Below the pieces are notes generated by a model. It was given only the letters and a program-made list of their open reading frames with translations. It was not told the origin of the DNA and made no database searches. This document shows positions 1 through 64,000 of a stretch of 64,000 bases of DNA, one piece after another (position 1 is the stretch's first letter; each line of letters opens with the position of its first letter). The translations under genes were made by a program, and so were the position numbers. The stretch comes from Phyllobacterium zundukense (lineage in GTDB: Bacteria > Pseudomonadota > Alphaproteobacteria > Rhizobiales > Rhizobiaceae): contig NZ_CP017940.1 in NCBI RefSeq assembly GCF_002764115.1, forward strand, positions 1,772,501 through 1,836,500, read 5' to 3'.

Positions 1-94
1 TATCGTTTCATTGGCCGTTGCAGGCGAAAACAGTTTTTGCGGTCGGGGAGGTCGGTTTTCCCAACTCCTCGCATTCAACGATGGAAGGTTTGAA

Positions 95-1135
95 ATGACA
101 AAATACAAACTCGAGTACATTTGGCTCGATGGGTACACACCGGTACCAAATCTTCGCGGGAAAACCCAAATCAAGGAATTCGATAGTTTTCCGGCGCTTG
201 AGCAACTTCCGCTGTGGGGATTTGATGGAAGCTCAACGATGCAGGCCGAGGGCAGAAGCTCTGACTGCGTCCTGAAGCCCGTCGCGGTTTATCCGGACAG
301 CGAACGCAAGAATGGCGTTCTTGTCATGTGCGAAGTCATGATGCCGGACGGCAAGACCCCGCATCCATCGAACAATCGTGCAACTATCCTCGACGACGAG
401 GGTGCCTGGTTCGGCTTCGAACAGGAATATTTCTTCTACAAGAATGGTCGCCCGCTGGGCTTTCCCGATACCGGCTATCCTGCTCCGCAAGGCCCCTACT
501 ATACGGGCGTTGGCTATAGCAACGTGGGTGATGTTGCTCGCAAGATCGTCGAGGAACATCTCGACATCTGCCTCGCCGCCGGGATCAATCACGAGGGCAT
601 CAATGCCGAAGTGGCGAAGGGCCAATGGGAATTCCAGATTTTCGGCAAGGGCTCCCGGAAGGCTGCCGATGAAATGTGGATCGCTCGCTATCTCATGCAG
701 CGCCTGACGGAAAAATACGGCATCGATGTTGAATATCACTGCAAGCCACTCGGAGATACCGACTGGAATGGCTCCGGCATGCACGCCAATTTCTCCACCA
801 CCTACATGCGTGAAACCGGCGGCAAGGAATATTTTGAAGCGCTTATGGGTGCTTTCGAAGAGGCGACGGCAGATCACATCGCAGTCTATGGACCGGACAA
901 TCACCTGCGTTTGACCGGCAAACACGAAACGCAATCAATTCACACCTTCAGCTATGGTGTTGCTGACCGTGGTGCATCGATCCGTGTCCCGCACAGCTTC
1001 GTGAACAACGGTTATCGTGGCTATCTCGAAGACCGCCGCCCGAATTCGCAGGGCGACCCCTACCAGATCGCTTCCCAGATCCTTAAAACGATCGCAACCG
1101 TCCCGACGGAGAGCGAAGTTTCGGTCGCCGCTTAA
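95..1135 (+). CDS. glnII: Glutamine synthetase type II
   Basis: Makes glutamine from glutamate, ammonia and ATP in the cytoplasm. The 346-residue protein is the short eukaryotic-like GSII form found in rhizobia beside the longer GlnA. Visible blocks are WGFDGSST near the N terminus, the FGFEQEYFF catalytic stretch (about residue 108), NHEGINAEV, GSGMH and the late ATP/glutamate region GKHETQSIH with ADRGASIRVP. The frame is open upstream to a TTG at 11, but the ATG at 95 starts the conserved N terminus and has a GGAAGG ribosome binding site at 83-88. Rhizobial glnII is usually controlled by NtrC and sigma-54; only 94 upstream bases are visible and no clear sigma-54 site lies in them. Confidence 0.95.
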   Translation: MTKYKLEYIWLDGYTPVPNLRGKTQIKEFDSFPALEQLPLWGFDGSSTMQAEGRSSDCVLKPVAVYPDSERKNGVLVMCEVMMPDGKTPHPSNNRATILDDEGAWFGFEQEYFFYKNGRPLGFPDTGYPAPQGPYYTGVGYSNVGDVARKIVEEHLDICLAAGINHEGINAEVAKGQWEFQIFGKGSRKAADEMWIARYLMQRLTEKYGIDVEYHCKPLGDTDWNGSGMHANFSTTYMRETGGKEYFEALMGAFEEATADHIAVYGPDNHLRLTGKHETQSIHTFSYGVADRGASIRVPHSFVNNGYRGYLEDRRPNSQGDPYQIASQILKTIATVPTESEVSVAA

Positions 1136-1142
1136 TGTTGGC

Positions 1143-1177
1143 GGTCATGGCGAAGACTTGTTGTCCTCGCCATGACC
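1143..1177. terminator. Stem-loop after glnII, possible terminator
   Basis: An 11-base perfect inverted repeat, GGTCATGGCGA (1143-1153) and its complement (1167-1177), with a 13-base loop follows the glnII stop by 8 bases. There is no strong T-run, so termination is inferred from position. Confidence 0.5.
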
Positions 1178-1323
1178 ACCGCCTTAGTCTTGATAAGCTA
1201 GGCTGCTTCGTGAAGCGCGAAGTCTAAAATGAGCCTACAACCGCTCCCCTGTGGTCAAGGTTGAGTGACGCGCTGATAGCGCCCGCAGCGGCCTTCTTGC
1301 GGCGCTCGCAATACCTTCCGAGC

Positions 1324-2331
1324 TCACTGCGGTTTGTGCCGAATGGACGTTCTCCAGATCAGTGGCGCATGGAGATTGACGGATTGTACCCCGTCATTGG
1401 CCGGATCGCCTTGCAACAATGCGACGCTGTGCGCGGCAATTTCGTTGACCGGCTGGGCAAATGTGGTCAGGGCATAGGACGTCCACGCGGCTTGCTCGAT
1501 ATCGTCAAAGCCGACGACGCAGAGGTCTTCGGGAATGCGCAACCCGAAATCATGGCGCGCGCCGTCCATCAAGCCAAATGCCATCAGATCGTTGACGCAG
1601 AACACTGCGTCGGGCGGGTTTAGCCCTGCAAACAGTGTCTGGGCAATCTTGCGGCCGCTGTCATAGACAGTGTTGCCGTAACGTTGGACAGTCACCTCAA
1701 GACCGAACTCTTCGGCTGCGGCAATGAAGCCGCGCTCACGTGCCATAAGGCTTGGTGTTCCAACTTCGGAGTTGGCGAAGGCGAGGCGACGACAGCCGGC
1801 GCGCAAGAATGCACTCACCGCCACTCTCGCGGCATGGCCGTCATCAAGGTTTATGCGGAAGGGGCCATCGATATCATCATCGCGGTTGATCAGCACAATG
1901 CGCTGTCCGCTATCAAGACAAAGCCTGGTGATCGCTTTGTCCGGTAGACCAGATAGCAGAATTGACGCGTCCGCACGATAGTTCAGGGTTTGACGCAGCG
2001 CTGCGTCCGCGCTGCCATCCGAACGATCGGTGTTGATCAGCATCGAAATCTTGCCGGCCCTCTGCAATTCATGGGTGAGGGCGCGTACTAACCGGGCGCG
2101 GTAGGGCGTATCCATCTCCGATACGACGAGACAGACAATGCCGCTTTCGCTGCGCATCAGGCCGCGCGCCAATTGATTGACATGATAGCCAAGCGCTTGC
2201 GCAGCCGCCATGACGCGCTGACGCGTTTCGTCCGATACGCTGGCACCGGGCGTAAACGTGCGCGAAACTGCCGACCGGGAAACGCCCGCCCGCTTTGCCA
2301 CATCATCGGCGCTGACGAATGATTTGTTCAA
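1324..2331 (-). CDS. LacI/GalR-family transcriptional regulator
   Basis: Likely repressor of the divergent ABC importer operon that starts at 2532. The N terminus carries the LacI helix-turn-helix (VSADDVAKRAGVSRSAVSRTF) followed by the hinge helix (NQLARGLM), then a periplasmic-binding-protein-like effector domain ending in VVGFDDIEQAAW and a short tail. I chose the TTG at 2331, just before the conserved HTH; the frame is open to another TTG at 2397, so the start is uncertain. Such regulators usually bind a sugar-type effector, which fits a carbohydrate-related transporter better than an iron one. Two related palindromic sites lie between this gene and the importer. Confidence 0.85.
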   Translation of the reverse strand: MNKSFVSADDVAKRAGVSRSAVSRTFTPGASVSDETRQRVMAAAQALGYHVNQLARGLMRSESGIVCLVVSEMDTPYRARLVRALTHELQRAGKISMLINTDRSDGSADAALRQTLNYRADASILLSGLPDKAITRLCLDSGQRIVLINRDDDIDGPFRINLDDGHAARVAVSAFLRAGCRRLAFANSEVGTPSLMARERGFIAAAEEFGLEVTVQRYGNTVYDSGRKIAQTLFAGLNPPDAVFCVNDLMAFGLMDGARHDFGLRIPEDLCVVGFDDIEQAAWTSYALTTFAQPVNEIAAHSVALLQGDPANDGVQSVNLHAPLIWRTSIRHKPQ

Positions 2332-2371
2332 TTGCCTGATCCCACCTATTAGCTCTCTCTCTCCTATTATC

Positions 2372-2386
2372 TTGCACGCGATTGCG
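2372..2386. promoter_or_regulatory. Probable second LacI operator
   Basis: TTGCACGCGATTGCG matches the stronger site at 2472-2486 in 12 of 15 positions. It lies just upstream of (or at) the regulator gene start, where it could provide autoregulation or looping. Confidence 0.4.
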
Positions 2387-2442
2387 TAGCCTTGCAATCC
2401 GCACTCAACGTTAAATATTCACGACTAAAGCAGTCAGCCGGC

Positions 2443-2488
2443 TTGACAGTATGTCTCGCCATGTGAAATCTTTGCACACGCTTGCAAA
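2443..2488 (+). promoter_or_regulatory. Importer operon promoter with LacI-type operator
   Basis: TTGACA at 2443-2448 is a consensus -35 box; a weak -10 (AAATCT) falls 17 bases later at 2466-2471. The palindrome TTTGCACACGCTTGCAAA (2471-2488), with 6-base arms and a 6-base spacer, overlaps the expected transcription start, the usual place for a repressor operator. The binding protein is inferred from the adjacent regulator gene. Confidence 0.55.
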
Positions 2489-2531
2489 AGGCGTGCGGCA
2501 TGGAGGTGCCGCTTTTTCAGGGAGGAAAATC

Positions 2532-3560
2532 ATGCGTTCTGTATTCGCAATCGCTGCCGCTTTTGCCGTTGGTCTTCAGATGATGCCAACCGAAGTGCGC
2601 GCTGCGGAAAATCTCAATTTGATCTGCTCGGCCGACGTCGTCATCTGCGAGTTGATGAAGGGCATGTTCGAAAAGGAAACCGGCATTCAGGTCAATATGG
2701 TCCGCCTGTCGTCGGGCGAAACCTATGCCAAGATCCGTGCCGAGGCGCGCAACCCGAAAACCGATATCTGGTGGGCGGGTACGGGTGATCCGCATCTGCA
2801 GGCTGCATCAGAAGGGCTGACACAGGAATACAAGTCGCCCATGCTCGACCAGTTGCAGGATTGGGCGAAGAAGCAGGCCGAGAGTGCTGGATACAAGACA
2901 GTTGGCGTTTATGCTGGAGCGCTTGGCTGGGGCTACAATACAGAGATCGTCAAGACGAAGGGTCTGAAGGAAGCAAAATGCTGGGCGGATCTGGTCGATC
3001 CCTCCTTCAAGGGCGAAATCCAGATCGCTAACCCGAATTCATCCGGCACGGCCTACACCGCGCTGGCCTCCTTGGTGCAGATCATGGGCGAAGACAAGGC
3101 TTTTGACTACCTGAAACAGCTCAATGCCAATGTCTCGCAATATACCAAGTCCGGGTCGGCACCGGTGAAGGCTGCCGCACGCGGTGAAACGGCGCTGGGT
3201 ATCGTCTTCATGCATGACGCTGTCGCGCAGATTGCCGAAGGCTTCCCTGTGAAGGCCGTCGCGCCTTGCGAAGGCACGGGATATGAAATCGGTTCCATGT
3301 CGATCATCAAGGGCGCTCGCAATCTCGATGCCGCCAAGAAATGGTATGACTGGGCGCTGACCGCCGAAGTGCAGTCGCACATGAAGGAAGCTAAATCCTT
3401 TCAGCTGCCATCCAACAAGTCTGCGACGGTTCCGCCTGAAGCACCGAAGTTCGAGGATATCAAGCTCATCGACTACGACTTCAAGACCTATGGCGACCCG
3501 GCCAAGCGCAAGGAGTTGCTTGACCGCTGGGACAAGGAAATTGGCGCAAGCGCCAACTGA
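2532..3560 (+). CDS. ABC importer substrate-binding protein, AfuA/FbpA family
   Basis: Periplasmic ligand-binding protein of the importer encoded downstream; 342 residues with a signal peptide ending near VRAAEN. The start is the ATG at 2532 with an AGGGAGGA ribosome binding site; the longer frame from 2451 would spoil the signal peptide. The family is often annotated as iron(III)-binding, yet the tandem tyrosines typical of FbpA iron ligands are absent. Instead His228, Asp229 and Glu252 are spaced as I recall for the sugar-phosphate ligands His205/Asp206/Glu229 of Actinobacillus AfuA. With a LacI regulator and a phosphatase in the same cluster, a phosphorylated sugar or polyol is the better guess for ligand. 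Confidence 0.85.
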   Translation: MRSVFAIAAAFAVGLQMMPTEVRAAENLNLICSADVVICELMKGMFEKETGIQVNMVRLSSGETYAKIRAEARNPKTDIWWAGTGDPHLQAASEGLTQEYKSPMLDQLQDWAKKQAESAGYKTVGVYAGALGWGYNTEIVKTKGLKEAKCWADLVDPSFKGEIQIANPNSSGTAYTALASLVQIMGEDKAFDYLKQLNANVSQYTKSGSAPVKAAARGETALGIVFMHDAVAQIAEGFPVKAVAPCEGTGYEIGSMSIIKGARNLDAAKKWYDWALTAEVQSHMKEAKSFQLPSNKSATVPPEAPKFEDIKLIDYDFKTYGDPAKRKELLDRWDKEIGASAN

Positions 3561-3580
3561 TCCCTCCCGCTTCTGGCGCT

Positions 3581-3611
3581 CATATGTCCGGACCGACCGT
3601 CCGGACATATG
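3581..3611. repeat. Perfect 13-bp inverted repeat between binding protein and permease
   Basis: CATATGTCCGGAC (3581-3593), a 5-base loop and its exact complement (3599-3611). It follows the binding-protein stop by 20 bases. There is no T-run, and the operon continues, so it may protect the 3' end of the upstream message or cause partial termination, giving more binding protein than permease. Confidence 0.7.
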
Positions 3612-3659
3612 GTCAGTGCAGACAACTATCTTTCATGAATCAAGGCGGCGGGTGACGTG

Positions 3660-5888
3660 ATGGAACGTAGCGAACGGAGACTGAATATTGCCCTTGCCAT
3701 CGGGCTTGCCGGGTTCACCCTTGTGCCCTGGTACAGGATCGAAAGTGGTTTCTTCAGCCTCCGTTGGCTTGGCAATTTTCCAACAGGGTCAGCAGAAGCA
3801 CCTGGCCTGTTGCAAATCTTCGAATATGGCCGCTGGACCCTGGCAGTCATAGCGCTGCTCTTCGGTGCTGGCCTCTGCGCGCGAGCCTTCAAGGTCTCGC
3901 CGTTGCGCTCAAACATGCTGATCGCCGCGGGTGCGGCCGGTGTCGTCTTCCTCGTTCTGCAAGGTCTCGCTGTCGGCTTTAGCAGCTGGACGTGGGCGAT
4001 CAGTGAGACGCTGTTCGGCCCACTTGCCGATGGGCAACCATCGATGGGGGCGGGGGCAGGGCTGGTTGCGTTGTCCTTTGTCCTGATGTTTTCCTTCGGC
4101 CTTGCCGAGCGCGGTGTACTCAGGGGCGATGCCTTCGTGGTTGCCTCGATCGCGCTGCTTGTCTTCCTCGTCAGCATTTTTGTGTTCTACCCGGTCGGCA
4201 GTATGTTCGTCGGGGCCTTCCAGAGCTTCGACGGCTCGTTCGATCCCTCCGGATTCATCCGCAATATTCAGGATCCATCGATATGGAGCCTCGATTGCGC
4301 TATCGGTGGCAATCGATGCGGCATTGCCTGGCGGACCCTGCTTCTGGCGATTCTTGCCGCCTTCAGCTCGACCTTACTTGGTCTCTGTTTTGCACTGGTC
4401 GCCACCCGTACACGCTTTCCCTTCAAGAAGGGGCTACGGCTTCTGACGATCCTGCCGATCATCACGCCGCCTTTCGTCATCGGCCTCGCGCTCATCCTTC
4501 TCTTTGGCCGTGCCGGCGTTGTTACACAACAGCTTTCCAATCTCTTTGGCATTGAGCCCGGCCGCTGGCTCTATGGTCTCACAGGCATCTGGATTGCACA
4601 GGTTCTCTCGTTCACGCCCATCTCATTCCTGGTGCTGATCGGTGTCGTCGAGGGCGTCAGTCCATCGATGGAAGAAGCGTCGCAAACGCTCCGCGCCGAT
4701 CGCTGGCGCACGTTCTGGAAGATTTCGCTGCCTTTGATGAAACCCGGCCTGGCCAATGCCTTTTTGATCGGGTTCATAGAAAGCATGGCGGATTTCGGTA
4801 ACCCGCTGGTGCTCGGTGGCAGTCACGGCGTGCTTTCGACGGAAATCTTCTTCGCGGTTGTCGGCTCGCAAAATGATCCGTCGCGGGCCGCCGTATTGGC
4901 GATAATCCTGCTGTTCTTCACGCTTTCCGCATTCCTGGCGCAGCGTGTATGGCTCGCCGGAAAGAGCTTTGCGACCGTTACCGGCAAGGGCGATTCCGGT
5001 GCGCATATCGCCTTGCCCCGATCGCTTTCGATAGCGGTGCACGCCATCGTCATTCCATGGATCCTGTTCACGCTGGTCATATACGGCATGATCTTCGTCG
5101 GCGGCTTTGTCCGGACATGGGGCCTCGATAACACGCTCACCTTCGAACATTATCAGCGCGCATTCTCGTTCAGCTTCGAGGATGGCGTGGTTGCCTGGAC
5201 AGGCGTTGCGTGGAATTCCTTCTGGACAACCATCCAGATCGCGCTGATTGCGGCACCGCTCACAGCAGCAGTCGGACTACTCACAGCCTATCTGATCGTT
5301 CGTCAGCGCTTCGTCGGTCGCAATGTTTTCGAATTCGCGCTGATGATGAGCTTTGCCATACCAGGTACGGTCATTGGCATCAGCTACATCATGGCGTTCA
5401 ACCTGCCGCCGTTGGAAATGACCGGCACGGCATTGATCCTCATCGCCTGTTTCGTCTTCCGCAACATGCCGGTTGGCGTGCGCGGCGGCGTGGCGGCGAT
5501 GAGCCAGCTCGACAAGAGTCTGGACGAGGCGTCATTGACCTTGCGGGCGACCAGTTTCCGCACGATTCGCAAGGTCATCCTGCCCTTGCTTCGCCCGGCG
5601 ATCGTGGCTGCGCTCGTCTATTCCTTCGTTCGGGCCATTACTTCGATCAGCGCTGTCATATTCCTGGTCAGCGCCGAGTATAATATGGCGACTTCCTACA
5701 TTGTCGGCCTTGTCGAGAACGGCGAATACGGCGTTGCCGTGGCGTACTCGTCAATGCTGATTGTCGTCATGATCGTCATCATCACCTGTTTCCAGCTACT
5801 GGTGGGCGAGAGGAAGTTGCGCCGCGAGAACCGCGTTGCGACCGCCTTCGTTCCGTCTGCCGCACCTCAAGAGAAGGCCGTATCATGA
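3660..5888 (+). CDS. ABC importer permease with two fused permease domains
   Basis: Inner-membrane channel of the importer, 742 residues. Two copies of the binding-protein-dependent permease domain are fused in one chain, as in FbpB/AfuB proteins. The two cytoplasmic EAA loops are visible as EEASQTLRADRWRTFWKISL and DEASLTLRATSFRTIRKVIL, each the contact site for the ATPase. Several hydrophobic segments precede the first domain. The ATG at 3660 directly follows an in-frame GTG at 3657; either may serve. The stop overlaps the ATPase start by four bases (ATGA), so the two are translationally coupled. Confidence 0.9.
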   Translation: MERSERRLNIALAIGLAGFTLVPWYRIESGFFSLRWLGNFPTGSAEAPGLLQIFEYGRWTLAVIALLFGAGLCARAFKVSPLRSNMLIAAGAAGVVFLVLQGLAVGFSSWTWAISETLFGPLADGQPSMGAGAGLVALSFVLMFSFGLAERGVLRGDAFVVASIALLVFLVSIFVFYPVGSMFVGAFQSFDGSFDPSGFIRNIQDPSIWSLDCAIGGNRCGIAWRTLLLAILAAFSSTLLGLCFALVATRTRFPFKKGLRLLTILPIITPPFVIGLALILLFGRAGVVTQQLSNLFGIEPGRWLYGLTGIWIAQVLSFTPISFLVLIGVVEGVSPSMEEASQTLRADRWRTFWKISLPLMKPGLANAFLIGFIESMADFGNPLVLGGSHGVLSTEIFFAVVGSQNDPSRAAVLAIILLFFTLSAFLAQRVWLAGKSFATVTGKGDSGAHIALPRSLSIAVHAIVIPWILFTLVIYGMIFVGGFVRTWGLDNTLTFEHYQRAFSFSFEDGVVAWTGVAWNSFWTTIQIALIAAPLTAAVGLLTAYLIVRQRFVGRNVFEFALMMSFAIPGTVIGISYIMAFNLPPLEMTGTALILIACFVFRNMPVGVRGGVAAMSQLDKSLDEASLTLRATSFRTIRKVILPLLRPAIVAALVYSFVRAITSISAVIFLVSAEYNMATSYIVGLVENGEYGVAVAYSSMLIVVMIVIITCFQLLVGERKLRRENRVATAFVPSAAPQEKAVS

Positions 5889-6946
5889 CAACCCATCGCG
5901 CAGGTTCTGTTGTTTTCGCCAATGTCAAAAAGCAGTTCGGAACCTTCACGGCCATTCACGACCTGACCCTGGATATCGAACCTGGGACGCTTGTGACCTT
6001 GCTCGGTCCATCAGGTTGCGGCAAGACGACGACACTGCGCATGCTGGCCGGTCTCGAGCATCCGAGTTCGGGACGCATTCTCATCGGCGGCAAGGACGTT
6101 ACCATGCTTCCCGCCAACGAACGCGACGTCTCGATGGTGTTTCAGTCCTACGCTTTGTTTCCGCATATGTCGGTGCTTGAGAACGTTGCCTACGGACTTG
6201 AATCGTCGAAGATGAGAAAGAACGAGGCGCGTGAGCGGGCAGAGGAGGGGCTGAAGCAGGTTGGTCTTGCCGGTTATGGCCAAAGGCTGCCCGCGGAGCT
6301 TTCCGGTGGCCAGCAGCAGCGTGTTGCCGTTGCTCGCGCGCTGGTGCTTGAGCCGCAGGTGCTCTTGCTGGATGAACCTCTCTCCAATCTTGACGCCCGC
6401 CTGCGCCGCCGCGTGCGCACGGAAATCCGTGAGCTGCAGCAGCGTCTCGGTTTCACGGCCGTTTATGTCACCCATGACCAGGAAGAGGCGCTTGCGGTTT
6501 CGGACAGGATCATCGTCATGCAGGATGGGGTTGTTGCCCAGCAGGGTTCACCGCGCGAGCTTTACGAAGCTCCCGCGTCATCCTTCATCGCCGACTTTAT
6601 CGGGGAGGCCAATGTGGTGCCCTGTGAAGTGCTGCGCAGTGATGGCGGGCAGGCAATCATCCGCGTTGGCAGGCTCGAACATTCGGTTCCCGGGCGAAGC
6701 GCGCGGCCGGGACCGGCCAAGCTCGCCGTCAGGCCCAATGCGATTACACTCGAGGCGGCTGAAGCCGGCGCTTTTCCCGGAAGCATCAGGCATGCCGCTT
6801 ATCTCGGCGATCACGTGGAATATGAAGTCGAAACGGAGGCGGGCACACTCTTTGTCGTTGATCCCGCTGTCGACAGGAATCTTGCGCCTGCCACGAATGT
6901 CAGCATCGGCTTTCATCATCGCGGCATCGCCATCATCAACAATTGA
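5885..6946 (+). CDS. ABC importer ATP-binding protein
   Basis: Cytoplasmic ATPase driving the importer, 353 residues. Walker A GPSGCGKTT (about residue 40), Q-loop in MVFQSYALFP, signature LSGGQQQRVAVARAL, Walker B VLLLDEPLSNLD and the H-loop YVTHDQEEAL are all intact. The C-terminal 120 residues form a TOBE-type domain, as in the PotA/FbpC/AfuC subfamily. It overlaps the permease gene by four bases and lies 28 bases before the phosphatase gene. Confidence 0.93.
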   Translation: MTTHRAGSVVFANVKKQFGTFTAIHDLTLDIEPGTLVTLLGPSGCGKTTTLRMLAGLEHPSSGRILIGGKDVTMLPANERDVSMVFQSYALFPHMSVLENVAYGLESSKMRKNEARERAEEGLKQVGLAGYGQRLPAELSGGQQQRVAVARALVLEPQVLLLDEPLSNLDARLRRRVRTEIRELQQRLGFTAVYVTHDQEEALAVSDRIIVMQDGVVAQQGSPRELYEAPASSFIADFIGEANVVPCEVLRSDGGQAIIRVGRLEHSVPGRSARPGPAKLAVRPNAITLEAAEAGAFPGSIRHAAYLGDHVEYEVETEAGTLFVVDPAVDRNLAPATNVSIGFHHRGIAIINN

Positions 6947-6974
6947 CGCCTGCATCCATACCGAAGGAACGAAC

Positions 6975-7772
6975 ATGACACCGCATGCCGCTGATCTTCA
7001 GGATCGCTTCGCCCTGGCTCAGAAAATGGCAACCGAGGCTGGGGCCGTGGCTCTTGCGCATTTTAATGCGCGCGAACGCTTGGTCATCGAGACCAAGGCC
7101 GACCCGCATGATGTCGTCTCAATCGCCGATCGCGAAGTGGAGGATCTCATCCGGACGCGCATCGCCGCTGCATTTCCGGGCGATGCCATTCTCGGCGAAG
7201 AGTATGGCGTAAGCTCAGGTACGTCGGAATACACCTGGGTCATCGATCCGATCGACGGCACCAGCCCCTTTGTCAACGGCATGCCGACGTGGTGCATTTC
7301 CATCGCTGCCTTGCGCGGCGAGGAAATAGCCATCGGCGTCATCTATGTGCCGTGCAACGATGAACTCTACGCCGCAGCCGATGGCATGGGTGCCGCGTTG
7401 AACGGCAAGACCCTGAAGCTTGATGGAAGCCGAACCATTCGCAACGCTGTGACCGGCATTGGCGCCAACAACCACGTGACGCCGGCCACGGTGGCATCGA
7501 TTGTCGAAAAACTGCTCGATGCCGGCGGCAATTTCATCCGCAATGGTTCTGGCGCTTTGATGCTGGCCTATGTCGCGGCCGGCCGGCTCGTCGGCTATTA
7601 CGAACCATACATGCATGCCTGGGATTGCATGGCGGGTTATTGCCTGGTCAAGGAAGCCGGCGGCTGGCATCATCCTTTTCCGGTCAAGGGCGATGGCCTG
7701 ACCAAAGGATCACCGGTGCTTGCCGCCGCTACTGGCGCCGTAAACGATCTGCGGGCGATCGCCGGGCTTTAA
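6975..7772 (+). CDS. Inositol-monophosphatase-family phosphatase
   Basis: Magnesium-dependent phosphatase of the IMPase/HisN/CysQ superfamily, 265 residues. Metal ligands are visible: GEEYG (Glu75/Glu76), the signature WVIDPIDGTSPF (Asp91, Asp94) and the second signature AWDCMAGY (Asp217) with EAGG after it. The ATG at 6975 has a GAAGGAAC ribosome binding site. Family members remove phosphate from inositol phosphate, histidinol phosphate, fructose bisphosphate or PAP. As last gene of the importer operon it probably dephosphorylates the imported compound or a product of it. A histidinol-phosphatase role cannot be excluded from sequence. Confidence 0.88.
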   Translation: MTPHAADLQDRFALAQKMATEAGAVALAHFNARERLVIETKADPHDVVSIADREVEDLIRTRIAAAFPGDAILGEEYGVSSGTSEYTWVIDPIDGTSPFVNGMPTWCISIAALRGEEIAIGVIYVPCNDELYAAADGMGAALNGKTLKLDGSRTIRNAVTGIGANNHVTPATVASIVEKLLDAGGNFIRNGSGALMLAYVAAGRLVGYYEPYMHAWDCMAGYCLVKEAGGWHHPFPVKGDGLTKGSPVLAAATGAVNDLRAIAGL

Positions 7773-7820
7773 ACGCAAAGGAGCGATACCGAACCGCTCG
7801 GGGGGGCAGGTGCATTGCAA

Positions 7821-7876
7821 GCGATAAGCCATTGTTATCTCTCGCAAGTCGCGCTTCATCCTTGAACCCACTATAA
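7821..7876. repeat. Solo IS30-family end abutting the intact element
   Basis: The stretch repeats, in the same orientation, the right end of the neighbouring IS30 element (8964-9017): 19 bases are identical (7821-7839 and 8964-8982), followed by a diverged but clear match through AGTCGCGCTTC and GAACCCAC. It is therefore the right end of a second, otherwise lost, related copy. It meets the left end of the intact copy with 8 bases (TATAATAT) between the two GAAC-type ends. Confidence 0.75.
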
Positions 7877-7879
7877 TAT

Positions 7880-9014
7880 GTGAGTTCTCGCTGAGGTGCG
7901 ACTTTGGAGCATCGGCAGGCTAACGTATTCATCTCCGCCTTGCCATGACCTTTTGGCGGAAGACCTCCGCGGGTGTCCTGAAGCCCAGACATTTGCGCGG
8001 TGTCGCATTGAGATGATCGCAGACGCGACGCAGTTCGGTATCGCTGACGGCGAGCGGGTCAACCTCCCTCGAAAGCCATCTTCGGGCCCGGCGGTTGGTG
8101 TTCTCGACAGTGCCTTTCTGCCAGGGCGACTGCGGATCACAAAACCAGGTCTGCGTGCCAAGTCCGGCCTGGAGATAGGGCCAGTCGGTGAATTCGGTGC
8201 CACGGTCGAAGGTGATTGAGCGGCGGGCCGTTGCGGGCAGGGCTTCCAGCGTGCGGATCAGCCGCTCCATGATCGGCCGCGACTGCCGGTCATTGTTGCG
8301 CAGAAACACGGTAAAGCGGCTCACTCGCTCGACCAGTGAGGTGACGTTGGCTTCACCGAACTTCTTCTTGAACTGCATCAGATCGCACTCCCAATGCCCA
8401 AACTGCTGGCGCTCCCGCACAATGTCCGGCCGATGCAAAATGCTCAGATGCGGACTGAAACGGCGGCCATGGCGACGCCGGGCATGCCGCGGCCGGCGGC
8501 GCGCTCGGCGTTCGGGCAGGTGATGCCACAGCTTGATCGCCTGGCCATCCTTCGAATAGGCAAACCGGTAGATTGTCTCGTGACAGACCGTCATGCCATG
8601 CCGTCCGCCTTCCAGCTTCAGACGGCCGGCGACTTGCTCGGGCGACCAGCCATGGCGAATCCGCTCGATAATCGCCTCGCGCAGTTGCGGCAGCCGAACC
8701 AGCTTGCGTCGATTGCCCCGCCGATCCTTGGACTTCGTATCGGCGATCGGACCGTAATAACCAGCCAGTTCAAGCATCTCGGGATCATCGAAACGATTGC
8801 GCTTCAGTTCGCGAAAAATCGTTGAGCGATGCCGTCCGAGTTTCTCGGCAATAACGTCGACGCTGATCTTCGCAGCGTGCCAGCGTTCGATCTTGCGGCG
8901 TTCGTCGAGCGTGATTTGGGAGTAGGTGCGCCGAAACGGTTGATCCATGGCGATTCCTTTGTTGCGATAAGCCATTGTTATCGCTACAAAGTCGCGCTTC
9001 GAAATAGAACCCAC
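7880..9014 (-). mobile_element. IS30-family insertion sequence
   Basis: About 1.13 kb. Imperfect terminal inverted repeats are visible: GTGAGTTCT then GCGACTTTG at the left end, and the complement of GTGGGTTCT then GCGACTTTG at the right end, with a one-base length difference between the two blocks. One full-length transposase gene fills the element. Exact outer ends and target duplication could not be fixed by eye because another IS end abuts on the left. Confidence 0.75.
7929..8948 (-). CDS. IS30-family transposase
   Basis: DDE transposase of 340 residues. The N-terminal helix-turn-helix (ITLDERRKIERW to GRHRSTIFRELKRN) is typical of IS30. Catalytic residues lie in HWECDLMQF (first Asp), TFDRGTEF (second Asp) and SPWQKGTVENTNR (Glu). 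The ATG at 8948 has a AAGGAA ribosome binding site; the frame continues upstream into the inverted repeat without a start that fits. It looks intact, so the element may still move. Confidence 0.92.
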   Translation of the reverse strand: MDQPFRRTYSQITLDERRKIERWHAAKISVDVIAEKLGRHRSTIFRELKRNRFDDPEMLELAGYYGPIADTKSKDRRGNRRKLVRLPQLREAIIERIRHGWSPEQVAGRLKLEGGRHGMTVCHETIYRFAYSKDGQAIKLWHHLPERRARRRPRHARRRHGRRFSPHLSILHRPDIVRERQQFGHWECDLMQFKKKFGEANVTSLVERVSRFTVFLRNNDRQSRPIMERLIRTLEALPATARRSITFDRGTEFTDWPYLQAGLGTQTWFCDPQSPWQKGTVENTNRRARRWLSREVDPLAVSDTELRRVCDHLNATPRKCLGFRTPAEVFRQKVMARRR

Positions 9015-9079
9015 CATAGGGCAAATCAAAGTCGCATAAGATAGATTATGGAACTAGCAGATAGAGCCTAATGCGTCGA

Positions 9080-9550
9080 TCAGCTGGTAATATCGGCAAT
9101 TTGTGCCTTTGCCGCCTCTACCAGAGCATTCGGTTCACTTGGGAAAACGAAATTGGTGCCGCCTGCTGCTGCCCACACAACGTCGAATTGCATCAGGCTT
9201 TCATCTGCGTAGGCTTTGATGTCGATCAGATGTCCCAGCGGCGAAACACCGCCGATGGCAAATCCGGTTTCCTTGCGCACGTGCTTCGGATCAGCCCGGT
9301 GCAATCTCTCGCCTGTCAGCTTGGCGGCTTTGTCGAGATCGAGTTTGCGTGGACCGGACACAAGAAACAGATAGAGCTTATCCGTATCAGCGCCTTGAAA
9401 GATCAATGATTTGACGATTTGCGCGACGGTAACGCCGCATTGGATCGCCGCGTCCTCGGCTGTATGGGTTGAATCGGCCATCTGGCGGATTTCGATATCA
9501 AGTCCGGCAGCATGGGCAGCTTGACGAACCCGTTCGACGCTCTTGCTCAC
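9080..9550 (-). CDS. YbaK/EbsC-family aminoacyl-tRNA deacylase
   Basis: Probable editing enzyme that removes mischarged amino acids from tRNA; 156 residues, usual family length. The fold is recognisable from the VAQIVKSLIFQG strand, the invariant lysine in that strand, the KLDLDKAAKLTG segment, and GFAIGGVSPLGH, the YbaK/ProX hallmark. Whether it acts on Cys-tRNA(Pro), Ala-tRNA(Pro) or another substrate cannot be read here. Its start overlaps the stop of the upstream metallo-beta-lactamase gene by four bases, so it is the last gene of the metG-tatD transcription unit. The IS30 element lies just downstream. Confidence 0.85.
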   Translation of the reverse strand: MSKSVERVRQAAHAAGLDIEIRQMADSTHTAEDAAIQCGVTVAQIVKSLIFQGADTDKLYLFLVSGPRKLDLDKAAKLTGERLHRADPKHVRKETGFAIGGVSPLGHLIDIKAYADESLMQFDVVWAAAGGTNFVFPSEPNALVEAAKAQIADITS

Positions 9551-10356
9551 AGTTCGACCTCGAATGACAAACCATCAAATGCCGGCTCGACATTATCCGG
9601 TGTGTCGCGCAGCACGGTTTCGTAATCCAATGGCACGTGCATATGCGTCAGGATGGCTCGACGTGGCTTCAGCTTTTCGATCCATTCTATTGATTCATCG
9701 AGAGAAAAATGGCTTGGATGCGGCCTGTACTGCAGCGCATCGATGACAAGCGTATCAAGTCCGAACAACTGCGCGGCTGTTGTATCCGGGAATGCACTGA
9801 CGTCTGAACAATAGGCCACGTCTGCAATCCGGAAGCCCAAGGACAGGATATCGCCATGCACCTGGGGCAGCGGCAGGAAACGGATGGCGCCGCCAGGACC
9901 ATCGATGTCGAAGGCCCCATGATGGACGATCTCGTGCGACCGAAGAATCGGCGGATAGCTCGAACCTTCCGGCGTCTTGAAGCAGTAGGCAAAGGCATCG
10001 AATAACCGCTTTTGCGTCGTCACGTCGGCGTAGATGTCAACCAGATCATGCCGGTCGATGACAAAGGTCCGGAGATCGTCGAGACCGTGAATATGGTCGG
10101 CATGGGCGTGCGTATAGATGACCGCATCCAGCCGGCCCGAGCCGAAATCGATCATCTGCGAACGGAAATCCGGTCCCGTGTCGATGATGACTGTGGTTAC
10201 AGCTCCATGATCTGCAATACGCTCCACCAGCATGGATGCGCGGCGCCTGCGGTTCTTCGGATTGTCTGGATCGCATTTGCCCCAATCGCCATTGATGCGC
10301 GGCACGCCCGGAGACGAGCCGCAGCCAAGAATGGTGAAGCGCAAGCGATCAGGCAT
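9547..10356 (-). CDS. Metallo-beta-lactamase-fold phosphodiesterase (PhnP-like)
   Basis: Metal-dependent hydrolase of 269 residues. The motif THAHADHIHGLDD carries the HxHxDH metal site; further ligands follow in LPQVHGD, CSDVSAFP and THMHVPLDYE. The closest described family is PhnP, phosphoribosyl cyclic phosphodiesterase, but rhizobial members of this conserved tatD neighbour have no proven substrate that I know. Start is the ATG at 10356, eight bases inside the end of tatD. Codon use matches the neighbours. Confidence 0.85.
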   Translation of the reverse strand: MPDRLRFTILGCGSSPGVPRINGDWGKCDPDNPKNRRRRASMLVERIADHGAVTTVIIDTGPDFRSQMIDFGSGRLDAVIYTHAHADHIHGLDDLRTFVIDRHDLVDIYADVTTQKRLFDAFAYCFKTPEGSSYPPILRSHEIVHHGAFDIDGPGGAIRFLPLPQVHGDILSLGFRIADVAYCSDVSAFPDTTAAQLFGLDTLVIDALQYRPHPSHFSLDESIEWIEKLKPRRAILTHMHVPLDYETVLRDTPDNVEPAFDGLSFEVEL

Positions 10357-11146
10357 TGAGGGCCCTTTCCGGCCTTGGCATCTTGGTGAACAGGCGGAAC
10401 ACATTGTCCGAAGTCAGTGCGGCAAGCGCTTCTTCGCTTACCCCGATCGTCTCGGCCAGTACCGCTGCAGTATGCCGGACGAAGCTCGGCTCATTGCGTT
10501 TCCCCCTGTGCGGCACCGGTGCAAGATAGGGCGCATCCGTTTCAACCAGAAGCCGGTCGCGCGGCACGTTGCGAGCGATTTCCCGGATCTCGGGCGAATT
10601 CTTGAAGGTCAGAATGCCGGAAAAGGAGACATGGCCGCCAAGCTCGACACCGACCCGCGCCAGTTCCGCGCCCGAGGAAAAGCAGTGCAGAATGAAAGGG
10701 AAGGCGCCCTTCCCTGTTTCTTCCCTCAAGGTCGAAATCATGTCTTCATCGGCGCTGCGTGCATGAATGACCAGTGGCAGCTGCGTGGCGCGTGATGCGG
10801 CAATATGTGTGCGGAATCCCTGCATCTGAGCTTCCGGCGGGGCGTAGTCATAGTGATAGTCGAGCCCGGCTTCGCCGATCGCCACCACCTTCGGATGCTC
10901 CGAAAGCCGGATCAGATCGTCGGCCGTTATATCCAGCTCTTCATGCGCGTTGTTCGGGTGCGTTCCCACCGATGCATAGACGCTCTCGTACTGGTCGGCG
11001 ATCTTGATGATATCGCCAAATCGCCGGACGCGCGTGCAGATCGTCACCATCCGCCGGATATCGTGATCCAGCGCCCGCTGAACGATTGCGTCCCGTTCTT
11101 CGGCAAAATCTGCAAAGTCCAGATGGCAATGGCTGTCGACAAGCAT
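10349..11146 (-). CDS. tatD: TatD-family metal-dependent deoxyribonuclease
   Basis: Cytoplasmic TIM-barrel hydrolase of 265 residues, linked to 3'-5' DNA exonuclease activity. Metal-binding motifs appear in order: DSHCHLD at the N terminus, GEAGLDYHYD (about residue 92), VIHARSADED, HCFSS and the late ETDAPYLAPVPHRGK. It starts six bases after the metG stop and overlaps the next gene by eight bases, matching the common alphaproteobacterial order metG-tatD-MBL hydrolase. Confidence 0.93.
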   Translation of the reverse strand: MLVDSHCHLDFADFAEERDAIVQRALDHDIRRMVTICTRVRRFGDIIKIADQYESVYASVGTHPNNAHEELDITADDLIRLSEHPKVVAIGEAGLDYHYDYAPPEAQMQGFRTHIAASRATQLPLVIHARSADEDMISTLREETGKGAFPFILHCFSSGAELARVGVELGGHVSFSGILTFKNSPEIREIARNVPRDRLLVETDAPYLAPVPHRGKRNEPSFVRHTAAVLAETIGVSEEALAALTSDNVFRLFTKMPRPERALNA

Positions 11147-11152
11147 CGGATG

Positions 11153-12700
11153 TCAGGCTTCTTTGTCTGCTTCGACGTAACGCGGGAAAATCGGCTGCGG
11201 AGCCGGGAGATCGGCGCCGGGCACAAGTTCACCACCTACAAGATCAGCGAAGTTCCGCCTGTCCGCCGGAATGGCAAGGATATCGAGTAGTTTTGCCGCC
11301 GAACCCGGAATGAAGGGCTGGCAAAGAATGCCGACACGCCGGATGACTTCCGCCGTCACATAGAGGACCGTTTCCATGCGGGCTGGATCGGTCTTCTTCA
11401 GCGCCCAAGGCTCCTGTGAAGCGAAATAGCGATTGGCTTCGGCCACTACGCCGAAGATCGCCGCAAGCGCCAGGTGCAGAGCCTGTGTGCCAACGGCATT
11501 GCGTGCCGTTGCAAGCGCCATCGTTGCCTGATCGAGGATTGCCTTGTCCACATCAATCAATGCACCCGGCTGCGGTACCTTGGCATCGCAATTCTTGGCG
11601 ATCATCGACAGCGAACGCTGCGCCAGATTGCCGAGGTCATTGGCGAGATCCGCGTTCGTGCGATTGACAATGGCTCCATGGCTATAGTTGCCATCCTGAC
11701 CAAACGGTATTTCGCGCAACAGGAAATAACGCAGCTGATCAAGGCCGTAATGCTCGACCAGCGAGACCGGATCGATGACATTGCCGACCGATTTTGACAT
11801 CTTCTCGCCGCGGTTGAACACGAAACCATGGCCGTAGACGCGCTTTGGCAATTCGATGCCCGCGGACAGCAGGAATGCCGGCCAGTAGACCGCATGGAAG
11901 CGGATAATGTCCTTGCCGATGATGTGCACATCCGCTGGCCAATAGCGCCAGCGCTCAGCCTTTTCATCGGGATAGCCCGCTGCGGTAATGTAGTTGGTCA
12001 GCGCATCGACCCAGACATACATGACATGCTTTTCGTCGCCGGGAACCGGTATGCCCCAATCAAACGTCGTGCGCGAGACGGAAAGATCCTTCAGACCGGA
12101 TTTAACGAAGGACACCACCTCATTGCGGCGCTCGTCCGGACCGATGAACCCTGGATTGTCGGTGTAGAGCTTCAGCAAGCGGTCCTGATAGGCCGACAGG
12201 CGGAAGAAATAGCTCTCTTCCTCGAGCCATTCCACAGGCGTTCCTTGCGGACCGCACCGCACATTGTCGGCGCGCACTTCCGTCTCGTCTTCCTGGTAAT
12301 AGGCTTCGTCGCGCACGGAGTACCAGCCGGCATAGCCGCCCTTGTAGATATCCCCGGCATCGACCATTTTCTGCCAGATCGCCTGGGATGCCTTATAGTG
12401 CCGCTCTTCCGTCGTTCGGATAAAATCATCGTATGACGCATTCAGAAGATGCCCCATGTCGCGGAAAAGCTTGGCATTTCTGTCCGCAAGCTCGCGCGGA
12501 GAAATGCCTTCCTTTCGTGCGGTCTGCAACATCTTGATGCCATGCTCATCCGTTCCGCTGAGAAACAGGACATCCTTGCCATCGTGGCGGTTGAACCGCG
12601 CAATCGCGTCCGTCGCGATCAGCTCATAGGCATGGCCGATATGCGGGCTCCCGTTTGGATAGGAAATGGCAGTTGTGATGTAAAATGTTTCGCGGCTCAT
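11153..12700 (-). CDS. metG: Methionyl-tRNA synthetase
   Basis: Charges tRNA(Met). 515 residues, the short form that lacks the C-terminal tRNA-binding domain. The class I signatures are present: SPHIGHAYE (HIGH type) near residue 15 and [10 protein letters not shown] (KMSKS) near residue 300. The frame is open to 12811, but [17 protein letters not shown] is the conserved N terminus and its ATG at 12700 has an AGGTCA ribosome binding site. Confidence 0.95.
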
Positions 12701-12798
12701 ACGTGACCTGATTTCGTCTTTTGTTTGGGCATCTTGGGAGGCCTGACATAACCCATGTCCGGCCCGATTGCCATAGTCCTCGGGTTGCTTGGCAAGGT

Positions 12799-13182
12799 TC
12801 AACGCGCCCAAAGCTGCGGCACACCTTTGTATGTTTGAATCATGCTGTCTGCATGCACCAGAATCATATTGTCGGTTCGCGCCTGGGCTACCAGCATACG
12901 GTCAAAGGGATCCAGGTGGGGCCATTCGAGCAACCCGGCAATCTCCGCATGTGCAGGCGTGATCGGCAAAGGCAAGAAACCGTTTCTTTCAATCGCTGCG
13001 CTGGGCATGCCTTTAAAACGAAGTTTCCCCTTGGCGCTCTTTATGGCGATTTCCCAAATTGAGGCCGCGCTCACATAAATGTGGTTCTGTGGATCGGCGA
13101 TCACTGCACGGGTGGCCGACCCAAGCTGGTCAGCGTCACTGTCCCACCAAAGAACGACGTGCGTGTCGAGCAAAAGATCCAT
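12799..13182 (-). CDS. PIN-domain toxin (VapC-like)
   Basis: Predicted RNA-cleaving toxin of 127 residues. Acidic PIN residues are visible: [11 protein letters not shown] (first Asp), [14 protein letters not shown] (Glu), and [11 protein letters not shown] with LVHADSMI (later Asp residues). The subtype resembles the Sll0205-like PIN proteins that pair with Phd-type antitoxins. Its start codon overlaps the antitoxin stop by one base (TAATG), so the two are translated together. It lies between metG and holB, a position where relatives normally carry no such pair. Confidence 0.9.
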
Positions 13183-13418
13183 TACAGGCTGCCATTAAAA
13201 AGGGCGATCGTCTCCGCATCAACTTCATCGAAATCCTCGGCGATATACGAAATCTGCAGCGCGTGCGCCGGTTCGCGCGGTCCCTCCTGTTTCGTCAAAG
13301 GGCCCAATTTCGCAAGTGGTACGCCGTTCTTGGCGATAATTACCACTTCACCAGCAGCGGCGCGGTCCACCAGATTGGAGAGATTGGTTTTGGCATCATA
13401 CAGGTTCACTTGAGTCAT
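13182..13418 (-). CDS. Phd/YefM-type antitoxin
   Basis: Antitoxin partner of the PIN toxin, 78 residues. The N-terminal MTQVNLYDAKTNLSNLVDRA and EVVIIAKNGVPLAKL are the DNA-binding Phd/YefM fold; the acidic C-terminal tail (EDFDEVDAETIALF) probably wraps the toxin. I chose the ATG at 13418 with GAAGACACC before it. A 17-base inverted repeat upstream is the likely autoregulatory operator. Confidence 0.88.
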   Translation of the reverse strand: MTQVNLYDAKTNLSNLVDRAAAGEVVIIAKNGVPLAKLGPLTKQEGPREPAHALQISYIAEDFDEVDAETIALFNGSL

Positions 13419-13428
13419 GGTGTCTTCC

Positions 13429-13483
13429 TTGACCAACATGACCAAGTATATCACGCAAAAAACGAGTTGGTCAAATTGGTCAA
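13429..13483. promoter_or_regulatory. Toxin-antitoxin operator palindrome
   Basis: TTGACCAACATGACCAA (13429-13445) and the inverted TTGGTCAAATTGGTCAA (13467-13483) match in 15 of 17 positions across a 21-base spacer, and each arm itself holds two TGACCAA-type half-sites. The site sits 11 bases upstream of the antitoxin start and its far arm covers the holB stop codon. Confidence 0.65.
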
Positions 13484-14532
13484 CCTAGTGTCCGATGCAT
13501 TCGTTCCAGAAAAATGAGCACTGTCTGCTTGCGATCGAGATTGAAGGCGGCAGCGTCCCTCGCCTCGCTCTGCATGTCGTTCCACAGATTTGACCAGCGA
13601 TTGGCTTGCATCACATCGCCCTGCTCCGCGCTCAACCGTGCTTTCCCGGCAATGCGCGCCAGCAGGTCTTCCAGGAAAAGGTCATACTGGATTTCGGCAT
13701 CGCGGCCCGAAAGTGCCGTCGCCAGCGCATGCGCTTTTGGTACATCGAAGGTGGGCTTGCTCAGGACGGCATCGACCGTTTCTGAGATTTCCAGTCCACC
13801 AAAAGCCAGCAGCAAAGCAGCCTTGCGAACACTGCCATCCGCATGCGCAATCAGCGAATCCGTTTCAGCTGACTGCTCAGTGTCCAGATTGATCGCGGCA
13901 AGCGCTGAGAGCAGGTCTTGCCGTTCCAGCGAGTCGAAACGGATCGACTGGCAGCGGGAGCGGATCGTTGGCAGCAACCTTCCTGAAGAATGCGAGATCA
14001 AAATAAACAGAGTCCGCTGCGGCGGTTCTTCAAGAGTCTTAAGTAAGGCATTGGCAGCATTGCGATTCATATCATCGGCTGGGTCGACAATGACGATGCG
14101 CCACGACCCGTCATGTGAAGTTCGATTGAGGAAATGCGTGACCCGTCGCACCTCGTCCACCGTGATGCCGGTCTTGAACTTGCCGGTCTTTGCATCGACC
14201 GGACGGCTGATGTGCAACATCGCCAGATGCGTTCCGCTGGCGATCTGCCTGTAGGGTGCGACTCCGTAATCCGGCTCGGCGAGCGTCAGAGGCGCTTCAC
14301 GTTCTGCCGGGTATTTGAGCATGTGTCCTGCAAGGTGGAACGCCAGTGTCGCCTTGCCAACGCCCTGCGGCCCTTCCAGCAGCAGGGCGTGGTGCATTTG
14401 GCCGGACTGATAGGCTTGCGCCAGGAACGCTCTGATCGCCGCATGGCCGAACAGCGCGGGGTTCGCTGACGGCGCGGGAACGCCATCGATGGCGTCGTGG
14501 GTCGCCGGCACATCGAGAATCGCATCACTCAT
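13480..14532 (-). CDS. holB: DNA polymerase III delta-prime subunit
   Basis: Clamp-loader subunit of the replicase, 350 residues. The AAA+ domain shows a P-loop [12 protein letters not shown] (about residue 55), a DEVRR segment, [23 protein letters not shown] and the sensor/arginine region [11 protein letters not shown]. It starts four bases before the tmk stop, giving the usual tmk-holB coupling. Its 3' end overlaps one arm of the toxin-antitoxin operator. Confidence 0.92.
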
Positions 14533-15200
14533 TTTGTCACCTCGACGGCTTGCTTAGGTTTGATTCCGCGGCTCGTCTTCAATTGATCGACGAGCGCAGC
14601 GATTTCCCTGGCGATCTCGCCGGCGGGACGATCGGCGGCGATGACCTTGCAGCGTTCCGGTTCTTCTGCGGCAATGGCGAGATAGGCATCGCGCCGCTTG
14701 TGATGCAGTTCGATGGTCTCCTTCTCGAAGCGATCAGCGGTCCCTGCCCCGCGCCGTGCATTGGCGCGCTGCAGCCCAATCTCTGCCGGCAGGTCAAGGA
14801 TGATCGTGAGGTCAGGCATCAGGCCGTTTATGGCGGCACGTTCGATGGCACGCATCAGGGCCGGATCGAGTTCGCCGGTCACGCCCTGATAGACCCGGCT
14901 GGAGTCGATATAGCGGTCGCAAAGCACCATGCGCCCGGATTTCAGCGCCTTGCGCATGACTTGCTCGACATGGTCATTGCGTGCAGCAGCAAACAGCAGG
15001 GCTTCCATCGCGGGGCCGAAAGGTTCGGCCGCACCGCTCAGGATGACGTGGCGCACCGCTTCGGCGCCCGGCGATCCGCCTGGCTCGCGCGTCACCAGAA
15101 CATCATCGCCTTGCCCGCGCAGATATTCGGCCAGACGCGCAATCTGTGTGGATTTGCCCGCGCCCTCGCCGCCCTCGAATGTGATGAATAGTCCTTGCAC
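14529..15200 (-). CDS. tmk: Thymidylate kinase
   Basis: Phosphorylates dTMP to dTDP for DNA synthesis; 223 residues. P-loop [11 protein letters not shown] (residue 7 on), the [12 protein letters not shown] substrate motif and the lid region near [11 protein letters not shown] are visible. The start is a GTG at 15200 with only a weak ribosome binding site (AAAGACGACGA). The stop overlaps the holB start. Confidence 0.94.
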
Positions 15201-15241
15201 GCTTGTCGTCGTCTTTCAATGCAGAGTCGGTTATGCGGCTC

Positions 15242-15526
15242 TTACGCAGCATGCACAGACAGTTTCAGACCAAGGGCTCGTATGACCCCGGTAAGCGTTT
15301 CAAGGGTTGGGTTTCCACCCTCGCTAAACGCCTTGTAGATCGTCTCCCGGCTTACACCGGCGTCTCGGGCCAGCTGTGTCATTCCACGAGCGCGCGCGAC
15401 ATCTCCGATAACGGCAGCAATAAGGGCAGGATCACCATCCTCAAACGCGGCTTCGACATAGGCCACAATGGCTTCCGGGCTATCCAGATTCTCCGTGACA
15501 TCCCATGGTTTTGTTACAAGTGCCAT
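15242..15526 (-). CDS. HTH antitoxin, HigA-like addiction-module antidote
   Basis: 94 residues. The C-terminal half is a Cro/CI helix-turn-helix (GMTQLARDAGVSRETIYKAF and NPTLETLTGVIRALGLKL) as in the putative addiction module antidote family. It starts two bases after the stop of the toxin gene, giving toxin-first order as in higBA pairs. The ATG at 15526 has AAAGGAGTT before it. Confidence 0.88.
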   Translation of the reverse strand: MALVTKPWDVTENLDSPEAIVAYVEAAFEDGDPALIAAVIGDVARARGMTQLARDAGVSRETIYKAFSEGGNPTLETLTGVIRALGLKLSVHAA

Positions 15527-15528
15527 GA

Positions 15529-15819
15529 TCAGAACTCCTTTGCTAGTGCTTTGGCCCTGGCAGTATCGGCAGTCTGTGTGCGCTTGTCGCCGCCACACAA
15601 TAGCAACACCAGGGTCTGGCCACGCTTCTGGTAGTAAATTCTGTAACCAGGTCCGTAATCGACCCGAAGCTCACTGACCCCTTCCCCGATTGGCTTCACA
15701 TCGCCCGGATTACCAAGTGACAGGCGTCGAATTCTAACCTGAATACGCGCAATCGCATTTGTATCCTTCAGTGCTGTGAGCCAACTGGCAAATTCGAGCG
15801 TTTGACGAATTTCGACCAT
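15529..15819 (-). CDS. RelE/ParE-superfamily toxin (HigB-like)
   Basis: 96 residues from the ATG at 15819 (MVEIRQTLEFASWLTALKD). The fold is recognised from IARIQVRIRRLSLGNPGDVKP, the basic strand VSELRVDYGPGYRIYYQ and the C-terminal LLLCGGDKRTQ, typical of the small RelE/HigB mRNA interferases or gyrase toxins. First gene of the pair; the antidote follows directly. A longer frame exists upstream but lacks a better start. Confidence 0.88.
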   Translation of the reverse strand: MVEIRQTLEFASWLTALKDTNAIARIQVRIRRLSLGNPGDVKPIGEGVSELRVDYGPGYRIYYQKRGQTLVLLLCGGDKRTQTADTARAKALAKEF

Positions 15820-15876
15820 GCGCAAGATAAATCCATACAAAAAAACTGTCAATTATAATACACAATATCAATAAGT

Positions 15877-17088
15877 CTAAAACTTCAGTTGCCGTATCCA
15901 GCCAGTCGCCAGTTCATATACGGCGTCGAGCGAGCGCTTCTTCAGACCGCCGGTCTCGATTGCTTCTGCCGTATAGACCGGCGTTTCCTGCGCCAGGGCA
16001 TCACCGATCCATATCCGCAACGTGCCGACCTGCTGGTCTGCCTTCAGCGGTGCAACCAGAGGGCCCTGGTAGACGACATGTGCCTTCAGGCGATCCCGAT
16101 TGGCGACTGGTACGAGAAGGCTGACCTTCTCATGTGCCTTGAGAGGGACGCCTGATTTGACGCCGCCAAACACGCTCGCCTCGCCGACCGTCTCGCCCTC
16201 GGCAAAAATATCCATTTCCTCGAACGCCTGATAAGCCCACTCGAAGATCCGCTTGGCTTCCTCTGCGCGCTCCTTGTCGCTGGCAAGGCCGCTCAGTGCA
16301 AGGATGTAGCGCCGACCGTTCCTTGTGGCCGCCCCGACAATGCCATAGCCGGACTGCTCGGTGTAACCGGTACCCATGCCATCGGCTCCGATATCGAGGC
16401 GCAGCAGCGGATTGCGGTTGCGCTGGAAGATGTTGTTCCAGGTGAAATTGTCCTGCGCATAGGTGCGGTAGTATTCCGGATATTCCTTGTTGATATGCCG
16501 CGCCAGGGCGACCAGATCGGTCAGCGAAACCCTTTGCTGCGGGTCGGGCAAACCGGTCGAATTGACGAAGGTCGAGTTTTTCAGGCCGATCTCCCTGGCC
16601 CGTGCATTCATCATCTCTGCGAATTTTGGTTCCGACCCGGCAATGCCTTCCGCCAGGATAATGCAGCCATCATTGGCCGATTGCACGATGACGCCCTGGA
16701 TCAGGTCGCCGATGCTGATCGACGATTTGAGCTTGGCGAACATGGTCGAACCGCCAGATGGCGCGCCGCCGGTTCGCCAGGCATTTTCGCTCACTGTATA
16801 TTGCGTGTCGGGCGTGATCGTGCCGGTTTTGAGCGCATGAAAGACGACTTCCATGGTCATCAGCTTGGCAAGCGCCGCCGGCTCGATCAGCGTGTCTGGC
16901 GATTTCGCATAGAGGATCGTTCCGGTCTGATCCTCGATCATCAAGGCTTGCTTGGCCTTGGTGTCAAATAGCGCATCCTGCGCGGCTGCCATGGTGACGG
17001 ATGCGAGCGCAATCGTCACGCCAAGAGCAAAAATACGGAATGGCCGGGTCAGAACGTGTTTCGAAAAAAGGAAATCAGTTGCCGTCAT
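15877..17088 (-). CDS. DD-carboxypeptidase-like protein lacking catalytic residues
   Basis: Exported homologue of the DacA/DacF penicillin-binding proteins, 403 residues with an N-terminal signal segment ending near AAAQDA. The fold is clear (GGAPSGGSTMF, VNSTGLPDPQQ, FTWNNIFQRNRNPLL), and the second active-site motif SAN is present (Ser137-Ala-Asn139). However, the nucleophile of the SxxK motif is replaced (PAALAK: Ala72, Lys75 kept), and the KTG motif reads GTG (Gly239-Thr240-Gly241). Without these it should not hydrolyse D-Ala-D-Ala by the known route; a structural or peptidoglycan-binding role is more likely. The start overlaps the rlpA end by 14 bases. Confidence 0.85.
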   Translation of the reverse strand: MTATDFLFSKHVLTRPFRIFALGVTIALASVTMAAAQDALFDTKAKQALMIEDQTGTILYAKSPDTLIEPAALAKLMTMEVVFHALKTGTITPDTQYTVSENAWRTGGAPSGGSTMFAKLKSSISIGDLIQGVIVQSANDGCIILAEGIAGSEPKFAEMMNARAREIGLKNSTFVNSTGLPDPQQRVSLTDLVALARHINKEYPEYYRTYAQDNFTWNNIFQRNRNPLLRLDIGADGMGTGYTEQSGYGIVGAATRNGRRYILALSGLASDKERAEEAKRIFEWAYQAFEEMDIFAEGETVGEASVFGGVKSGVPLKAHEKVSLLVPVANRDRLKAHVVYQGPLVAPLKADQQVGTLRIWIGDALAQETPVYTAEAIETGGLKKRSLDAVYELATGWIRQLKF

Positions 17089-18397
17089 CACGAACGACAA
17101 ATGCATCGCCTGCGCCGGCATTCCATGCAGCCTGAAGCAGCGTGTCGGTGTTCTTTGCCGTGTTTGCCCGAGCAATTAGGGCAATGCGCGGCCCCTCGGG
17201 GCTGGCAATCTCTGACAATTCCACCTTACCCAGGCGCGAAAGCAGCTTCATCACACGGCTAGCCTCGGCCTTGTCTGCAAAGAGGCCGACATCGACATAT
17301 TCAGCTGTCGGTTGAACGCCGCCCGGCAGTTTGTTCATGGCTTTCCATGAGGTGGAAACTGCGTCCGGCGACAGCAGATCGGCCGTGGCCTGTACTGTGC
17401 CGTTGGCATTTGCGACCCGTTCGCTCGCATAGGAGCTGATGAACGGCGACGCCGGAGGCCGGTTGCCCTTCAGTGAGCCGAGGAGAATGGTCGGCTTGTC
17501 GTCTATATAGGGACCAATCAAGGGTAGTACAGGAACAATGTTCGCATCAAAGTTGAGCCCATCATTGCCGGTTGGCGCCATGGCTGGCTGGGTGGGCTGC
17601 TGCTCTGGCATGTTCAGGCGTGCGGCTTGATCGTTCAGCGAAACCGGCTGATTTCCAAGACTTGCGACCTGGATGCCAGCGGATTGCCGCGGCTGCATGC
17701 CAGGAATCGCCAGCGGTGCGCGCTGCGTCGGTGTTGCGCCGTTCATGGCGATCATCACGCCAGATGCCGGCTGCCCCCACGGATCGGGTGCTCCGGTGCC
17801 ACGATACGACGCCATCAGGAACCGGTCATCGCTGCCTTCGAGCGGCGCCCTGCCGACATATTCGACCTTCACATCGGCCGTGCCGGTATGCTGGTAGTCG
17901 AGCATCGTTGCAGCCTTTTGTGAAAGATCGATCACGCGGTTGCTGTGATAAGGACCGCGGTCATTGACGCGCACAATCACCGAACTGCCATTGGCGAGAT
18001 TGGTCACACGCGCATAGCTTGGCAATGGCATTGTCGGATGTGCTGCGGTCAGACGGGTTGTATCGTAGATCTCGCCATTTGCGGTCAAACGGCCATGAAA
18101 AGCCGAACCGTACCAGGACGCCCTGCCCTTGCGGCTATAGCCCGGCTCTTCCTTGGGGTAATACCATCTTCCGGCCACCTGATAAGGCCGGCCGATCTGG
18201 TTGCGTCCGCCGCCGCGCGGAATGTTGCGAAGATCGCTGACAACGCGCGGACTGGCCTTCACGCCATATTCGGATTCAGCGAAATATTCCTTGCCGTGCG
18301 TTCTCTTGGCGACTTTTGGCTTGGGCGAAGCGCAGGCGGCCATCAAGGCGCCGATGGCGACAACTCCCACAACTCGAAAAGCGTTGGCTTTTGACAA
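17075..18397 (-). CDS. rlpA: RlpA-family septal lipoprotein
   Basis: Lipoprotein of 440 residues that acts on denuded peptidoglycan at the division site. An N-terminal lipobox (MAACASP, Cys22) is followed by the double-psi beta-barrel with its active-site blocks ASWYGSAFHGRLTANGE, TAAHPTMPLPSYARVTN and VRVNDRGPYH, then a proline-rich linker and a C-terminal SPOR-like domain (EYVDVGLFADKAEASRVMKL). The start appears to be TTG at 18397 with a weak ribosome binding site. It lies directly upstream of the DD-carboxypeptidase-like gene, the usual rhizobial order. Confidence 0.9.
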   Translation of the reverse strand: MSKANAFRVVGVVAIGALMAACASPKPKVAKRTHGKEYFAESEYGVKASPRVVSDLRNIPRGGGRNQIGRPYQVAGRWYYPKEEPGYSRKGRASWYGSAFHGRLTANGEIYDTTRLTAAHPTMPLPSYARVTNLANGSSVIVRVNDRGPYHSNRVIDLSQKAATMLDYQHTGTADVKVEYVGRAPLEGSDDRFLMASYRGTGAPDPWGQPASGVMIAMNGATPTQRAPLAIPGMQPRQSAGIQVASLGNQPVSLNDQAARLNMPEQQPTQPAMAPTGNDGLNFDANIVPVLPLIGPYIDDKPTILLGSLKGNRPPASPFISSYASERVANANGTVQATADLLSPDAVSTSWKAMNKLPGGVQPTAEYVDVGLFADKAEASRVMKLLSRLGKVELSEIASPEGPRIALIARANTAKNTDTLLQAAWNAGAGDAFVVRDDGN

Positions 18398-18724
18398 TGC
18401 AAATCACCGGCCACTGCTGGCCGTCCCCAGGAATTTTACATTAAATGTATCGGTAACAGATCAGACTGGTGATGCAACCCCGACGCCCATCATTGGGACT
18501 GCACCAGTTCTATGAATGCCACTGATAGGTTGATACCAGCTTAACAACATCTGGCGGCTGCAACCTATTATCCGGCATGTGCGGCCATACTGGCGGTAGC
18601 TCCATAAGCAGGCATCACTTTTTATGTGCACCAGTCGCATAAGCTGCGAAAACGCCTGATAGTTCTGCACAAATTGCAAAAGTGCTTGAAATATACAAGG
18701 CAATCGCGCATAGAACGCACCGCC
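18398..18724. other. Gap between rlpA and tRNA-Ser
   Basis: No gene is supported here; it should hold the promoters of rlpA (minus strand) and the tRNA (plus strand), but I could not identify convincing boxes. Confidence 0.4.
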
Positions 18725-18814
18725 GGAAGAGTGGCCGAGTGGTTTAAGGCAACGGTCTTGAAAACCGTCGTGCGGGGAACCGTACCGTGAGTTCGAATCT
18801 CACCTCTTCCGCCA
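18725..18814 (+). tRNA. tRNA-Ser (anticodon UGA)
   Basis: A 90-base serine tRNA with encoded CCA. The acceptor stem pairs GGAAGAG with CTCTTCC; the D arm begins TGGCCGAGTGG; the anticodon stem-loop is CGGTCTTGAAAACCG with anticodon TGA; a long variable arm and the TTCGAAT T-loop follow. It reads UCA and wobble-related serine codons. No tail duplication marking an integrated element was seen in the downstream accessory region. Confidence 0.97.
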
Positions 18815-19170
18815 TGAAATCTGCCAAACATATTGATCTTACTCCAGATTTTGTTTAGGAAAATTATCATTCCTACCAGAATGTCTGCCGGCTTGCGGTG
18901 AGCCTTTTCAATTCTTCTCTGCGAAGTTGGTGGGCATGAAAGACTCGCCCAAAGAACGGATCAAACTCACCTCCGCTTCGGCGAACTACCAAGCAGCCAG
19001 AGTTTAAGCGTAAATTCGACGAGATCGACAGACCCGTTTATCGAGAAACCTTTGTAGTGACCATCGTCGAGGTTGCGCAACCAGCAGAATTCGTTTGCTT
19101 ATTAGGCTGCTGTTGACAGTTTTTGTCCATTGGCGGACAATTGAATTAACGTCAGGTATTTATCGGCCTG
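18815..19170. other. Gap after tRNA-Ser
   Basis: No coding region is supported. TTGACA at 19114-19119 is a possible -35 box for the small gene at 19224, with ACAATT 18 bases later. The rest shows no repeat or gene remnant I can name. Confidence 0.35.
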
Positions 19171-19219
19171 CTGGCGTTTGAGAGATGGAACGTGCTCCCG
19201 CCTGATGAGTGGAGGAGCA
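19171..19219 (+). promoter_or_regulatory. Conserved leader with ribosome-site-pairing hairpin (copy 1)
   Basis: The first 35 bases (19171-19205) match 20970-21004 in 34 positions, and both copies lie the same short distance before paralogous small genes. Within it TGCTCC (19193-19198) can pair with GGAGCA (19214-19219), which contains the ribosome binding site GGAGG (19211-19215) in part. A translational switch is inferred from the pairing; no known family is recognised. Confidence 0.5.
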
Positions 19220-19223
19220 TTCA

Positions 19224-19520
19224 ATGCAATTTCCGCGCTTTGACGGTGTTTATTCGCAAGAGGAATGGCGTATCTTGGCATTGGCTCATCACAGGGCCTG
19301 TCAAATGCTTGAGCGCGACCCGCAATTCCATCCTCTTGCCGAACGTGTTGCGCGTACAATCATGATTTTCTTCGAACGCGGCGAACGTGACTTTGGCCGG
19401 CTCGCCGATATGGCGGCAAAGCGTGAGCGCCGATTACCGGAAGATGATGACTGGTCGGACGCGGGCTTCCTGAAGCAAATGCTACTGGCCAGATCTGGCC
19501 GACCCCAGGATTTGCACTGA
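19224..19520 (+). CDS. Small protein of unknown function (paralogue of the broken gene at 21025)
   Basis: 98 residues, soluble, charged, with no signal peptide or membrane helix. Start is the ATG at 19224, five to nine bases after GGAGG. It aligns along its central part with the decayed gene at 21025 (shared YS..W.I...AH..A..LL pattern and RT.M..F.RG.RD), and both share a near-identical leader. I do not recognise the family. The helix-rich composition and the RT.M..F.RG.RD motif may define a small rhizobial family. Confidence 0.7.
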   Translation: MQFPRFDGVYSQEEWRILALAHHRACQMLERDPQFHPLAERVARTIMIFFERGERDFGRLADMAAKRERRLPEDDDWSDAGFLKQMLLARSGRPQDLH

Positions 19521-19722
19521 TCGTCGGGCCTAACCTTTTCGAAATTGGGCCTGCCCCCGTTTGTTTTTACATTTCTCCCAGTCCCCGATTACGCATCCTC
19601 TTGTCTTGCTCACGAAGGATGAACGATTAATTGATTGGTGCGTCAGGTGCATCTCGGCGTTAGATTGTAGCCCTCTTGCTTTCCGATTGAAACGAGACCG
19701 GTCGAACCGAGAGGCCATCCAC

Positions 19723-20016
19723 ATGAAACGCACATGGATATCTGTGGCATTTGGCGCTGTAGTGGTCGCGTCGGTGTCAGTATCAGCCCAAGCTCAGCCT
19801 GTCGTGACAGGTGCTTCATCTGGAACGCTCAGCAGAATCCTGAGCGGAGAAGGCAAACCTGGCGATTCTGTCACGACAAATTCAGGCATTACCTATCGGG
19901 TGCTTTCCAACGGAACCGTCGAAATGAGAAATCCCAGATACGGGACAGTCAAGTATTCGCGGCCCGAGCCGGCGTGGCAGCGCAACTTGAAGAACCAGGG
20001 TGTTGGTGGACACTGA
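19723..20016 (+). CDS. Small exported protein of unknown function
   Basis: 97 residues. A clear signal peptide (MKRTWISVAFGAVVVASVSVSAQAQ) suggests export to the periplasm. The mature part is glycine and serine rich with a short segment GITYRVLSNGTVEMRNPRYG that looks like a small beta-structured domain. The ATG at 19723 follows a GAGAGG ribosome binding site by nine bases. No family recognised. Confidence 0.75.
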   Translation: MKRTWISVAFGAVVVASVSVSAQAQPVVTGASSGTLSRILSGEGKPGDSVTTNSGITYRVLSNGTVEMRNPRYGTVKYSRPEPAWQRNLKNQGVGGH

Positions 20017-20140
20017 AACCGCCTATGATGCATACGCCGGGCTTGATCATTTTAAGTACATAATAGTATTGATACTGCGATTTATTGTTGAGATTCAACG
20101 AATCACGCAAAATGCCAGAAAAAGAAACGGATCTGGTACC

Positions 20141-20293
20141 ATGCGAAATCAAAACATTGAGCCTCTGCACTTTCGAGACTTTATGGTCATGCTTGCCTTA
20201 GTGGCGACGGTTGCACTCGTTCTTTGGGGAACAGTGTCCACGATCGCGAAAAACAGGCCGCATTTCGAAGCTCCCCCCGTCATCGCACGGTGA
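20141..20293 (+). CDS. Small single-helix membrane protein
   Basis: 50 residues with one membrane helix (FMVMLALVATVALVLWGTV) after a short acidic and aromatic N terminus. The ATG at 20141 has only a weak ribosome binding site (ACGG). Similar tiny membrane proteins occur across this accessory region. Function unknown. Confidence 0.5.
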   Translation: MRNQNIEPLHFRDFMVMLALVATVALVLWGTVSTIAKNRPHFEAPPVIAR

Positions 20294-20347
20294 CAAGTTT
20301 AAGGGCGTCCGCTGCAGCGAAGACACCTTCGCCGTCAGGCGACGAAA

Positions 20348-20575
20348 CTAATGTTTCAGCGACTGCTGGCCGACGTAAATTTCTGCCTCCTTCGCTGCTT
20401 CGATGAACGCGTCTCTCGCTTCGGTGCAGAGTATCTTGCCTTCCAGTGCATCGAGACAAGCCTGTTTTGCGGCTGACAGCTTCGGGCCGGTCTTAAGCGG
20501 CCAATTCATCGCCAGATTTTCGGCCGCTTCCTCGACACAAGAAACGTCACGCATCTTGCCGACCTGATGGGTCAT
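20348..20575 (-). CDS. DUF982 domain protein
   Basis: 75 residues from the ATG at 20575. The pattern VSCVEEAAENLAMNWP, then AKQACLDALEGKI and DAFIEAAKEAEI is the DUF982 signature, a rhizobial family of small proteins of unknown function that often exists in many copies. A consensus general-stress promoter lies 41 bases upstream (20616-20640), so it is probably induced by stress or stationary phase. Confidence 0.85.
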   Translation of the reverse strand: MTHQVGKMRDVSCVEEAAENLAMNWPLKTGPKLSAAKQACLDALEGKILCTEARDAFIEAAKEAEIYVGQQSLKH

Positions 20576-20615
20576 GATTGTCACATATGGGAAGGGCAAC
20601 TTGTGCATGCCCAGA

Positions 20616-20640
20616 AACGCCTATCGAGGATGTCTGTTCC
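20616..20640 (-). promoter_or_regulatory. General-stress (EcfG-type) promoter for DUF982 gene
   Basis: On the minus strand GGAAC (20636-20640), 16 bases, CGTT (20616-20619): an exact match to the alphaproteobacterial EcfG consensus, placed 41 bases before the start codon. Confidence 0.7.
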
Positions 20641-20648
20641 GCACGTCA

Positions 20649-20819
20649 TCAATTCCTTGTATCTGGTTCTTTATCGTGCATCCGCTTCAGCAAATCTTTG
20701 AACAATTTGTCATTCTGTACAGGCCGGTACCTGCTGTGAAGCGCATCCAAATAGGCGGGCTGATTCAGCTGCTCCCTCATCACTTTGACGGTCTTTGGGT
20801 TCTCATCTTTATCATTCAT
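20649..20819 (-). CDS. Small protein of unknown function
   Basis: 56 residues from the ATG at 20819 (a GTG- or ATG-like start four codons earlier is possible). Strongly charged, no membrane helix: MNDKDENPKTVKVMREQLNQ at the N terminus, a YLDALHSRYRPV middle and a lysine-rich C-terminal helix. A near-consensus EcfG promoter lies 24 bases upstream, which favours a real gene. No family recognised. Confidence 0.5.
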   Translation of the reverse strand: MNDKDENPKTVKVMREQLNQPAYLDALHSRYRPVQNDKLFKDLLKRMHDKEPDTRN

Positions 20820-20842
20820 GGCGTGTTCCATCCCAAGCGAAA

Positions 20843-20867
20843 AACTGTTTTCAGCCGCATTGGTTCC
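20843..20867 (-). promoter_or_regulatory. Near-consensus general-stress promoter
   Basis: Minus strand GGAAC (20863-20867), 16 bases, AGTT (20843-20846); one mismatch from GGAAC-N16-CGTT, at the least conserved position. Confidence 0.4.
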
Positions 20868-20969
20868 AGACCGGAAATATAACCTTAGGGATTCGCTCAG
20901 CTATTGGGATTCGATTGACTATTTATGTCCTGTGGAAGACACTTCTCATGTCGCCGGCATCTTTGGGCA

Positions 20970-21018
20970 CTGGCGCTTGAGAGATGGAACGTGCTCCCGC
21001 CTGAAAGTAAACGGGGAG
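20970..21018 (+). promoter_or_regulatory. Conserved leader with ribosome-site-pairing hairpin (copy 2)
   Basis: Bases 20970-21004 match copy 1 in 34 of 35 positions. Here CTCCCG (20994-20999) can pair with CGGGGAG (21012-21018, one bulge), which is the ribosome binding site of the gene at 21025. The downstream pairing arm differs from that of copy 1, yet the pairing is kept. Confidence 0.5.
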
Positions 21019-21024
21019 AACATC

Positions 21025-21268
21025 ATGCTTCATTCAGAAAATCAGATCACCTATTCATCCCAGGACTGGGACATCATGCAGCGCGCGCATGAAAAGGCCT
21101 CCGAGTTGCTTGGCCGTTCCCCGTCGACGCACGAATACGCCAACCGCCTTTCGCACAGTCATGAAACTGTTCGATCGTGGATTGCGCGATCCCGAAGTCC
21201 TTGCTTGGGTCGCCGCCAACCACGAAACCGGCGTTTCGAAAGTCGCCAAGAGCGTGAAAGCCGCATAG
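21025..21268 (+). pseudogene. Frameshifted paralogue of the gene at 19224
   Basis: Begins at the ATG at 21025 (MLHSENQITYSSQDWDIMQR) and aligns with the intact paralogue, but at the TTT of 21149-21151 the alignment jumps by one base to the +1 frame, which then reads RTVMKLFDRGLRDPEVLAW and ends at the TAG at 21266-21268. Without the shift the frame runs on to a TGA at 21274-21276 with a composition unlike the paralogue. Either a one-base insertion inactivated the gene, the base is an assembly error, or a programmed +1 shift is used at CTT TCG C. Confidence 0.6.
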
Positions 21269-21272
21269 CGTC

Positions 21273-21500
21273 ATGAGCTGGGCCGTGGGGCAGAATATTA
21301 AAGAGAAGCTCGAATGCCCGGATTGCGGGACGATCTATCTGCGTATTCCCGAAAACGTGCAGCTACACTTCCTTATCCAGTGTAATTCGTGTGCCAGAGT
21401 ACTTGGCAGATGGAGTGAGCTGGCAGCTGACTTCAATCCTCAGGGCGGCGAGAACGGCGTATTCGAAATGCACGATGGGCAGATCATTCGGAGAGAGTGA
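21273..21500 (+). CDS. Small zinc-ribbon-like protein
   Basis: 75 residues with two CxxC pairs 24 residues apart (CPDCG near residue 15 and CNSCA near residue 38), which should bind one zinc ion. Start at the ATG at 21273, close behind the broken gene and followed four bases after its stop by another small gene; the three may be one operon. Function unknown. Confidence 0.65.
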   Translation: MSWAVGQNIKEKLECPDCGTIYLRIPENVQLHFLIQCNSCARVLGRWSELAADFNPQGGENGVFEMHDGQIIRRE

Positions 21501-21504
21501 CGTC

Positions 21505-21627
21505 ATGCCAGATAATTCTAATGACAATAATGAGCCCTGGCCCAGCGCCCGGTCGTATATGTCATACGGTGCGGTGTTCTTTATCGGCGTTTCTATCGTA
21601 TTGGCGTTCGGCTGGTTCTTCCGCTAA
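21505..21627 (+). CDS. 40-residue membrane protein
   Basis: Short N-terminal polar stretch with several Asn and Asp, then one membrane helix (SYGAVFFIGVSIVLAFGWFF) ending in Arg. ATG at 21505 with GAGAGTGA before it, immediately downstream of the zinc-ribbon gene. Function unknown. Confidence 0.55.
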   Translation: MPDNSNDNNEPWPSARSYMSYGAVFFIGVSIVLAFGWFFR

Positions 21628-21814
21628 CACGACGCAACCAGCCTGATGGGTCATCTCAGCTACCAGGGCTCGTTTGAGCGCTGCCCGTTCCGTCGGCCGG
21701 CGCCCCCTTCTCAATCGAATTAGCTACTTTCCCACATATGCACGGCCGTTATCGTCCCAGGCACTGGCGGTCGACCGGTCGATTCGAGCACTACATCAAT
21801 GTGGGGAGTAGCGC

Positions 21815-22142
21815 ATGCTGATGGTTTCTCTGTTTTTGGCTTTGTCTTTGGCGGGTGGAAAAGTCGAGAAAGGCGATGCAGTCATGCAGGCGCAATTCTA
21901 TCTTATGAAGTTGTCATATGCTTGCAGTGATCCGCTCTACAGGTCAAAACGAGACGCCACTCAGCGCTGGATCAAGCGTCTCGATGCTGACACAACCTTC
22001 ACGGCAAAAGACGTATCCGATCTCGATAGTGCCCTAAAGAATGGCGGGGCGAAACTGGACAATCAATAAAGGGGACTGCATCAAGCTCCTCGCCGACGCG
22101 CAAGAAAAAGTAGACGGTCTATTCGCAGAATACAGCCGCTAG
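21815..22142 (+). pseudogene. Small exported protein, probably frameshifted near its 3' end
   Basis: From the ATG at 21815, with a TGTGGGGAG ribosome binding site, an 84-residue frame runs to a TAA at 22067-22069. It has a possible signal peptide (MLMVSLFLALSLAGG) and an YACSD motif. In another frame, starting at the same place where the first ends, GDCIKLLADAQEKVDGLF follows to a TAG at 22140-22142 with equally gene-like codons. The likely original protein of about 108 residues joins both parts, pairing the two cysteines. A single-base shift near 22055-22068 explains it. The shorter product could still be made. Confidence 0.45.
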
Positions 22143-22257
22143 TTTTCTAAGTTTGGTAGTCTATTGCGACCGAACTCCGCCAGGACGAGCCTGACCGTGT
22201 CCCAAAAAACTAGTCCTTGCGAGCAACTTTCAATGTTCTTCCAGCGTTTTATAACGG

Positions 22258-23694
22258 AATTCCTAAGAAACGCTCAGCCGGGCGCTGGCGCGGGCTGTAG
22301 GGTATACCCGAGCGACTTTGCCCTTCGTTCGAGATTGGTGAGGACGCGTCGGCGGTAACTCTCTTCGTAATGGGAGGCTCCCGGATCGCTGTATTTCATA
22401 CCGTGACGCAGCGTATTGTAGAACAAGACGGCGATTTTGCGGGCCGTGGCAGTGACCGCCTTGGCCTTGCCGACACGTGCGGACAGACGCCGAAAGAATG
22501 CCCCCAATGCGGTCTCGGTGCGCCCGACCGCAACCGCGGCAAGCCGCAGTAGTGCCGCGGCCCGGCTGCCAGATCGTCGGGTTCGTGAGGACAACACCTT
22601 GCCGCCGGAGATCTTGTTGCTTGGTGAGAGGCACAGCCAGGAGGTGAAGTGCTTGGCGTTTGGCCAGGCCGAGAGATTGGTCCCGCACTCTGCAACCAAT
22701 TTCAGCGCCAGATAAGGCCCGAGTCCGTGAATCTGGGTGACGTCGCAGCCGAGCAATCCGTGCAGGGCGGCGCGAACATCGAAGGCCGGGCCGTTGGATT
22801 GCTTCTTCATTGTCCGCACGCAAGGCGGTTTGCCTACAGAGGCGCACGAGGCCTTCCGCAGCCGTTTCAAGACAGCCTCGATGCGCACGTCACAGAGCGC
22901 CACTTTGGCTTGGTAGACGTCGTACAACTCCAGCGCCTGGGTCAGGGCAAAGATGTGCTCTTCGCGATCATTGCCGACGAGCGCCTGACGGATCGTCTCC
23001 GCAGACGCATGGCAGCGTGGGTCGCGATGGGCCGCCAGCACCATCGGGTCGCGCTCCCCGGCCACAAGCGCCCGGATGATGGCCATGCCGGTCGCGCCGG
23101 TGATGTCTGTCACCACGTGGTGGAGTTGCAGATTCATTTGCGTCAGCGCCTTTTGCATGTGCTGGATGTGCGAAGCGGCATAATCCAGCAAGCGTTCGCG
23201 CTGGCGCAAATAGGCGCGCATGACTGCAACTTCGCCCTTCAGCCGGAAACTGGCCCTGAGCAATCCATATTCATGCAAACGCTGCAGCCATTGGGCATCG
23301 CTGATATCGGTCTTGCGGCCCGGCACATGCTTGGCATCGCGTGCATTGACCAGTATGACCTCGAAGCCACGCTGGTCGAGTATCTCGAAGACCGGGATCC
23401 AGTAGACCCCCGTGGACTCCATCGCGACCGTGCGTACGCCGCACTGCGTGAACCAGTCCGCCAACCGATGCAGATCGCCGGTGAAGGTTCCAAAACTGTG
23501 TACCGGCTCGGAAACGTGGTCGGGCCCGACTGCGGCTACGTGCATCGTGGCACCGATGTCGATTGCAGCTGCATTTTGGTGTGTAGGGGAAATATCTCGC
23601 TTGCTGCGAGACTTCTTTGTTCCAGACATCGCAAGCTCTCCTATCCGATTGTCGAATGGAGGGGCTGGGCTGTGCCAAAAGATCAAATTCCTAA
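22258..23694 (-). mobile_element. IS110-family insertion sequence
   Basis: Defined by an intact DEDD transposase and by a 9-base direct repeat AATTCCTAA at 22258-22266 and 23686-23694 on either side. IS110 elements often lack terminal inverted repeats, and none was seen, so these ends are provisional. Confidence 0.5.
22274..23629 (-). CDS. IS110-family transposase
   Basis: 451 residues. N-terminal DEDD catalytic domain: AAIDIGATMHVAA (first Asp), MESTGVYWIP (Glu) and KTDISDAQWLQ (last Asp pair). The C-terminal Transposase_20 domain shows IHGLGPYLALKLVAECG and SWLCLSPSNKISGGK with the conserved serine region. The ATG at 23629 follows GAGAGCTTGCG. No internal stop, so the element looks functional. 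Confidence 0.92.
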   Translation of the reverse strand: MSGTKKSRSKRDISPTHQNAAAIDIGATMHVAAVGPDHVSEPVHSFGTFTGDLHRLADWFTQCGVRTVAMESTGVYWIPVFEILDQRGFEVILVNARDAKHVPGRKTDISDAQWLQRLHEYGLLRASFRLKGEVAVMRAYLRQRERLLDYAASHIQHMQKALTQMNLQLHHVVTDITGATGMAIIRALVAGERDPMVLAAHRDPRCHASAETIRQALVGNDREEHIFALTQALELYDVYQAKVALCDVRIEAVLKRLRKASCASVGKPPCVRTMKKQSNGPAFDVRAALHGLLGCDVTQIHGLGPYLALKLVAECGTNLSAWPNAKHFTSWLCLSPSNKISGGKVLSSRTRRSGSRAAALLRLAAVAVGRTETALGAFFRRLSARVGKAKAVTATARKIAVLFYNTLRHGMKYSDPGASHYEESYRRRVLTNLERRAKSLGYTLQPAPAPG

Positions 23695-24075
23695 CCGGGA
23701 TCGCCGCGAACGGCGTCACCACTCTCAAGCGCGCAGCAGCCCATGGACCACGTTAGGTAACGGGGTTAGACACCACCAAAATGCCGACGGCCTCTCCTCT
23801 CCAGCGCCCACACTAGCACACCGTTTCTATCCCCGCAGGCGGGACACAGGCCCGCGAATGGTTAGGTAGCAAAAACCACCAGATCTGAAAGCTAGCAATG
23901 CCGACTTTTTCAACGGTGTCCTCGACTAGCGGTCGTTTACATTAGGCCGTATTATCAAGCAACGGATACGGAGCGGAACAAGCGAGCCGCACGTCATTTG
24001 ACACGCAAACCGCAGCGTGGTGTTGCCATATTAGAGCGCGAATGTTCAACTGCGATCAGAAAAGGGAGCACCTTC
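23695..24075. other. Gap between IS110 element and the next gene
   Basis: No gene supported. It probably contains the true right end of the IS element and the upstream region of the nitronate monooxygenase-like gene; I see no clear promoter. Confidence 0.35.
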
Positions 24076-25098
24076 ATGGATTCCGATGGATCGATTGTCA
24101 CTCCTTTCACTCGCCTGCTCGGTATTCGCCATCCAATCGTGTCGGCACCGATGGGGCGTGCCTCTCGACCGGAACTTGCCGCAGCAGTGACCAACGCCGG
24201 CGGCCTCGGCGGGCTTGGCTTCAGTTGGGACAGCCCACAGCACATCGAAGAGCTGATTGGTGCCGTGCGTCGGCTTACCAATGACGGTCCCTTCCTCGCC
24301 AACTTCGTTCTTGAATGGGATCAGCATGAGAGAATGGAAACCGCGCTCTCGGCCGGCGCTCGAATCATCTCTTTCTTCTGGGGTGACATCGCACCCTACA
24401 TGGATCGTGCAAAGGCCGCGGGTGCGCTGGTCGTCCACACCGTCGGGACACCGGAGGAGGCGCGTCGATCGGTTGATCTTGGTGTGGATATTCTAGTGGC
24501 CCAGGGCAACGAAGCCGGTGGTCACGTCTGGAGTCGACTGTCGACGATGGTGCTCGTTCCTCTTGTGGTCGACGTCGCCGGGAAGGTGCCCGTTCTCGCG
24601 GCCGGTGGAATTGCCGATGGGCGAGGCCTTGCAGCGGCTCTCATGCTGGGCGCATCAGGTGTATGGCTCGGCACACGGTTTCTTGTCTCGACCGAAGCGG
24701 CTTGCCACTCCGATTACAAGCGCCGCCTCATCGAAGCTGCCTCGAGTGACACGATCGAGACCACTCTTTTTGACGGAGGCTGGCCGGATGCACCCAGTCG
24801 GGTACTGCGCAACCGCACGGTCGAGGCATGGGAAACGGCGGGTCGCCCCGAGTCGGGTTCCCGACCTGGGGAGGGCGAGGAGATTGGCCGCACACCTGAT
24901 GGCAACCCGGTACGGCGGTACTCGTTCGCCGGCCTGCTCAGTGACGGTCAGGGGGACATCGACGACTTCGTCATTTACGCGGGCGAGTCCGTCGGACTGG
25001 TGCGTGAGGTTGCGCCAGCGTCTGAGATTGTCAGAGCCTTGATCGCTGATGCGGCACAGACTATCGCGCAGCGAGCCGGGCACTCGACAAAGGGTTGA
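24076..25098 (+). CDS. Nitronate monooxygenase-family protein
   Basis: FMN-dependent TIM-barrel enzyme of 340 residues that oxidises nitroalkanes or related compounds. Signature stretches are RHPIVSAPMGRAS, NAGGLGGLGFSWDS, VDILVAQGNEAGGHV and the flavin-phosphate site VPVLAAGGIADGRGLAAAL with GASGVWLGTRF. The ATG at 24076 follows AAGGGAGC. It stands alone beside the IS110 element, and its codon use appears more GC-rich than the small genes around it, so it may be an arrival. Substrate unknown. Confidence 0.88.
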   Translation: MDSDGSIVTPFTRLLGIRHPIVSAPMGRASRPELAAAVTNAGGLGGLGFSWDSPQHIEELIGAVRRLTNDGPFLANFVLEWDQHERMETALSAGARIISFFWGDIAPYMDRAKAAGALVVHTVGTPEEARRSVDLGVDILVAQGNEAGGHVWSRLSTMVLVPLVVDVAGKVPVLAAGGIADGRGLAAALMLGASGVWLGTRFLVSTEAACHSDYKRRLIEAASSDTIETTLFDGGWPDAPSRVLRNRTVEAWETAGRPESGSRPGEGEEIGRTPDGNPVRRYSFAGLLSDGQGDIDDFVIYAGESVGLVREVAPASEIVRALIADAAQTIAQRAGHSTKG

Positions 25099-25152
25099 GC
25101 GGACCTAATTCCGTTTTATAATGTTGGACGTTTTAGGAAGGGAGTGACTGCA

Positions 25153-25326
25153 ATGGGAGGAACTTCGCAGCATTTTGTCCGCAGGATGCCGACGGCGCCG
25201 GACCACTTGATGCAATCGATCAAGCAACACATACCGAAAACAAAGCACGAGCCGGAGAGATTGTCCGAAGTGCTCAAACGATCCAAGGGCGCTTATTCAA
25301 TAGGCAAATATAAGCCATCAAAATAG
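25153..25326 (+). CDS. Small basic protein of unknown function
   Basis: 57 residues, lysine and histidine rich, no membrane helix. The ATG at 25153 lies nine bases after GGGAG; a GTG at 25144 is the alternative. Ends with a lysine-rich YSIGKYKPSK tail. No family recognised. Confidence 0.5.
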   Translation: MGGTSQHFVRRMPTAPDHLMQSIKQHIPKTKHEPERLSEVLKRSKGAYSIGKYKPSK

Positions 25327-25426
25327 CCCCAACGATAATCGGGCCCGCCAGCGACGAAGCGAGCGGGCTTGCCGTGCCTCGCTCTGATCACATTTGCCGT
25401 CCGGCAAGGTGACCGTGCTTACGTTG

Positions 25427-25678
25427 TTACGCCAGAATGCTCTGCCGCAGCGTGTCTATCCGGTTAGCCAACAACGTAGAAAAATCGGAATTTCCCACGG
25501 CAGAGCCAACCCGTGCAATTGCCTCAAAATCAACCTGTCCAAGGAGGCCCCGAGCCGCCAATCCGGCGAGTATGCCCGCGATCAGGGTGCGTTCTACCGC
25601 ATAATCCATACTAAGTCGCTCAATGGCCTCTGATTGGTCTTTCGGCACCCCCGGCAATCCGTTGAGAATACGTTTCAT
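25427..25678 (-). CDS. Small protein of unknown function
   Basis: 83 residues from the ATG at 25678. Mostly helical: EAIERLSMDYAVERTLIAGI, a glycine/alanine hinge (LAGLAARGLLGQ), then VDFEAIARVGSAVGN. No signal peptide. Function unknown. Confidence 0.5.
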   Translation of the reverse strand: MKRILNGLPGVPKDQSEAIERLSMDYAVERTLIAGILAGLAARGLLGQVDFEAIARVGSAVGNSDFSTLLANRIDTLRQSILA

Positions 25679-25954
25679 TCTGTGCCCATCCCGACGCAAT
25701 GCTCAATCAATAACTTGCCGTGGGATGATCTTGTTATAAGCCGCTTGGATTATTCCACAGCTTATTCTCTAATTAATTTGATTGATCTGGCGCAATTTGG
25801 CCGGACCGCGTCAATGTTGAACCAACTGGCCCGGAATGCGTTTGACTGTTGGGCCACACGGCGAGACAATTGGTGAGTCGGAAGAGGCTTGGACTTCCCA
25901 TTTTCGGATTGCTCATAGCAGTCGAGACCATTCCACAAGGGACGCATTGAAGCG

Positions 25955-26053
25955 ATGAACAGTCACTTTGCTTTAATCCTGATGCTTACGGCGATCGCGT
26001 GGACCGGGGCACTCGTTTACCTGGTCAAGCGATGGGACCATCACCGGAAGTGA
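25955..26053 (+). CDS. 32-residue membrane peptide
   Basis: One membrane helix (LILMLTAIAWTGALVYLV) then a basic tail KRWDHHRK. The ATG at 25955 lacks a strong ribosome binding site. TGAAC-N16-CGTT at 25818-25842 resembles a general-stress promoter with one mismatch but lies 113 bases upstream. Shown as a candidate. Confidence 0.35.
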   Translation: MNSHFALILMLTAIAWTGALVYLVKRWDHHRK

Positions 26054-26251
26054 AATTGAGTGCTGCCAGTTACTTGGCACGGATGACGCAGAATTGAACC
26101 CTTCCCGGCTGGGGGCGCTGCGTGTTCGCTATGACATAAAGCACCGGGCTTGTACCGCGGATTTCAGCGGAAGCTTTTCGGGCATTACATCATTTACCCG
26201 CAATCTGGCCATGCTAGACCGCTCGCTAACTCTGAAAAGGCAGCAAGCGAA

Positions 26252-26473
26252 ATGTCGAGCGAAGACAATAAATCATCTTGGTCCAACTCTGAGAACTGGA
26301 GCCATGGAATTGGACGTATCTATTTTTCCAGATCCGATTCCAGACTGTGGGTGCCAAAACGAAATCCCGCCATGGGATGTACTATCAATATGGCTCACCG
26401 GCGTGCAATTTGGTGGCTCTTGCTTCTAATCCTGGTACCGACACTGATCTCCATGACGGTCCTCGCGCTGTGA
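26252..26473 (+). CDS. DUF5808-like small membrane protein
   Basis: 73 residues from the ATG at 26252. After a serine and asparagine rich start, the segment WSHGIGRIYFSRSDSRLWVP with KRNPAMGCTINMAHRRA resembles the DUF5808 pattern (W..G.IYYNPDDPRLFV.KR.G.G.TINFA). A C-terminal membrane helix IWWLLLLILVPTLISMTVL follows. The frame overlaps other open frames but this one carries the recognisable pattern. Function unknown. Confidence 0.6.
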   Translation: MSSEDNKSSWSNSENWSHGIGRIYFSRSDSRLWVPKRNPAMGCTINMAHRRAIWWLLLLILVPTLISMTVLAL

Positions 26474-26498
26474 GCGCGAGGACATGGCTATTTTCCGA

Positions 26499-26969
26499 TC
26501 ATTTGTTGATCGATGTGACCGCCAAATTGGTGAGCTTGCTGTTTGCAGCCTTCTCCTGGTCAAGGATCTCGCTCAACAGGACGTGGGCCTCTTCGTTCCC
26601 GAGGACCTTCGCCCACTCACGCAATGAGCCGTAGCGGGCAATTTCGTAGTGCTCGACGGCCTGGCAGGCAGCAAGCACACCCGCGTCCAGTGCTACGCCC
26701 TCGGCCTCATCCATCAGGCCGTCAGTCTCCTTCAGGAGCCCATCCGCAGCGTCACATTTAACGCCTTCCGGTTTCATGTCGATCGTTTGAAAAACTTTTT
26801 TTAACGTCTCTATCTGTCCCTTCGTTTCTTCGAGGTGATGATCAACCGCCTTCTTCAGCTCCGGGTTTTTCACCGCCTTCGATACCTTGGGTAAAGCCTT
26901 GGTCATCGCATTCTCGGCGTAATAGACGTCTTTCAGGGTGTGTTTGAACAGCTCAGCGAGAGTTTTCAC
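26499..26969 (-). CDS. DUF892 ferritin-like protein (YciE/YciF type)
   Basis: 156 residues from a GTG at 26969 (VKTLAELFKHTLKDVYYAEN), preceded by GGAGATTACCC. The four-helix ferritin-like fold is seen in the helices with metal-ligand pattern VYYAEN, HHLEETKGQIETLKKVF, CQAVEHYEIARYGSL and LLSEILDQEKAANSKL. Proteins of this family are associated with stress responses. A consensus EcfG promoter lies 31 bases upstream, in line with a stress role. The exact activity is unknown. Confidence 0.88.
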   Translation of the reverse strand: MKTLAELFKHTLKDVYYAENAMTKALPKVSKAVKNPELKKAVDHHLEETKGQIETLKKVFQTIDMKPEGVKCDAADGLLKETDGLMDEAEGVALDAGVLAACQAVEHYEIARYGSLREWAKVLGNEEAHVLLSEILDQEKAANSKLTNLAVTSINK

Positions 26970-26999
26970 GGGTAATCTCCATGGTTGACACTGCAAACC

Positions 27000-27025
27000 A
27001 AACGCCCGCTTGCCGTTTTCGTTCC
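27000..27025 (-). promoter_or_regulatory. General-stress promoter for the DUF892 gene
   Basis: Minus strand GGAAC (27021-27025), 16 bases, CGTT (27001-27004), followed by T at 27000. Exact consensus, 31 bases before the start codon. Confidence 0.72.
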
Positions 27026-27066
27026 TCTCATGGTTTATGCGTGGATTGCTCGTTCAATGCGCGGCA

Positions 27067-27091
27067 GGAACTAATTGTGCATGGCAGCGTT
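27067..27091 (+). promoter_or_regulatory. General-stress promoter for the 48-residue membrane protein
   Basis: Plus strand GGAAC (27067-27071), 16 bases, CGTT (27088-27091). Exact consensus, divergent from the DUF892 promoter with 41 bases between. Confidence 0.72.
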
Positions 27092-27129
27092 ACTACTCAG
27101 TCTTTCCCCAACTCACAAAGGAGCGCACA

Positions 27130-27276
27130 TTGAACCGCAACGGTCTGTACCTGATTGTCGGAGCCCTGCTGGTCGTAGTCGTCGGCTTGGGCGCATATGT
27201 CTATAGGGAAGAAACAAAGCCTGCTGGCGTAGAACTGAAAATTGGCGAGGGTGGCGTTTCGATCAAGGAGAACTGA
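27130..27276 (+). CDS. 48-residue membrane protein, stress-promoter driven
   Basis: Starts at a TTG (27130) seven bases after AAAGGAG. One membrane helix (YLIVGALLVVVVGLGAYVY) is followed by an outward tail with ELKIGEGGVSIKEN. It is divergently transcribed from the DUF892 gene and has its own EcfG promoter 39 bases upstream. Function unknown. Confidence 0.65.
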   Translation: MNRNGLYLIVGALLVVVVGLGAYVYREETKPAGVELKIGEGGVSIKEN

Positions 27277-27328
27277 TTGCTTGCGGCTTGGCGCGAAATT
27301 TTAACCACTGTCCTATGATGTTATCATT

Positions 27329-27487
27329 ATGGATCAAAATAAGAACGGTCTGATTGAAGTCATCGCTTTTGCGGCGATCATGGTGGTCTTTTTAGGCGCA
27401 AGCTTTGTTGTCATGCATTCAACTCAAGGTATCGGCTACCAAATGGCGATTCCGCCGCAGCATATAACGCCCGACAGGGGCAACTGA
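27329..27487 (+). CDS. 52-residue membrane protein
   Basis: MDQNKNGLIEV, then one helix (IAFAAIMVVFLGASFVVM) and a tail with IGYQMAIPPQHITPDRGN. The start codon at 27329 has no clear ribosome binding site. The frame and helix look like its small neighbours. Candidate only. Confidence 0.4.
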   Translation: MDQNKNGLIEVIAFAAIMVVFLGASFVVMHSTQGIGYQMAIPPQHITPDRGN

Positions 27488-27564
27488 GCCCCTAGCCCAA
27501 ATACCCGGTAACCGAGTGTTAGGATTTCAGGACTAGGTGATGGTGCCAGACAAGGGACTTGCCT

Positions 27565-28140
27565 ATGCGCCGCGCCATGATACTTGCTTTGTTGTTGCTC
27601 ACCGGCTGCGCCACCGCACCCACGCAGACAAACAATGTTTGTGCGGTGTTCGAACAGAAGGACGGGTTTTTTAACAATTGGTATAAGGACGCCAAGAGCG
27701 TCGAAGCGGAATATGGCGTCCCGCTGCCTATTCTCATGGCCACGATTTATACGGAATCCGGTTTCCAGGCTCGTGTGAAACCGCCGCGAACCAAGCTGCT
27801 CGGCTTCATCCCCTGGACACGTCCTTCGAGTGCCTATGGCTATTCGCAGGCGCTGGATGGAACCTGGGCCGAGTATCAGCGGGAGACCGGCAGATATGGC
27901 GCGGGGCGGACAGATTTCGGCGATGCCGTGCATTTTGTCGGCTGGTACCATGCCCAGAGTCATCAGAAAAACGGCATTCCGCTCAACGATGCCTATAATC
28001 TCTATGTGGCCTACTATGCCGGTCAAGCTGATTATGCGCGGGGAACGTGGAGGAATAAGCCGGCTATTGACCGGACAGCCCGGCGTACCGCTGCCATGGC
28101 CAATACCTACGCCGCTCAACTGAGTACTTGCGGGCTATAG
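27565..28140 (+). CDS. Lytic transglycosylase-like lipoprotein
   Basis: 191 residues from the ATG at 27565. The signal peptide ends in a lipobox (LLTGCATAP, Cys16). The SLT-type domain follows: AEYGVPLPILMATIYTESGF with the catalytic Glu, SSAYGYSQALDGTW, and NLYVAYYAGQADYARGTW. It should cut peptidoglycan glycan strands in the periplasm or outer-membrane inner face. It is monocistronic as far as can be seen. Confidence 0.85.
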   Translation: MRRAMILALLLLTGCATAPTQTNNVCAVFEQKDGFFNNWYKDAKSVEAEYGVPLPILMATIYTESGFQARVKPPRTKLLGFIPWTRPSSAYGYSQALDGTWAEYQRETGRYGAGRTDFGDAVHFVGWYHAQSHQKNGIPLNDAYNLYVAYYAGQADYARGTWRNKPAIDRTARRTAAMANTYAAQLSTCGL

Positions 28141-28355
28141 GACCCCATCAGTAATCGGGGATGTTGCGTGCCGCATCCCGTGTCTCAATACATTTGTTTA
28201 AGTGACCAGTCGGTAGAAACGTGCTCAACTCTCGGCGTAGTCTCAACCGTTGAATAGTGTTCGGTTGCGTAGCCATCAATTGTCAATTGCGTTTGTATTT
28301 CGCCCGGGTCCTACATAATCCGTGCCCTCTTCGAACTGTCTTTCGAAGAGCGTCG

Positions 28356-29441
28356 ATGTCATGGTCGAGACAGAAAATGCACAAGGATCGCTACTATCTC
28401 CTGGATGCAATGCGTGGGGTCGCTGCATTGCTGGTCGTGTTCTTTCATGCAGGTTCCTTCACCCAGACCAATTACGCCGCCAAAGGCTATCTGGCGGTGG
28501 ATTTCTTTTTTGCGCTCAGCGGATTCGTTATCGCGATGTCATACGGAGGACGGCTGCGCGGCGGACTGTCGGTTTGGCGCTTTACGCTTATGCGCCTGAT
28601 CCGCTTCTATCCACTTTTCGTGCTTGGCCTAGCTCTTGGTGTAACGAAAGCCCTGGGCGCGCTGTTCTTCGCAGACGCGCAAGCGATAAGCATTGCTCAA
28701 ATAACGCTATCGGCCCTCTGGGGCATCGTTATGCTGCCGACGCTCTTTGCTCCGCATGAGCTGTTTCCGCTCAATGGTCCGGCGTGGTCGTTGTTCCTGG
28801 AATTTGCCATGAGCATAGCCTTTGCTGCCTGGTTCGTACGTTGGCGGGACAGCTCGCTTGTCTTTCTTGCCGTCGTTTCGGCAACTGCAATGACGATTTT
28901 CGTCATACAGACCGGTACGTTGCACGGCGGATGGGCCTGGTCCACATTCGGTGTGGGCGTCGCCAGGATAACCTTCGCATTTACCGTCGGCGTTTTGCTC
29001 GCACGCTATAAAATTCACATCGAGCGGCGCGTCAGCTGGCTTGCGCTTTTGCCGATCACTGCCCTGGTCCTGACCTGTTCGGTTGCGGTTTATGACGCTT
29101 TTCCTGTCGATCTGATTATCGCGCTGATCGTTTGTCCGGCCATTCTCTACCTCGGCATTGCCTTCGAGGTGCCGCCGTCAATGCATGGTGTGTCGAGATT
29201 TCTCGGCCAAATATCCTTTCCCGTCTATGCCGTCCATTTCCCGCTTATGTTCATCTTCAATTTTGCAGTCCGGAAAGTCGGCGTACCTGGGGAGTTGACG
29301 ATCTGGCTGTTTATTCCCTGTCTTTTTGCCGGTTGCAGCCTGCTGTTTCATCTGTTTGACGTACCCGTTCGACGCTATTTGTCGGACGAGTTCATCAAAC
29401 GGCGGCCTCCGGAGATTCAACACCAACCGACTGGATCCTGA
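28356..29441 (+). CDS. Acyltransferase 3 family membrane protein
   Basis: 361 residues with about ten membrane helices. The N terminus LLDAMRGVAALLVVFFHAGS with the conserved Arg and His, and LAVDFFFALSGFVIAMSY are the OafA/NodX-type acyltransferase 3 signature; WSLFLEFAMSIAF and FPVYAVHFPLMF follow. Such proteins O-acylate surface polysaccharides or other envelope molecules. Start ATG at 28356 with GAAGAG before it; 28377 is an alternative. No polysaccharide cluster lies nearby, so the target is open. Confidence 0.85.
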   Translation: MSWSRQKMHKDRYYLLDAMRGVAALLVVFFHAGSFTQTNYAAKGYLAVDFFFALSGFVIAMSYGGRLRGGLSVWRFTLMRLIRFYPLFVLGLALGVTKALGALFFADAQAISIAQITLSALWGIVMLPTLFAPHELFPLNGPAWSLFLEFAMSIAFAAWFVRWRDSSLVFLAVVSATAMTIFVIQTGTLHGGWAWSTFGVGVARITFAFTVGVLLARYKIHIERRVSWLALLPITALVLTCSVAVYDAFPVDLIIALIVCPAILYLGIAFEVPPSMHGVSRFLGQISFPVYAVHFPLMFIFNFAVRKVGVPGELTIWLFIPCLFAGCSLLFHLFDVPVRRYLSDEFIKRRPPEIQHQPTGS

Positions 29442-29465
29442 TGAGTGCAAATGTGGAGCCGTGTC

Positions 29466-29714
29466 ATGCCAACATATCGCTTTGAGTTTCATGAAGCTCT
29501 CCGAACAAGTGCCGTCCGCGGAATCAAACTGGACGATGACGAAACCGCCACCGCCGAAGCCGTGCAAACCGCCGGGGAAATGCTCCTGGATGGCGTCGTG
29601 GATGATTTCGATCGCGTCGATTGGGCGATCAAGATCTTCAATCAGTCCGATGAAGCGCACGCCGTGGCTGTCATTCGCTTTTCGGACGTCCCGGCTTCAA
29701 AATACCGGTCTTGA
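29466..29714 (+). CDS. DUF6894-like small protein
   Basis: 82 residues. MPTYRFEF at the N terminus, then GIKLDDDETATAEAVQTAGE and DWAIKIFNQSDEAHAVAVI match the pattern of a small rhizobial family (DUF6894) of unknown function. The ATG at 29466 has GGAG eight bases before. It lies 24 bases after the acyltransferase stop. Confidence 0.6.
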   Translation: MPTYRFEFHEALRTSAVRGIKLDDDETATAEAVQTAGEMLLDGVVDDFDRVDWAIKIFNQSDEAHAVAVIRFSDVPASKYRS

Positions 29715-29808
29715 CTGGACGTCATTCGCCCGCCACCACCAGGTTCTGGGATGCGCCTCGATCGGCGTACTGCTATAGCTCGAGGAGTTCTTGTCCACGG
29801 GATTCCCC

Positions 29809-30333
29809 ATGAGCCGCATATCACAGATCGACTACACTGAAGCGTCGCCAGAGATCCGTGCCGAGCACGACAGGGAGCTGAGCCTGCGCGGCCGGATGAC
29901 AAACATGAAGCGCATCATGCTTCATTCGCCTGCCGCCCACCGAATTTATGCGGAATGGTTCACACTCCGCGATCTGTTGCGGCCGGCCATATCTGACCGG
30001 GCAATCTGGCTGTTTTCTCTTGCCATATCCGAAGCGAGCAATTCCCTCGTACCATCGACGTTTTTCCGCCGCGCGCTGATCGATTCAGGGTTGCAGCCCG
30101 AAACCATCGTTCCGGATGCGGACGAGGCGCTGCTGATGGAATTCGGCAAGGCAATCATTGCCGATTCCAATGCCGTTCCGGACGCGGTCTGGCAGCAATT
30201 GGAAGCACGCTACGACGAGCCTACCCTCGTCAATCTCGTGGCCTTTGCGGGTATCATGGTGGCTACCACCATCTTTACCAATGTCGTCGAGGTTGATCTC
30301 GACCCCGAGCTCAATTCCTATAAAAAAGGCTGA
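29809..30333 (+). CDS. Carboxymuconolactone decarboxylase-like protein
   Basis: 174 residues, all helical. The AhpD/CMD-like order is RMTNMKRIMLHSPAAHRIYAEW, then LRPAISDRAIWLFSLAISEASN, and LVNLVAFAGIMVATTIFTNV at the C terminus. The CxxC pair of peroxidase-active AhpD proteins is missing: the position holds ISEASNS with no cysteine. Enzymatic role is therefore uncertain. A TTG at 29791 is an alternative start. Confidence 0.7.
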   Translation: MSRISQIDYTEASPEIRAEHDRELSLRGRMTNMKRIMLHSPAAHRIYAEWFTLRDLLRPAISDRAIWLFSLAISEASNSLVPSTFFRRALIDSGLQPETIVPDADEALLMEFGKAIIADSNAVPDAVWQQLEARYDEPTLVNLVAFAGIMVATTIFTNVVEVDLDPELNSYKKG

Positions 30334-30357
30334 TGGCTTTTAAAACAGCTGGACTGA

Positions 30358-30783
30358 TCAGTCCGTCAGTTTCGTGACAAACTCTACATTGCCGCGCAAT
30401 GTGTTGCTGACGGTGCAGATTTCCTCGGCCGTCTCAACGATCTGAAGCTGCGTCGCCTTATCCAGATCTCCATCGATTTCGATGGAAATATTGAAACGGA
30501 CGACACGTGAGGGTTCGTCATGGGCTTTCTCGCCCGTCACATGTGCCCTGACCTCCAATAGCCTGTCTGCGACGCCCAAACGGCTGGCCGCGATCCGTGC
30601 GCTGAGCACGATACAAGCCGACAACGACGCATAGAGCAGGTCGAGCGGATTGAAACCCGGTTCGGAGACAGAGGTGACCACGTTGATCTGCCCGCCCGTC
30701 TCGGACGTAATGACCGGCAGTTCTTTCGGCTTGAGCACTGCCGTCGCGCCAACGGCCCGCGTTCTGATCTTTAATTCAGCCAT
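30358..30783 (-). CDS. OsmC-family protein
   Basis: 141 residues. OsmC/Ohr proteins reduce organic hydroperoxides through two cysteines. Here they lie in SLSACIVLSARI (about residue 56) and AEEICTVSNTLRG (about residue 121), with the structural EPGFNPLDLLYASL before the first. It converges with the CMD-like gene, 24 bases apart. Confidence 0.85.
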   Translation of the reverse strand: MAELKIRTRAVGATAVLKPKELPVITSETGGQINVVTSVSEPGFNPLDLLYASLSACIVLSARIAASRLGVADRLLEVRAHVTGEKAHDEPSRVVRFNISIEIDGDLDKATQLQIVETAEEICTVSNTLRGNVEFVTKLTD

Positions 30784-30880
30784 TTTGCTGGTTCCCGGAA
30801 ATTTTGACGATCGGTATCGCTCTCACGCCGACGCCGTGAACCTAGTCAAGATAATCGTGGAATGCCACATCTTTGGTGCA

Positions 30881-31201
30881 TCATGCCTGTTCGGCAGCGG
30901 AACGGGCCGCTTCCAGAGCACGCATTGCTGCGAAAAGGACTTCACGATCCCGCTGATGCGCTTCGAACAAGGCAACAAAAGCCGGATTGGTGATCTCGTG
31001 CGGTTTGGGTGCAGCCTTCGCGCGCATAAGACTATGGTCGGCAGCGCGCTTCGCTTCTTCGACGAGCTTGTTTGCCACCTCAATTGCGGACAATGCCTTC
31101 GGCCGCCGGCGCGTCATGCGCTCGGATGATTTGGTTGTACGGACATCAGAGCCTGCAAGCAATGATTGCAGGAGCGTTCCGCTGGCAATATCGGCATCCA
31201 T
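30881..31201 (-). CDS. Protein of unknown function
   Basis: 106 residues from the ATG at 31201. Charged and helical: RRRPKALSAIEVANKLVEEA, then KPHEITNPAFVALFEAHQRD and a C-terminal alanine-rich helix. Ribosome binding site weak. No family recognised; the codon pattern supports a gene. Confidence 0.5.
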   Translation of the reverse strand: MDADIASGTLLQSLLAGSDVRTTKSSERMTRRRPKALSAIEVANKLVEEAKRAADHSLMRAKAAPKPHEITNPAFVALFEAHQRDREVLFAAMRALEAARSAAEQA

Positions 31202-31468
31202 GGGCTCAACCGTTCTGCAGTTCATTCTGGACAGGCTTTTCGTGGGCGGATTCGTTGATCTTCAGCCAAGTCTAGATGTTTGCCATCGTCGCCGGAACGA
31301 ATTGAGGATCAAAATTTCCCTGCAAATGAGCACGGGATTCTCGTTTTAGGCCAGGTTCCGGAAATCAGTTGCATCCGGTCATCCAAAATAACCGCCACCG
31401 ACTCCGAATAAACTAGCGGCAACGTGTGTTCTCCATACGTCAGTTCTTAATCTGCGGAGAAAAACGCC

Positions 31469-32020
31469 ATGAGAAATGCAGTCCTATCGATACGCCGCCA
31501 GTTGCCATTGGTTTTGCTTGGCGCCGGCCTCGCCGTCGCCAGCCTCGCCGTCCCGGTCCTTGCGGCTGGTGGCGAGGGTGGTGATGCAACTCCGACCTGT
31601 GCCAAGGGCAAGGTCTACGATACCAAGAGCAAGAAGTGCGTCAGCAAGAACAGCAGCGCTGTTCCGGATAAGGACCGCACGGAATATGCCTTTGCGCTCG
31701 CCGAGGCTGGACGGTACGAAGAAGCACTGGAGATTCTCGATACTTTGAAGAACCCTAACACCAAGGAAGCCTGGAACTATCGCGGCTATGCCACACGCAA
31801 GCTCGGCAGGACCGATGAAGGCATTTCCTATTACAAGAAGTCGGTAGCGCTGGATCCGAAATACGCGAAGGTTCGCGAATATCTTGGCGAAGCCTACGTC
31901 ATCAAGGGGCAGATCGATCTTGCCAAGGAGCAGCTCATAACGATCAAATCGATCTGCGGCACAACGTGCGAAGAGTATCAGGATCTTCAGGAAGCGATCG
32001 AGAAACCCTCGAAGACCTGA
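31469..32020 (+). CDS. Exported TPR-repeat protein
   Basis: 183 residues. Signal peptide (LVLLGAGLAVASLAVPVLAA), then a short cysteine-containing segment (CAKGKVYDTKSKKCVSKN) and about three tetratricopeptide repeats (EYAFALAEAGRYEEALEILD, AWNYRGYATRKLGRTDEGIS, AKVREYLGEAYVIKGQIDLA). It probably works in the periplasm as a protein-binding scaffold. It lies 32 bases before an ECF sigma factor gene on the same strand, which suggests a shared regulon. Confidence 0.85.
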   Translation: MRNAVLSIRRQLPLVLLGAGLAVASLAVPVLAAGGEGGDATPTCAKGKVYDTKSKKCVSKNSSAVPDKDRTEYAFALAEAGRYEEALEILDTLKNPNTKEAWNYRGYATRKLGRTDEGISYYKKSVALDPKYAKVREYLGEAYVIKGQIDLAKEQLITIKSICGTTCEEYQDLQEAIEKPSKT

Positions 32021-32052
32021 CGTGGCCCCTCGCCCGGCAGAACGGTGTCAAT

Positions 32053-32691
32053 ATGACCACTAACGTGACTGTCGCTCATCTCGGACTTTATGATTATAGT
32101 CGGGCGAAGCCATACCCATCGTTATCGTCGGCCGCCCTTTCCGGACAGGCCGCGCCGGAGGCAGTCATCGCGAGCGAACATGAAATCAGGTCGGGCCTAG
32201 CCCAGCACCTTACAAGGCTCTGGCGGTACGGCGTTGTGCTGTCCCGCCAGCGCGATGTTGCCGACGATCTCGTCCAGGCGACCTGTGTTCGTGCGTTGGA
32301 GCGCGCGAGCCAGTTTGCTGCCGGAACCAGACTTGATCGATGGCTGTTCGCAATCCTCCACTCGATCTGGCTCAATGAAGTTCGTTCGCGCCGTATCCGC
32401 ATGGGGCACGGTTTCGTCGATGCCGACATTGCGCTCGTTTTTGATGGGGAGCGGGAAACGGAAACCCACGTTCTGGCCAACCAGGTTCTGCGTCAGGTAA
32501 ACGCTCTGCCGGAGGCGCAAAGAACGGCTGTTTTCCTTACCTATGTTGAAGGTCTCTCCTACCGCGAGGTAGCCGAGATCCTGGACGTGCCGATTGGGAC
32601 AGTCATGAGCAGGCTGGCTGCAGCCCGGGCAAAGCTGGCCGAAAACGCTGAAGCAGCCACTGTCACTCAAGCATCGAAAGGAGGGAAATGA
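32053..32691 (+). CDS. ECF-type RNA polymerase sigma factor
   Basis: 212 residues. Region 2 is visible in LWRYGVVLSRQRDVADDLVQATCVRALERA with WLFAILHSIWLNE, and region 4 in LPEAQRTAVFLTYVEGLSYREVAEILDVPIGTVMSRLAAARAKL. The first 50 residues are extra and poorly structured. I chose the ATG at 32053; the frame opens in the TPR gene. Its stop overlaps the anti-sigma start by four bases. Confidence 0.9.
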   Translation: MTTNVTVAHLGLYDYSRAKPYPSLSSAALSGQAAPEAVIASEHEIRSGLAQHLTRLWRYGVVLSRQRDVADDLVQATCVRALERASQFAAGTRLDRWLFAILHSIWLNEVRSRRIRMGHGFVDADIALVFDGERETETHVLANQVLRQVNALPEAQRTAVFLTYVEGLSYREVAEILDVPIGTVMSRLAAARAKLAENAEAATVTQASKGGK

Positions 32692-33491
32692 TGATCGATC
32701 TGAGTAAGAACGAGATGCCCTCCGACGAACTGCTTGTCGCTTTTCTCGATGGCGAACTGGAAGCCGGTGAACGGGAGCGGATCGATAATCTGATAAAGGC
32801 CGACGAGGCGGTAGCCAAAAGGTTCGATTTCCTGTCACGCAGCGAGATGCCTTTCTTTGATGCGTTTGAACCCTTGCTTGAAAATGCACCGGCGGCACAT
32901 CTGGAATCCATATTGAACAATCTTCCCGCGCCCGGTGCTAATGAACCGGCCGTGAATGGATGGAAACGCCGGGGCTTCATCGCGGCGGCCATTGCAGCGG
33001 TGTTTGTCGGTGTCGTCGCCGATCGTGCGTTCCTGGGCATGCGCGGATCCCCCGAGGGGAATGAAACCGGGGGGTGGCGGGCCGTTGTCGCGGAATATGT
33101 GGCTCTCTATACGGCCGATACTCTGGCTGATCTGCCGAGCGATGGACAATCACAGGCGCAAGAGCTGCGCAATGTTGGGTCCAAACTCGGCATATCCTTG
33201 CCTGTCGAGGCTGTGACACTGCCGGGCATACCGCTCAAACGCGCGCAAATCCTCGAATATGATGGCAGGCCTCTCGGGCAGCTTGCCTATCTCGACCCGG
33301 TACATGGACCTCTTGCCCTTTGCATAGTTCAATCTTCGAAAGGCGCAAAGCCACCGCAAACGGAACAGCGGCGCGGGATGAATGTCATCTTTTGGGCCGA
33401 TGACGCCCATGGCTTCATGCTGATTGGCCGCAACCCCGTCGACCAGTTGAGTGTCCTTACTGAAAAGTTCCGGACCGCCCTCACCGCGTGA
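32688..33491 (+). CDS. Transmembrane anti-sigma factor
   Basis: 267 residues. The N-terminal cytosolic part (SDELLVAFLDGELEAGERERI) resembles the anti-sigma domain of ChrR/RskA-type regulators but has no HxxxCxxC zinc motif. One membrane helix follows (GFIAAAIAAVFVGVVADRAF, about residue 96) and a periplasmic sensor domain of about 150 residues. Start overlaps the sigma gene by ATGA. The pair should respond to an envelope signal. Confidence 0.85.
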   Translation: MMIDLSKNEMPSDELLVAFLDGELEAGERERIDNLIKADEAVAKRFDFLSRSEMPFFDAFEPLLENAPAAHLESILNNLPAPGANEPAVNGWKRRGFIAAAIAAVFVGVVADRAFLGMRGSPEGNETGGWRAVVAEYVALYTADTLADLPSDGQSQAQELRNVGSKLGISLPVEAVTLPGIPLKRAQILEYDGRPLGQLAYLDPVHGPLALCIVQSSKGAKPPQTEQRRGMNVIFWADDAHGFMLIGRNPVDQLSVLTEKFRTALTA

Positions 33492-33525
33492 AAATTGCAG
33501 GCTGCTTGATGCGAAACCGATCGTA

Positions 33526-33905
33526 TCAATTGTCGATGAAATCGCGCACGGCGGCGTTGTAACCTTCCGGGTCCTGCACCATGGCAAAATGGCTGGCATC
33601 CTTGAGGATGATCAGTTTGGCGCCCGGAATTGTCTTCGCTATTAGTCCGTATGTTCGCGGGTGATTGCCTCGTCATGATCGCCAAGCACGATGGCTATCG
33701 GCGTTTTGATCTTCTTCAGATCATCATCGCTCCAATTTGGCTGGCTTGCCCACATGCCGCTGATCTGCTCGACAAAGGCGTCATATTCGCCGGGCGTTGG
33801 TGATATCTTCTTGTAGACGTCGCCTGCCTTCTCGATATAGCCGGCGAACGTCTTGTTCTGCATGACGTCGGGCTTCGACGAATGCATGCAACCGGTGCGT
33901 GCAAG
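33526..33905 (-). pseudogene. Alpha/beta hydrolase remnant
   Basis: C-terminal part of an alpha/beta hydrolase. The acid residue region TPIAIVLGDHDEAITREHT and, in another frame after a one-base shift near 33642, the histidine region KLIILKDASHFAMVQDPEGY are both clear. The N-terminal half with the nucleophile elbow is gone, and the piece starts just inside the neighbouring terminator. No working protein can be made. Confidence 0.75.
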
Positions 33906-33907
33906 CA

Positions 33908-33933
33908 AAAGGCGGCCCGTGGGAGCCGCCTTT
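33908..33933 (-). terminator. Terminator of the 33957 gene
   Basis: Nine-base stem AAAGGCGGC/GCCGCCTTT with an 8-base loop, followed on the minus strand by TTTTGCTT, 23 bases after the gene's stop. Confidence 0.75.
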
Positions 33934-33956
33934 CCTACGCTTCAAATGAACGATTG

Positions 33957-34328
33957 TTACTTCGCCACGTGCCAGACGCCGCCAACACCATCGCCAGTCA
34001 TATCGCCGGCCTTCTTGTCCTTGGCAAACATGTAAAGCGGCTTGCCCTCATACGCCCACATCTCCTTGCCGTCCGAAGCCTTGACAAGGGTCCATTCGCC
34101 TTCCGCCTTAGCCCCGGCGTCAGCATAGAATGCCGGCCAGTTTGACAAGCATTTGGCATCGCAGTTGGATTTGCCCTTCGTGTCCTTGTCGAAGGTATAA
34201 AGCGTCATGCCTTTGTCGGTTGTGTAGACCTTGCCCATCTTTGTCTCCATCAATTTCGCTGGCTCTGCAGCGAAAGCAGACAGGCTGGTGGCAGCCAGAA
34301 TACCCATTGCGATTAACACAGTTCTCAT
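33957..34328 (-). CDS. Exported COG4315-type repeat protein
   Basis: 123 residues with a signal peptide (MRTVLIAMGILAATSLSAFA). Two copies of a secreted lipoprotein-like repeat are seen: KGMTLYTFDKDTKGKSNCDAKCLSNWPAFY, with a Cys pair, and GKPLYMFAKDKKAGDMTGDG...WHVAK. Proteins of this type occur widely in rhizobia and are of unknown function. It is followed by a strong terminator. Confidence 0.85.
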   Translation of the reverse strand: MRTVLIAMGILAATSLSAFAAEPAKLMETKMGKVYTTDKGMTLYTFDKDTKGKSNCDAKCLSNWPAFYADAGAKAEGEWTLVKASDGKEMWAYEGKPLYMFAKDKKAGDMTGDGVGGVWHVAK

Positions 34329-34472
34329 GGTCGTTCACTCCCTTTTCGGGATTGCCAGCGGGGCGCTGGTAGTGCCCGTTCTATGCGCGAACCAAGCCGT
34401 TCGCTTGAGCAAAACATTGCGCTGAAACCTGATCGGAATTGAGGCATTACACAAAGAATTAGAACATGTTGC

Positions 34473-37013
34473 CTACCATTTGACCGTCAGTCCGATATTG
34501 CCCTCGAATATCTCCCTGTTGCCGCCGTCGAGATCGAACGTGTAGTCTGCCACAGCAAAGGCGCTGACCTTTTCACTGAAATCGTGAACGATACCGCCGC
34601 CGAGTTCCAGCGAGGTCGACTCGCTCTCGGTGGTGATGGCGTCAGGACCGAACAGAACGGCATCGGTGCCACCGAAATTGTGCCAGAGATTGGCTTTGAC
34701 ATAGGGCTGGAACAGGCCGGAAGAGGTCTGATATTTTCCCTGCAGGCGGAAGCCCAGACGCCCGGTCACGCCATCATCGGTGTCGAACGACACGTCCGAA
34801 AATCCATCGGACTGATCGTCCAGCGACAGATGCTGCCAGATCAATTGCGCTTGTGGTTCCAGGGTCCAGCTTTGCGAAAGGGCGACCGGGTAGCCGCCCT
34901 CGAGCGAGGCGGTAATTCCCGTGCCGTCCGTATCGATGCCGACATCGCGCGATGACGTGGCGTCGCCGCCGAACCAGGAGCCCATCAGCACGGCGTCCAG
35001 ATACCAGCCTGATGGTCCGATATGGGTCCAGTAACCGCCAAAGCTGGTTGTATCGAGGTCAAGTTTACCGACTTCCAGATTGTTCCAGCCGACCGCCTGG
35101 CCCTTGATATCCGCGTTGAAATTGGAATAACCGAAGAACAGTCCGGCGATATTGCGGTGTCCGCCTTCGCTTTCGGTACGAATGAAATCGAGGCCCGCCT
35201 GAAATCCATATAAGTTGCCATCGACAGACGGGCTTACCGTTCCGGACCAGCTCTGCTCTGTCGACTGTCCAAAGACCCTGCCCCAGGCCGCCGAGAAATT
35301 GTCTCCCGGCGTCAGTACGCTCTGCTCGCCGCGCCTTTCATGGAATGTACCGAGGGTTGCAAGGGCTGTTTCGCGGGCAACCGGCGGCACGACCGAATAG
35401 CTCGGAACCTCGATGCGATAGAGCGGAATCGCCTCGCCGGGTGCAGCCACCACGGGTGTCGCCCCTGGTGTCGGCGGTTCAACGCCCGGTCCTGGCAGCT
35501 CGATAGCACCTGGTGTCAGTTCCAGGGCTGGATTCTCACTTCCCGGTATAGATGATGAACGCAGATACCAGTTCTCCGCAGTACCTGACGATACACCACC
35601 CTTGAACAGGTAATATTCGTACGCCCCCGCCGCAACAGCATTGCTCAGGCTGAACGCCGACGCGTCGGTCGTTGCTCCGTTAACAGATTCAACGACGAGG
35701 ATACCGTCCTGGACAGTGCTGGCACCGGTGCCACCAAGATTGGTCACTGCAAGTCCCGTCGTGCCACCCGCCGTTCCTCCGGATATGACGAACTTGTCCG
35801 AGGCCAATGAATCATTGCCAAGCACGGTCTGCAGGCGGATTGCACCGCCGCTGCCGGTATAATTGCCGAGAACCGTGAACGTATCGGTAGCGCCGCTCGA
35901 ACCATTGGTAAGATCAATTGTCCCGGCATTGGTGACGTTGACCAGCTGACCGCCTGTAAATGGCGCGATTGCCGCATTGACACCATTGCCGGCAAGCAGC
36001 GTGCTGCTCGCATCAATCGTGAAACTGCCCGTCCCTGTTCCGCTGTCGCCAACGACAAAATTGCTGTCGAGCGTAAAGGCGGAACCACTGGTCAGCGAGA
36101 CATTCTCCCAGTTCACGTAGCGGCCGGAAGTCGTGGCCGTCGTGTTGGCAAAGGTCAGCGTATCCGTACCCGCACCGCCATTGATCGACGGGGTTGAGGC
36201 GAGCGTGGCTTCAGTGAGATTCTGCAAGGTTCCTGTGTCGTTGCCGGTACCCAGATTGATCGCACCGCCAATCGTTCCGGCTGTATCCCACGTAAACTGA
36301 TCGCTGCCGCTTCCGGTTGTTACCGTGCTTCCGATCGACCCGCCGGTCACGAAGATGCGATTGTCACCAATGCCCAGATCAACGAAGGTGCCGATGGAAC
36401 CGCCCGACAGGATGAACAGATCCCTGCCCTGCGCGGCGATGACGAACCCGTCGATGGTTCCGCCCGACATGCGCATTTCATTGTTTGCCTGCTCGAGATT
36501 GACCTCGCCAATGCGCCCGCCTGTCATCGTGAAGAAGTCGCCGGCGAAGAATTGACCGACGATCCAGCCGCCGCTGACCGTTGCGGTGTCGAGCTCGCTG
36601 CCCTGCTCCACCCGCTGGACGACACCGCCCGTCATGATGAATGTGTCTGTACCAGCATTCTGAAAGATCGTACCATTGACGGTGCCGCCGTTGAGCTCAA
36701 GCCGGTCATTGCCTGCGCCTTCAGTGACATTACCGTTGATCGTGCCGGAATTGATGATGACCGTGTCGACACCCGAATTGAAGGTCACCGGGCCGGTAAT
36801 TGTGCCAGTGCCCCCGGTTGGAAGGGTCAGCGAATTGTTGCCTCCGGGATCCGTCAACGGTCCGCCGGTGCCGCTGTCGCAAATATAGGTGTCATTGCCC
36901 GCCGTCGGGACCAGTGTACACGCTGCGAGAGCGGATTGATGTGAAGTGATCAGGGATATGAGGGAAACAGAACAGAGCCAGAAGATTCGTGTACAAACAC
37001 TAGAAGAACTCAT
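34473..37013 (-). CDS. Autotransporter with beta-helix passenger
   Basis: 846 residues, single-chain type V secretion. Signal peptide, then about 480 residues of passenger with repeated TGG-containing turns (for example FIMTGGVV, FTMTGGRIGEV, FILSGGSIGTFVDLG), the pattern of a beta helix. A proline-rich linker precedes the C-terminal beta-barrel domain of about 260 residues (from AAWGRVFGQ), which ends in LTVKW as expected for barrel assembly. The passenger should be exposed at the surface, for adhesion or another contact role. No maturation protease site can be identified. Confidence 0.9.
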   Translation of the reverse strand: MSSSSVCTRIFWLCSVSLISLITSHQSALAACTLVPTAGNDTYICDSGTGGPLTDPGGNNSLTLPTGGTGTITGPVTFNSGVDTVIINSGTINGNVTEGAGNDRLELNGGTVNGTIFQNAGTDTFIMTGGVVQRVEQGSELDTATVSGGWIVGQFFAGDFFTMTGGRIGEVNLEQANNEMRMSGGTIDGFVIAAQGRDLFILSGGSIGTFVDLGIGDNRIFVTGGSIGSTVTTGSGSDQFTWDTAGTIGGAINLGTGNDTGTLQNLTEATLASTPSINGGAGTDTLTFANTTATTSGRYVNWENVSLTSGSAFTLDSNFVVGDSGTGTGSFTIDASSTLLAGNGVNAAIAPFTGGQLVNVTNAGTIDLTNGSSGATDTFTVLGNYTGSGGAIRLQTVLGNDSLASDKFVISGGTAGGTTGLAVTNLGGTGASTVQDGILVVESVNGATTDASAFSLSNAVAAGAYEYYLFKGGVSSGTAENWYLRSSSIPGSENPALELTPGAIELPGPGVEPPTPGATPVVAAPGEAIPLYRIEVPSYSVVPPVARETALATLGTFHERRGEQSVLTPGDNFSAAWGRVFGQSTEQSWSGTVSPSVDGNLYGFQAGLDFIRTESEGGHRNIAGLFFGYSNFNADIKGQAVGWNNLEVGKLDLDTTSFGGYWTHIGPSGWYLDAVLMGSWFGGDATSSRDVGIDTDGTGITASLEGGYPVALSQSWTLEPQAQLIWQHLSLDDQSDGFSDVSFDTDDGVTGRLGFRLQGKYQTSSGLFQPYVKANLWHNFGGTDAVLFGPDAITTESESTSLELGGGIVHDFSEKVSAFAVADYTFDLDGGNREIFEGNIGLTVKW

Positions 37014-37237
37014 GCAATTCCTCCTGAAGCGGTCATAAGACGAGGGAATTGCTTGCTAAATCATCGCAACCCCGTGGATCAGACAACGATATCAGTACGT
37101 GCAAAGTAGATTCTGGATGGGATTTACGCAACCACAGGTTATATAAATATACAGAGAACACTCCCAGTGTGGTAAATGCGTCTCATTTTGCACACGGGCC
37201 TGCGATATTATTGGCATTCTGGAACGGAGTATTTTCC

Positions 37238-38035
37238 ATGCAATCCGCTTCGCATCCAAAAATCATACTAATACTCGGCAGTGCGCCGGATGTTGTCCGG
37301 GCGCGCCAATGGCAGCGTGCGCCTTTTCATGAAATCGTCGCGATCAACAATGCCTGGCGTGTGCGCGACGACTGGGATCATCTTGTTCACGCTGGCGATT
37401 TTCCTGCGGCCGTAATGCCGGCACAGGAGTTGATGCGGCAGCGTAGTGTCCACTCGGCAGCAGACTACGTTCCAGCGCAAAATGCCTATGGCGGCTTCGT
37501 CTATGCCGGGGCAACCATGTCTCTGACGACGGCATATTGGGCGCTGCATGCCCTGAAACCAGACGTGCTCGCATTTCTCGGCTGCGACATGAACTATGAC
37601 AGTGCGGGGCCGACGCATTTCTACGGCTATGGCAACCGGGATCCGCTCCGCCCCGACGTGACGCTGCAAAACCTGGAAGCGAAGACCGGGCGCCTGCTGG
37701 TATCAGCCGCGCGGCAGGGTTGCCTCTGCGTCAATCTTTCCCATCTCGAAACAAGCCGTCTGGTTTTCCCGCGCGTGGATATTGGCCGGCTAAAGGATTG
37801 GTCGCTTGCGGATGTCCAGACTCGGCTGGCCGGATTGTTGCAGCGTATCGACAAGACCAAGCTGCAACGCGCAGAGAACACGGAAAGAACGCTTGGCTAT
37901 TATTTCCCTACTGGCGAATACTGGCTGTTCCTGGACGAGATAGATGGTAACCAACTGCAATCTCTCGACAGCCTGTGGCTGGCCGCGCTCGGCCAGAGCG
38001 AGCCGAATACCGAATGTGGCCCATGTGATATCTGA
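37238..38035 (+). CDS. Protein of unknown function with Rossmann-like motifs
   Basis: 265 residues from the ATG at 37238 (the frame is open to 37049). The start KIILILGSAPDVVRA is a nucleotide-binding-like strand and loop; VAINNAWRVRDDWDHLVHAGD, LAFLGCDMNYDS and THFYGYGNRDPLR follow. This resembles the core of DUF115/motility accessory factor proteins, but I cannot assign it with confidence. No signal peptide. It is convergent with nothing and preceded by about 220 non-coding bases. Confidence 0.6.
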   Translation: MQSASHPKIILILGSAPDVVRARQWQRAPFHEIVAINNAWRVRDDWDHLVHAGDFPAAVMPAQELMRQRSVHSAADYVPAQNAYGGFVYAGATMSLTTAYWALHALKPDVLAFLGCDMNYDSAGPTHFYGYGNRDPLRPDVTLQNLEAKTGRLLVSAARQGCLCVNLSHLETSRLVFPRVDIGRLKDWSLADVQTRLAGLLQRIDKTKLQRAENTERTLGYYFPTGEYWLFLDEIDGNQLQSLDSLWLAALGQSEPNTECGPCDI

Positions 38036-38116
38036 TCGCAGCCCTTAATTTGACTGTGTGTGGATATTAAGTTGTAATCCGCCCCGATTGCGCACGGACT
38101 GGCAGGAGAGTAGACA

Positions 38117-38362
38117 ATGGACCGCTACGAGACCTTTGCAACCTGGATATTCATTGTATTCGGCGCGCTGATCATTACCGGTCTCATGGCATTCGCGATC
38201 GCGACCGGCGACAAGGCTGCTTTCCTGTTTGCATTGGCCTCGGCCTGCGCCGCCTTCTTTCTCGGCTTTGCGGTCATCTTCGATCAGCCGCGGCTCTACG
38301 GGCTCATCCTGTTCGTCTCTATTGCACTGATTGCGGGCTCGATCACCGCTATCGTTACCTGA
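38117..38362 (+). CDS. 81-residue membrane protein, paralogue of 43622
   Basis: Three membrane helices: WIFIVFGALIITGLMAFAI, AAFLFALASACAAFFLGFAV, LYGLILFVSIALIAGSIT. It aligns end to end with the protein at 43622 (shared FGALII.GLMA, FAV.FD.PRLYGL), including identical length. AGGAGA ribosome binding site. Function unknown. Confidence 0.75.
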   Translation: MDRYETFATWIFIVFGALIITGLMAFAIATGDKAAFLFALASACAAFFLGFAVIFDQPRLYGLILFVSIALIAGSITAIVT

Positions 38363-38377
38363 CCCCGGCGCAAGCCT

Positions 38378-38920
38378 TCATTTTTCCACTGGCGCAGTGA
38401 TATGGCGGTAGGCGCCATGCCAATAGAGCAATGGTTCGGCGTTCCGGCGCAGCGTGATTGCGCGCACCCTGCCGATAAGGATGCCGTGGGAATGCCGTTC
38501 GATCGCATCGTCAAGCTCACAGTCCAGGACAGTTAACGCATTTGCCAGCGCCAGCGTCCCGGTCGCAAGTTCCTGCCACTGAGCATCCTGATAGCGTTCC
38601 ACACCCTTGCGCCCACCCTTTCCGGAAAAACTGTCGGCCACATGCCTTTGATCATGTGCCAGCACATTGACGCAGAAGCTGCCATGACGCTGCAGCACCG
38701 GCCAGGACGAGGAATCACGATTGAGGCTGACGATCACCGAGGGAGGATCTATCGCCAGCGAGGAAACCGAAGTGGCCGTGAAGCCGGTGCGATCCTTGCC
38801 GCGGCCGACTGTGATAACGCTCACGGCACCGGCGAGATGCCGCATCGAATCCTTGAACAGGTCTGCTTCCACGGTCAGCTCATGGTGGGCGGCACGCGCC
38901 CCGCTCTGAAAGACGGACAT
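38378..38920 (-). CDS. Flavin reductase family protein
   Basis: 180 residues. The FMN-binding split-barrel pattern of the reductase partner of two-component monooxygenases is seen: FKDSMRHLAGAVSVITV, GFTATSVSSLAIDPPSVIVSL, CVNVLAHDQ and HGILIGRVRAITLR. It should supply reduced flavin to a partner oxygenase; none lies nearby. The ATG at 38920 has GAGGA; the frame also opens at 38935. Convergent with the 38117 gene. Confidence 0.85.
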   Translation of the reverse strand: MSVFQSGARAAHHELTVEADLFKDSMRHLAGAVSVITVGRGKDRTGFTATSVSSLAIDPPSVIVSLNRDSSSWPVLQRHGSFCVNVLAHDQRHVADSFSGKGGRKGVERYQDAQWQELATGTLALANALTVLDCELDDAIERHSHGILIGRVRAITLRRNAEPLLYWHGAYRHITAPVEK

Positions 38921-39304
38921 TTTTTCCTCATTCATTGGATGACTCGCAGGACCCTCGGCGTGCGAAGTAAGGACTCTCACTCATCCCTACATTGCAGCAC
39001 ATCCGTACGGCATCCAACCAGATCGCGTTTTGCTCAAGCCACGCCTATTCGGCGATATTGTTTTGCGATTCTTGCGATTTGCGAGAAATCAAATCCAACA
39101 AATGCAGTTACCCGACTGGTGCGGTAGAGATACGCTACGGTCTCCTCACTACACATTCCCGTCGTCCGGAGTATTTATTTCCATCAATCGGCATTCAGGC
39201 GCAAAACGCTACCGGATCAGTGCTTACATTTATAATCTCTATCGTGTTAATCGTGTATGGAATGTCGGAAGATCGAGGCAACAGACAAAGCGAGACGATT
39301 CCTG
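38921..39304. other. Gap without supported gene
   Basis: No gene, repeat or promoter could be identified. Open frames in it lack starts and codon bias. Confidence 0.35.
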
Positions 39305-39457
39305 ATGGCCTCCACTGATTACACGACAACACCCGGCACTGCCGTTTCAGGTTTCCGCCGCATTTTGAAGAGCAAGGATCGCGGGATCGTCTTCCTGGTG
39401 TTTGGGACTGCCTTTGCGTTTCATCTGGCGGCGCTCTTCAATCTCCTGCCATCCTGA
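39305..39457 (+). CDS. 50-residue membrane protein
   Basis: Polar threonine-rich N terminus, then one membrane helix (GIVFLVFGTAFAFHLAALFNLL). ATG at 39305 with a weak ribosome binding site. Function unknown. Confidence 0.45.
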   Translation: MASTDYTTTPGTAVSGFRRILKSKDRGIVFLVFGTAFAFHLAALFNLLPS

Positions 39458-39534
39458 ACGGCTTCGTGCGCATGTCGCGCCATCGGCATCTTCCGTGCTG
39501 TGGTGTAATCCATGATTTCCGAGTGACCAGTCCA

Positions 39535-40616
39535 ATGGCTTCGCTATTCTCCCCCCTTACTCTCGGCGATCTCACTCTTTCCAGCCGGATTGTCATGGCG
39601 CCCATGACGCGCCGGCGCGCATCCATGGCAAGATTCCGAGCGCACTGAATGCGCTCTATTATGCGCAGCGTGCAAGCGCAGCGCTGATCATCTCGGAATC
39701 AACGGAAGTCGACCCCTTCAGCGCTATTGACGTTCCAACTCGCCCCGGCCTCACCAATGATGAACAGGAGGCCGGATGGCGGCTGGTGACAGATGCTGTC
39801 CACGCCGCTGGCGGCAAGATCTACATACAGCTTTCGCACATGGGACGCACGGCACATCCGTCGCAATTACTAAATGGCCGTCAGCCGGTTGGCCCATCTG
39901 CCTTGGCTGCCGCCGGAACTGTCTACACCGCCAAGGGGGCTGAGCCCTACGCCGCACCGCGTGCGCTCGAAATCGCCGAGATCGGCGACATTGTTGCCGA
40001 ATTTGCCGAGGCGGCTGCCAGAGCCAGATCGGCGGGCTTTGACGGGATCGAAATTCATGGCGCCAACGGCTATCTGATCGATCAGTTTCTGCGTGACGGA
40101 AGCAATGTTCGTGATGATGCCTATGGCGGTTCAGTGAAAAATCGTACCCGTTTCCTGCTGGAAATTATCGAAGCAGCAAAGGCGCATTGGCCCGGCAATC
40201 GTATCGGTGTTCGCCTTTCGCCGACGAATACCTACCAGGGCATGAGCGACAGTGATCCGGTGCGGCATTTCGCGGAGATTGCCGGACTGCTTGGTCCTGA
40301 GGGTCTGGCCTATCTCCACGTGGTGGCACCGCCCGTCCAACCGGAACAGTATGTCAATGTCGTTGACAGCACACCTGCAGCCTTTCACCGCCCGTTGATT
40401 TTGGCAGGTGGCTATAAACGTGATGATGCCGAGCGGGCTCTGACAACGGGCACCGCGGATCTTATCGCTTTCGGCGAAGCCTTCATCAGCAATCCAGACC
40501 TTCCGCAGCGCTGGTACCAGCGCGCTACGCTTAATGCGGCCGACAAGTCCACTTTCTATACGCAAGGCGCCAAGGGTTATACCGACTACGCCAGCCTGGA
40601 ACTCGTCGCAGACTGA
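39535..40616 (+). pseudogene. Old yellow enzyme-type reductase, frameshifted
   Basis: FMN-dependent alkene reductase (NemA/OYE type). From the ATG at 39535 the frame gives SRIVMAPMTRRRAS and then hits TGA; the continuing protein, GKIPSALNALYYAQRASAAL, follows in another frame. One base is missing near 39622-39625. Downstream the sequence is intact: IYIQLSHMGRTAHP, GFDGIEIHGANGYLIDQFL, the catalytic region RDDAYGGSVKNR, and LILAGGYKRDDA. If the lost base is real the enzyme is dead; if it is an assembly error, the gene is whole (about 360 residues). Confidence 0.85.
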
Positions 40617-40704
40617 GTCCCGTCAGCAAAGCCATCACACCAGATTCCAGGCCTCGCGATTTTTTTGCAAAAGGCTGGAACCAAATCTCGGCAGGAGCAT
40701 TTCC

Positions 40705-40793
40705 ACTAGACTGGTTCCCCCAAACCAGACTTGGCTAACCCCACAAGCCAAAAAGTAGCCCAATCCTCATGCCCCTTGAGGATTGGGCTTTTC
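40705..40793 (+). ncRNA. Candidate structured small RNA
   Basis: Three consecutive hairpins in about 85 bases: CTGGTT/AACCAG (40711-40728), TTGGCT/AGCCAA (40731-40751) and a 13-base perfect terminator stem (40757-40769 with 40777-40789) followed by TTTTC. A GGAAC box at 40677-40681 with CATT 16 bases later is a weak stress-type promoter. It lies after the reductase stop and before the gene at 40831. The terminator also serves the broken reductase gene, so a processed 3' UTR is the alternative. Confidence 0.5.
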
Positions 40794-40830
40794 GGCTTTA
40801 TCTATTCGGCTCCGTCAGTTGGAGGAAACA

Positions 40831-40983
40831 ATGTCAATTGCAGATGCCAAACATGCGATCGAAGCGGCAATCCATAGCGGCGATTTCAAAAGCATGGGTG
40901 TCGCGGTGTTCAAGGCGATCAACGCTTTGGAAGAGCGAATCAAGCGATTGGAAGAAGAGATAGAGCGTCTGAAGGTCAAGTAA
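40831..40983 (+). CDS. 50-residue coiled-coil protein
   Basis: Strong start: GGAGGAAACA then ATG at 40831. The N-terminal half (ADAKHAIEAAIHSGDFKSMG) is a short helical segment and the C-terminal ALEERIKRLEEEIERLKVK is a clean coiled-coil heptad helix, so the protein likely dimerises. Function unknown. Confidence 0.65.
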   Translation: MSIADAKHAIEAAIHSGDFKSMGVAVFKAINALEERIKRLEEEIERLKVK

Positions 40984-41148
40984 AAAATGGACCGTTAGCC
41001 ATCTTATCCTTGAATTTAGCGCCACATGTGATAGCATTCTGGCAGGTTGAGTGTAGCGGTACCTTGAGCCTGCGCCGCACTGAAACGATGCGTGATAACC
41101 TTATCCAGAATCCAGTTTGTTAGAGCCAAATCAAGCCTCAACTCGCGA

Positions 41149-41177
41149 AACCCCTACCGGTTCGGCAGGGGTTTTGC
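41149..41177. terminator. Terminator-like hairpin
   Basis: AACCCCT (41149-41155) pairs with AGGGGTT (41167-41173), followed by TTGCTT. It lies between the 40831 gene (plus) and the 41210 gene (minus), and can serve both strands. Confidence 0.6.
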
Positions 41178-41209
41178 TTGTGTGGACCACACAGTTTTAG
41201 TTGCGTCTG

Positions 41210-41686
41210 TCAACTCTCTTCCACAATAGCCTGAATATCGTTCGTCGAGTGATTGGTCAGGGTTTTGGGTATTTCGCTGACGATCTTGTCTGAAACTTCC
41301 TTGTGAAATTCCTGACGCATTTCGCCCAGCATGAGCGGCGGCGCCACGATGATCAGCCGCTCGAACTCTCCCTTATGGGCATGGGCGTAAAGCGCATCGG
41401 CGATCTCCTTGGCGAAGCGCTTCTTTGAAATCTCATGCCAATCGGTATCGTCCACCGCGTTGCGCCCCAGACCCGGCCCGCTCGAAGAACGCCCGGGCTT
41501 GTCGCTACCTTGGTCACGCGTGGCGGGGTTGGATTGATGTAACTGATGGATGATGCCGAGCTCGACATTGTTCATGTCGTTCTTGTTGCGCAGAAAAAGT
41601 GCCTTCTCTCCATCTGCGACCAAAACCCACGTGTGGCGGTTCAACATGACATTTACCATCTCGAACTCCGGGGCATATGTTGTCAT
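41210..41686 (-). CDS. Host attachment protein family
   Basis: 158 residues. NRHTWVLVADGEKALFLRNK, the poly-Ser/Gly linker SDKPGRSSSGPG and FAKEIADALYAHAHKGEFERLIIVAPPLMLGEMRQEFHKEV are the signature of the rhizobial and proteobacterial family called protein required for attachment to host cells. It has an eRF1-like middle strand. No signal peptide is seen, so a direct adhesin role is doubtful. AAGGAA ribosome binding site before the ATG at 41686. Confidence 0.85.
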   Translation of the reverse strand: MTTYAPEFEMVNVMLNRHTWVLVADGEKALFLRNKNDMNNVELGIIHQLHQSNPATRDQGSDKPGRSSSGPGLGRNAVDDTDWHEISKKRFAKEIADALYAHAHKGEFERLIIVAPPLMLGEMRQEFHKEVSDKIVSEIPKTLTNHSTNDIQAIVEES

Positions 41687-41902
41687 TTGCAGTTCCTTTT
41701 TAATGGAATTTCGTTCCGTTGGAAATCATGCCGCGCTTATGGATGCAGCGATCTTTTTGCCTCGCTTGTTGCCGGCGTTGCGGCCGCGGATATTGAAACA
41801 ACGTCCCCGAATGCGACAGGTTCCGGATTTTTTTGTTTTCCTGCCGGCCTCGATAAGTGCAAGACTGGGATGATATCCAGCAGCCAACGGAATGAGATTG
41901 TC

Positions 41903-42082
41903 ATGAAGATCGTTTTATCGATTGTTTCTCTACTTCTGATCATCATGGGCGCCATCTGGGCGCTCCAGGGCATGAGCCTTATCGGCGGCAGTTTCATGGT
42001 CGGCCAGACACGCTGGCTTTACATTGGATTGCTGACGGCCGTGATCGGTGTTGGTCTTCTCTTCTTTGCCAGAAGCCGCTGA
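41903..42082 (+). CDS. 59-residue membrane protein
   Basis: Two membrane helices (IVLSIVSLLLIIMGAIWALQGM and WLYIGLLTAVIGVGLLFFA) separated by the loop SFMVGQTRW. This is a widespread small alphaproteobacterial membrane-protein pattern (IWALQG....GSFM.GQ..W). ATG at 41903. Function unknown. Confidence 0.7.
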   Translation: MKIVLSIVSLLLIIMGAIWALQGMSLIGGSFMVGQTRWLYIGLLTAVIGVGLLFFARSR

Positions 42083-42185
42083 TACCTATAAAATGACTAT
42101 GAAGGCGCTTTCATTTCTGCTGTGTCTGGATTTGTCATCTGACGGCTGTTAGACACTATTGAGGGAAATGGGAGGCGAAATTTTA

Positions 42186-42548
42186 ATGACTGCATTGACT
42201 ATTATCGTTGAATTCGAAACTCACGATGGCCGTGAAGAAGAATTCATCGCGCTTATTCGCGAGCATGCCAGAAAGACACTGGAAGAAGAACCGGGTTGCT
42301 TGCGCTTCGAGGTCATCAAACCCATTGAGCGAAATGGAACACCCATTCCCAACAAGGTCATGGTCAACGAGCTTTACGCGAATGAAGCCGCGGTTACCGC
42401 ACACGAGAACAATCCGCGCCTGCCCAAGGTCCGCGCTGCCAATGCACCGCTGCTCAAGTCGAGCCGGCCGATACTGGCACAGTCCTTGAGTGCGAAAGCA
42501 GCGGAAGGAATGACGCCGCAGGAACTGAACGCCAGCAATGACGATTGA
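42186..42548 (+). CDS. Antibiotic biosynthesis monooxygenase-domain protein (YgiN-like)
   Basis: 120 residues. ABM fold: ALTIIVEFETHDGREEEFIALIREHARKTLEEEPGCLRFEVI, and VMVNELYANEAAVTAHENNP with a variable C terminus. Such proteins are quinol or flavin-free monooxygenases, or act in oxidative stress protection. Start at ATG 42186 with GGGAGG; the frame is open to 42159. Confidence 0.8.
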   Translation: MTALTIIVEFETHDGREEEFIALIREHARKTLEEEPGCLRFEVIKPIERNGTPIPNKVMVNELYANEAAVTAHENNPRLPKVRAANAPLLKSSRPILAQSLSAKAAEGMTPQELNASNDD

Positions 42549-42666
42549 GTCGCTGCGTCAGGCTCTAGAACTTAAGTTCAGTGACATGCTGCAGGGGAAA
42601 TGTGCGATGAATGTTCACTACCACTCATGCGCATTGAACCATTCCGTACCGCGTCGAAAGAATAGA

Positions 42667-42900
42667 ATGATGAAGAAATTCGCTTTGGCCTTGCTGCTGC
42701 CCTGTGTCCTCGGAACGTCGGGGTGTGGTGCCATGCGTTGGATGGACCAAAAGCCGGCCCGCACGTCCAACTGCTCCGGGTGGAATAAAATTCGCATCAA
42801 ACCGGAGACAGCGGTGTACCTGGTGAAAAACGACTTCTCCGCCGGTATCGATATCGACTCGCACAATCTCAACGGCCAGAACAACGGCTGCTGGAAATAG
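42667..42900 (+). CDS. Small lipoprotein
   Basis: 77 residues. Signal peptide MMKKFALALLLPCVLG with a lipobox-like TSGC (Cys20), then a cysteine-containing segment SNCSGWNKIRIKPETAVYLV that recalls the small Rz1-like or phage-type lipoproteins with NCSGW...I. The ATG at 42667 is followed by a second ATG at 42670. Function unknown. Confidence 0.6.
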   Translation: MMKKFALALLLPCVLGTSGCGAMRWMDQKPARTSNCSGWNKIRIKPETAVYLVKNDFSAGIDIDSHNLNGQNNGCWK

Positions 42901-42944
42901 GCACTGAACAATCTCCACTGTCTCAGGCCGGTCTTGGTTCAACG

Positions 42945-42970
42945 GGAACCAAACGCGTTAAGTGGGCGTT
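42945..42970 (+). promoter_or_regulatory. General-stress promoter for the DUF883 gene
   Basis: GGAAC (42945-42949), 17 bases, CGTT (42967-42970). Exact EcfG consensus with the longer allowed spacing, 35 bases before the start codon at 43005. Confidence 0.65.
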
Positions 42971-43004
42971 TCCCCTTTTCATGCAAATGGAAAGGAACTC
43001 TGAA

Positions 43005-43313
43005 ATGGCAACGAATGCATCGAATATTCGTGAGACGGTTGAAAATGGTCTGGAGAGCCAGATCGCAAGCCTGCGTGAGGAGCTTTCCGTGATCAGCAAG
43101 TCCCTTTCAGATCAAGGGTTTGAACTTCCGGATGTCAGGTCGACCTATAACAGCGTGAAGCGCCGGAGCCGCAAAGCTGCCCGTTTTGTCGGCTCTGAGG
43201 CCAATGGAGCGGTGGAGAAGGCCCGGGAACATCCGCTCGCTACGGTAGCAATCATATCGGCAATTGCTGGAATCGGCCTGCTCGCTGGCATGGGCGCCTA
43301 TCGACGCTACTAG
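43005..43313 (+). CDS. DUF883 family (ElaB/YqjD-like) protein
   Basis: 102 residues. The N-terminal amphipathic helix (NIRETVENGLESQIASLREELSVISKSL) and the C-terminal membrane helix (EHPLATVAIISAIAGIGLLAG) with a basic end YRRY match the DUF883 pattern; related proteins bind ribosomes at the membrane in E. coli. AAAGGAA ribosome binding site. A consensus EcfG promoter lies upstream and a terminator downstream, so it is a single-gene stress transcript. Confidence 0.85.
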   Translation: MATNASNIRETVENGLESQIASLREELSVISKSLSDQGFELPDVRSTYNSVKRRSRKAARFVGSEANGAVEKAREHPLATVAIISAIAGIGLLAGMGAYRRY

Positions 43314-43416
43314 GGCCTGCCCTTGAAAATGCCCTCGCGGCTTCTTATCTTGGTTCCAGAAATTCGTTTCCGCTTTTGACCACGGATGTACTGGCACTGG
43401 TGTTGAGGCGAATTCG

Positions 43417-43447
43417 GAAAGGTCGGGTTTTCCCCCGGCCTTTTTTG
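43417..43447 (+). terminator. Terminator after the DUF883 gene
   Basis: AAGGTCGGG and CCGGCCTT pair (one G-T pair) with a 7-base loop, then TTTTTT. Confidence 0.75.
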
Positions 43448-43621
43448 TTGCCGATAGCACACATCGGTCAAGCCAAGTGCCGGTGGTTACGGTCTCAGGT
43501 TGCCTTCAGTGGCATGAACAGTCTATGAAGGTTGCACTATCGCTTGATCGAAACCGGTCAGGTTCTAGGGCGGAATTGGTCGGCCTTTCCGCAATGCAGG
43601 TATTGAGAGTGAGTTGCCTGA

Positions 43622-43867
43622 ATGGACAATTTTGAGAAGTACGCCCTGGCTCTGATGGTCGTATTTGGTGCCCTCATTATCGGCGGCCTCATGGCTGTCC
43701 ATATTGCTTGGGAGCACAAAGCGGGCTTTCTCTACGCGCTTGGTGCAGCGGTTGTCGTCTGGTCCGCCGGATTCGCAGTTCTCTTCGATAAACCGCGCCT
43801 TTATGGCTTGCTGCTGCTGATTGCAACAGCACTTATCACGGCCTCTGTCGTCGTTCTCGTCCGTTAG
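43622..43867 (+). CDS. 81-residue membrane protein, paralogue of 38117
   Basis: Three membrane helices: LMVVFGALIIGGLMAVHIA, GFLYALGAAVVVWSAGFAV and LYGLLLLIATALITASVVVLV. Same length and order as its paralogue at 38117, sharing FGALIIG and FDKPRLYGL. GTGAGTTGCCTGA precedes the ATG. Function unknown. Confidence 0.75.
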   Translation: MDNFEKYALALMVVFGALIIGGLMAVHIAWEHKAGFLYALGAAVVVWSAGFAVLFDKPRLYGLLLLIATALITASVVVLVR

Positions 43868-43939
43868 AATTCGCGCGATTCACCGGCTGCTCAGCACATG
43901 GAAAATATGAAGCCGGGTTTCATATTATCGTTTACTTTA

Positions 43940-43956
43940 TCAAGAATAATTCTAAA
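43940..43956. promoter_or_regulatory. Irr-type (ICE) operator upstream of rirA
   Basis: TCAAGAATAATTCTAAA is an imperfect palindrome fitting the iron control element pattern TTTAGAA..TTCTAAA. It lies 54 bases before the rirA start. In Agrobacterium, Irr and RirA control each other, which fits. Confidence 0.6.
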
Positions 43957-44009
43957 CTGCGCCCAAATTGAACGTGCATGCCCGATATCGGGTTGAAAGA
44001 GATATTCCC

Positions 44010-44471
44010 ATGCGACTGACAAGACAGACCAATTATGCCATCCGGATTCTCATGTATTGTGCGGCCAATGATGGCAATCTGAGCCGGATAGGTGAAATAG
44101 CGCAGGCCTACACTGTCTCCGAACTTTTCCTTTTCAAGATCCTTCAGCCACTTGTCGAAAACGGCTTCGTCGAAACGGTGCGCGGCCGCAATGGCGGTGT
44201 GAAACTTGGCAAACCCGCCAAGGACATCACGCTTTTCGATGTCGTGCGCGTGACCGAGGAAAACTTCGCCATGGCGGAATGCTTCGAGAATGACGCGGCT
44301 GATTGCCCGCTGATCGACAGCTGTGGTCTGAACGCCGCCCTGCGCAAGGCGCTCAATGCCTTCTTCGAAGTGCTCGCGCAATATTCGATAGAGGATATCG
44401 TCGACAAGCGCGACGTGCGTGCCCTGCTGGGCATCGACGTGCTCGAAAGGCGCCTCGCGACGGCGAGCTGA
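44010..44471 (+). CDS. rirA: Iron-responsive Rrf2-family regulator RirA
   Basis: Represses iron uptake genes when iron is sufficient, sensing it through a 4Fe-4S cluster. 153 residues beginning MRLTRQTNYAIRILMYCA. Winged-helix DNA-binding part LSRIGEIAQAYTVSELFLFKILQP and the RGRNGGVKL wing are typical. The three cluster cysteines are at positions 91, 99 and 105, the RirA pattern rather than the IscR spacing. An Irr-like operator lies upstream. Confidence 0.94.
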   Translation: MRLTRQTNYAIRILMYCAANDGNLSRIGEIAQAYTVSELFLFKILQPLVENGFVETVRGRNGGVKLGKPAKDITLFDVVRVTEENFAMAECFENDAADCPLIDSCGLNAALRKALNAFFEVLAQYSIEDIVDKRDVRALLGIDVLERRLATAS

Positions 44472-44875
44472 TTTTCAGCACTGCAACATCTTCGTTAGAA
44501 GCCTGGCGAGGCTATCCGCCGATCCCGTAGCGTATGTTGCGGGGTAGATGATTTGTAGCTTGATTTGCCAGGCCGCATAGTCTGACCTTCATAAGGTTCA
44601 CAGCGATTCAGCCACGCTTTTTCAACGATCTCATACGAATCCCGACGGAATCCGGTGATTCTTGCACAAGAAAGTTCGATTCTCGTACGAGATTCTCTAC
44701 GCTGCGTTGCATCCTGGTTTAGTTCGGTTGAAGTTTACCCCACGCGTGACCTCCCCACCCATTCATCGGCGTACTTGTGAGACGTTATGACACAGCCGCA
44801 ATTCCGCATTATTTTTTCGCCGCGAGTGAACGCAAAAACCCAAACATGATTGAATTAGTTAGGTTATTTGGCTAG

Positions 44876-44892
44876 TTTAGAATAATTCTAAC
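44876..44892. promoter_or_regulatory. Irr-type (ICE) operator upstream of bfd-bfr
   Basis: TTTAGAATAATTCTAAC contains the perfect palindrome TTAGAAT-A-ATTCTAA and matches the Irr control element pattern. Irr is known to repress iron storage genes in rhizobia under low iron. Confidence 0.7.
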
Positions 44893-44927
44893 TACTTGAA
44901 ATCACGACATATTCTTACCATATGGAT

Positions 44928-44956
44928 TTGACAGCGTACCGACAAACCGGTTTTAT
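44928..44956 (+). promoter_or_regulatory. Possible promoter for bfd-bfr
   Basis: TTGACA (44928-44933), 17 bases, TTTTAT (44951-44956). The transcript would have a leader of about 220 bases before bfd. Confidence 0.4.
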
Positions 44957-45180
44957 GCTGCCAGCGTTACAGGAACGCGTGACCTTTAATGTTTGGGCCT
45001 TGAACCCTTGCGATTGGAGGAACCATTGTTTGGTTCGAAAGTATCACCCGGTTACGGGATAATATCTCTTGGGTCTAGCGTACAAAGCGCTTTCATATCA
45101 ATAGTTTGTGCAAGATTTGATGCCGTTGTGACGTCGAGTGTCGCAGGTGTTTGTTCTGTCGGTTACGGCGTCGATTCAAA

Positions 45181-45492
45181 ATGCTAGTTTGTCATTGCAA
45201 TATCATCACCCAGAAAGAAATCGAGAATACTATCGTTGAACTTCTCGATGCGGATCCGTGGCAACTCGTTGTTCCCGCTAAAGTTTACCATGCGATGAAG
45301 AAACGCGGCCGCTGCTGCGGCTGCTTCCCAAATGTCGTTGAAACCATCATAAAGGTGACGGAAGAATATCATCTCCGCCACGGTTCCGACGATTCTGATG
45401 CAGTTTCGTTTATCGACCGTGTCCGGTCATTGCGTCACGAATACGGGAGTTCACGACATGAAGGGCGACATAAAGGTCATCGAGCGGCTTAA
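45181..45492 (+). CDS. bfd: Bacterioferritin-associated ferredoxin
   Basis: 2Fe-2S protein that delivers electrons to release iron from bacterioferritin. [18 protein letters not shown] at the N terminus carries CxC and the CCGC pair lies near residue 41, giving the four cluster cysteines. At 103 residues it is longer than typical Bfd; the extra 35 residues (from about EYHLRHG) are His and Arg rich and overlap the bfr gene by 35 bases. Confidence 0.88.
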
Positions 45493-45943
45493 CGAAGCGC
45501 TGTTTCTCGAATTGGGGGCCGTCAACCAGTATTGGCTGCACTATCGCCTTCTGGATGATTGGGGCTACACCAAGCTCGCCAAGAAAGAACGCGAAGAATC
45601 CATCGAGGAGATGCACCACGCGGACAAGATCATCCAGCGCATTATCTTCCTCGAGGGCCATCCGAACCTGCAGTCGATCGGCGCGTTGCGCATTGGCCAG
45701 AACATCAAGGAAGTGCTCGAGGCGGACCTCGCCGGCGAATACGATGCGGTCAAATCCTACAAGAAATCGCGTGAGATCTGCGATCAGCTCGGCGACTATG
45801 TCTCAAAGGAGCTCTTCGATGAGCTGTTGAAGGACGAGGAAGGCCACGTCGATTTTCTGGAGACGCAGATTGATCTTCTCAACGCCATCGGTGTCGAACG
45901 CTACGGTCAGCTTAACGCTGCATCCGCCAATGAAGTCGATTGA
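45458..45943 (+). CDS. bfr: Bacterioferritin
   Basis: Haem-containing iron storage cage protein, 161 residues. Ferroxidase ligands Glu18, Glu51, His54, Glu94, Glu127 and His130, and the haem ligand Met52, are all present at canonical positions. The start at 45458 lies inside the bfd 3' end, so the two are translationally coupled. A strong terminator follows. Confidence 0.95.
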
Positions 45944-45962
45944 TCAGATCAATCTTCGATAC

Positions 45963-45993
45963 AAAAAGGGCGCCACTGGCGCCCTTTCCTTTT
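45963..45993. terminator. Terminator between bfr and the nucleoside importer
   Basis: AAAGGGCGCC/GGCGCCCTTT, 10-base stem with a 3-base loop, then CCTTTTC; A-rich on the other side, so it can end transcripts from both strands. Confidence 0.85.
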
Positions 45994-46005
45994 CTGGTGT
46001 GTCGC

Positions 46006-47073
46006 TTATTGCGGCAGCTTGTCATCAACACCCGCAACGTAAAAGTTCATGCCGAGAATGGTCTTGTCGTCGGCAGTCTCACCAGCTTTCAGCCATTCTG
46101 AACCGTCCTGCTTCTTGATCGGGCCAGTGAAAGGCTTCAACTCACCGGAGGTGATTTTGGCCTGCGTTTCTTCAGCCAGCTTCTTCACATCGTCGGGCAT
46201 GTTCGTATAGGGAGCCATGACGACCAGACCCTCGTGCATGCCCTCGAATACATTGTGGGACTTCCAGGAGCCGTCCAGCACCGCCTTGGTACGCTCGATA
46301 TAGTAAGGGCCCCAATTATCGACGATCGACGTCAGCTGGGTTTCAGGGCCGAACTTGATCATGTCGGAGGCCTGGCCGAAAGCCTTGATCTTGCGTTCCG
46401 ACGCGACCTGCATCGGAGCGGTCGAATCCGTATGCTGGGTGATGATGTCGACGCCCTGATCGACAAGCGCCTTGGCAGCATCTGCTTCCTTGGCAGGGTC
46501 GAACCAGGAATTCGCCCAGATCACCTTGATCTTGAAATTCGGATTGACCGACTGTGCACCAAGCATGAAGGAGTTGATGCCCTGGACCACTTCCGGAATT
46601 GGGAAGGAGCCGATGTAACCGGCAACGCCGGTCTTCGACATTTTCGCTGCAATCACGCCCTGCACATAGCGGCCTTCGTAGAAGCGCGAGTTGTAGACGG
46701 CAACGTTGTCAGCGGTCTTATAGCCCGTCGCATGTTCGAATTTTACATCCGGGAACTTCTGCGCGACCTTGATCGTCGAATCCATGTAGCCGAACGACGT
46801 CGTAAAGATCAGCTTGTTTCCCGCGCGGGCCAGACGTTCGATCGAACGCTCCGCATCGGCACCTTCCGGCACGTTTTCAAGGAAAGTGGTCTCTACCTGG
46901 TCGCCAAGCGCCTTCTCCAATTCCTTGCGGCCCTGGTCGTGCTGATAAGTCCAGCCAAAGTCACCGGGTGGTCCGATATAGATAAAGCCAACCTTCAGCT
47001 TTTCCGCAGCCTGGGCGGAGCCCGCCACGGCAAAACTGGCCGCTATTGTCAGCGCCATCATCAGTTTTTTCAT
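46006..47073 (-). CDS. BMP-family nucleoside-binding protein
   Basis: Periplasmic binding protein, 355 residues, with a signal peptide ending near AQAAE. The BMP/PnrA pattern is seen in VGFIYIGPPGDFGWTYQHDQG, TSFGYMDSTIKVAQKFP, AGYIGSFPIPEVVQGINSFM and DWGPYYIER-type NWGPYYIERTKAVL. BMP proteins of this kind usually bind purine nucleosides. It is the last gene of a four-gene ABC operon. Confidence 0.9.
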   Translation of the reverse strand: MKKLMMALTIAASFAVAGSAQAAEKLKVGFIYIGPPGDFGWTYQHDQGRKELEKALGDQVETTFLENVPEGADAERSIERLARAGNKLIFTTSFGYMDSTIKVAQKFPDVKFEHATGYKTADNVAVYNSRFYEGRYVQGVIAAKMSKTGVAGYIGSFPIPEVVQGINSFMLGAQSVNPNFKIKVIWANSWFDPAKEADAAKALVDQGVDIITQHTDSTAPMQVASERKIKAFGQASDMIKFGPETQLTSIVDNWGPYYIERTKAVLDGSWKSHNVFEGMHEGLVVMAPYTNMPDDVKKLAEETQAKITSGELKPFTGPIKKQDGSEWLKAGETADDKTILGMNFYVAGVDDKLPQ

Positions 47074-47128
47074 CTAAGTTCACCTCTCTGTTAAACGGAT
47101 TGCGTTGTCTTTTTGGATTATGCCACCC

Positions 47129-48049
47129 TCAGCGATCCGGCACGAAGGGCTTGCCGAGTGATGTCGGCGTGTTCATCAGGGTCAGCCGCTTGTTCCGCGA
47201 GATCAGAACAAGCACGATGATCGTTGCCAGATAGGGCAACGATGACATGAATTGCGACGGTATGCCTATACCCAGCGCCTGGGCATGCAATTGCCCGATA
47301 CTTACAGCACCGAAGAGATAGGCGCCGGCAACGATGCGCCATGGCCGCCACGAGGCAAAAACCACCAGGGCGAGAGCAATCCAGCCGCGGCCGGCCGTCA
47401 TGTTTTCCACCCATTGCGGCACATAGACGAGCGAAAGCTGTCCACCGGCCAGACCGGCACATGCCCCGCCGAACAACACGGCAAGGTAGCGTATGCGGAC
47501 GACTGGCACACCCAATGCATGCGCCGAAGTGTGGTTGTCGCCGACAGCGCGCAAGGTCAGACCCGCCCGGGTCTTGAACAGGAACCACACCACGCCAATG
47601 GCGAGCAGGATTGAGATATAGAAGATTGGATCCTGACCGAACAGAAACTTGCCCACATAGGGCAAGTCCGTAAGTACCGGAATATACAGCGATTCCATCT
47701 TCACGCCTGGCAGGCCGACGAAACTTTCGCCAATCATCGCGGAAGCACCAAGACCCAGAAGTGTCAGAGCCAGGCCTGTAGCCACCTGGTTGGTAATCAG
47801 CGTGAGCGTGAAAAACCCGAACAGCAGGGAAAAAGCCGCGCCAGCCAGGATCGCGGCAAACATGCCAAGCCAGGCCGAACCGGTGGTCTGGGCAACGGCG
47901 AAACCCGCCACAGCACCCATAACCATCATGCCTTCAACGCCAAGATTGAGCACGCCTGAGCGCTCGACCACGAGCTCACCCAGAGCTGCGATCAGAAGCG
48001 GTGTCGCCGCCGTCGCAACCGTCAGGAGTATGGCCTCAAACATCGTCAT
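47129..48049 (-). CDS. Nucleoside ABC importer permease (NupQ-like)
   Basis: Inner-membrane permease of 306 residues, about eight helices. Signature segments ERSGVLNLGVEGMMVMGA, TLTLITNQVATGLALTLLG and TLRAVGDNHTSAHALGVPVV, the cytoplasmic ATPase-contact loop. It starts one base after the stop of the other permease. Confidence 0.9.
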   Translation of the reverse strand: MTMFEAILLTVATAATPLLIAALGELVVERSGVLNLGVEGMMVMGAVAGFAVAQTTGSAWLGMFAAILAGAAFSLLFGFFTLTLITNQVATGLALTLLGLGASAMIGESFVGLPGVKMESLYIPVLTDLPYVGKFLFGQDPIFYISILLAIGVVWFLFKTRAGLTLRAVGDNHTSAHALGVPVVRIRYLAVLFGGACAGLAGGQLSLVYVPQWVENMTAGRGWIALALVVFASWRPWRIVAGAYLFGAVSIGQLHAQALGIGIPSQFMSSLPYLATIIVLVLISRNKRLTLMNTPTSLGKPFVPDR

Positions 48050-48050
48050 C

Positions 48051-49142
48051 TCACGCGCCCTTCAATGCAGTCTCGCCGTGCCGAGACACAATCCGGATGC
48101 GATAATAGATCAGGGTGTCACTGGCGAGGACAAAAAACAGGATGATGCCCTGGAAGATCCGCGCCGATTTTTCCGAAATGCCCAATGAAATCTGGGCTGC
48201 TTCACCGCCGAGATAGGAGAGCGCCAGCACCAGTCCGGCTGCAATTATCCCCAAAGGATTGAGCCTTCCGAGGAATGCAACGATGATTGCCGTGAAGCCG
48301 TAGCCGGGTGAAATGCTTGTCCGCAACTGCCCGACAGCACCGGAAACCTCGGCAATTCCTGCAAGGCCGGCCAGCGCCCCTGAAACCAGGAAGGCGAAGA
48401 ATGTCAGCCGTCCACCACTGAAACCAGCAAAACGCCCTGCCCTCGTGCTGCGGCCAAGCACCTTGATTTCATAGCCGTTCAGGGTGCATGAAAGCATGAA
48501 CCAGACGAGAACCGCAGCTATCAGCGCGAGGATGAAGCCCCAATGCGCCCGGCCGGATGCCGACCAGATTTCCGGCAGGACTGCGCTTGCATTGAACTGC
48601 ACTGTCTCGGGAAAATTATAGCCTTGCGGATTGCGCCACGGTCCCCGCACCAGCCAGTCGAGAAAGAGCTGGGCCACATAGACCAGCATCAGGCTGGTCA
48701 GGATTTCATTCGTATTGAAACGGACCTTCAGAAAAGCCGGGATAGTCGCATAGGCCATGCCGCCTGCCATGCCGAACAGCAGCATGATCGGCAGGACATA
48801 CCAGCCTTGGAAATCGGGAAACATGACGGGAAGGATCGATCCGGCAATACCGCCGGCTATCAACTGTCCTTCCGCGCCGATGTTCCAGTTGTTCGACAGG
48901 AAACAGACGGAAAGTCCGACCGCAATCAGGATCAGCGGCGCTGCCTTGACCAGCAGTTCGTGGATAGACCAGACCTCTGTCAGTGGTTCGATGAAATAGG
49001 AATAGAGTGCCGAAACCGGATTCTTGCCGAGAATGGAGAAAAGGATTGCCCCGGCAATCAACGTCAGGAACAGGGCAATGAACGGCGACAAGGCACTGAA
49101 CAAAGCCGAATGTTGCGGGCGTTTGACGATTTCGATCCGCAT
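48051..49142 (-). CDS. Nucleoside ABC importer permease (NupP-like)
   Basis: 363 residues; partner permease with NNWNIGAEGQLIAGGIAGS and FNTNEILTSLMLVYVAQLFLDWLVRGPW near the middle, and FSGGRLTFFAFLVSGALAGLAG downstream. The ATG at 49142 overlaps the ATPase stop by one base (TGATG); a GTG one codon earlier is possible. Confidence 0.9.
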   Translation of the reverse strand: MRIEIVKRPQHSALFSALSPFIALFLTLIAGAILFSILGKNPVSALYSYFIEPLTEVWSIHELLVKAAPLILIAVGLSVCFLSNNWNIGAEGQLIAGGIAGSILPVMFPDFQGWYVLPIMLLFGMAGGMAYATIPAFLKVRFNTNEILTSLMLVYVAQLFLDWLVRGPWRNPQGYNFPETVQFNASAVLPEIWSASGRAHWGFILALIAAVLVWFMLSCTLNGYEIKVLGRSTRAGRFAGFSGGRLTFFAFLVSGALAGLAGIAEVSGAVGQLRTSISPGYGFTAIIVAFLGRLNPLGIIAAGLVLALSYLGGEAAQISLGISEKSARIFQGIILFFVLASDTLIYYRIRIVSRHGETALKGA

Positions 49143-50725
49143 CACACTGCTCCTGCGCCTTCCAGAGGTGCCGACGCGTCAGCCCCTCCCATCATCAGCC
49201 CCACGCGTTCCCTGCTCATGTTTTCTATCGGCACGGTTTCCGAAAGGCGGCCATGCACCATCGCCGCAACCCGGTCGGAAATCTCAAACAGTTCGTCCAG
49301 GTCCTGGCTGATTACGATCACCGCCGAACCGCTGCGCGCAAGGTCGACGAGAGCTTGACGGATATGCGCTGCCGCACCGGCATCAACGCCCCAGGTTGGC
49401 TGGTTGACGATCATGACGGAAGGATTGCGATCAAGCTCGCGGCCGATGAGAAACTTCTGCAGGTTTCCGCCGGAAAGGGCTGATGCATCTGGATTTTCTG
49501 CGCTCTTGCGTACATCCATTTGTGCGACAATGCGTTTGGCCGCGGCGGCAAGACTCGATTCTGCGACGAGCTTCAGCATCCCGCCGGAAAGGAATACCTT
49601 GCGGTCCGTGGAGTGGCGCGACAGCAGGAGATTATTGGTCAATGACATGTCTGGAACCGCGCCGTGTCCAAGGCGCTCTTCCGGCACGAAGGCAGCACCC
49701 AGTCTGCGCCGCGCGGAGATGCCTATCCGACCGGCATCTGTTCCGCGGATGCGTATTATCTCGGGGCGTTCCTGCAATACCTCGCCGGAAATCGCCTCGA
49801 ACAGCTCGCCCTGTCCATTGCCGGCAACCCCGGCGATTCCAAGAATTTCGCCGGCCTGGACCGAAAGGCGAATATCGTGAAGCGGCACAGAAAAAGGGCC
49901 GCGCGGCTTTTGCGAGAGGCCATTCACCTCAACCAGAGGCGATTGTTGCGACCGGGACGCATCGACCGGATGCCGGTCGATCACATGGATGTCGCTGCCA
50001 ACCATCATACGTGCCAGGGACGCCGCTGTTTCAGCGCGCGGATTACAATGACCCACGACCTTGCCGTGCCGCAGTACTGTGGCGCGATCGCATAGCCGCC
50101 GCACCTCTTCCAGTCTGTGGCTGATATAAAGGATGGACTTTCCTTCGGACCGCAGCCGCTCCAGCGTCACAAATAAAAGGTCGGCTTCCTGTGGTGTCAG
50201 AACGGATGTCGGCTCATCAAGAATGATCAGATCCGGATTCTGCAACAGGCAACGAATGATTTCGATCCGCTGCCTCTCTCCCACCGAAAGGTCACCGACA
50301 AGCGCCTCAGGATCCACTGGCAGCCCGTAGGTCTGACCGATTTCCCTGGCTCGGGCCGCGATAGTATCGAGCGGTGTCTTCTCATCGAGAGAAAGGGCGA
50401 TATTTTCCGCGGCCGTCAGTGCGTCGAACAACGAAAAATGCTGAAAAACCATACCGATGCCTAGCGATCTTCCCATCGCCGGATTGGTGACTGTAACAGT
50501 CTGCCCCTTCCACGCGATGTCCCCGGACGTTGGCTGCAAAGCACCGAACAGCATCTTGACGAGGGTCGACTTGCCCGCGCCGTTCTCGCCGAGCAACGAA
50601 TGGATTTCGCCCGTCCCAATCTTCAGATTGATTTCATCGCAGGCTTTGAGTGTGCCGAAAATTTTGGTGAGCTTGTCAGCTTCCAGTAGCGGTTTTTCAG
50701 AGCCGTCTATTATTTTTTCTTTCAT
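49142..50725 (-). CDS. Nucleoside ABC importer ATP-binding protein
   Basis: 527 residues with two ATPase domains, as in RbsA and BMP-type importers. Domain 1: Walker A GENGAGKST, signature LSVGERQRIEI, Walker B LIILDEPTSVL. Domain 2: degenerate Walker A GVAGNGQGEL, signature LSGGNLQKFL and VMIVNQPTWGVD. The degeneracy of domain 2 is usual for this family. First gene of the operon. No nucleobase riboswitch could be found upstream. Confidence 0.92.
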   Translation of the reverse strand: MKEKIIDGSEKPLLEADKLTKIFGTLKACDEINLKIGTGEIHSLLGENGAGKSTLVKMLFGALQPTSGDIAWKGQTVTVTNPAMGRSLGIGMVFQHFSLFDALTAAENIALSLDEKTPLDTIAARAREIGQTYGLPVDPEALVGDLSVGERQRIEIIRCLLQNPDLIILDEPTSVLTPQEADLLFVTLERLRSEGKSILYISHRLEEVRRLCDRATVLRHGKVVGHCNPRAETAASLARMMVGSDIHVIDRHPVDASRSQQSPLVEVNGLSQKPRGPFSVPLHDIRLSVQAGEILGIAGVAGNGQGELFEAISGEVLQERPEIIRIRGTDAGRIGISARRRLGAAFVPEERLGHGAVPDMSLTNNLLLSRHSTDRKVFLSGGMLKLVAESSLAAAAKRIVAQMDVRKSAENPDASALSGGNLQKFLIGRELDRNPSVMIVNQPTWGVDAGAAAHIRQALVDLARSGSAVIVISQDLDELFEISDRVAAMVHGRLSETVPIENMSRERVGLMMGGADASAPLEGAGAV

Positions 50726-50842
50726 GGTTCCCCGCGGCCAAAGACCGTTTTCGATCCTATGACAGGCTCACCAAATTTGGAAAGTACAAAACGTGAGGTT
50801 GCGGCCATTTGCGCACATTATTCGTGCATCATAATCAGCGGC

Positions 50843-51820
50843 TTAAGGAATGAGCACCGTCGGGCCGGTGGTTTTCCTTGCTTCAAGATCGCGATGGGCT
50901 GTTGCGACATCCTTCAGCGCGTAGCTCTGGCCGATATCTATGCGGATGACGCCTTTCGCCACCAGATCAAATAGCTCGCTCGCCGCACCCTCAAGCGCCT
51001 CGCGTGCTGCAATATAAACGAACAGTGTCGGGCGTGTCAGATAGAGCGAACCTTTGCGCGACAGAATACCGAGATCGAACGGCGGAACCGGTCCGGAAGA
51101 CTGGCCGAAGCACACGAGCATGCCGCGCGGACGCAGACAATCGAGCGAGCCGTCAAACGTATCCTTGCCGACCGAATCGTAAACGACATCGACACCCTTG
51201 CCGTGGGTCAGCTCCTTCACCCGCTCGACAAAATTCTCGGTGTTGTAATTGATGACGTGGTCGTAGCCATTGTCGAGGGCCAGCTTGACCTTCTCGTCAG
51301 AACCCGCCGTGCCGATCACGGTTGCTCCGAGATGCTTGGCCCATTGACCGGCAATCAGCCCGACGCCGCCAGCTGTAGCGTGAAAGAGGATCGTATCGCC
51401 CTTCTTCACCGGAAATGTCTACCGCAGGAGATACTGCGCAGTCATCCCTTTCAGCATCATCGACGCCGCTTGCTTCAGCGGAATCGCATCCGGCACTTTG
51501 ACGAGGCGGTCTGCAGGAATAAGCCGTTCTTCGGCATAGGCGCCGATCGGATTGGCATAGGCAACACGATCGCCAACCTTCAAATCCTTGATGTCCGGAC
51601 CGACTGCCAGCACCACGCCGGCGCCCTCGTGACCGGGGATCAACGGCAAAGGGCTTGGCGAGGGATAGACGCCGGCTCGGTAGTAAACATCGAGGAAGTT
51701 GAGCCCGATTGCTTCATTGCGGATATGCGCCTCCCCAGGCCCTGGCACACGGACGGAAATATCCTCATAGGTCAGGACATCGGGACCACCGAGTTGATGA
51801 ATGCGAACAGCTTTGACCAT
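50843..51820 (-). pseudogene. Quinone oxidoreductase (zeta-crystallin type), interrupted by a TAG
   Basis: Medium-chain NADPH:quinone reductase of 325 codons. N-terminal part: MVKAVRIHQLGGPDVLTYED, GLNFLDVYYRAGVYP, PGHEGAGVV. NADPH domain: ILFHATAGGVGLIAGQWAKHLG. The only break is codon 134, TAG at 51419-51421, in the middle of the conserved YLLR[Q]TFPVKKGDT; one base change from CAG explains it. Both sides stay in the same frame. It starts inside the end of pcs (TGATG). Either a true nonsense mutation or a base-call error. Confidence 0.85.
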
Positions 51821-52584
51821 CACGATTTCTCCGTACGTCCAAGATTGGGGAATGCCTGCATTACGGCACCGATGCAGAAAAGATAAACGCCTGTCACCGA
51901 AATACCAATCCGCACCCAGACCGGCGAATCCAGTTCCTGAAACAGCGAGATCGCCCCAAAGCCGCACCACAGGAAGAAGATCGCGAGGTTCAGGGGCCGC
52001 AATCTCTGTACGCGTACGGGATGCAGGAAATAGACCGGCATGAAGGAGACGATCGCCGAGACAAGCACGATGGCAAAGGCCACCCATTCTCCCGGGCGCA
52101 CAATGAAAAGCGTGAAAACGATCATGTTCCAGACGACGGGGAACCCCTTGAAGAAGTTCTCCTTGGTCTTCATGCCGGTGTCGGCATAGTAGATGGCACT
52201 GGACACGACGATGATCGCCGCCGCCAGAAAAGACAGTCCCTCGCCCATGAAGCCGCGCTGATAGAGCGCGAAGGCCGGGATCAGGACATAGGTCATGTAG
52301 TCGATGATGTTGTCGAGGAGTTCGCCTGACCAGTTGGGCAGGACATATTTGACTTCGAGTTTGCGGGCGATGGGGCCGTCGATACCGTCGACGAAGAGAG
52401 CCAGCCCCAGCCACCAGAACATGGCCGTCCAGCTTTCTTCACTGGCCGCAACAACCGATAGAAAAGCCAGGAAGGAGCCGGAAGCTGTCAGCAGATGAAC
52501 GGAAAATGCTTTCGCCTGCGGTGCCGTCACTTTCTTGGGCATAACACCCTTGGGCAAGGTTGGTTTTTTCACGGTCCGCGCCAA
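51820..52584 (-). CDS. pcs: Phosphatidylcholine synthase
   Basis: Makes phosphatidylcholine directly from CDP-diacylglycerol and choline at the inner membrane, a pathway typical of rhizobia, Brucella and relatives that live with eukaryotes. 254 residues and about eight membrane helices. The CDP-alcohol phosphotransferase motif is seen as DGIDGPIARKLEV then GELLDNIIDY, with the acidic residues in place. Followed by the broken oxidoreductase gene, coupled by TGATG. Confidence 0.9.
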   Translation of the reverse strand: MARTVKKPTLPKGVMPKKVTAPQAKAFSVHLLTASGSFLAFLSVVAASEESWTAMFWWLGLALFVDGIDGPIARKLEVKYVLPNWSGELLDNIIDYMTYVLIPAFALYQRGFMGEGLSFLAAAIIVVSSAIYYADTGMKTKENFFKGFPVVWNMIVFTLFIVRPGEWVAFAIVLVSAIVSFMPVYFLHPVRVQRLRPLNLAIFFLWCGFGAISLFQELDSPVWVRIGISVTGVYLFCIGAVMQAFPNLGRTEKS

Positions 52585-52734
52585 TCTGCTGCATGATAAT
52601 TCATCGTTCGCTGTTGTATCCTATCGATGACGAACGATTTGCGATCAGCTTTTCTTGAAAATGGTTCAAAGCGCAAGCAATGAAGTTGATATAAACTGTT
52701 GAAAGCTCGATGCAGCTTGGAAGCGGAGGCGAAT

Positions 52735-53937
52735 ATGACCAGCACCAGAACAGATCCGATTGTAATTGCTGGGGCTGGGCACGTTGGGTTGATCGCCGCG
52801 ATAGCCATTGGCCAAACCTTCGAGAATGTCATAAGCCTCGGTGTAGTGCCGGAGGGAAATGACAAGCGCACAACCGCCTTGATGGTGCCTGCCATCAAGT
52901 TTCTCGAGCGGATTGGCCTTTGGGAGAGCATTGAACCTCACGCTGCACCGATCACCACGATGCGTATCATCGATGGTACAAACCGGCTCATCAGGAGCCC
53001 GACTGTATCCTTCGAAGCGAGCGAAATCGATGAGCCCGCCTTCGGCTATAATATTCCGAACGTCACTTTGACCTCCGTGTTGAGCGACGCGCTGAAGGGC
53101 TCGGCGGTCAAGCATGTTGCCGCCTCTGCCAGCCATTATCATCCGACTGAGAATGCAATCGCCGTCGAAGCCAGCGATGGCTCCATGTACACTGCCAATA
53201 TTGTCATCGCTGCCGATGGGCGCTCGTCGCTAGCGCGCGAGGCTGCCGGAATGTCCGCGCGAACCTGGAGCTACAACCAGACAGCTACCGTGCTGAGCTT
53301 TAGCCACACGCGCGATCATCATGATATTTCAACAGAATTTCATACGGAATATGGGCCGTTCACCCAGGTTCCTTTATCGGGGAAACATTCAAGCCTGGTT
53401 TGGGTGACGACACCGGCGCACGCTGTGGAATTGCTGGAACTGACCCGGGATCAGCTGGCCATGCGGGTTGAAGAACGCATGCAATCCATGCTTGGCGCCG
53501 TGACCATCGACGTTGACCCGCAGAGCTGGCCGCTTTCGGGGCTCGTCCCGACATCCTTCGCTCGCAACCGCGTTTTCCTGGCCGGCGAATCTGCCCACGT
53601 CTTCCCGCCCATCGGCGCACAGGGCCTCAATCTCGGCGTGAGGGACGTTGAGACCCTGCTGGAAACGCTGCCAAACGACGCAACGGATCTCGGCGTGTCA
53701 AACGTCATGTCCACTTATAACCGCAAGCGCAGCCCGGATATCATCGCGCGTACGGGAGCGGTGGATGCGTTGAACAGGTCGCTGCTGTCGGATTTTCTGC
53801 CGGTTCAGATGGTTCGCAGCGGCGGGCTGGAGCTCTTGCGCACTTTTTCGCCGTTGCGTGGTTTTGTCATGCGCGAAGGATTGCGTCCCGGCAGCGGCTT
53901 CCGCTTCTCGCGGAAAGACGCTGCCCAAAACCAATAG
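52735..53937 (+). CDS. FAD-dependent monooxygenase (UbiH/COQ6 family)
   Basis: 400 residues. GAGHVGLIAAIAIG is the Rossmann FAD site; IAADGRSSLAREAAG and FLAGESAHVFPPIGAQGLNLGVRDVE are the DG and GD motifs of aromatic hydroxylases. The usual role is ubiquinone ring hydroxylation, though the exact step is not visible. AAGCGGAGG ribosome binding site before the ATG at 52735. Convergent with mntH, one base apart. Confidence 0.88.
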   Translation: MTSTRTDPIVIAGAGHVGLIAAIAIGQTFENVISLGVVPEGNDKRTTALMVPAIKFLERIGLWESIEPHAAPITTMRIIDGTNRLIRSPTVSFEASEIDEPAFGYNIPNVTLTSVLSDALKGSAVKHVAASASHYHPTENAIAVEASDGSMYTANIVIAADGRSSLAREAAGMSARTWSYNQTATVLSFSHTRDHHDISTEFHTEYGPFTQVPLSGKHSSLVWVTTPAHAVELLELTRDQLAMRVEERMQSMLGAVTIDVDPQSWPLSGLVPTSFARNRVFLAGESAHVFPPIGAQGLNLGVRDVETLLETLPNDATDLGVSNVMSTYNRKRSPDIIARTGAVDALNRSLLSDFLPVQMVRSGGLELLRTFSPLRGFVMREGLRPGSGFRFSRKDAAQNQ

Positions 53938-53938
53938 T

Positions 53939-55285
53939 TCACGCGAACACGAAGTCGCTGAGCAATTTCACATTCAACAGGGCTATGACGACTGCAATGA
54001 ACATCGCAAAGGCCGAGAGCCAGCGCGGTGATACAAGCGCACCCATCTTTGCCTTGCTCGCCGTGAACATGACCAATGGGAACACCGCGAACGACAGCTG
54101 AAGGCTCAAAACGACCTGTGTCAGGATCAACAGCTTTGCCGTTCCGCTTTCGCCGTACCAGATCGTGACAATTGCAGCGGGAATGATCGCAATGCCGCGT
54201 GTGATCAGACGGCGCAACCATGGTGCCAGCTTGATGTGCAGGAAGCCTTCCATCACGATCTGCCCGGCAAGCGTCGCCGTAACGGTCGAGTTGATGCCGC
54301 AGCAGAGCAAGGCAATGCCGAACAGTGTCGGCGCTATCGCCAGGCCCAGAAGCGGTGCAAGAAGCGAATGCGCCTCGCCAAGTTCCGCGACCCCGGTCTG
54401 ACCCGTTTTGTTGAACGTCGCCGCCGCAAGAATGAGGATGGACGCATTGATCAGCAGGGCAAACATCAGGGCAACAGTGGAGTCTATCGTCGCATATTTC
54501 AGCGCCTGCCGCCTTTCAGGCACTGAGGAACCATAGTCGCGGGTCTGAACGATGCCTGAATGCAAATACAGGTTATGCGGCATGACGGTTGCGCCCAGAA
54601 TACCTAGCGCGAGATAGAGCATCTCGGGGTTCGTCACGATTTCCGTCGTCGGCGCAAAGCCCCTGATAACGGCGCCCCATTCCGGATCGGCGAGGAAAAT
54701 CTGAATGGCAAAGCAGACCGCGATGACACCAAGCAGGGTGATGATCAGCGCTTCGACCCAGCGGAAGCCAAGCTTCTGCAGGTAGAGAATAAGGAAGACG
54801 TCGAGTGCGGTGATGAGAACACCGATTTCCAGCGGAATGCCAAAGATCAGGTTGAGACCAATGGCCGTGCCGATCACTTCGGCAATATCGGTCGCAATGA
54901 TTGCGATTTCCGCAAGGAACCACAGCGAATAGGCAACCGGCTTCGGAAATGCATCACGGCAGGCCTGTGCAAGGTCCCTGCCCGATCCGATAGCAAGACG
55001 TGCACACAGGGCCTGCAGTACGATCGCCATAATGTTGGAAACGAGCGCGACGACAAGCAGTGTGTAACCGAATTTCGATCCGCCGGCGAGCGAGGTAGCC
55101 CAGTTACCGGGGTCCATATAGCCGACGGCAACAAGATAGCCCGGCCCAACGAAAGCAGCGGCCCGGCGCCAGCCAGGTCCGCTTGTCCGTACGGCAATTG
55201 AACGATGAACATCAGAAAGCGACGCCTCGCCCCTCGCGCGCCGCCAGCCCTCAGGCGTGTCGGCCGCCTGCCGTACTTGATCCAT
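53939..55285 (-). CDS. mntH: Nramp-family manganese transporter
   Basis: Proton-coupled Mn(II) importer of the inner membrane, 448 residues, 11 helices. The metal site is visible as DPGNW (Asp58, Asn61) in helix 1 and MPHNLYLHS in helix 6. A Fur/Mur-type palindrome lies just upstream. Confidence 0.94.
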
Positions 55286-55304
55286 GAAAAACCCTTAATC
55301 GCAA

Positions 55305-55321
55305 TTGCAAATCATTCGCAA
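55305..55321. promoter_or_regulatory. Mur/Fur-type operator of mntH
   Basis: TTGCAAATCATTCGCAA, 8-base arms with one mismatch around a central C, 20 bases before the start codon. It resembles manganese-responsive Mur sites of rhizobial sit and mntH genes. Confidence 0.6.
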
Positions 55322-55438
55322 CTATATATATGGAAAATTGGTAATCACAAGCCCCCGCCTGTGAGAAAAGCTCAGCAGCCGATTGAATGCCGGTATGGAA
55401 GCAATTCATAGAAGAAACTCAGGACAACTCTTGCCGCC

Positions 55439-56383
55439 TTAGCGGATCAATCCATGCGTCATGACATAGAGCCACAGCGTCAGAGTCACGATGGAAAACA
55501 AGGTCGTGGCAAGAATGCTGCTGGAGGCCCGCTCGACCCATACGCCATACTGGTGCGCAATGACGAAGACGTTGGTTGCGGTTGGCAAGGCCGCCATAAG
55601 CATTGCGGTCGAAATCCAGACTGGCGGGAAATCGCCCGCAAGACTGAGAATGCAGAAGATCAGCAATGGTTGAAACAACAGTTTAAGCGGAACAATGAGA
55701 TAAAGTTCCTTGGGGATACGCTTCAAGGGACGCAATGCAAGCGTCGCACCCATGGCAAAGAGTGCGCATGGTGCAGCGGCCTTGGCGAGCAAATCAATCA
55801 GCCTTTCGAGGGCAACGGGCGGCTGGAAGCCGACAAGCGCGGCAGCCACGCCAAGAATTGTCGCAATGATGAATGGATGGAAGAATATCTTCCGGAGCAC
55901 ACCGCTCGCCAGATCGCGCGCAGAGCGTTTGTCATTGCCGGAAAGCGCCATCATCAGGGGCGCCATGACAAAATGGAGCGTATTGTCAAAGCAAAAGATC
56001 AGCGCCACAGGCACCGCCGCCGGTGCACCGAAGGCCAGGATCGCCAGCGCCGGCCCCATATAACCAATATTGCCATAGGCTGCGGCAAGACCCTGAATGG
56101 TGCTTTCATCGATTTTTCGTGTTCGCACAAAAGCGATCAAGAACATCACCAGAAAGATACAGAATGTTGACGCCGTACAGCCGATAATGAATGCCCACTG
56201 CGTTAACTCAGCCACCGGTGTCTTCGAAAGGATCTGGAAAAACAGGGCCGGGAGCGCCACATAAATGATGAACGTATTCATCCATCCGAGCGCTTCCAAA
56301 GGTTGGCGATTGATCCGGGCGACAAAAAAGCCGAGAAAAATCAATCCAAAGAATGGAAGCACGAGGTTGAAGACGTTGAGCAT
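55439..56383 (-). CDS. AEC-family transporter (auxin efflux carrier-like)
   Basis: Inner-membrane transporter of 314 residues, about ten helices: LNVFNLVLPFFGLIFLGFFVARINR at the N terminus, AAYGNIGYMGPALAILAFG, and ALPTATNVFVIAHQYGV near the end. Family members carry small organic acids. The ATG at 56383 fits the conserved start; the frame is open to 56584 with a non-conserved extension. Substrate unknown. Confidence 0.88.
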   Translation of the reverse strand: MLNVFNLVLPFFGLIFLGFFVARINRQPLEALGWMNTFIIYVALPALFFQILSKTPVAELTQWAFIIGCTASTFCIFLVMFLIAFVRTRKIDESTIQGLAAAYGNIGYMGPALAILAFGAPAAVPVALIFCFDNTLHFVMAPLMMALSGNDKRSARDLASGVLRKIFFHPFIIATILGVAAALVGFQPPVALERLIDLLAKAAAPCALFAMGATLALRPLKRIPKELYLIVPLKLLFQPLLIFCILSLAGDFPPVWISTAMLMAALPTATNVFVIAHQYGVWVERASSSILATTLFSIVTLTLWLYVMTHGLIR

Positions 56384-56483
56384 GACAGAGCTTTGATGAT
56401 TGCGGCGAGAATGAAGAATGGAGGAGCGCTTTTTTAAACTCGCGGGATTTGACGGAAACAGATATCTATATCGAATGGCGGCA

Positions 56484-56816
56484 ATGACACAGATACGACA
56501 TGCAAAATTCAAGATAGGCCAGGTGGTAAGCCACCGGATTTTTGCCTTTCGGGGTATAATCTTCGACGTCGATCCGGAATTCAATAATACGGAAGAATGG
56601 TATCAATCCATTCCTGAGAACGTAAGGCCGCGCCGCGACCAGCCCTTCTATCATCTCTTTGCCGAAAATGCGGAGAGCGAATATGTCGCCTATGTCTCGG
56701 AGCAGAACCTGATCCCCGACACGACGGGTGTCCCGTTGAGACACCCGCAGATCAAGAACATGTTCGAGAAGCTGGAAAACGGCGTTTACCGGGTAAAACG
56801 TCCGCACATCAACTAG
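56484..56816 (+). CDS. hspQ: Heat shock protein HspQ
   Basis: 110 residues. KFKIGQVVSHRIFAFRGIIFDVDPEF, then PRRDQPFYHLFAENAESEYVAYVSEQNL and HPQIKNMFEKLENGVY are the HspQ/YccV (hemimethylated DNA-binding) pattern. In Enterobacteria it modulates Lon protease. Possible starts are 56475 and 56484. Followed by a bidirectional terminator. Confidence 0.9.
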   Translation: MTQIRHAKFKIGQVVSHRIFAFRGIIFDVDPEFNNTEEWYQSIPENVRPRRDQPFYHLFAENAESEYVAYVSEQNLIPDTTGVPLRHPQIKNMFEKLENGVYRVKRPHIN

Positions 56817-56833
56817 CGTCCTGCCAGCAACAA

Positions 56834-56862
56834 AAAAAGGGACGCTCGAGGCGTCCCTTTTT
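56834..56862. terminator. Bidirectional terminator between hspQ and the IalB gene
   Basis: 12-base stem AAAAAGGGACGC/GCGTCCCTTTTT with a 5-base loop, T-rich on both strands. Ends both converging genes. Confidence 0.85.
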
Positions 56863-56864
56863 GC

Positions 56865-57485
56865 TTATTGGCCTGATTTGGCTTTTGCCTGCTCGGCCTT
56901 CATCTTGTCTTCGAATTCCTTCTGGCGCTTCTGGACTTCGTCCTGGAGTGTCTTCTGGCGCTGTTCGAGCTCGTTCTGCTGGATGCCGGGGCCATCATAA
57001 GCCTGGGTGAAACCGGTCAGGGCAACATTGATGGGGTTGGGCTTGTTCTGGAAGTTGACCGAGGTCAGCGTCAGCTGGTTGCCCTTCTTGAAGGACGCAA
57101 GGAGCTCATCGGACAGGGCAACTTCAGAGATGCAGCGATCCGGGAAGCAGATGGCGTAATCGATCTTCTGCGTCTTGCCGCCATTGATCTGGAGTCCAAC
57201 GCCAGGAGGAATCAGACGGCCAGTCGGAACGGAAACCTGGAAAATCTTGCGATTGATCTTGCCCTTGATCTCAATGAGGTTGACGGCAGTCAGAAGCTGA
57301 CCGCTATCGGCAGTCACGATGTTCTGCGTGTTGCAGATATCATTCTCTTCCTGCTTGGAACAAACCTTGAACCAACCCTGCGGCGCTCTCTGCTGCTGAG
57401 CTGTGGCCGGTACTGCCGCGGCGGCGAGTAATGCAATGGCACCCGCGAAGGATGCGGTTGCAGCGAAAGTCTTTGGGGTGGACAT
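56865..57485 (-). CDS. Invasion-associated locus B (IalB) family protein
   Basis: 206 residues exported by a signal peptide (ALLAAAAVPATAQ). The mature part GWFKVCSKQEENDICNTQNI, LIPPGVGLQINGGKTQKIDYAICFPDRC holds four conserved cysteines. The C-terminal 40 residues form a charged helix rich in Lys, Gln and Glu. Named from Bartonella, where it aids cell invasion; the family is common in free-living rhizobia too, so virulence should not be inferred. AAAGGAAC ribosome binding site. Confidence 0.88.
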   Translation of the reverse strand: MSTPKTFAATASFAGAIALLAAAAVPATAQQQRAPQGWFKVCSKQEENDICNTQNIVTADSGQLLTAVNLIEIKGKINRKIFQVSVPTGRLIPPGVGLQINGGKTQKIDYAICFPDRCISEVALSDELLASFKKGNQLTLTSVNFQNKPNPINVALTGFTQAYDGPGIQQNELEQRQKTLQDEVQKRQKEFEDKMKAEQAKAKSGQ

Positions 57486-57757
57486 GGTCAACTGGTTCCT
57501 TTCAGCGCACTTATCCGAAGTGTGTCTTGATCATCTCGTTTGCTTGACTGGCTTTGGTTACCAAATGCGGCAACAGAGTGACCCTTGTTATCGAACGCCG
57601 TGTTACACTGCATGTTAATGCAAATCCAGACTACTTTTGGCTGTGTTATGAATTCGCATGCACCATTATACGCCTTACGCCGCAGAATCGTCGTCAAATG
57701 ATAGTCTTTGACACGAATCAGGATAAATCCCCGCTTTGAGGGCGCAAGGTTGAGACG

Positions 57758-59575
57758 ATGTTGAAGAAAAGTTTCCAGATTCTGGCGCTTGTAGCCGCGA
57801 TGTATTCGACAGCGAATACCGCGATTGCCGAGCCCACATATGGAATTGCCATGCGCGGCGAACCCGCCTTGCCTGCCGACTACCAATATTTTCCCTATGT
57901 GAATCCCAATGCGCCCAAGGGCGGTTCGATCACCTATGGCGTTGTCGGTACATTCGACAGCCTCAACCCGTTCCTGGTGAAGAGCCTGCGGACAACGGCA
58001 CGCGGAATCTTCAACGATCCGCAATTCGGCAATCTTGTCTACGAAACGCTTATGCAGCGGAGCGCCGACGAGCCGTTTACAATGTACGGTCTGCTTGCGG
58101 AGAAAGTAGAGACCAATGATGACCGCACATGGGTTGAGTTTACGCTGAACCCGAAGGCGAAGTGGTCGGATGGACAGCCGATTACGCCTGACGACATCAT
58201 TTTTACCTTCGATATTCTGGCCGAGAAGGGTCTGCCCCAATATAAGCAGCGCAGGGATCGCATCTCGAACATTGAGAAAATCGGCGAACACGGCATCCGC
58301 TTCACGTTCAACGACAAGGCCGATCGCGAGTTTCCGCTCATTCTTGCGTTGATGCCAATCTTGCCGAAACACGCCATTGACCGCGACAAGTTCGACGGGT
58401 CACTGCTGAACGTTCCGGTGGGTAGCGGCCCCTATACCATCTCGCAGGTCCAGCCGGGTCAGCGCATCGTCTACAAACGCAATCCCGACTATTGGGCGGC
58501 GGATGTGCCAAGCAGGCGCGGATTCAACAATTTCGATATGATCACCGTCGAATATTTCCGCACGGAACAGTCGCAATTCGAAGCCTTCAAGAAAGGTGTG
58601 TTTGACGTCTTCATGGAAGGAGATCCCAACAAGTGGGCGTCTTCCTATGATTTTCCCGCTTTCAGGGAAGGTCGGGTCGTCCAGGAAACGTTTGAAACGA
58701 AGACACCCGCAAACATGTTCGGGTTTGCCTTCAATACGCGACGCGCCAAATTTGCCGACCGGGACGTGCGTGGCGCTCTTGCCATGATGTTCGATTTCGA
58801 ATGGACCAACCGAAATCTCTATGCGAATCGCTACCAACGGCTTGGCAGCTATTGGCAGGGTTCGGAGCTGTCGGCTTTGGGTAAACCGACCGATGCAACA
58901 GAGCGCGCGCTCTTGGCGCCCTACCCCGATGCGGTTTTACCTGATGTTATGGACGGGACATACGAACCGGCAAAGACAGACGGTTCCGGCCGCGACCGCA
59001 AAGAGATGAAGCGGGCATATGATGTGCTGATGAGCAAGGGCTACTCGATCAAGGATGAAACACTGCTTGATCCGGACGGCACGCCGTTGACGTTTGAAAT
59101 TCTCACGCGCTCTGTCGCCGAAGAGCGTCTTGGCCTTGCTTATAAACGCACACTTGAGCGCCTCGGCATTGGGGTCATCATCCGCACGGTAGATGATGCC
59201 CAGTATCAAAAGCGCCTTGAGACCTTCGACTATGACGTCATTCTCGGAGCCTATTCCGGAACGCTTTCACCCGGCTTTGAACAGTTCAGGCGCTGGAGCA
59301 GCCAATCCAGAGACTCCAACGGCAGTTTCAATTATGCTGGCGTTGCTGATCCGGCCGTGGATGCCTTGATCTCCAAGATGCTTGCGGCGCGCGAGCAGGC
59401 GGAGTTCACAAGTACGGTACGGGCGCTGGATAGGGTGCTGATCTCCGGCAACTATTTCGTACCGATCTATTATCAACCGGCCCAATGGGTTGCCCGCTGG
59501 TCGCATATCAAGCACCCGGACAAGACATCTCTCAACGGCTACCAGTTTACGTCGTGGTGGTCTGACAAACGATAG
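57758..59575 (+). CDS. Oligopeptide/microcin-type ABC binding protein (YejA-like)
   Basis: Periplasmic SBP_bac_5 protein of 605 residues with a signal peptide ending at AIAEP. GIAMRGEPALPADYQYFPYVNPNAPKGG, the YejA-like N terminus, then SDGQPITPDDIIFTFD and VPVGSGPYTI. The permease and ATPase genes (yejBEF type) are not adjacent, so it is an orphan here or works with a system elsewhere. Probable ligand: peptides. Confidence 0.88.
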   Translation: MLKKSFQILALVAAMYSTANTAIAEPTYGIAMRGEPALPADYQYFPYVNPNAPKGGSITYGVVGTFDSLNPFLVKSLRTTARGIFNDPQFGNLVYETLMQRSADEPFTMYGLLAEKVETNDDRTWVEFTLNPKAKWSDGQPITPDDIIFTFDILAEKGLPQYKQRRDRISNIEKIGEHGIRFTFNDKADREFPLILALMPILPKHAIDRDKFDGSLLNVPVGSGPYTISQVQPGQRIVYKRNPDYWAADVPSRRGFNNFDMITVEYFRTEQSQFEAFKKGVFDVFMEGDPNKWASSYDFPAFREGRVVQETFETKTPANMFGFAFNTRRAKFADRDVRGALAMMFDFEWTNRNLYANRYQRLGSYWQGSELSALGKPTDATERALLAPYPDAVLPDVMDGTYEPAKTDGSGRDRKEMKRAYDVLMSKGYSIKDETLLDPDGTPLTFEILTRSVAEERLGLAYKRTLERLGIGVIIRTVDDAQYQKRLETFDYDVILGAYSGTLSPGFEQFRRWSSQSRDSNGSFNYAGVADPAVDALISKMLAAREQAEFTSTVRALDRVLISGNYFVPIYYQPAQWVARWSHIKHPDKTSLNGYQFTSWWSDKR

Positions 59576-59584
59576 GTTGAAGTT

Positions 59585-60250
59585 ATGGCTGATAAGAAAT
59601 TCACAATTGACGTGGTGTCGGATGTCGTTTGCCCCTGGTGTTTTCTCGGCCGCAAGCGGCTGGAAAACGCGCTCGCCCTCAACCCGGATCTCGACGTGGC
59701 CGTGAACTGGCGGCCGTTCCAGCTCGATCCCAGCATTCCGCGCCAGGGCAAGGATCGTAATCGCTACATGCAGGAGAAATTCGGCAGTTCCGACCGGATT
59801 TTTGAGATCCACCAGCAATTGATCGAACTTGGCAAGGAAGCCGGTATCGAGTTTGACTTCGAAGCGATCCAAATCAGCCCGAATACACTGGATGCGCACC
59901 GCCTGATCCGCTGGGCGTCACAGGCGAATCCCAACGTTCAGGACAAAGTCGTCGGCATTCTCTTTTCCTACTACTTTGAGCAGGGAAAGAATATTGGCGA
60001 CCATCAGATCCTGCTGGAAGCCGCTGAAGAAGCAGGCATGGACGTTGCCATTGTTGCCAGCCTGTTGCCGACCGATGCGGATACCGTCGGTGTCCAGCAG
60101 GAAATCGACACAGCCAACCAGATAGGTGTGCGTGGCGTTCCCTGCTTCATTCTGGATCAGAAATATGCAGTCATGGGCGCGCAGTCAGCCGACGCGCTGG
60201 CCGATGCTATCCGCCAAACGGCAGATGGTTTCGAGCCACGCCACGTCTGA
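59585..60250 (+). CDS. FrnE/DsbA-like thioredoxin-fold oxidoreductase
   Basis: 221 residues, cytoplasmic (no signal peptide). CPWC at Cys16/Cys19 is the active site (VVSDVVCPWCFLGRKRL), and the cis-proline loop reads GVRGVPCFIL. It belongs to the 2-hydroxychromene-2-carboxylate isomerase/FrnE group, involved in disulphide chemistry under stress. Nine bases separate it from the upstream binding protein. Confidence 0.9.
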   Translation: MADKKFTIDVVSDVVCPWCFLGRKRLENALALNPDLDVAVNWRPFQLDPSIPRQGKDRNRYMQEKFGSSDRIFEIHQQLIELGKEAGIEFDFEAIQISPNTLDAHRLIRWASQANPNVQDKVVGILFSYYFEQGKNIGDHQILLEAAEEAGMDVAIVASLLPTDADTVGVQQEIDTANQIGVRGVPCFILDQKYAVMGAQSADALADAIRQTADGFEPRHV

Positions 60251-60274
60251 CCGCTTACCGCAACCCGCCGCCAT

Positions 60275-63200
60275 CTATGCAGCTTCGGAAAGCTTGGCCA
60301 GTTGCGTCATCACGACTGCCGCACCGTTGAGCCGCTTCTCGGCTGTCGGCCAGTCACGCACCAAGACGATGCTTTGATCCGGCCGGATCTTGGCCATGGC
60401 ACCCTGCTCGCCGATCATTTTGACGAGAGCGACCGGGTTGTTGAACGTCTTGTTGCGGAACTGGATGACAACACCCTTCGGGCCCGCGTCAAGCTTATCG
60501 ACATTGGCTCTACGGCACAGCGCCTTGATGTAAACGATCTTCAGGAGGTGCTGGACCTCTTCCGGCAGCGGACCGAAGCGATCGATCATCTCCGCGCCAA
60601 AGCCATCAATCTCTTGAAGCTCTTCCAGATCGGCGAGACGGCGATACAGCCCAAGGCGCAATTGAAGATCGGGCACGTAAGTCTCGGGGATCATGACGGC
60701 GGTGCCGATCGAAATCTGCGGCGACCAGTGTCCGTCCTCGACTTCGCCGGTGCCCTTGATCTCCGCGACCGCCTCTTCCAGCATTTGCTGATAGAGCTCG
60801 AAACCCACCTCGCGAATATGGCCTGACTGTTCTTCGCCCAGCAGATTGCCGGCGCCGCGAATATCCATGTCATGACTCGCCAGCTGGAAACCCGCGCCGA
60901 GCGTGTCGAGCGATTGCAGCACTTTGAGCCTGCGTTCTGCGGTCTGCGTCAGCAACTTATTGGCCGGTAGCGTAAATAGCGCATAGGCGCGCTGCTTCGA
61001 CCTGCCGACACGCCCGCGCAACTGGTAAAGCTGCGACAGGCCGAACATATCCGCGCGGTGGATGATCAATGTATTGGCGGTCGGGATGTCGAGCCCGGAT
61101 TCAACGATGGTCGTCGATAGCAACACATCGTACTGGCCATCATAGAAGGCGTTCATGATGTCGTCCAGCTCGCCCGGCGCCATCTGGCCATGGGCGACCG
61201 CAACCTTCAGTTCGGGTACCTGGGCATCGAGAAACGCCTTGATGTCGTCAAGGTCGGAAATGCGTGGGCAGACATAGAAGCTCTGGCCACCGCGATAGCG
61301 CTCGCGCAGCAATGTTTCGCGAATGACAAGCGGATCGAATGGTGAGACGAAGGTGCGCACTGCCATGCGGTCCACGGGCGGCGTGGTGATCAACGAAAGT
61401 TCGCGCACACCAGTCAAAGCAAGCTGCAAGGTGCGCGGTATCGGTGTCGCCGAAAGCGTAAGCACATGCACGTCGGACTTCAGCTCTTTCAGCCGCTCCT
61501 TGTGCTTGACGCCGAAATGCTGCTCCTCGTCGATGATCAAAAGGCCGAGATTCTTGAATTTTATGCCCTGCCCGAGCAGCGCATGCGTGCCAACGGCGAT
61601 ATCGACGTGACCTTCGGCGATGCCTTTCTTGTTCTCGGCGAGTTCCTTCGAACCAACGAGGCGCGAGGCCTGAGCCACATTGACTGGCAGTCCCTGAAAA
61701 CGCGAGGAAAATGTCTTGAAATGCTGGCGCGACAAAAGCGTCGTCGGTACCACGACGGCAACCTGCACGCCGTTCAGTGCCGCAACGAACGCCGCGCGCA
61801 ACGCCACTTCCGTCTTGCCGAAGCCCACATCGCCGCAAATCAGCCGGTCCATCGGCTTCCCCAGCGACAGATCGTCGATCACGGCATCGATTGCACGGTC
61901 CTGATCTTCCGTTTCGTCATAGGGGAACCGTGCGGCGAACTCGCCATAGAGCCCGTCCGGCGGCAGCAGGATCGGCGCACCGCGCATCTGCCGTTCCGCG
62001 GCAATGCGGATAAGATGGCCTGCAATGTCGAGCAGGCGTTTCTTGAGTTTGGCCTTGCGTGCCTGCCAGGCACCACCACCGAGTTTGTCTAGGACAGCGG
62101 TTGAAGTTTCCGAGCCAAACCTGGACAATAGCTCGATATTTTCCACCGGCAGGAATAGTCTGTCATCGCCCGCATAGTGAAGTTCAAGACAATCATGTGG
62201 AGCTCCGGCGGCAGTGATCGTCTTCAAACCGATAAAGCGGCCAATACCGTGATCCACATGCACGACGATGTCGCCTGCGTTCAGCGCTGCAACTTCGCTG
62301 ATGAAATCCCTGTCGCGCTTGCGGCGCTTGGAATGACGGATCAGCCGGTCGCCGAGAATGTCCTGCTCCGCGACGACAACCAGTTCACCTGCGTCGAAGC
62401 CTGTTTCAAGTGAGAGAATGCCCGCAGTGATCTTGTCGCGGGCAAGTGCCTTCACGGTCCGCAGATCATCGACCAGCTCGATCTTTTCCAGACCGTGTTC
62501 GTTCAGGACCTGCACCAGGCGGTCCCGCGTGCCCTCACTCCGTGCCGCCAGCAGCACTTTCTTGCCTGCAGCGCGCTCGTCGGCAATATGCTTGACCACG
62601 CTGTCGAAGACATTGGTATCCTTTGCTGTCCGTTCTTCGACGAATGTCCGTCCTCGATGCGCGCCGGCATGAATGACCGCCCGACCCGTCACAAATGGTG
62701 CGTCGAATGGCGTGAAATCGATCCGCATGCCCGATGCGACAGCGGCTGCTTCGACCTCAACAGGCGTCAGATAGAGCGAGCCCGGCTCCACCGGCTTGTA
62801 CGGAATGACATCCCCGGGTTCCTTGCCGTCGGACTGCCGCCTGCGCGCTTCGTAGTGATCCAGCACCATCTTGTGGCGCTCGGCCATGGATTCATGCGCG
62901 AGATGGTCGAAGACCACCGGCATATTTCCCGCGTGATCGAATACCGTCTCCAGCCTGTCATAGAAAAGCGGCAGCCAATGTTCCATTCCGGCAAAACGCC
63001 GGCCTTCCGAAATCGACTGATAAAGCGCGTCGTCGCGCGACGGGGCACCAAACGTCTGGACATATTGCGAGCGGAAGTAGCTGATGATCTCCGGCGACAG
63101 CGTGATTTCGCTCATCGGCTGCATGGAGAATTCAGTCTTCTGGCTCGACGTGCGTTGCGACGCCGGATCGAAAGTACGGATTGTTTCGAGCGTATCGCCG

Positions 63201-63775
63201 AAGAAATCGAGCCGCAGCGGCTCGTCGGCGCCCGGTGCGAAGAGATCTAGAATGCCACCGCGCACGGCATATTCACCCACATCGCGGACGGTTGGCACAC
63301 GTTCAAAACCATTGCTTTCAAGGCGTTGCACAAGCGAATTCATGTCAATTCTATTGCCCGGCTTCGCCATGAAAAGCTGTTCAGTGAGTACTTTGCGCGG
63401 CGGTAGTTTTTGCAAAACCGCATTGGCTGTCGCCAAAATGACGCCCGGATGCTTGTGATTCCGCAATGACGCAAGACCGGCCAGCGCTGCGAGACGCCGC
63501 GCCGATGTATCGGCGCCCGGTGATACACGATCATAGGGAAGGCAATCCCAGGCCGGCAACTGCAGTACCGGCAGATCAGGCTGCACGAAATTCAATACCT
63601 GCTCGAGGTCAGCGACGCGCTGGCCATCGCGGGCAATGAACAGCACAGGACCACCTGTTCCGGCCTCGGCGACAACCTTTGCCAGTGCAAAGGCTTCATA
63701 GCCATCGACAACACCATCGATGACCACATGGCCATTGATGTCAGGCTTCAATCCGAGTTTGGAAAAGGCAGTCAT
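60275..63775 (-). CDS. mfd: Transcription-repair coupling factor
   Basis: 1166 residues, full length. It frees RNA polymerase stalled at DNA damage and recruits UvrA. UvrB-like N-terminal domain (LPAWDCLPYDRVSPG), RNA polymerase-interaction region (GDIVVHVDHGIGRFIGL), then SF2 helicase motifs: GDVGFGKTEVALRAAF (Walker A, about residue 660), DEEQHFGVKHKE, SATPIPRTLQ and the Q..GRVGRSKQRAYA motif VI. It lies 7 bases after sdhE and convergent with the oxidoreductase gene. Confidence 0.96.
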   Translation of the reverse strand: MTAFSKLGLKPDINGHVVIDGVVDGYEAFALAKVVAEAGTGGPVLFIARDGQRVADLEQVLNFVQPDLPVLQLPAWDCLPYDRVSPGADTSARRLAALAGLASLRNHKHPGVILATANAVLQKLPPRKVLTEQLFMAKPGNRIDMNSLVQRLESNGFERVPTVRDVGEYAVRGGILDLFAPGADEPLRLDFFGDTLETIRTFDPASQRTSSQKTEFSMQPMSEITLSPEIISYFRSQYVQTFGAPSRDDALYQSISEGRRFAGMEHWLPLFYDRLETVFDHAGNMPVVFDHLAHESMAERHKMVLDHYEARRRQSDGKEPGDVIPYKPVEPGSLYLTPVEVEAAAVASGMRIDFTPFDAPFVTGRAVIHAGAHRGRTFVEERTAKDTNVFDSVVKHIADERAAGKKVLLAARSEGTRDRLVQVLNEHGLEKIELVDDLRTVKALARDKITAGILSLETGFDAGELVVVAEQDILGDRLIRHSKRRKRDRDFISEVAALNAGDIVVHVDHGIGRFIGLKTITAAGAPHDCLELHYAGDDRLFLPVENIELLSRFGSETSTAVLDKLGGGAWQARKAKLKKRLLDIAGHLIRIAAERQMRGAPILLPPDGLYGEFAARFPYDETEDQDRAIDAVIDDLSLGKPMDRLICGDVGFGKTEVALRAAFVAALNGVQVAVVVPTTLLSRQHFKTFSSRFQGLPVNVAQASRLVGSKELAENKKGIAEGHVDIAVGTHALLGQGIKFKNLGLLIIDEEQHFGVKHKERLKELKSDVHVLTLSATPIPRTLQLALTGVRELSLITTPPVDRMAVRTFVSPFDPLVIRETLLRERYRGGQSFYVCPRISDLDDIKAFLDAQVPELKVAVAHGQMAPGELDDIMNAFYDGQYDVLLSTTIVESGLDIPTANTLIIHRADMFGLSQLYQLRGRVGRSKQRAYALFTLPANKLLTQTAERRLKVLQSLDTLGAGFQLASHDMDIRGAGNLLGEEQSGHIREVGFELYQQMLEEAVAEIKGTGEVEDGHWSPQISIGTAVMIPETYVPDLQLRLGLYRRLADLEELQEIDGFGAEMIDRFGPLPEEVQHLLKIVYIKALCRRANVDKLDAGPKGVVIQFRNKTFNNPVALVKMIGEQGAMAKIRPDQSIVLVRDWPTAEKRLNGAAVVMTQLAKLSEAA

Positions 63776-63782
63776 TTCGATT

Positions 63783-64000
63783 TCAGAATTTCATTTCGTT
63801 ACGGGATGCGACGACCTTGTGAAAGATCGGCGTATCGAATTCGGCGGGAACTGCGGCCTCTGCCGTGACCCATTTCAATAGGTCCCGGTCAAGCGCTTCC
63901 ATCAGTGCTTCATATTGGTCAAGTTCCTCGTCGGACAAGGTATCGATATGGGCATCGGCAAATTGCCCCAGAATCAAGTCCATCTCGCGCATGCCGCGAT
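63783..64000 (-). CDS. sdhE: Succinate dehydrogenase assembly factor SdhE (5' part outside)
   Basis: Partial: the frame runs out of the window at its 5' side. The visible RGMREMDLILGQFAD carries the RGxxE motif through which SdhE attaches FAD to succinate dehydrogenase, and DEELDQYEALMEALDRDLL follows. About 25 N-terminal residues are probably beyond the edge. Located just upstream of mfd, as in many rhizobia. Confidence 0.9.
   Translation of the reverse strand, partial: RGMREMDLILGQFADAHIDTLSDEELDQYEALMEALDRDLLKWVTAEAAVPAEFDTPIFHKVVASRNEMKF

Follow-up and report, generated by a model that had tools for sequence, protein, structure and literature searches.

Known Leader RNAs Related to the Element

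The riboswitches preQ1-II/III and SAM-II are small, pseudoknotted and act on translation. ROSE thermometers occur in rhizobia, where an anti-SD strand of the UGCUCC type in the 5' leader pairs with GGAG and heat-shock genes are controlled. The leaders presented here are similar to preQ1-II/III and SAM-II as short 5' leaders with a probable pseudoknot and control of the ribosome site (SD), but the SD would lie outside the pseudoknot and be reached by an exclusive third strand, the genes are others and Rfam gives no match. They share with ROSE the anti-SD strand of the UGCUCC type pairing with GGAG in the 5' leader, but they precede small genes of no known family, carry a likely pseudoknot and, here too, have no Rfam match. 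The ar14 and CcsR small RNAs with their CCUCCUCCC motif are likewise alphaproteobacterial and contain C-rich anti-SD sequence; those, however, are listed as small RNA genes, and Rfam puts ar14 beside the element in two loci (L060, L070) and not at the element itself. SAM-II was discovered in Alphaproteobacteria, as stated in the accessible part of its report (PMC1273637), and the accessible part of PMC2864571 gives flg-Rhizobiales, Rhizobiales-1 and Rhizobiales-2 as earlier candidates for conserved RNAs in the order studied here. The Rfam models of flg-Rhizobiales (RF01736) and Rhizobiales-2 (RF01723) gave no match here, while Rhizobiales-1 falls outside the Rfam comparison because that same part of PMC2864571 shows no Rfam number for it.

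Specifically, Rfam 15 yielded no family over the two elements of the window at E ≤ 10 (positions 18600-21700) and none above threshold at the element in 24 loci of relatives, where the sole overlap was a weak antisense Chloroflexi-1 match at the element end (L070, E-value = 3.2, 20.9 bits against a cut-off of 80). A description of the element was not found in the literature searched, which covered few subscription papers and is hence no proof of novelty; it included the accessible parts of PMC2864571, PMC5082802, PMC4842269 and PMC5869019, and a word search of the accessible text of PMC11109978 and PMC8632094 returned no match. The element seems to represent a new, apparently undescribed family of leader switches with a pseudoknot, and it would extend the RNA switches of Alphaproteobacteria, Phyllobacterium and Bradyrhizobium included, by a widespread one.

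The Two Leaders of the Window

The window analysed is a stretch of 64,000 nucleotides of Phyllobacterium zundukense, in which a near-identical 35-base leader had been reported before two paralogous small genes. This was confirmed, as the 35-mer CTGGCG(T/C)TTGAGAGATGGAACGTGCTCCCGCCTGA is located at 19171-19205 and 20970-21004 with 34/35 bases identical, and a start codon follows about 20 bases after each leader. The limits originally given were too narrow, since the true start is the P1 hairpin at 19150 and 20952, behind a sigma-70-like promoter; the duplicated leader and the paralogy hold, but the description was too small, the element standing before many unrelated genes. The covariance model R3, trained with copy 1 included and copy 2 excluded, detected the two copies with E-values of 4e-12 and 8e-12, far above chance. 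A third match in the window at 59608-59677 (E-value = 0.013) was taken as chance, as it is inside a coding sequence that is presumably DsbA-like.

The order of the parts is a -10 box, the hairpin P1, a P1 loop with GGC, a weak hairpin P2 (GARAG:CUYYC), GCC, the SD and the start codon. In copy 1 (all features on the + strand), the putative promoter at 19113-19141, read from the sequence, consists of TTGACA (19113-19118), a 17-base spacer and GACAAT (19136-19141). P1 (19150-19176), placed by covariation and the R3 alignment, joins CGTCAG (19150-19155) with CTGGCG (19171-19176) and holds GGC in its loop at 19165-19167. P2 (19180-19199) pairs GAGAG (19180-19184) with CTCCC (19195-19199), the second pair being A.C, and rests on the covariation of positions 2 and 3, and the GCC at 19200-19202 is the proposed pseudoknot partner of the loop GGC, according to the GGC and flank statistics of the family; the flanking pair of this pseudoknot is C/U in copy 1 and not formed. 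The pairing claimed earlier for this copy is present as P3 (19192-19220), in which GTGCTCC (19192-19198) would block the SD by pairing with GGAGCAT (19214-19220), with a duplex energy of -12.8 kcal/mol and in line with the own-versus-swapped SD test over all elements.

Copy 2, also on the + strand, has the same parts. Its putative promoter at 20915-20943, again read from the sequence, contains TTGACT (20915-20920), a 17-base spacer and GACACT (20938-20943), and fold prediction together with family covariation places P1 at 20952-20975 (CGCCGG 20952-20957 with CTGGCG 20970-20975, loop GGC 20966-20968). Family covariation points to P2 at 20979-20998 (GAGAG 20979-20983 with CTCCC 20994-20998), and the family statistics for GGC and its flank to GCC at 20999-21001 as proposed pseudoknot partner of the loop GGC. 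The predicted P3 (20991-21023) pairs CTCCC (20994-20998) with GGGAG (21014-21018) at a duplex energy of -11.1 kcal/mol, and GTG (20991-20993) can pair with CAT (21021-21023). The suggested pairing of CTCCCG with CGGGGAG is therefore correct for CTCCC and GGGAG, but its outermost pair would need a bulge.

Folding the window leaders as single molecules gave z = -0.66 and -1.02, no improvement over shuffles, and P1 is missing from the minimum-energy structure predicted for copy 1. Ten leaders compared with shuffles gave z from -2.13 to 0.29, mostly unremarkable, so the case rests on comparison and not on folding energy. An EcfG promoter was also considered for the GGAAC within the leader and set aside, no fitting -10 being seen by reading at the right distance.

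Family Growth and Distribution

An exact 19-base search found the leader in nine stretches, all named Phyllobacterium, and an 18-base core with up to two mismatches matched in 14/20 Phyllobacterium genomes, some of the matches (L032, L036, L039, L040) reading as unrelated. The host genome bears six elements (three on C1 and one each on C2, C3 and C4), and the gene behind them always belongs to one and the same small-protein family; three further members of this protein family in the same genome (L023, L025, L028) have no element even at E ≤ 10. A covariance model with P1 pairs only (R1), built from the 26-leader alignment A3, matched 59/394 genomes of the GTDB family at E ≤ 0.1, many of the weak ones being necessarily chance, with up to 11 matches per genome (G018, all E ≤ 2e-5). 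Among the R1 matches a second sequence type appeared, in which GGAAG or GAAAG with CUUUC replaces GAGAG with CUCCC. R2, a model with P1 and P2 pairs, matched 99/397 genomes and 47/142 genera of the order at E ≤ 0.05, of which about 20 genomes could be chance by their per-genome E-values, and the best E-value was 1e-3 or lower in 53 of the 99.

Across a sample of the class, R3 matched 28/385 genomes at E ≤ 0.01, with about 4 expected by chance, and 14 outside the order had E ≤ 1e-5. In most of the seventeen class-wide loci read by eye the element is followed by an ORF (L221 and L226 lack a good one), and three (L224, L225, L227) end in GGC, GCT and GCA, respectively, instead of GCC. The phylum-wide sample gave 44/388 genomes at E ≤ 0.01, five of them outside the class, and the six matches in these five genomes were rejected as chance, all being in open reading frames without the core. 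Additionally, one Phyllobacterium zundukense and one Bradyrhizobium japonicum plasmid carry the element, and a pattern search of viral contigs returned 29 stretches; strong matches, 31 in total (E ≤ 4e-6), are present in 26 of them. The genome search for the leader and its following genes, suggested earlier as a check, hence located the family widely, with an ORF after most elements.

For the comparative tests, alignment A6 combined 67 loci chosen by hand with further regions to 71 elements, leaving out weak matches (L076, L079, L080, L082, L084, L108, L110, L112-L120, L122-L124) and near-duplicates (for example L069, L090, L094, L099). Order-wide additions were 27 newly fetched loci and the next 60 matches by E-value, the best rows of a longer list. 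The total came to 158 elements, of which 15 could not be parsed (13 because no P2 arm or GCC could be clearly made out, two because their anti-SD had another length), giving 143; several of the unparsed ones look real (L092, L096, L158, L183, L199).

Conserved Structure of P1, P2 and the Probable Pseudoknot

The alignment of 104 sequences has 95.3% of P1 cells paired, with two-sided changes at all six pairs, and for the structure as a whole the paired share is 90.2%, compared with 80.6% after shuffling and 35-53% in slid controls. P2 positions 2 and 3 covary over the 143 elements (Fisher p = 4e-13 and 7e-16), although R2 and R3 contain P2 and the element sets found with them therefore lean towards it; R1, without P2 pairs, still recovered the second type GGAAG/GAAAG...CUUUC, in which P2 is rebuilt. 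After filtering at 70% identity (71 elements) the covariation stays at p = 2.6e-5 for position 2 and 6.7e-8 for position 3, and under the strictest filtering (21 elements) at p = 0.007 for position 2, position 3 then being non-significant (p = 0.07). Position 2 holds A.C in 113 elements, G.U in 15, A-U in nine, U.C in five and G-C in one, and position 3 G-C in 122, A-U in 15 and G-U in six. Position 2 is almost never a strong G-C, as if P2 were kept weak enough for yielding. The covariation that had been proposed as a test is thus found in both P1 and P2, and structural conservation is present.

This covariation also bears on a trans-acting RNA or protein that would grip the GARAG or the GYGCUYYCGCC strand and so free or block the SD, which we regard as unlikely. 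A core nearly invariant within the genus would suit such a docking site, as would the existence of C-rich regulatory RNAs in Alphaproteobacteria (GsrN, in the accessible part of PMC5869019), but the core changes in concert across three strands, and both sequence types are met together in some genomes, for example G122 (L060, L107), G193 (L070, L104, L109) and G233 (L062, L121), which a single trans RNA could hardly serve.

The GGC of the P1 loop is present in 136/143 elements (500 shuffles: mean 35, maximum 50) and likely forms a pseudoknot with the GCC beside CUYYC, to judge from the sequences compared. The pair flanking it is formed in 75/136 against 48.6 expected, in 41/67 of the 71 filtered elements against 25.5 expected (0/5000 permutations) and, in the set of 21, in 11/21 against 7.1 expected (120/5000 permutations). 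A separate set from viral contigs (34 matches at E ≤ 0.01, of which 31 were entered, 3 were skipped by the parser and 28 counted) repeats the loop GGC enrichment (23/28 against 10.2 expected); its flank pair is not enriched (13/23 against 11.2), in a set where the parser misplaced P1 in several elements. Unpaired bases are conserved as well, namely G at -1 and -3 of CUYYC (0.97 and 0.87) and U before GARAG (0.88). A conserved, structured 5'-leader aptamer of the kind expected of a riboswitch is accordingly seen in the main set, with P1/P2 covariation and the pseudoknot, the flank of the latter being unconfirmed in the viral-contig set.

These features are more than is needed for an RNA thermometer of the ROSE or cspA type, where P3 or the P2/pseudoknot fold would melt or form with temperature and no ligand would act. 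The hairpins hiding the SD are moderately stable, as a thermometer would want, but conserved unpaired bases and a covarying pseudoknot exceed the needs of a melting hairpin, Rfam has no ROSE match at the window elements or at the loci of 24 relatives, and a heat-shock protein family occurs in 0/93 of the downstream proteins scanned. A thermometer is consequently judged improbable, to the same degree as the docking site. Both the thermosensor and the small-RNA target of the original prediction thus keep a share of the likelihood, but they explain less than an intrinsic switch between two partners, because neither requires the covarying P2, the likely pseudoknot or the conserved unpaired bases.

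P3 and the Ribosome Site

Concerning the alternative pairing, the P3 strand GYGCUYYCG binds its own SD region at -13.48 kcal/mol against -12.56 kcal/mol for swapped ones (0/5000). This advantage holds after filtering to 71 elements (0/5000) and within the CUCCC class alone (18/5000), and it is not significant within the CUUUC class alone, which has 18 elements (597/5000). The SD side follows the leader strand: GAAAGC stands after 5/18 CUUUC and 0/114 CUCCC elements, and GGAGC after 1/18 and 43/114, respectively. The mean probability of pairing between CUYYC and the SD side exceeds 0.5 in 111/138 elements, against 24% with shuffled downstream sequence. In 123/143 elements a start codon that has an SD and opens an ORF of 35 codons or more is found 12-26 bases after GCC, compared with 275/2860 random places. 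These data give good support to the earlier proposal that translation is switched by hiding the ribosome site, and for most elements the leader is accompanied by a gene, a pairing partner and structural conservation.

In 66/143 elements a TAnnnT box begins 10-18 bases ahead of P1 (5/143 and 13/143 at two control places), and TTGAC is invariant in 13 Phyllobacterium-type leaders. To judge from this box and the start codon spacing, the mRNA 5' end probably lies no more than a few bases from the start of P1. An upstream reading frame could also be proposed, since ATGGAACGTGCTCCCGCCTGA would encode a peptide of six codons, the hairpin being opened as it is translated, and both window copies do read ATG GAA CGT GCT CCC GCC TGA. 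The ATG is present in only 38/143 elements, and the stop directly after GCC in only 9 of those 38; start and stop of the peptide MERAPA not being conserved, a leader-peptide attenuator was rejected and this explanation is hardly credible.

Proposed Mechanism

The reading that we favour, and hold to be probable, is that the leader is the mRNA 5' end and acts as a two-partner switch, P1, P2 and the pseudoknot competing with P3. In the ON state, P1, P2 and the pseudoknot would form, GCC being held in the P1 loop and the SD free, while in the OFF state the CUYYC strand would pair with the SD in P3 and hide it. CUYYC can be in P2 or P3 and never in both, so the two folds exclude each other; an expression platform exclusive with the aptamer is found here in the CUYYC common to P2 and P3. 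P3 would be the resting state once the leader is fully made, which is likely since pseudoknot-free folding puts CUYYC with the SD in the 111/138 elements mentioned; an outside signal would then be needed to hold the compact fold. Such a signal may bind and steady the P1/P2/pseudoknot fold and so turn translation on. A small molecule or ion, sensed by a new riboswitch class, is the preferred input and our first choice of sensor, because the conserved unpaired bases and the pseudoknot suggest a binding pocket. The set regulated in this way would comprise small accessory and stress-type proteins and Crp/Fnr regulators.

A more specific version, which we advance tentatively as falling somewhat short of probable, is a riboswitch class not described before, about 54 bases long, which was encountered here in Alphaproteobacteria only, with as many as 11 copies in a genome. 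It would sense one metabolite or ion common to these bacteria and, at the level of translation, switch on a regulon that unites small proteins of no known function with DUF6894 proteins and Crp/Fnr regulators. The signal, once known, would give the genes served, including the DUF6894 family, a physiological setting.

Genes Served by the Element

A usable ORF follows 132/143 parsed elements, with a median of 81.5 residues. We scanned 93 of these 132 open frames, hand-chosen to thin near-duplicates, and found 16 DUF6894 proteins, 5 Crp/Fnr helix-turn-helix proteins and 1 cytochrome c; most of the 93 matched nothing convincing. A response-regulator receiver (L217), zinc-ribbon proteins and short membrane peptides were also seen downstream by eye. 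DUF6894 is not named in the literature searched, and the downstream genes share no single pathway that would name the ligand. The switch would tie many unrelated small genes without known function into one regulon.

5'-end hairpins can protect mRNA, and paralogues in one genome carry the leader, both of which would fit a fixed 5' structure that travels with gene duplicates and determines how stable the mRNA is or holds translation at a low constant rate without any switching. However, the genes behind this structure are unrelated (DUF6894, Crp/Fnr, response regulator, cytochrome c) and two exclusive pairings are kept, which makes a mere fixed structure quite unlikely, somewhat more so than a thermometer or a docking site.

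Finally, the two genes of the window were compared. Gene 1 (19224-19520, + strand) encodes a 98 aa helical small protein of no known family, as judged by its ORF, family searches and predicted structure: Pfam and NCBIfam returned no family for it nor for a protein from L007 closely related to gene 2, and the structure prediction consists of four helices with a moderate mean pLDDT of 70, for which no fold match was found in the PDB at E ≤ 0.001. Profile matches to designed TIM barrels were disregarded, being brief segments of synthetic helices. Protein searches gave 16 and 10 relatives, the organism being Phyllobacterium where named. The original prediction had missed both the occurrence of the leader in many other genomes and a frameshift in gene 2. 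This gene (21025-21276, + strand), a paralogue of gene 1 according to ORFs and protein matches, has its frame broken near 21145 and its conserved second half in another frame at about 21146-21268; two separate protein matches (L024 and L029) show both halves aligning to one protein, each in its own frame.

P2 Variants and Genomic Context of the Leader

The second pair of hairpin P2 is A.C in 113 of the 143 parsed elements, with G.U (15), A-U (9), U.C (5) and G-C (1) making up the remainder; a strong pair is avoided at this position. An A+.C pair there could confer a response to pH. The P2 loop is extended in loci L159, L196 and L225, and also in the L217 element (1501–1589), which carries an additional hairpin (GCCGG...CCGGC) inside it and is followed by a response-regulator receiver gene.

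Comparison of gene 2 (21025–21276) with its relatives places a frameshift near position 21145, reflecting either a pseudogene or a sequencing error; its leader, copy 2, is intact. A zinc-ribbon-like small ORF (CPDCG...CNSC) is located 3' of gene 2 at 21273–21500. The helical small protein of L012 has a similar domain fused to it, and in L102 one lies immediately downstream of the element. Divergent to copy 2, a 60-residue ORF lies on the minus strand (20649–20831). Locus L002, on contig C3 of the same genome, matches window positions 20664–21098 (68%), suggesting that this arrangement may predate the copies. In two related genomes, the Rfam small RNA ar14 adjoins the element (L060, 2280–2398; L070, 680–798).

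The core of the element was also matched by 29 IMG/VR contig stretches (L234–L262). Several bear two elements apiece, and some elements precede proteins judged by eye to be Crp/Fnr- and DUF6894-like, a pattern that may point to mobile cargo or to flanking host sequence.
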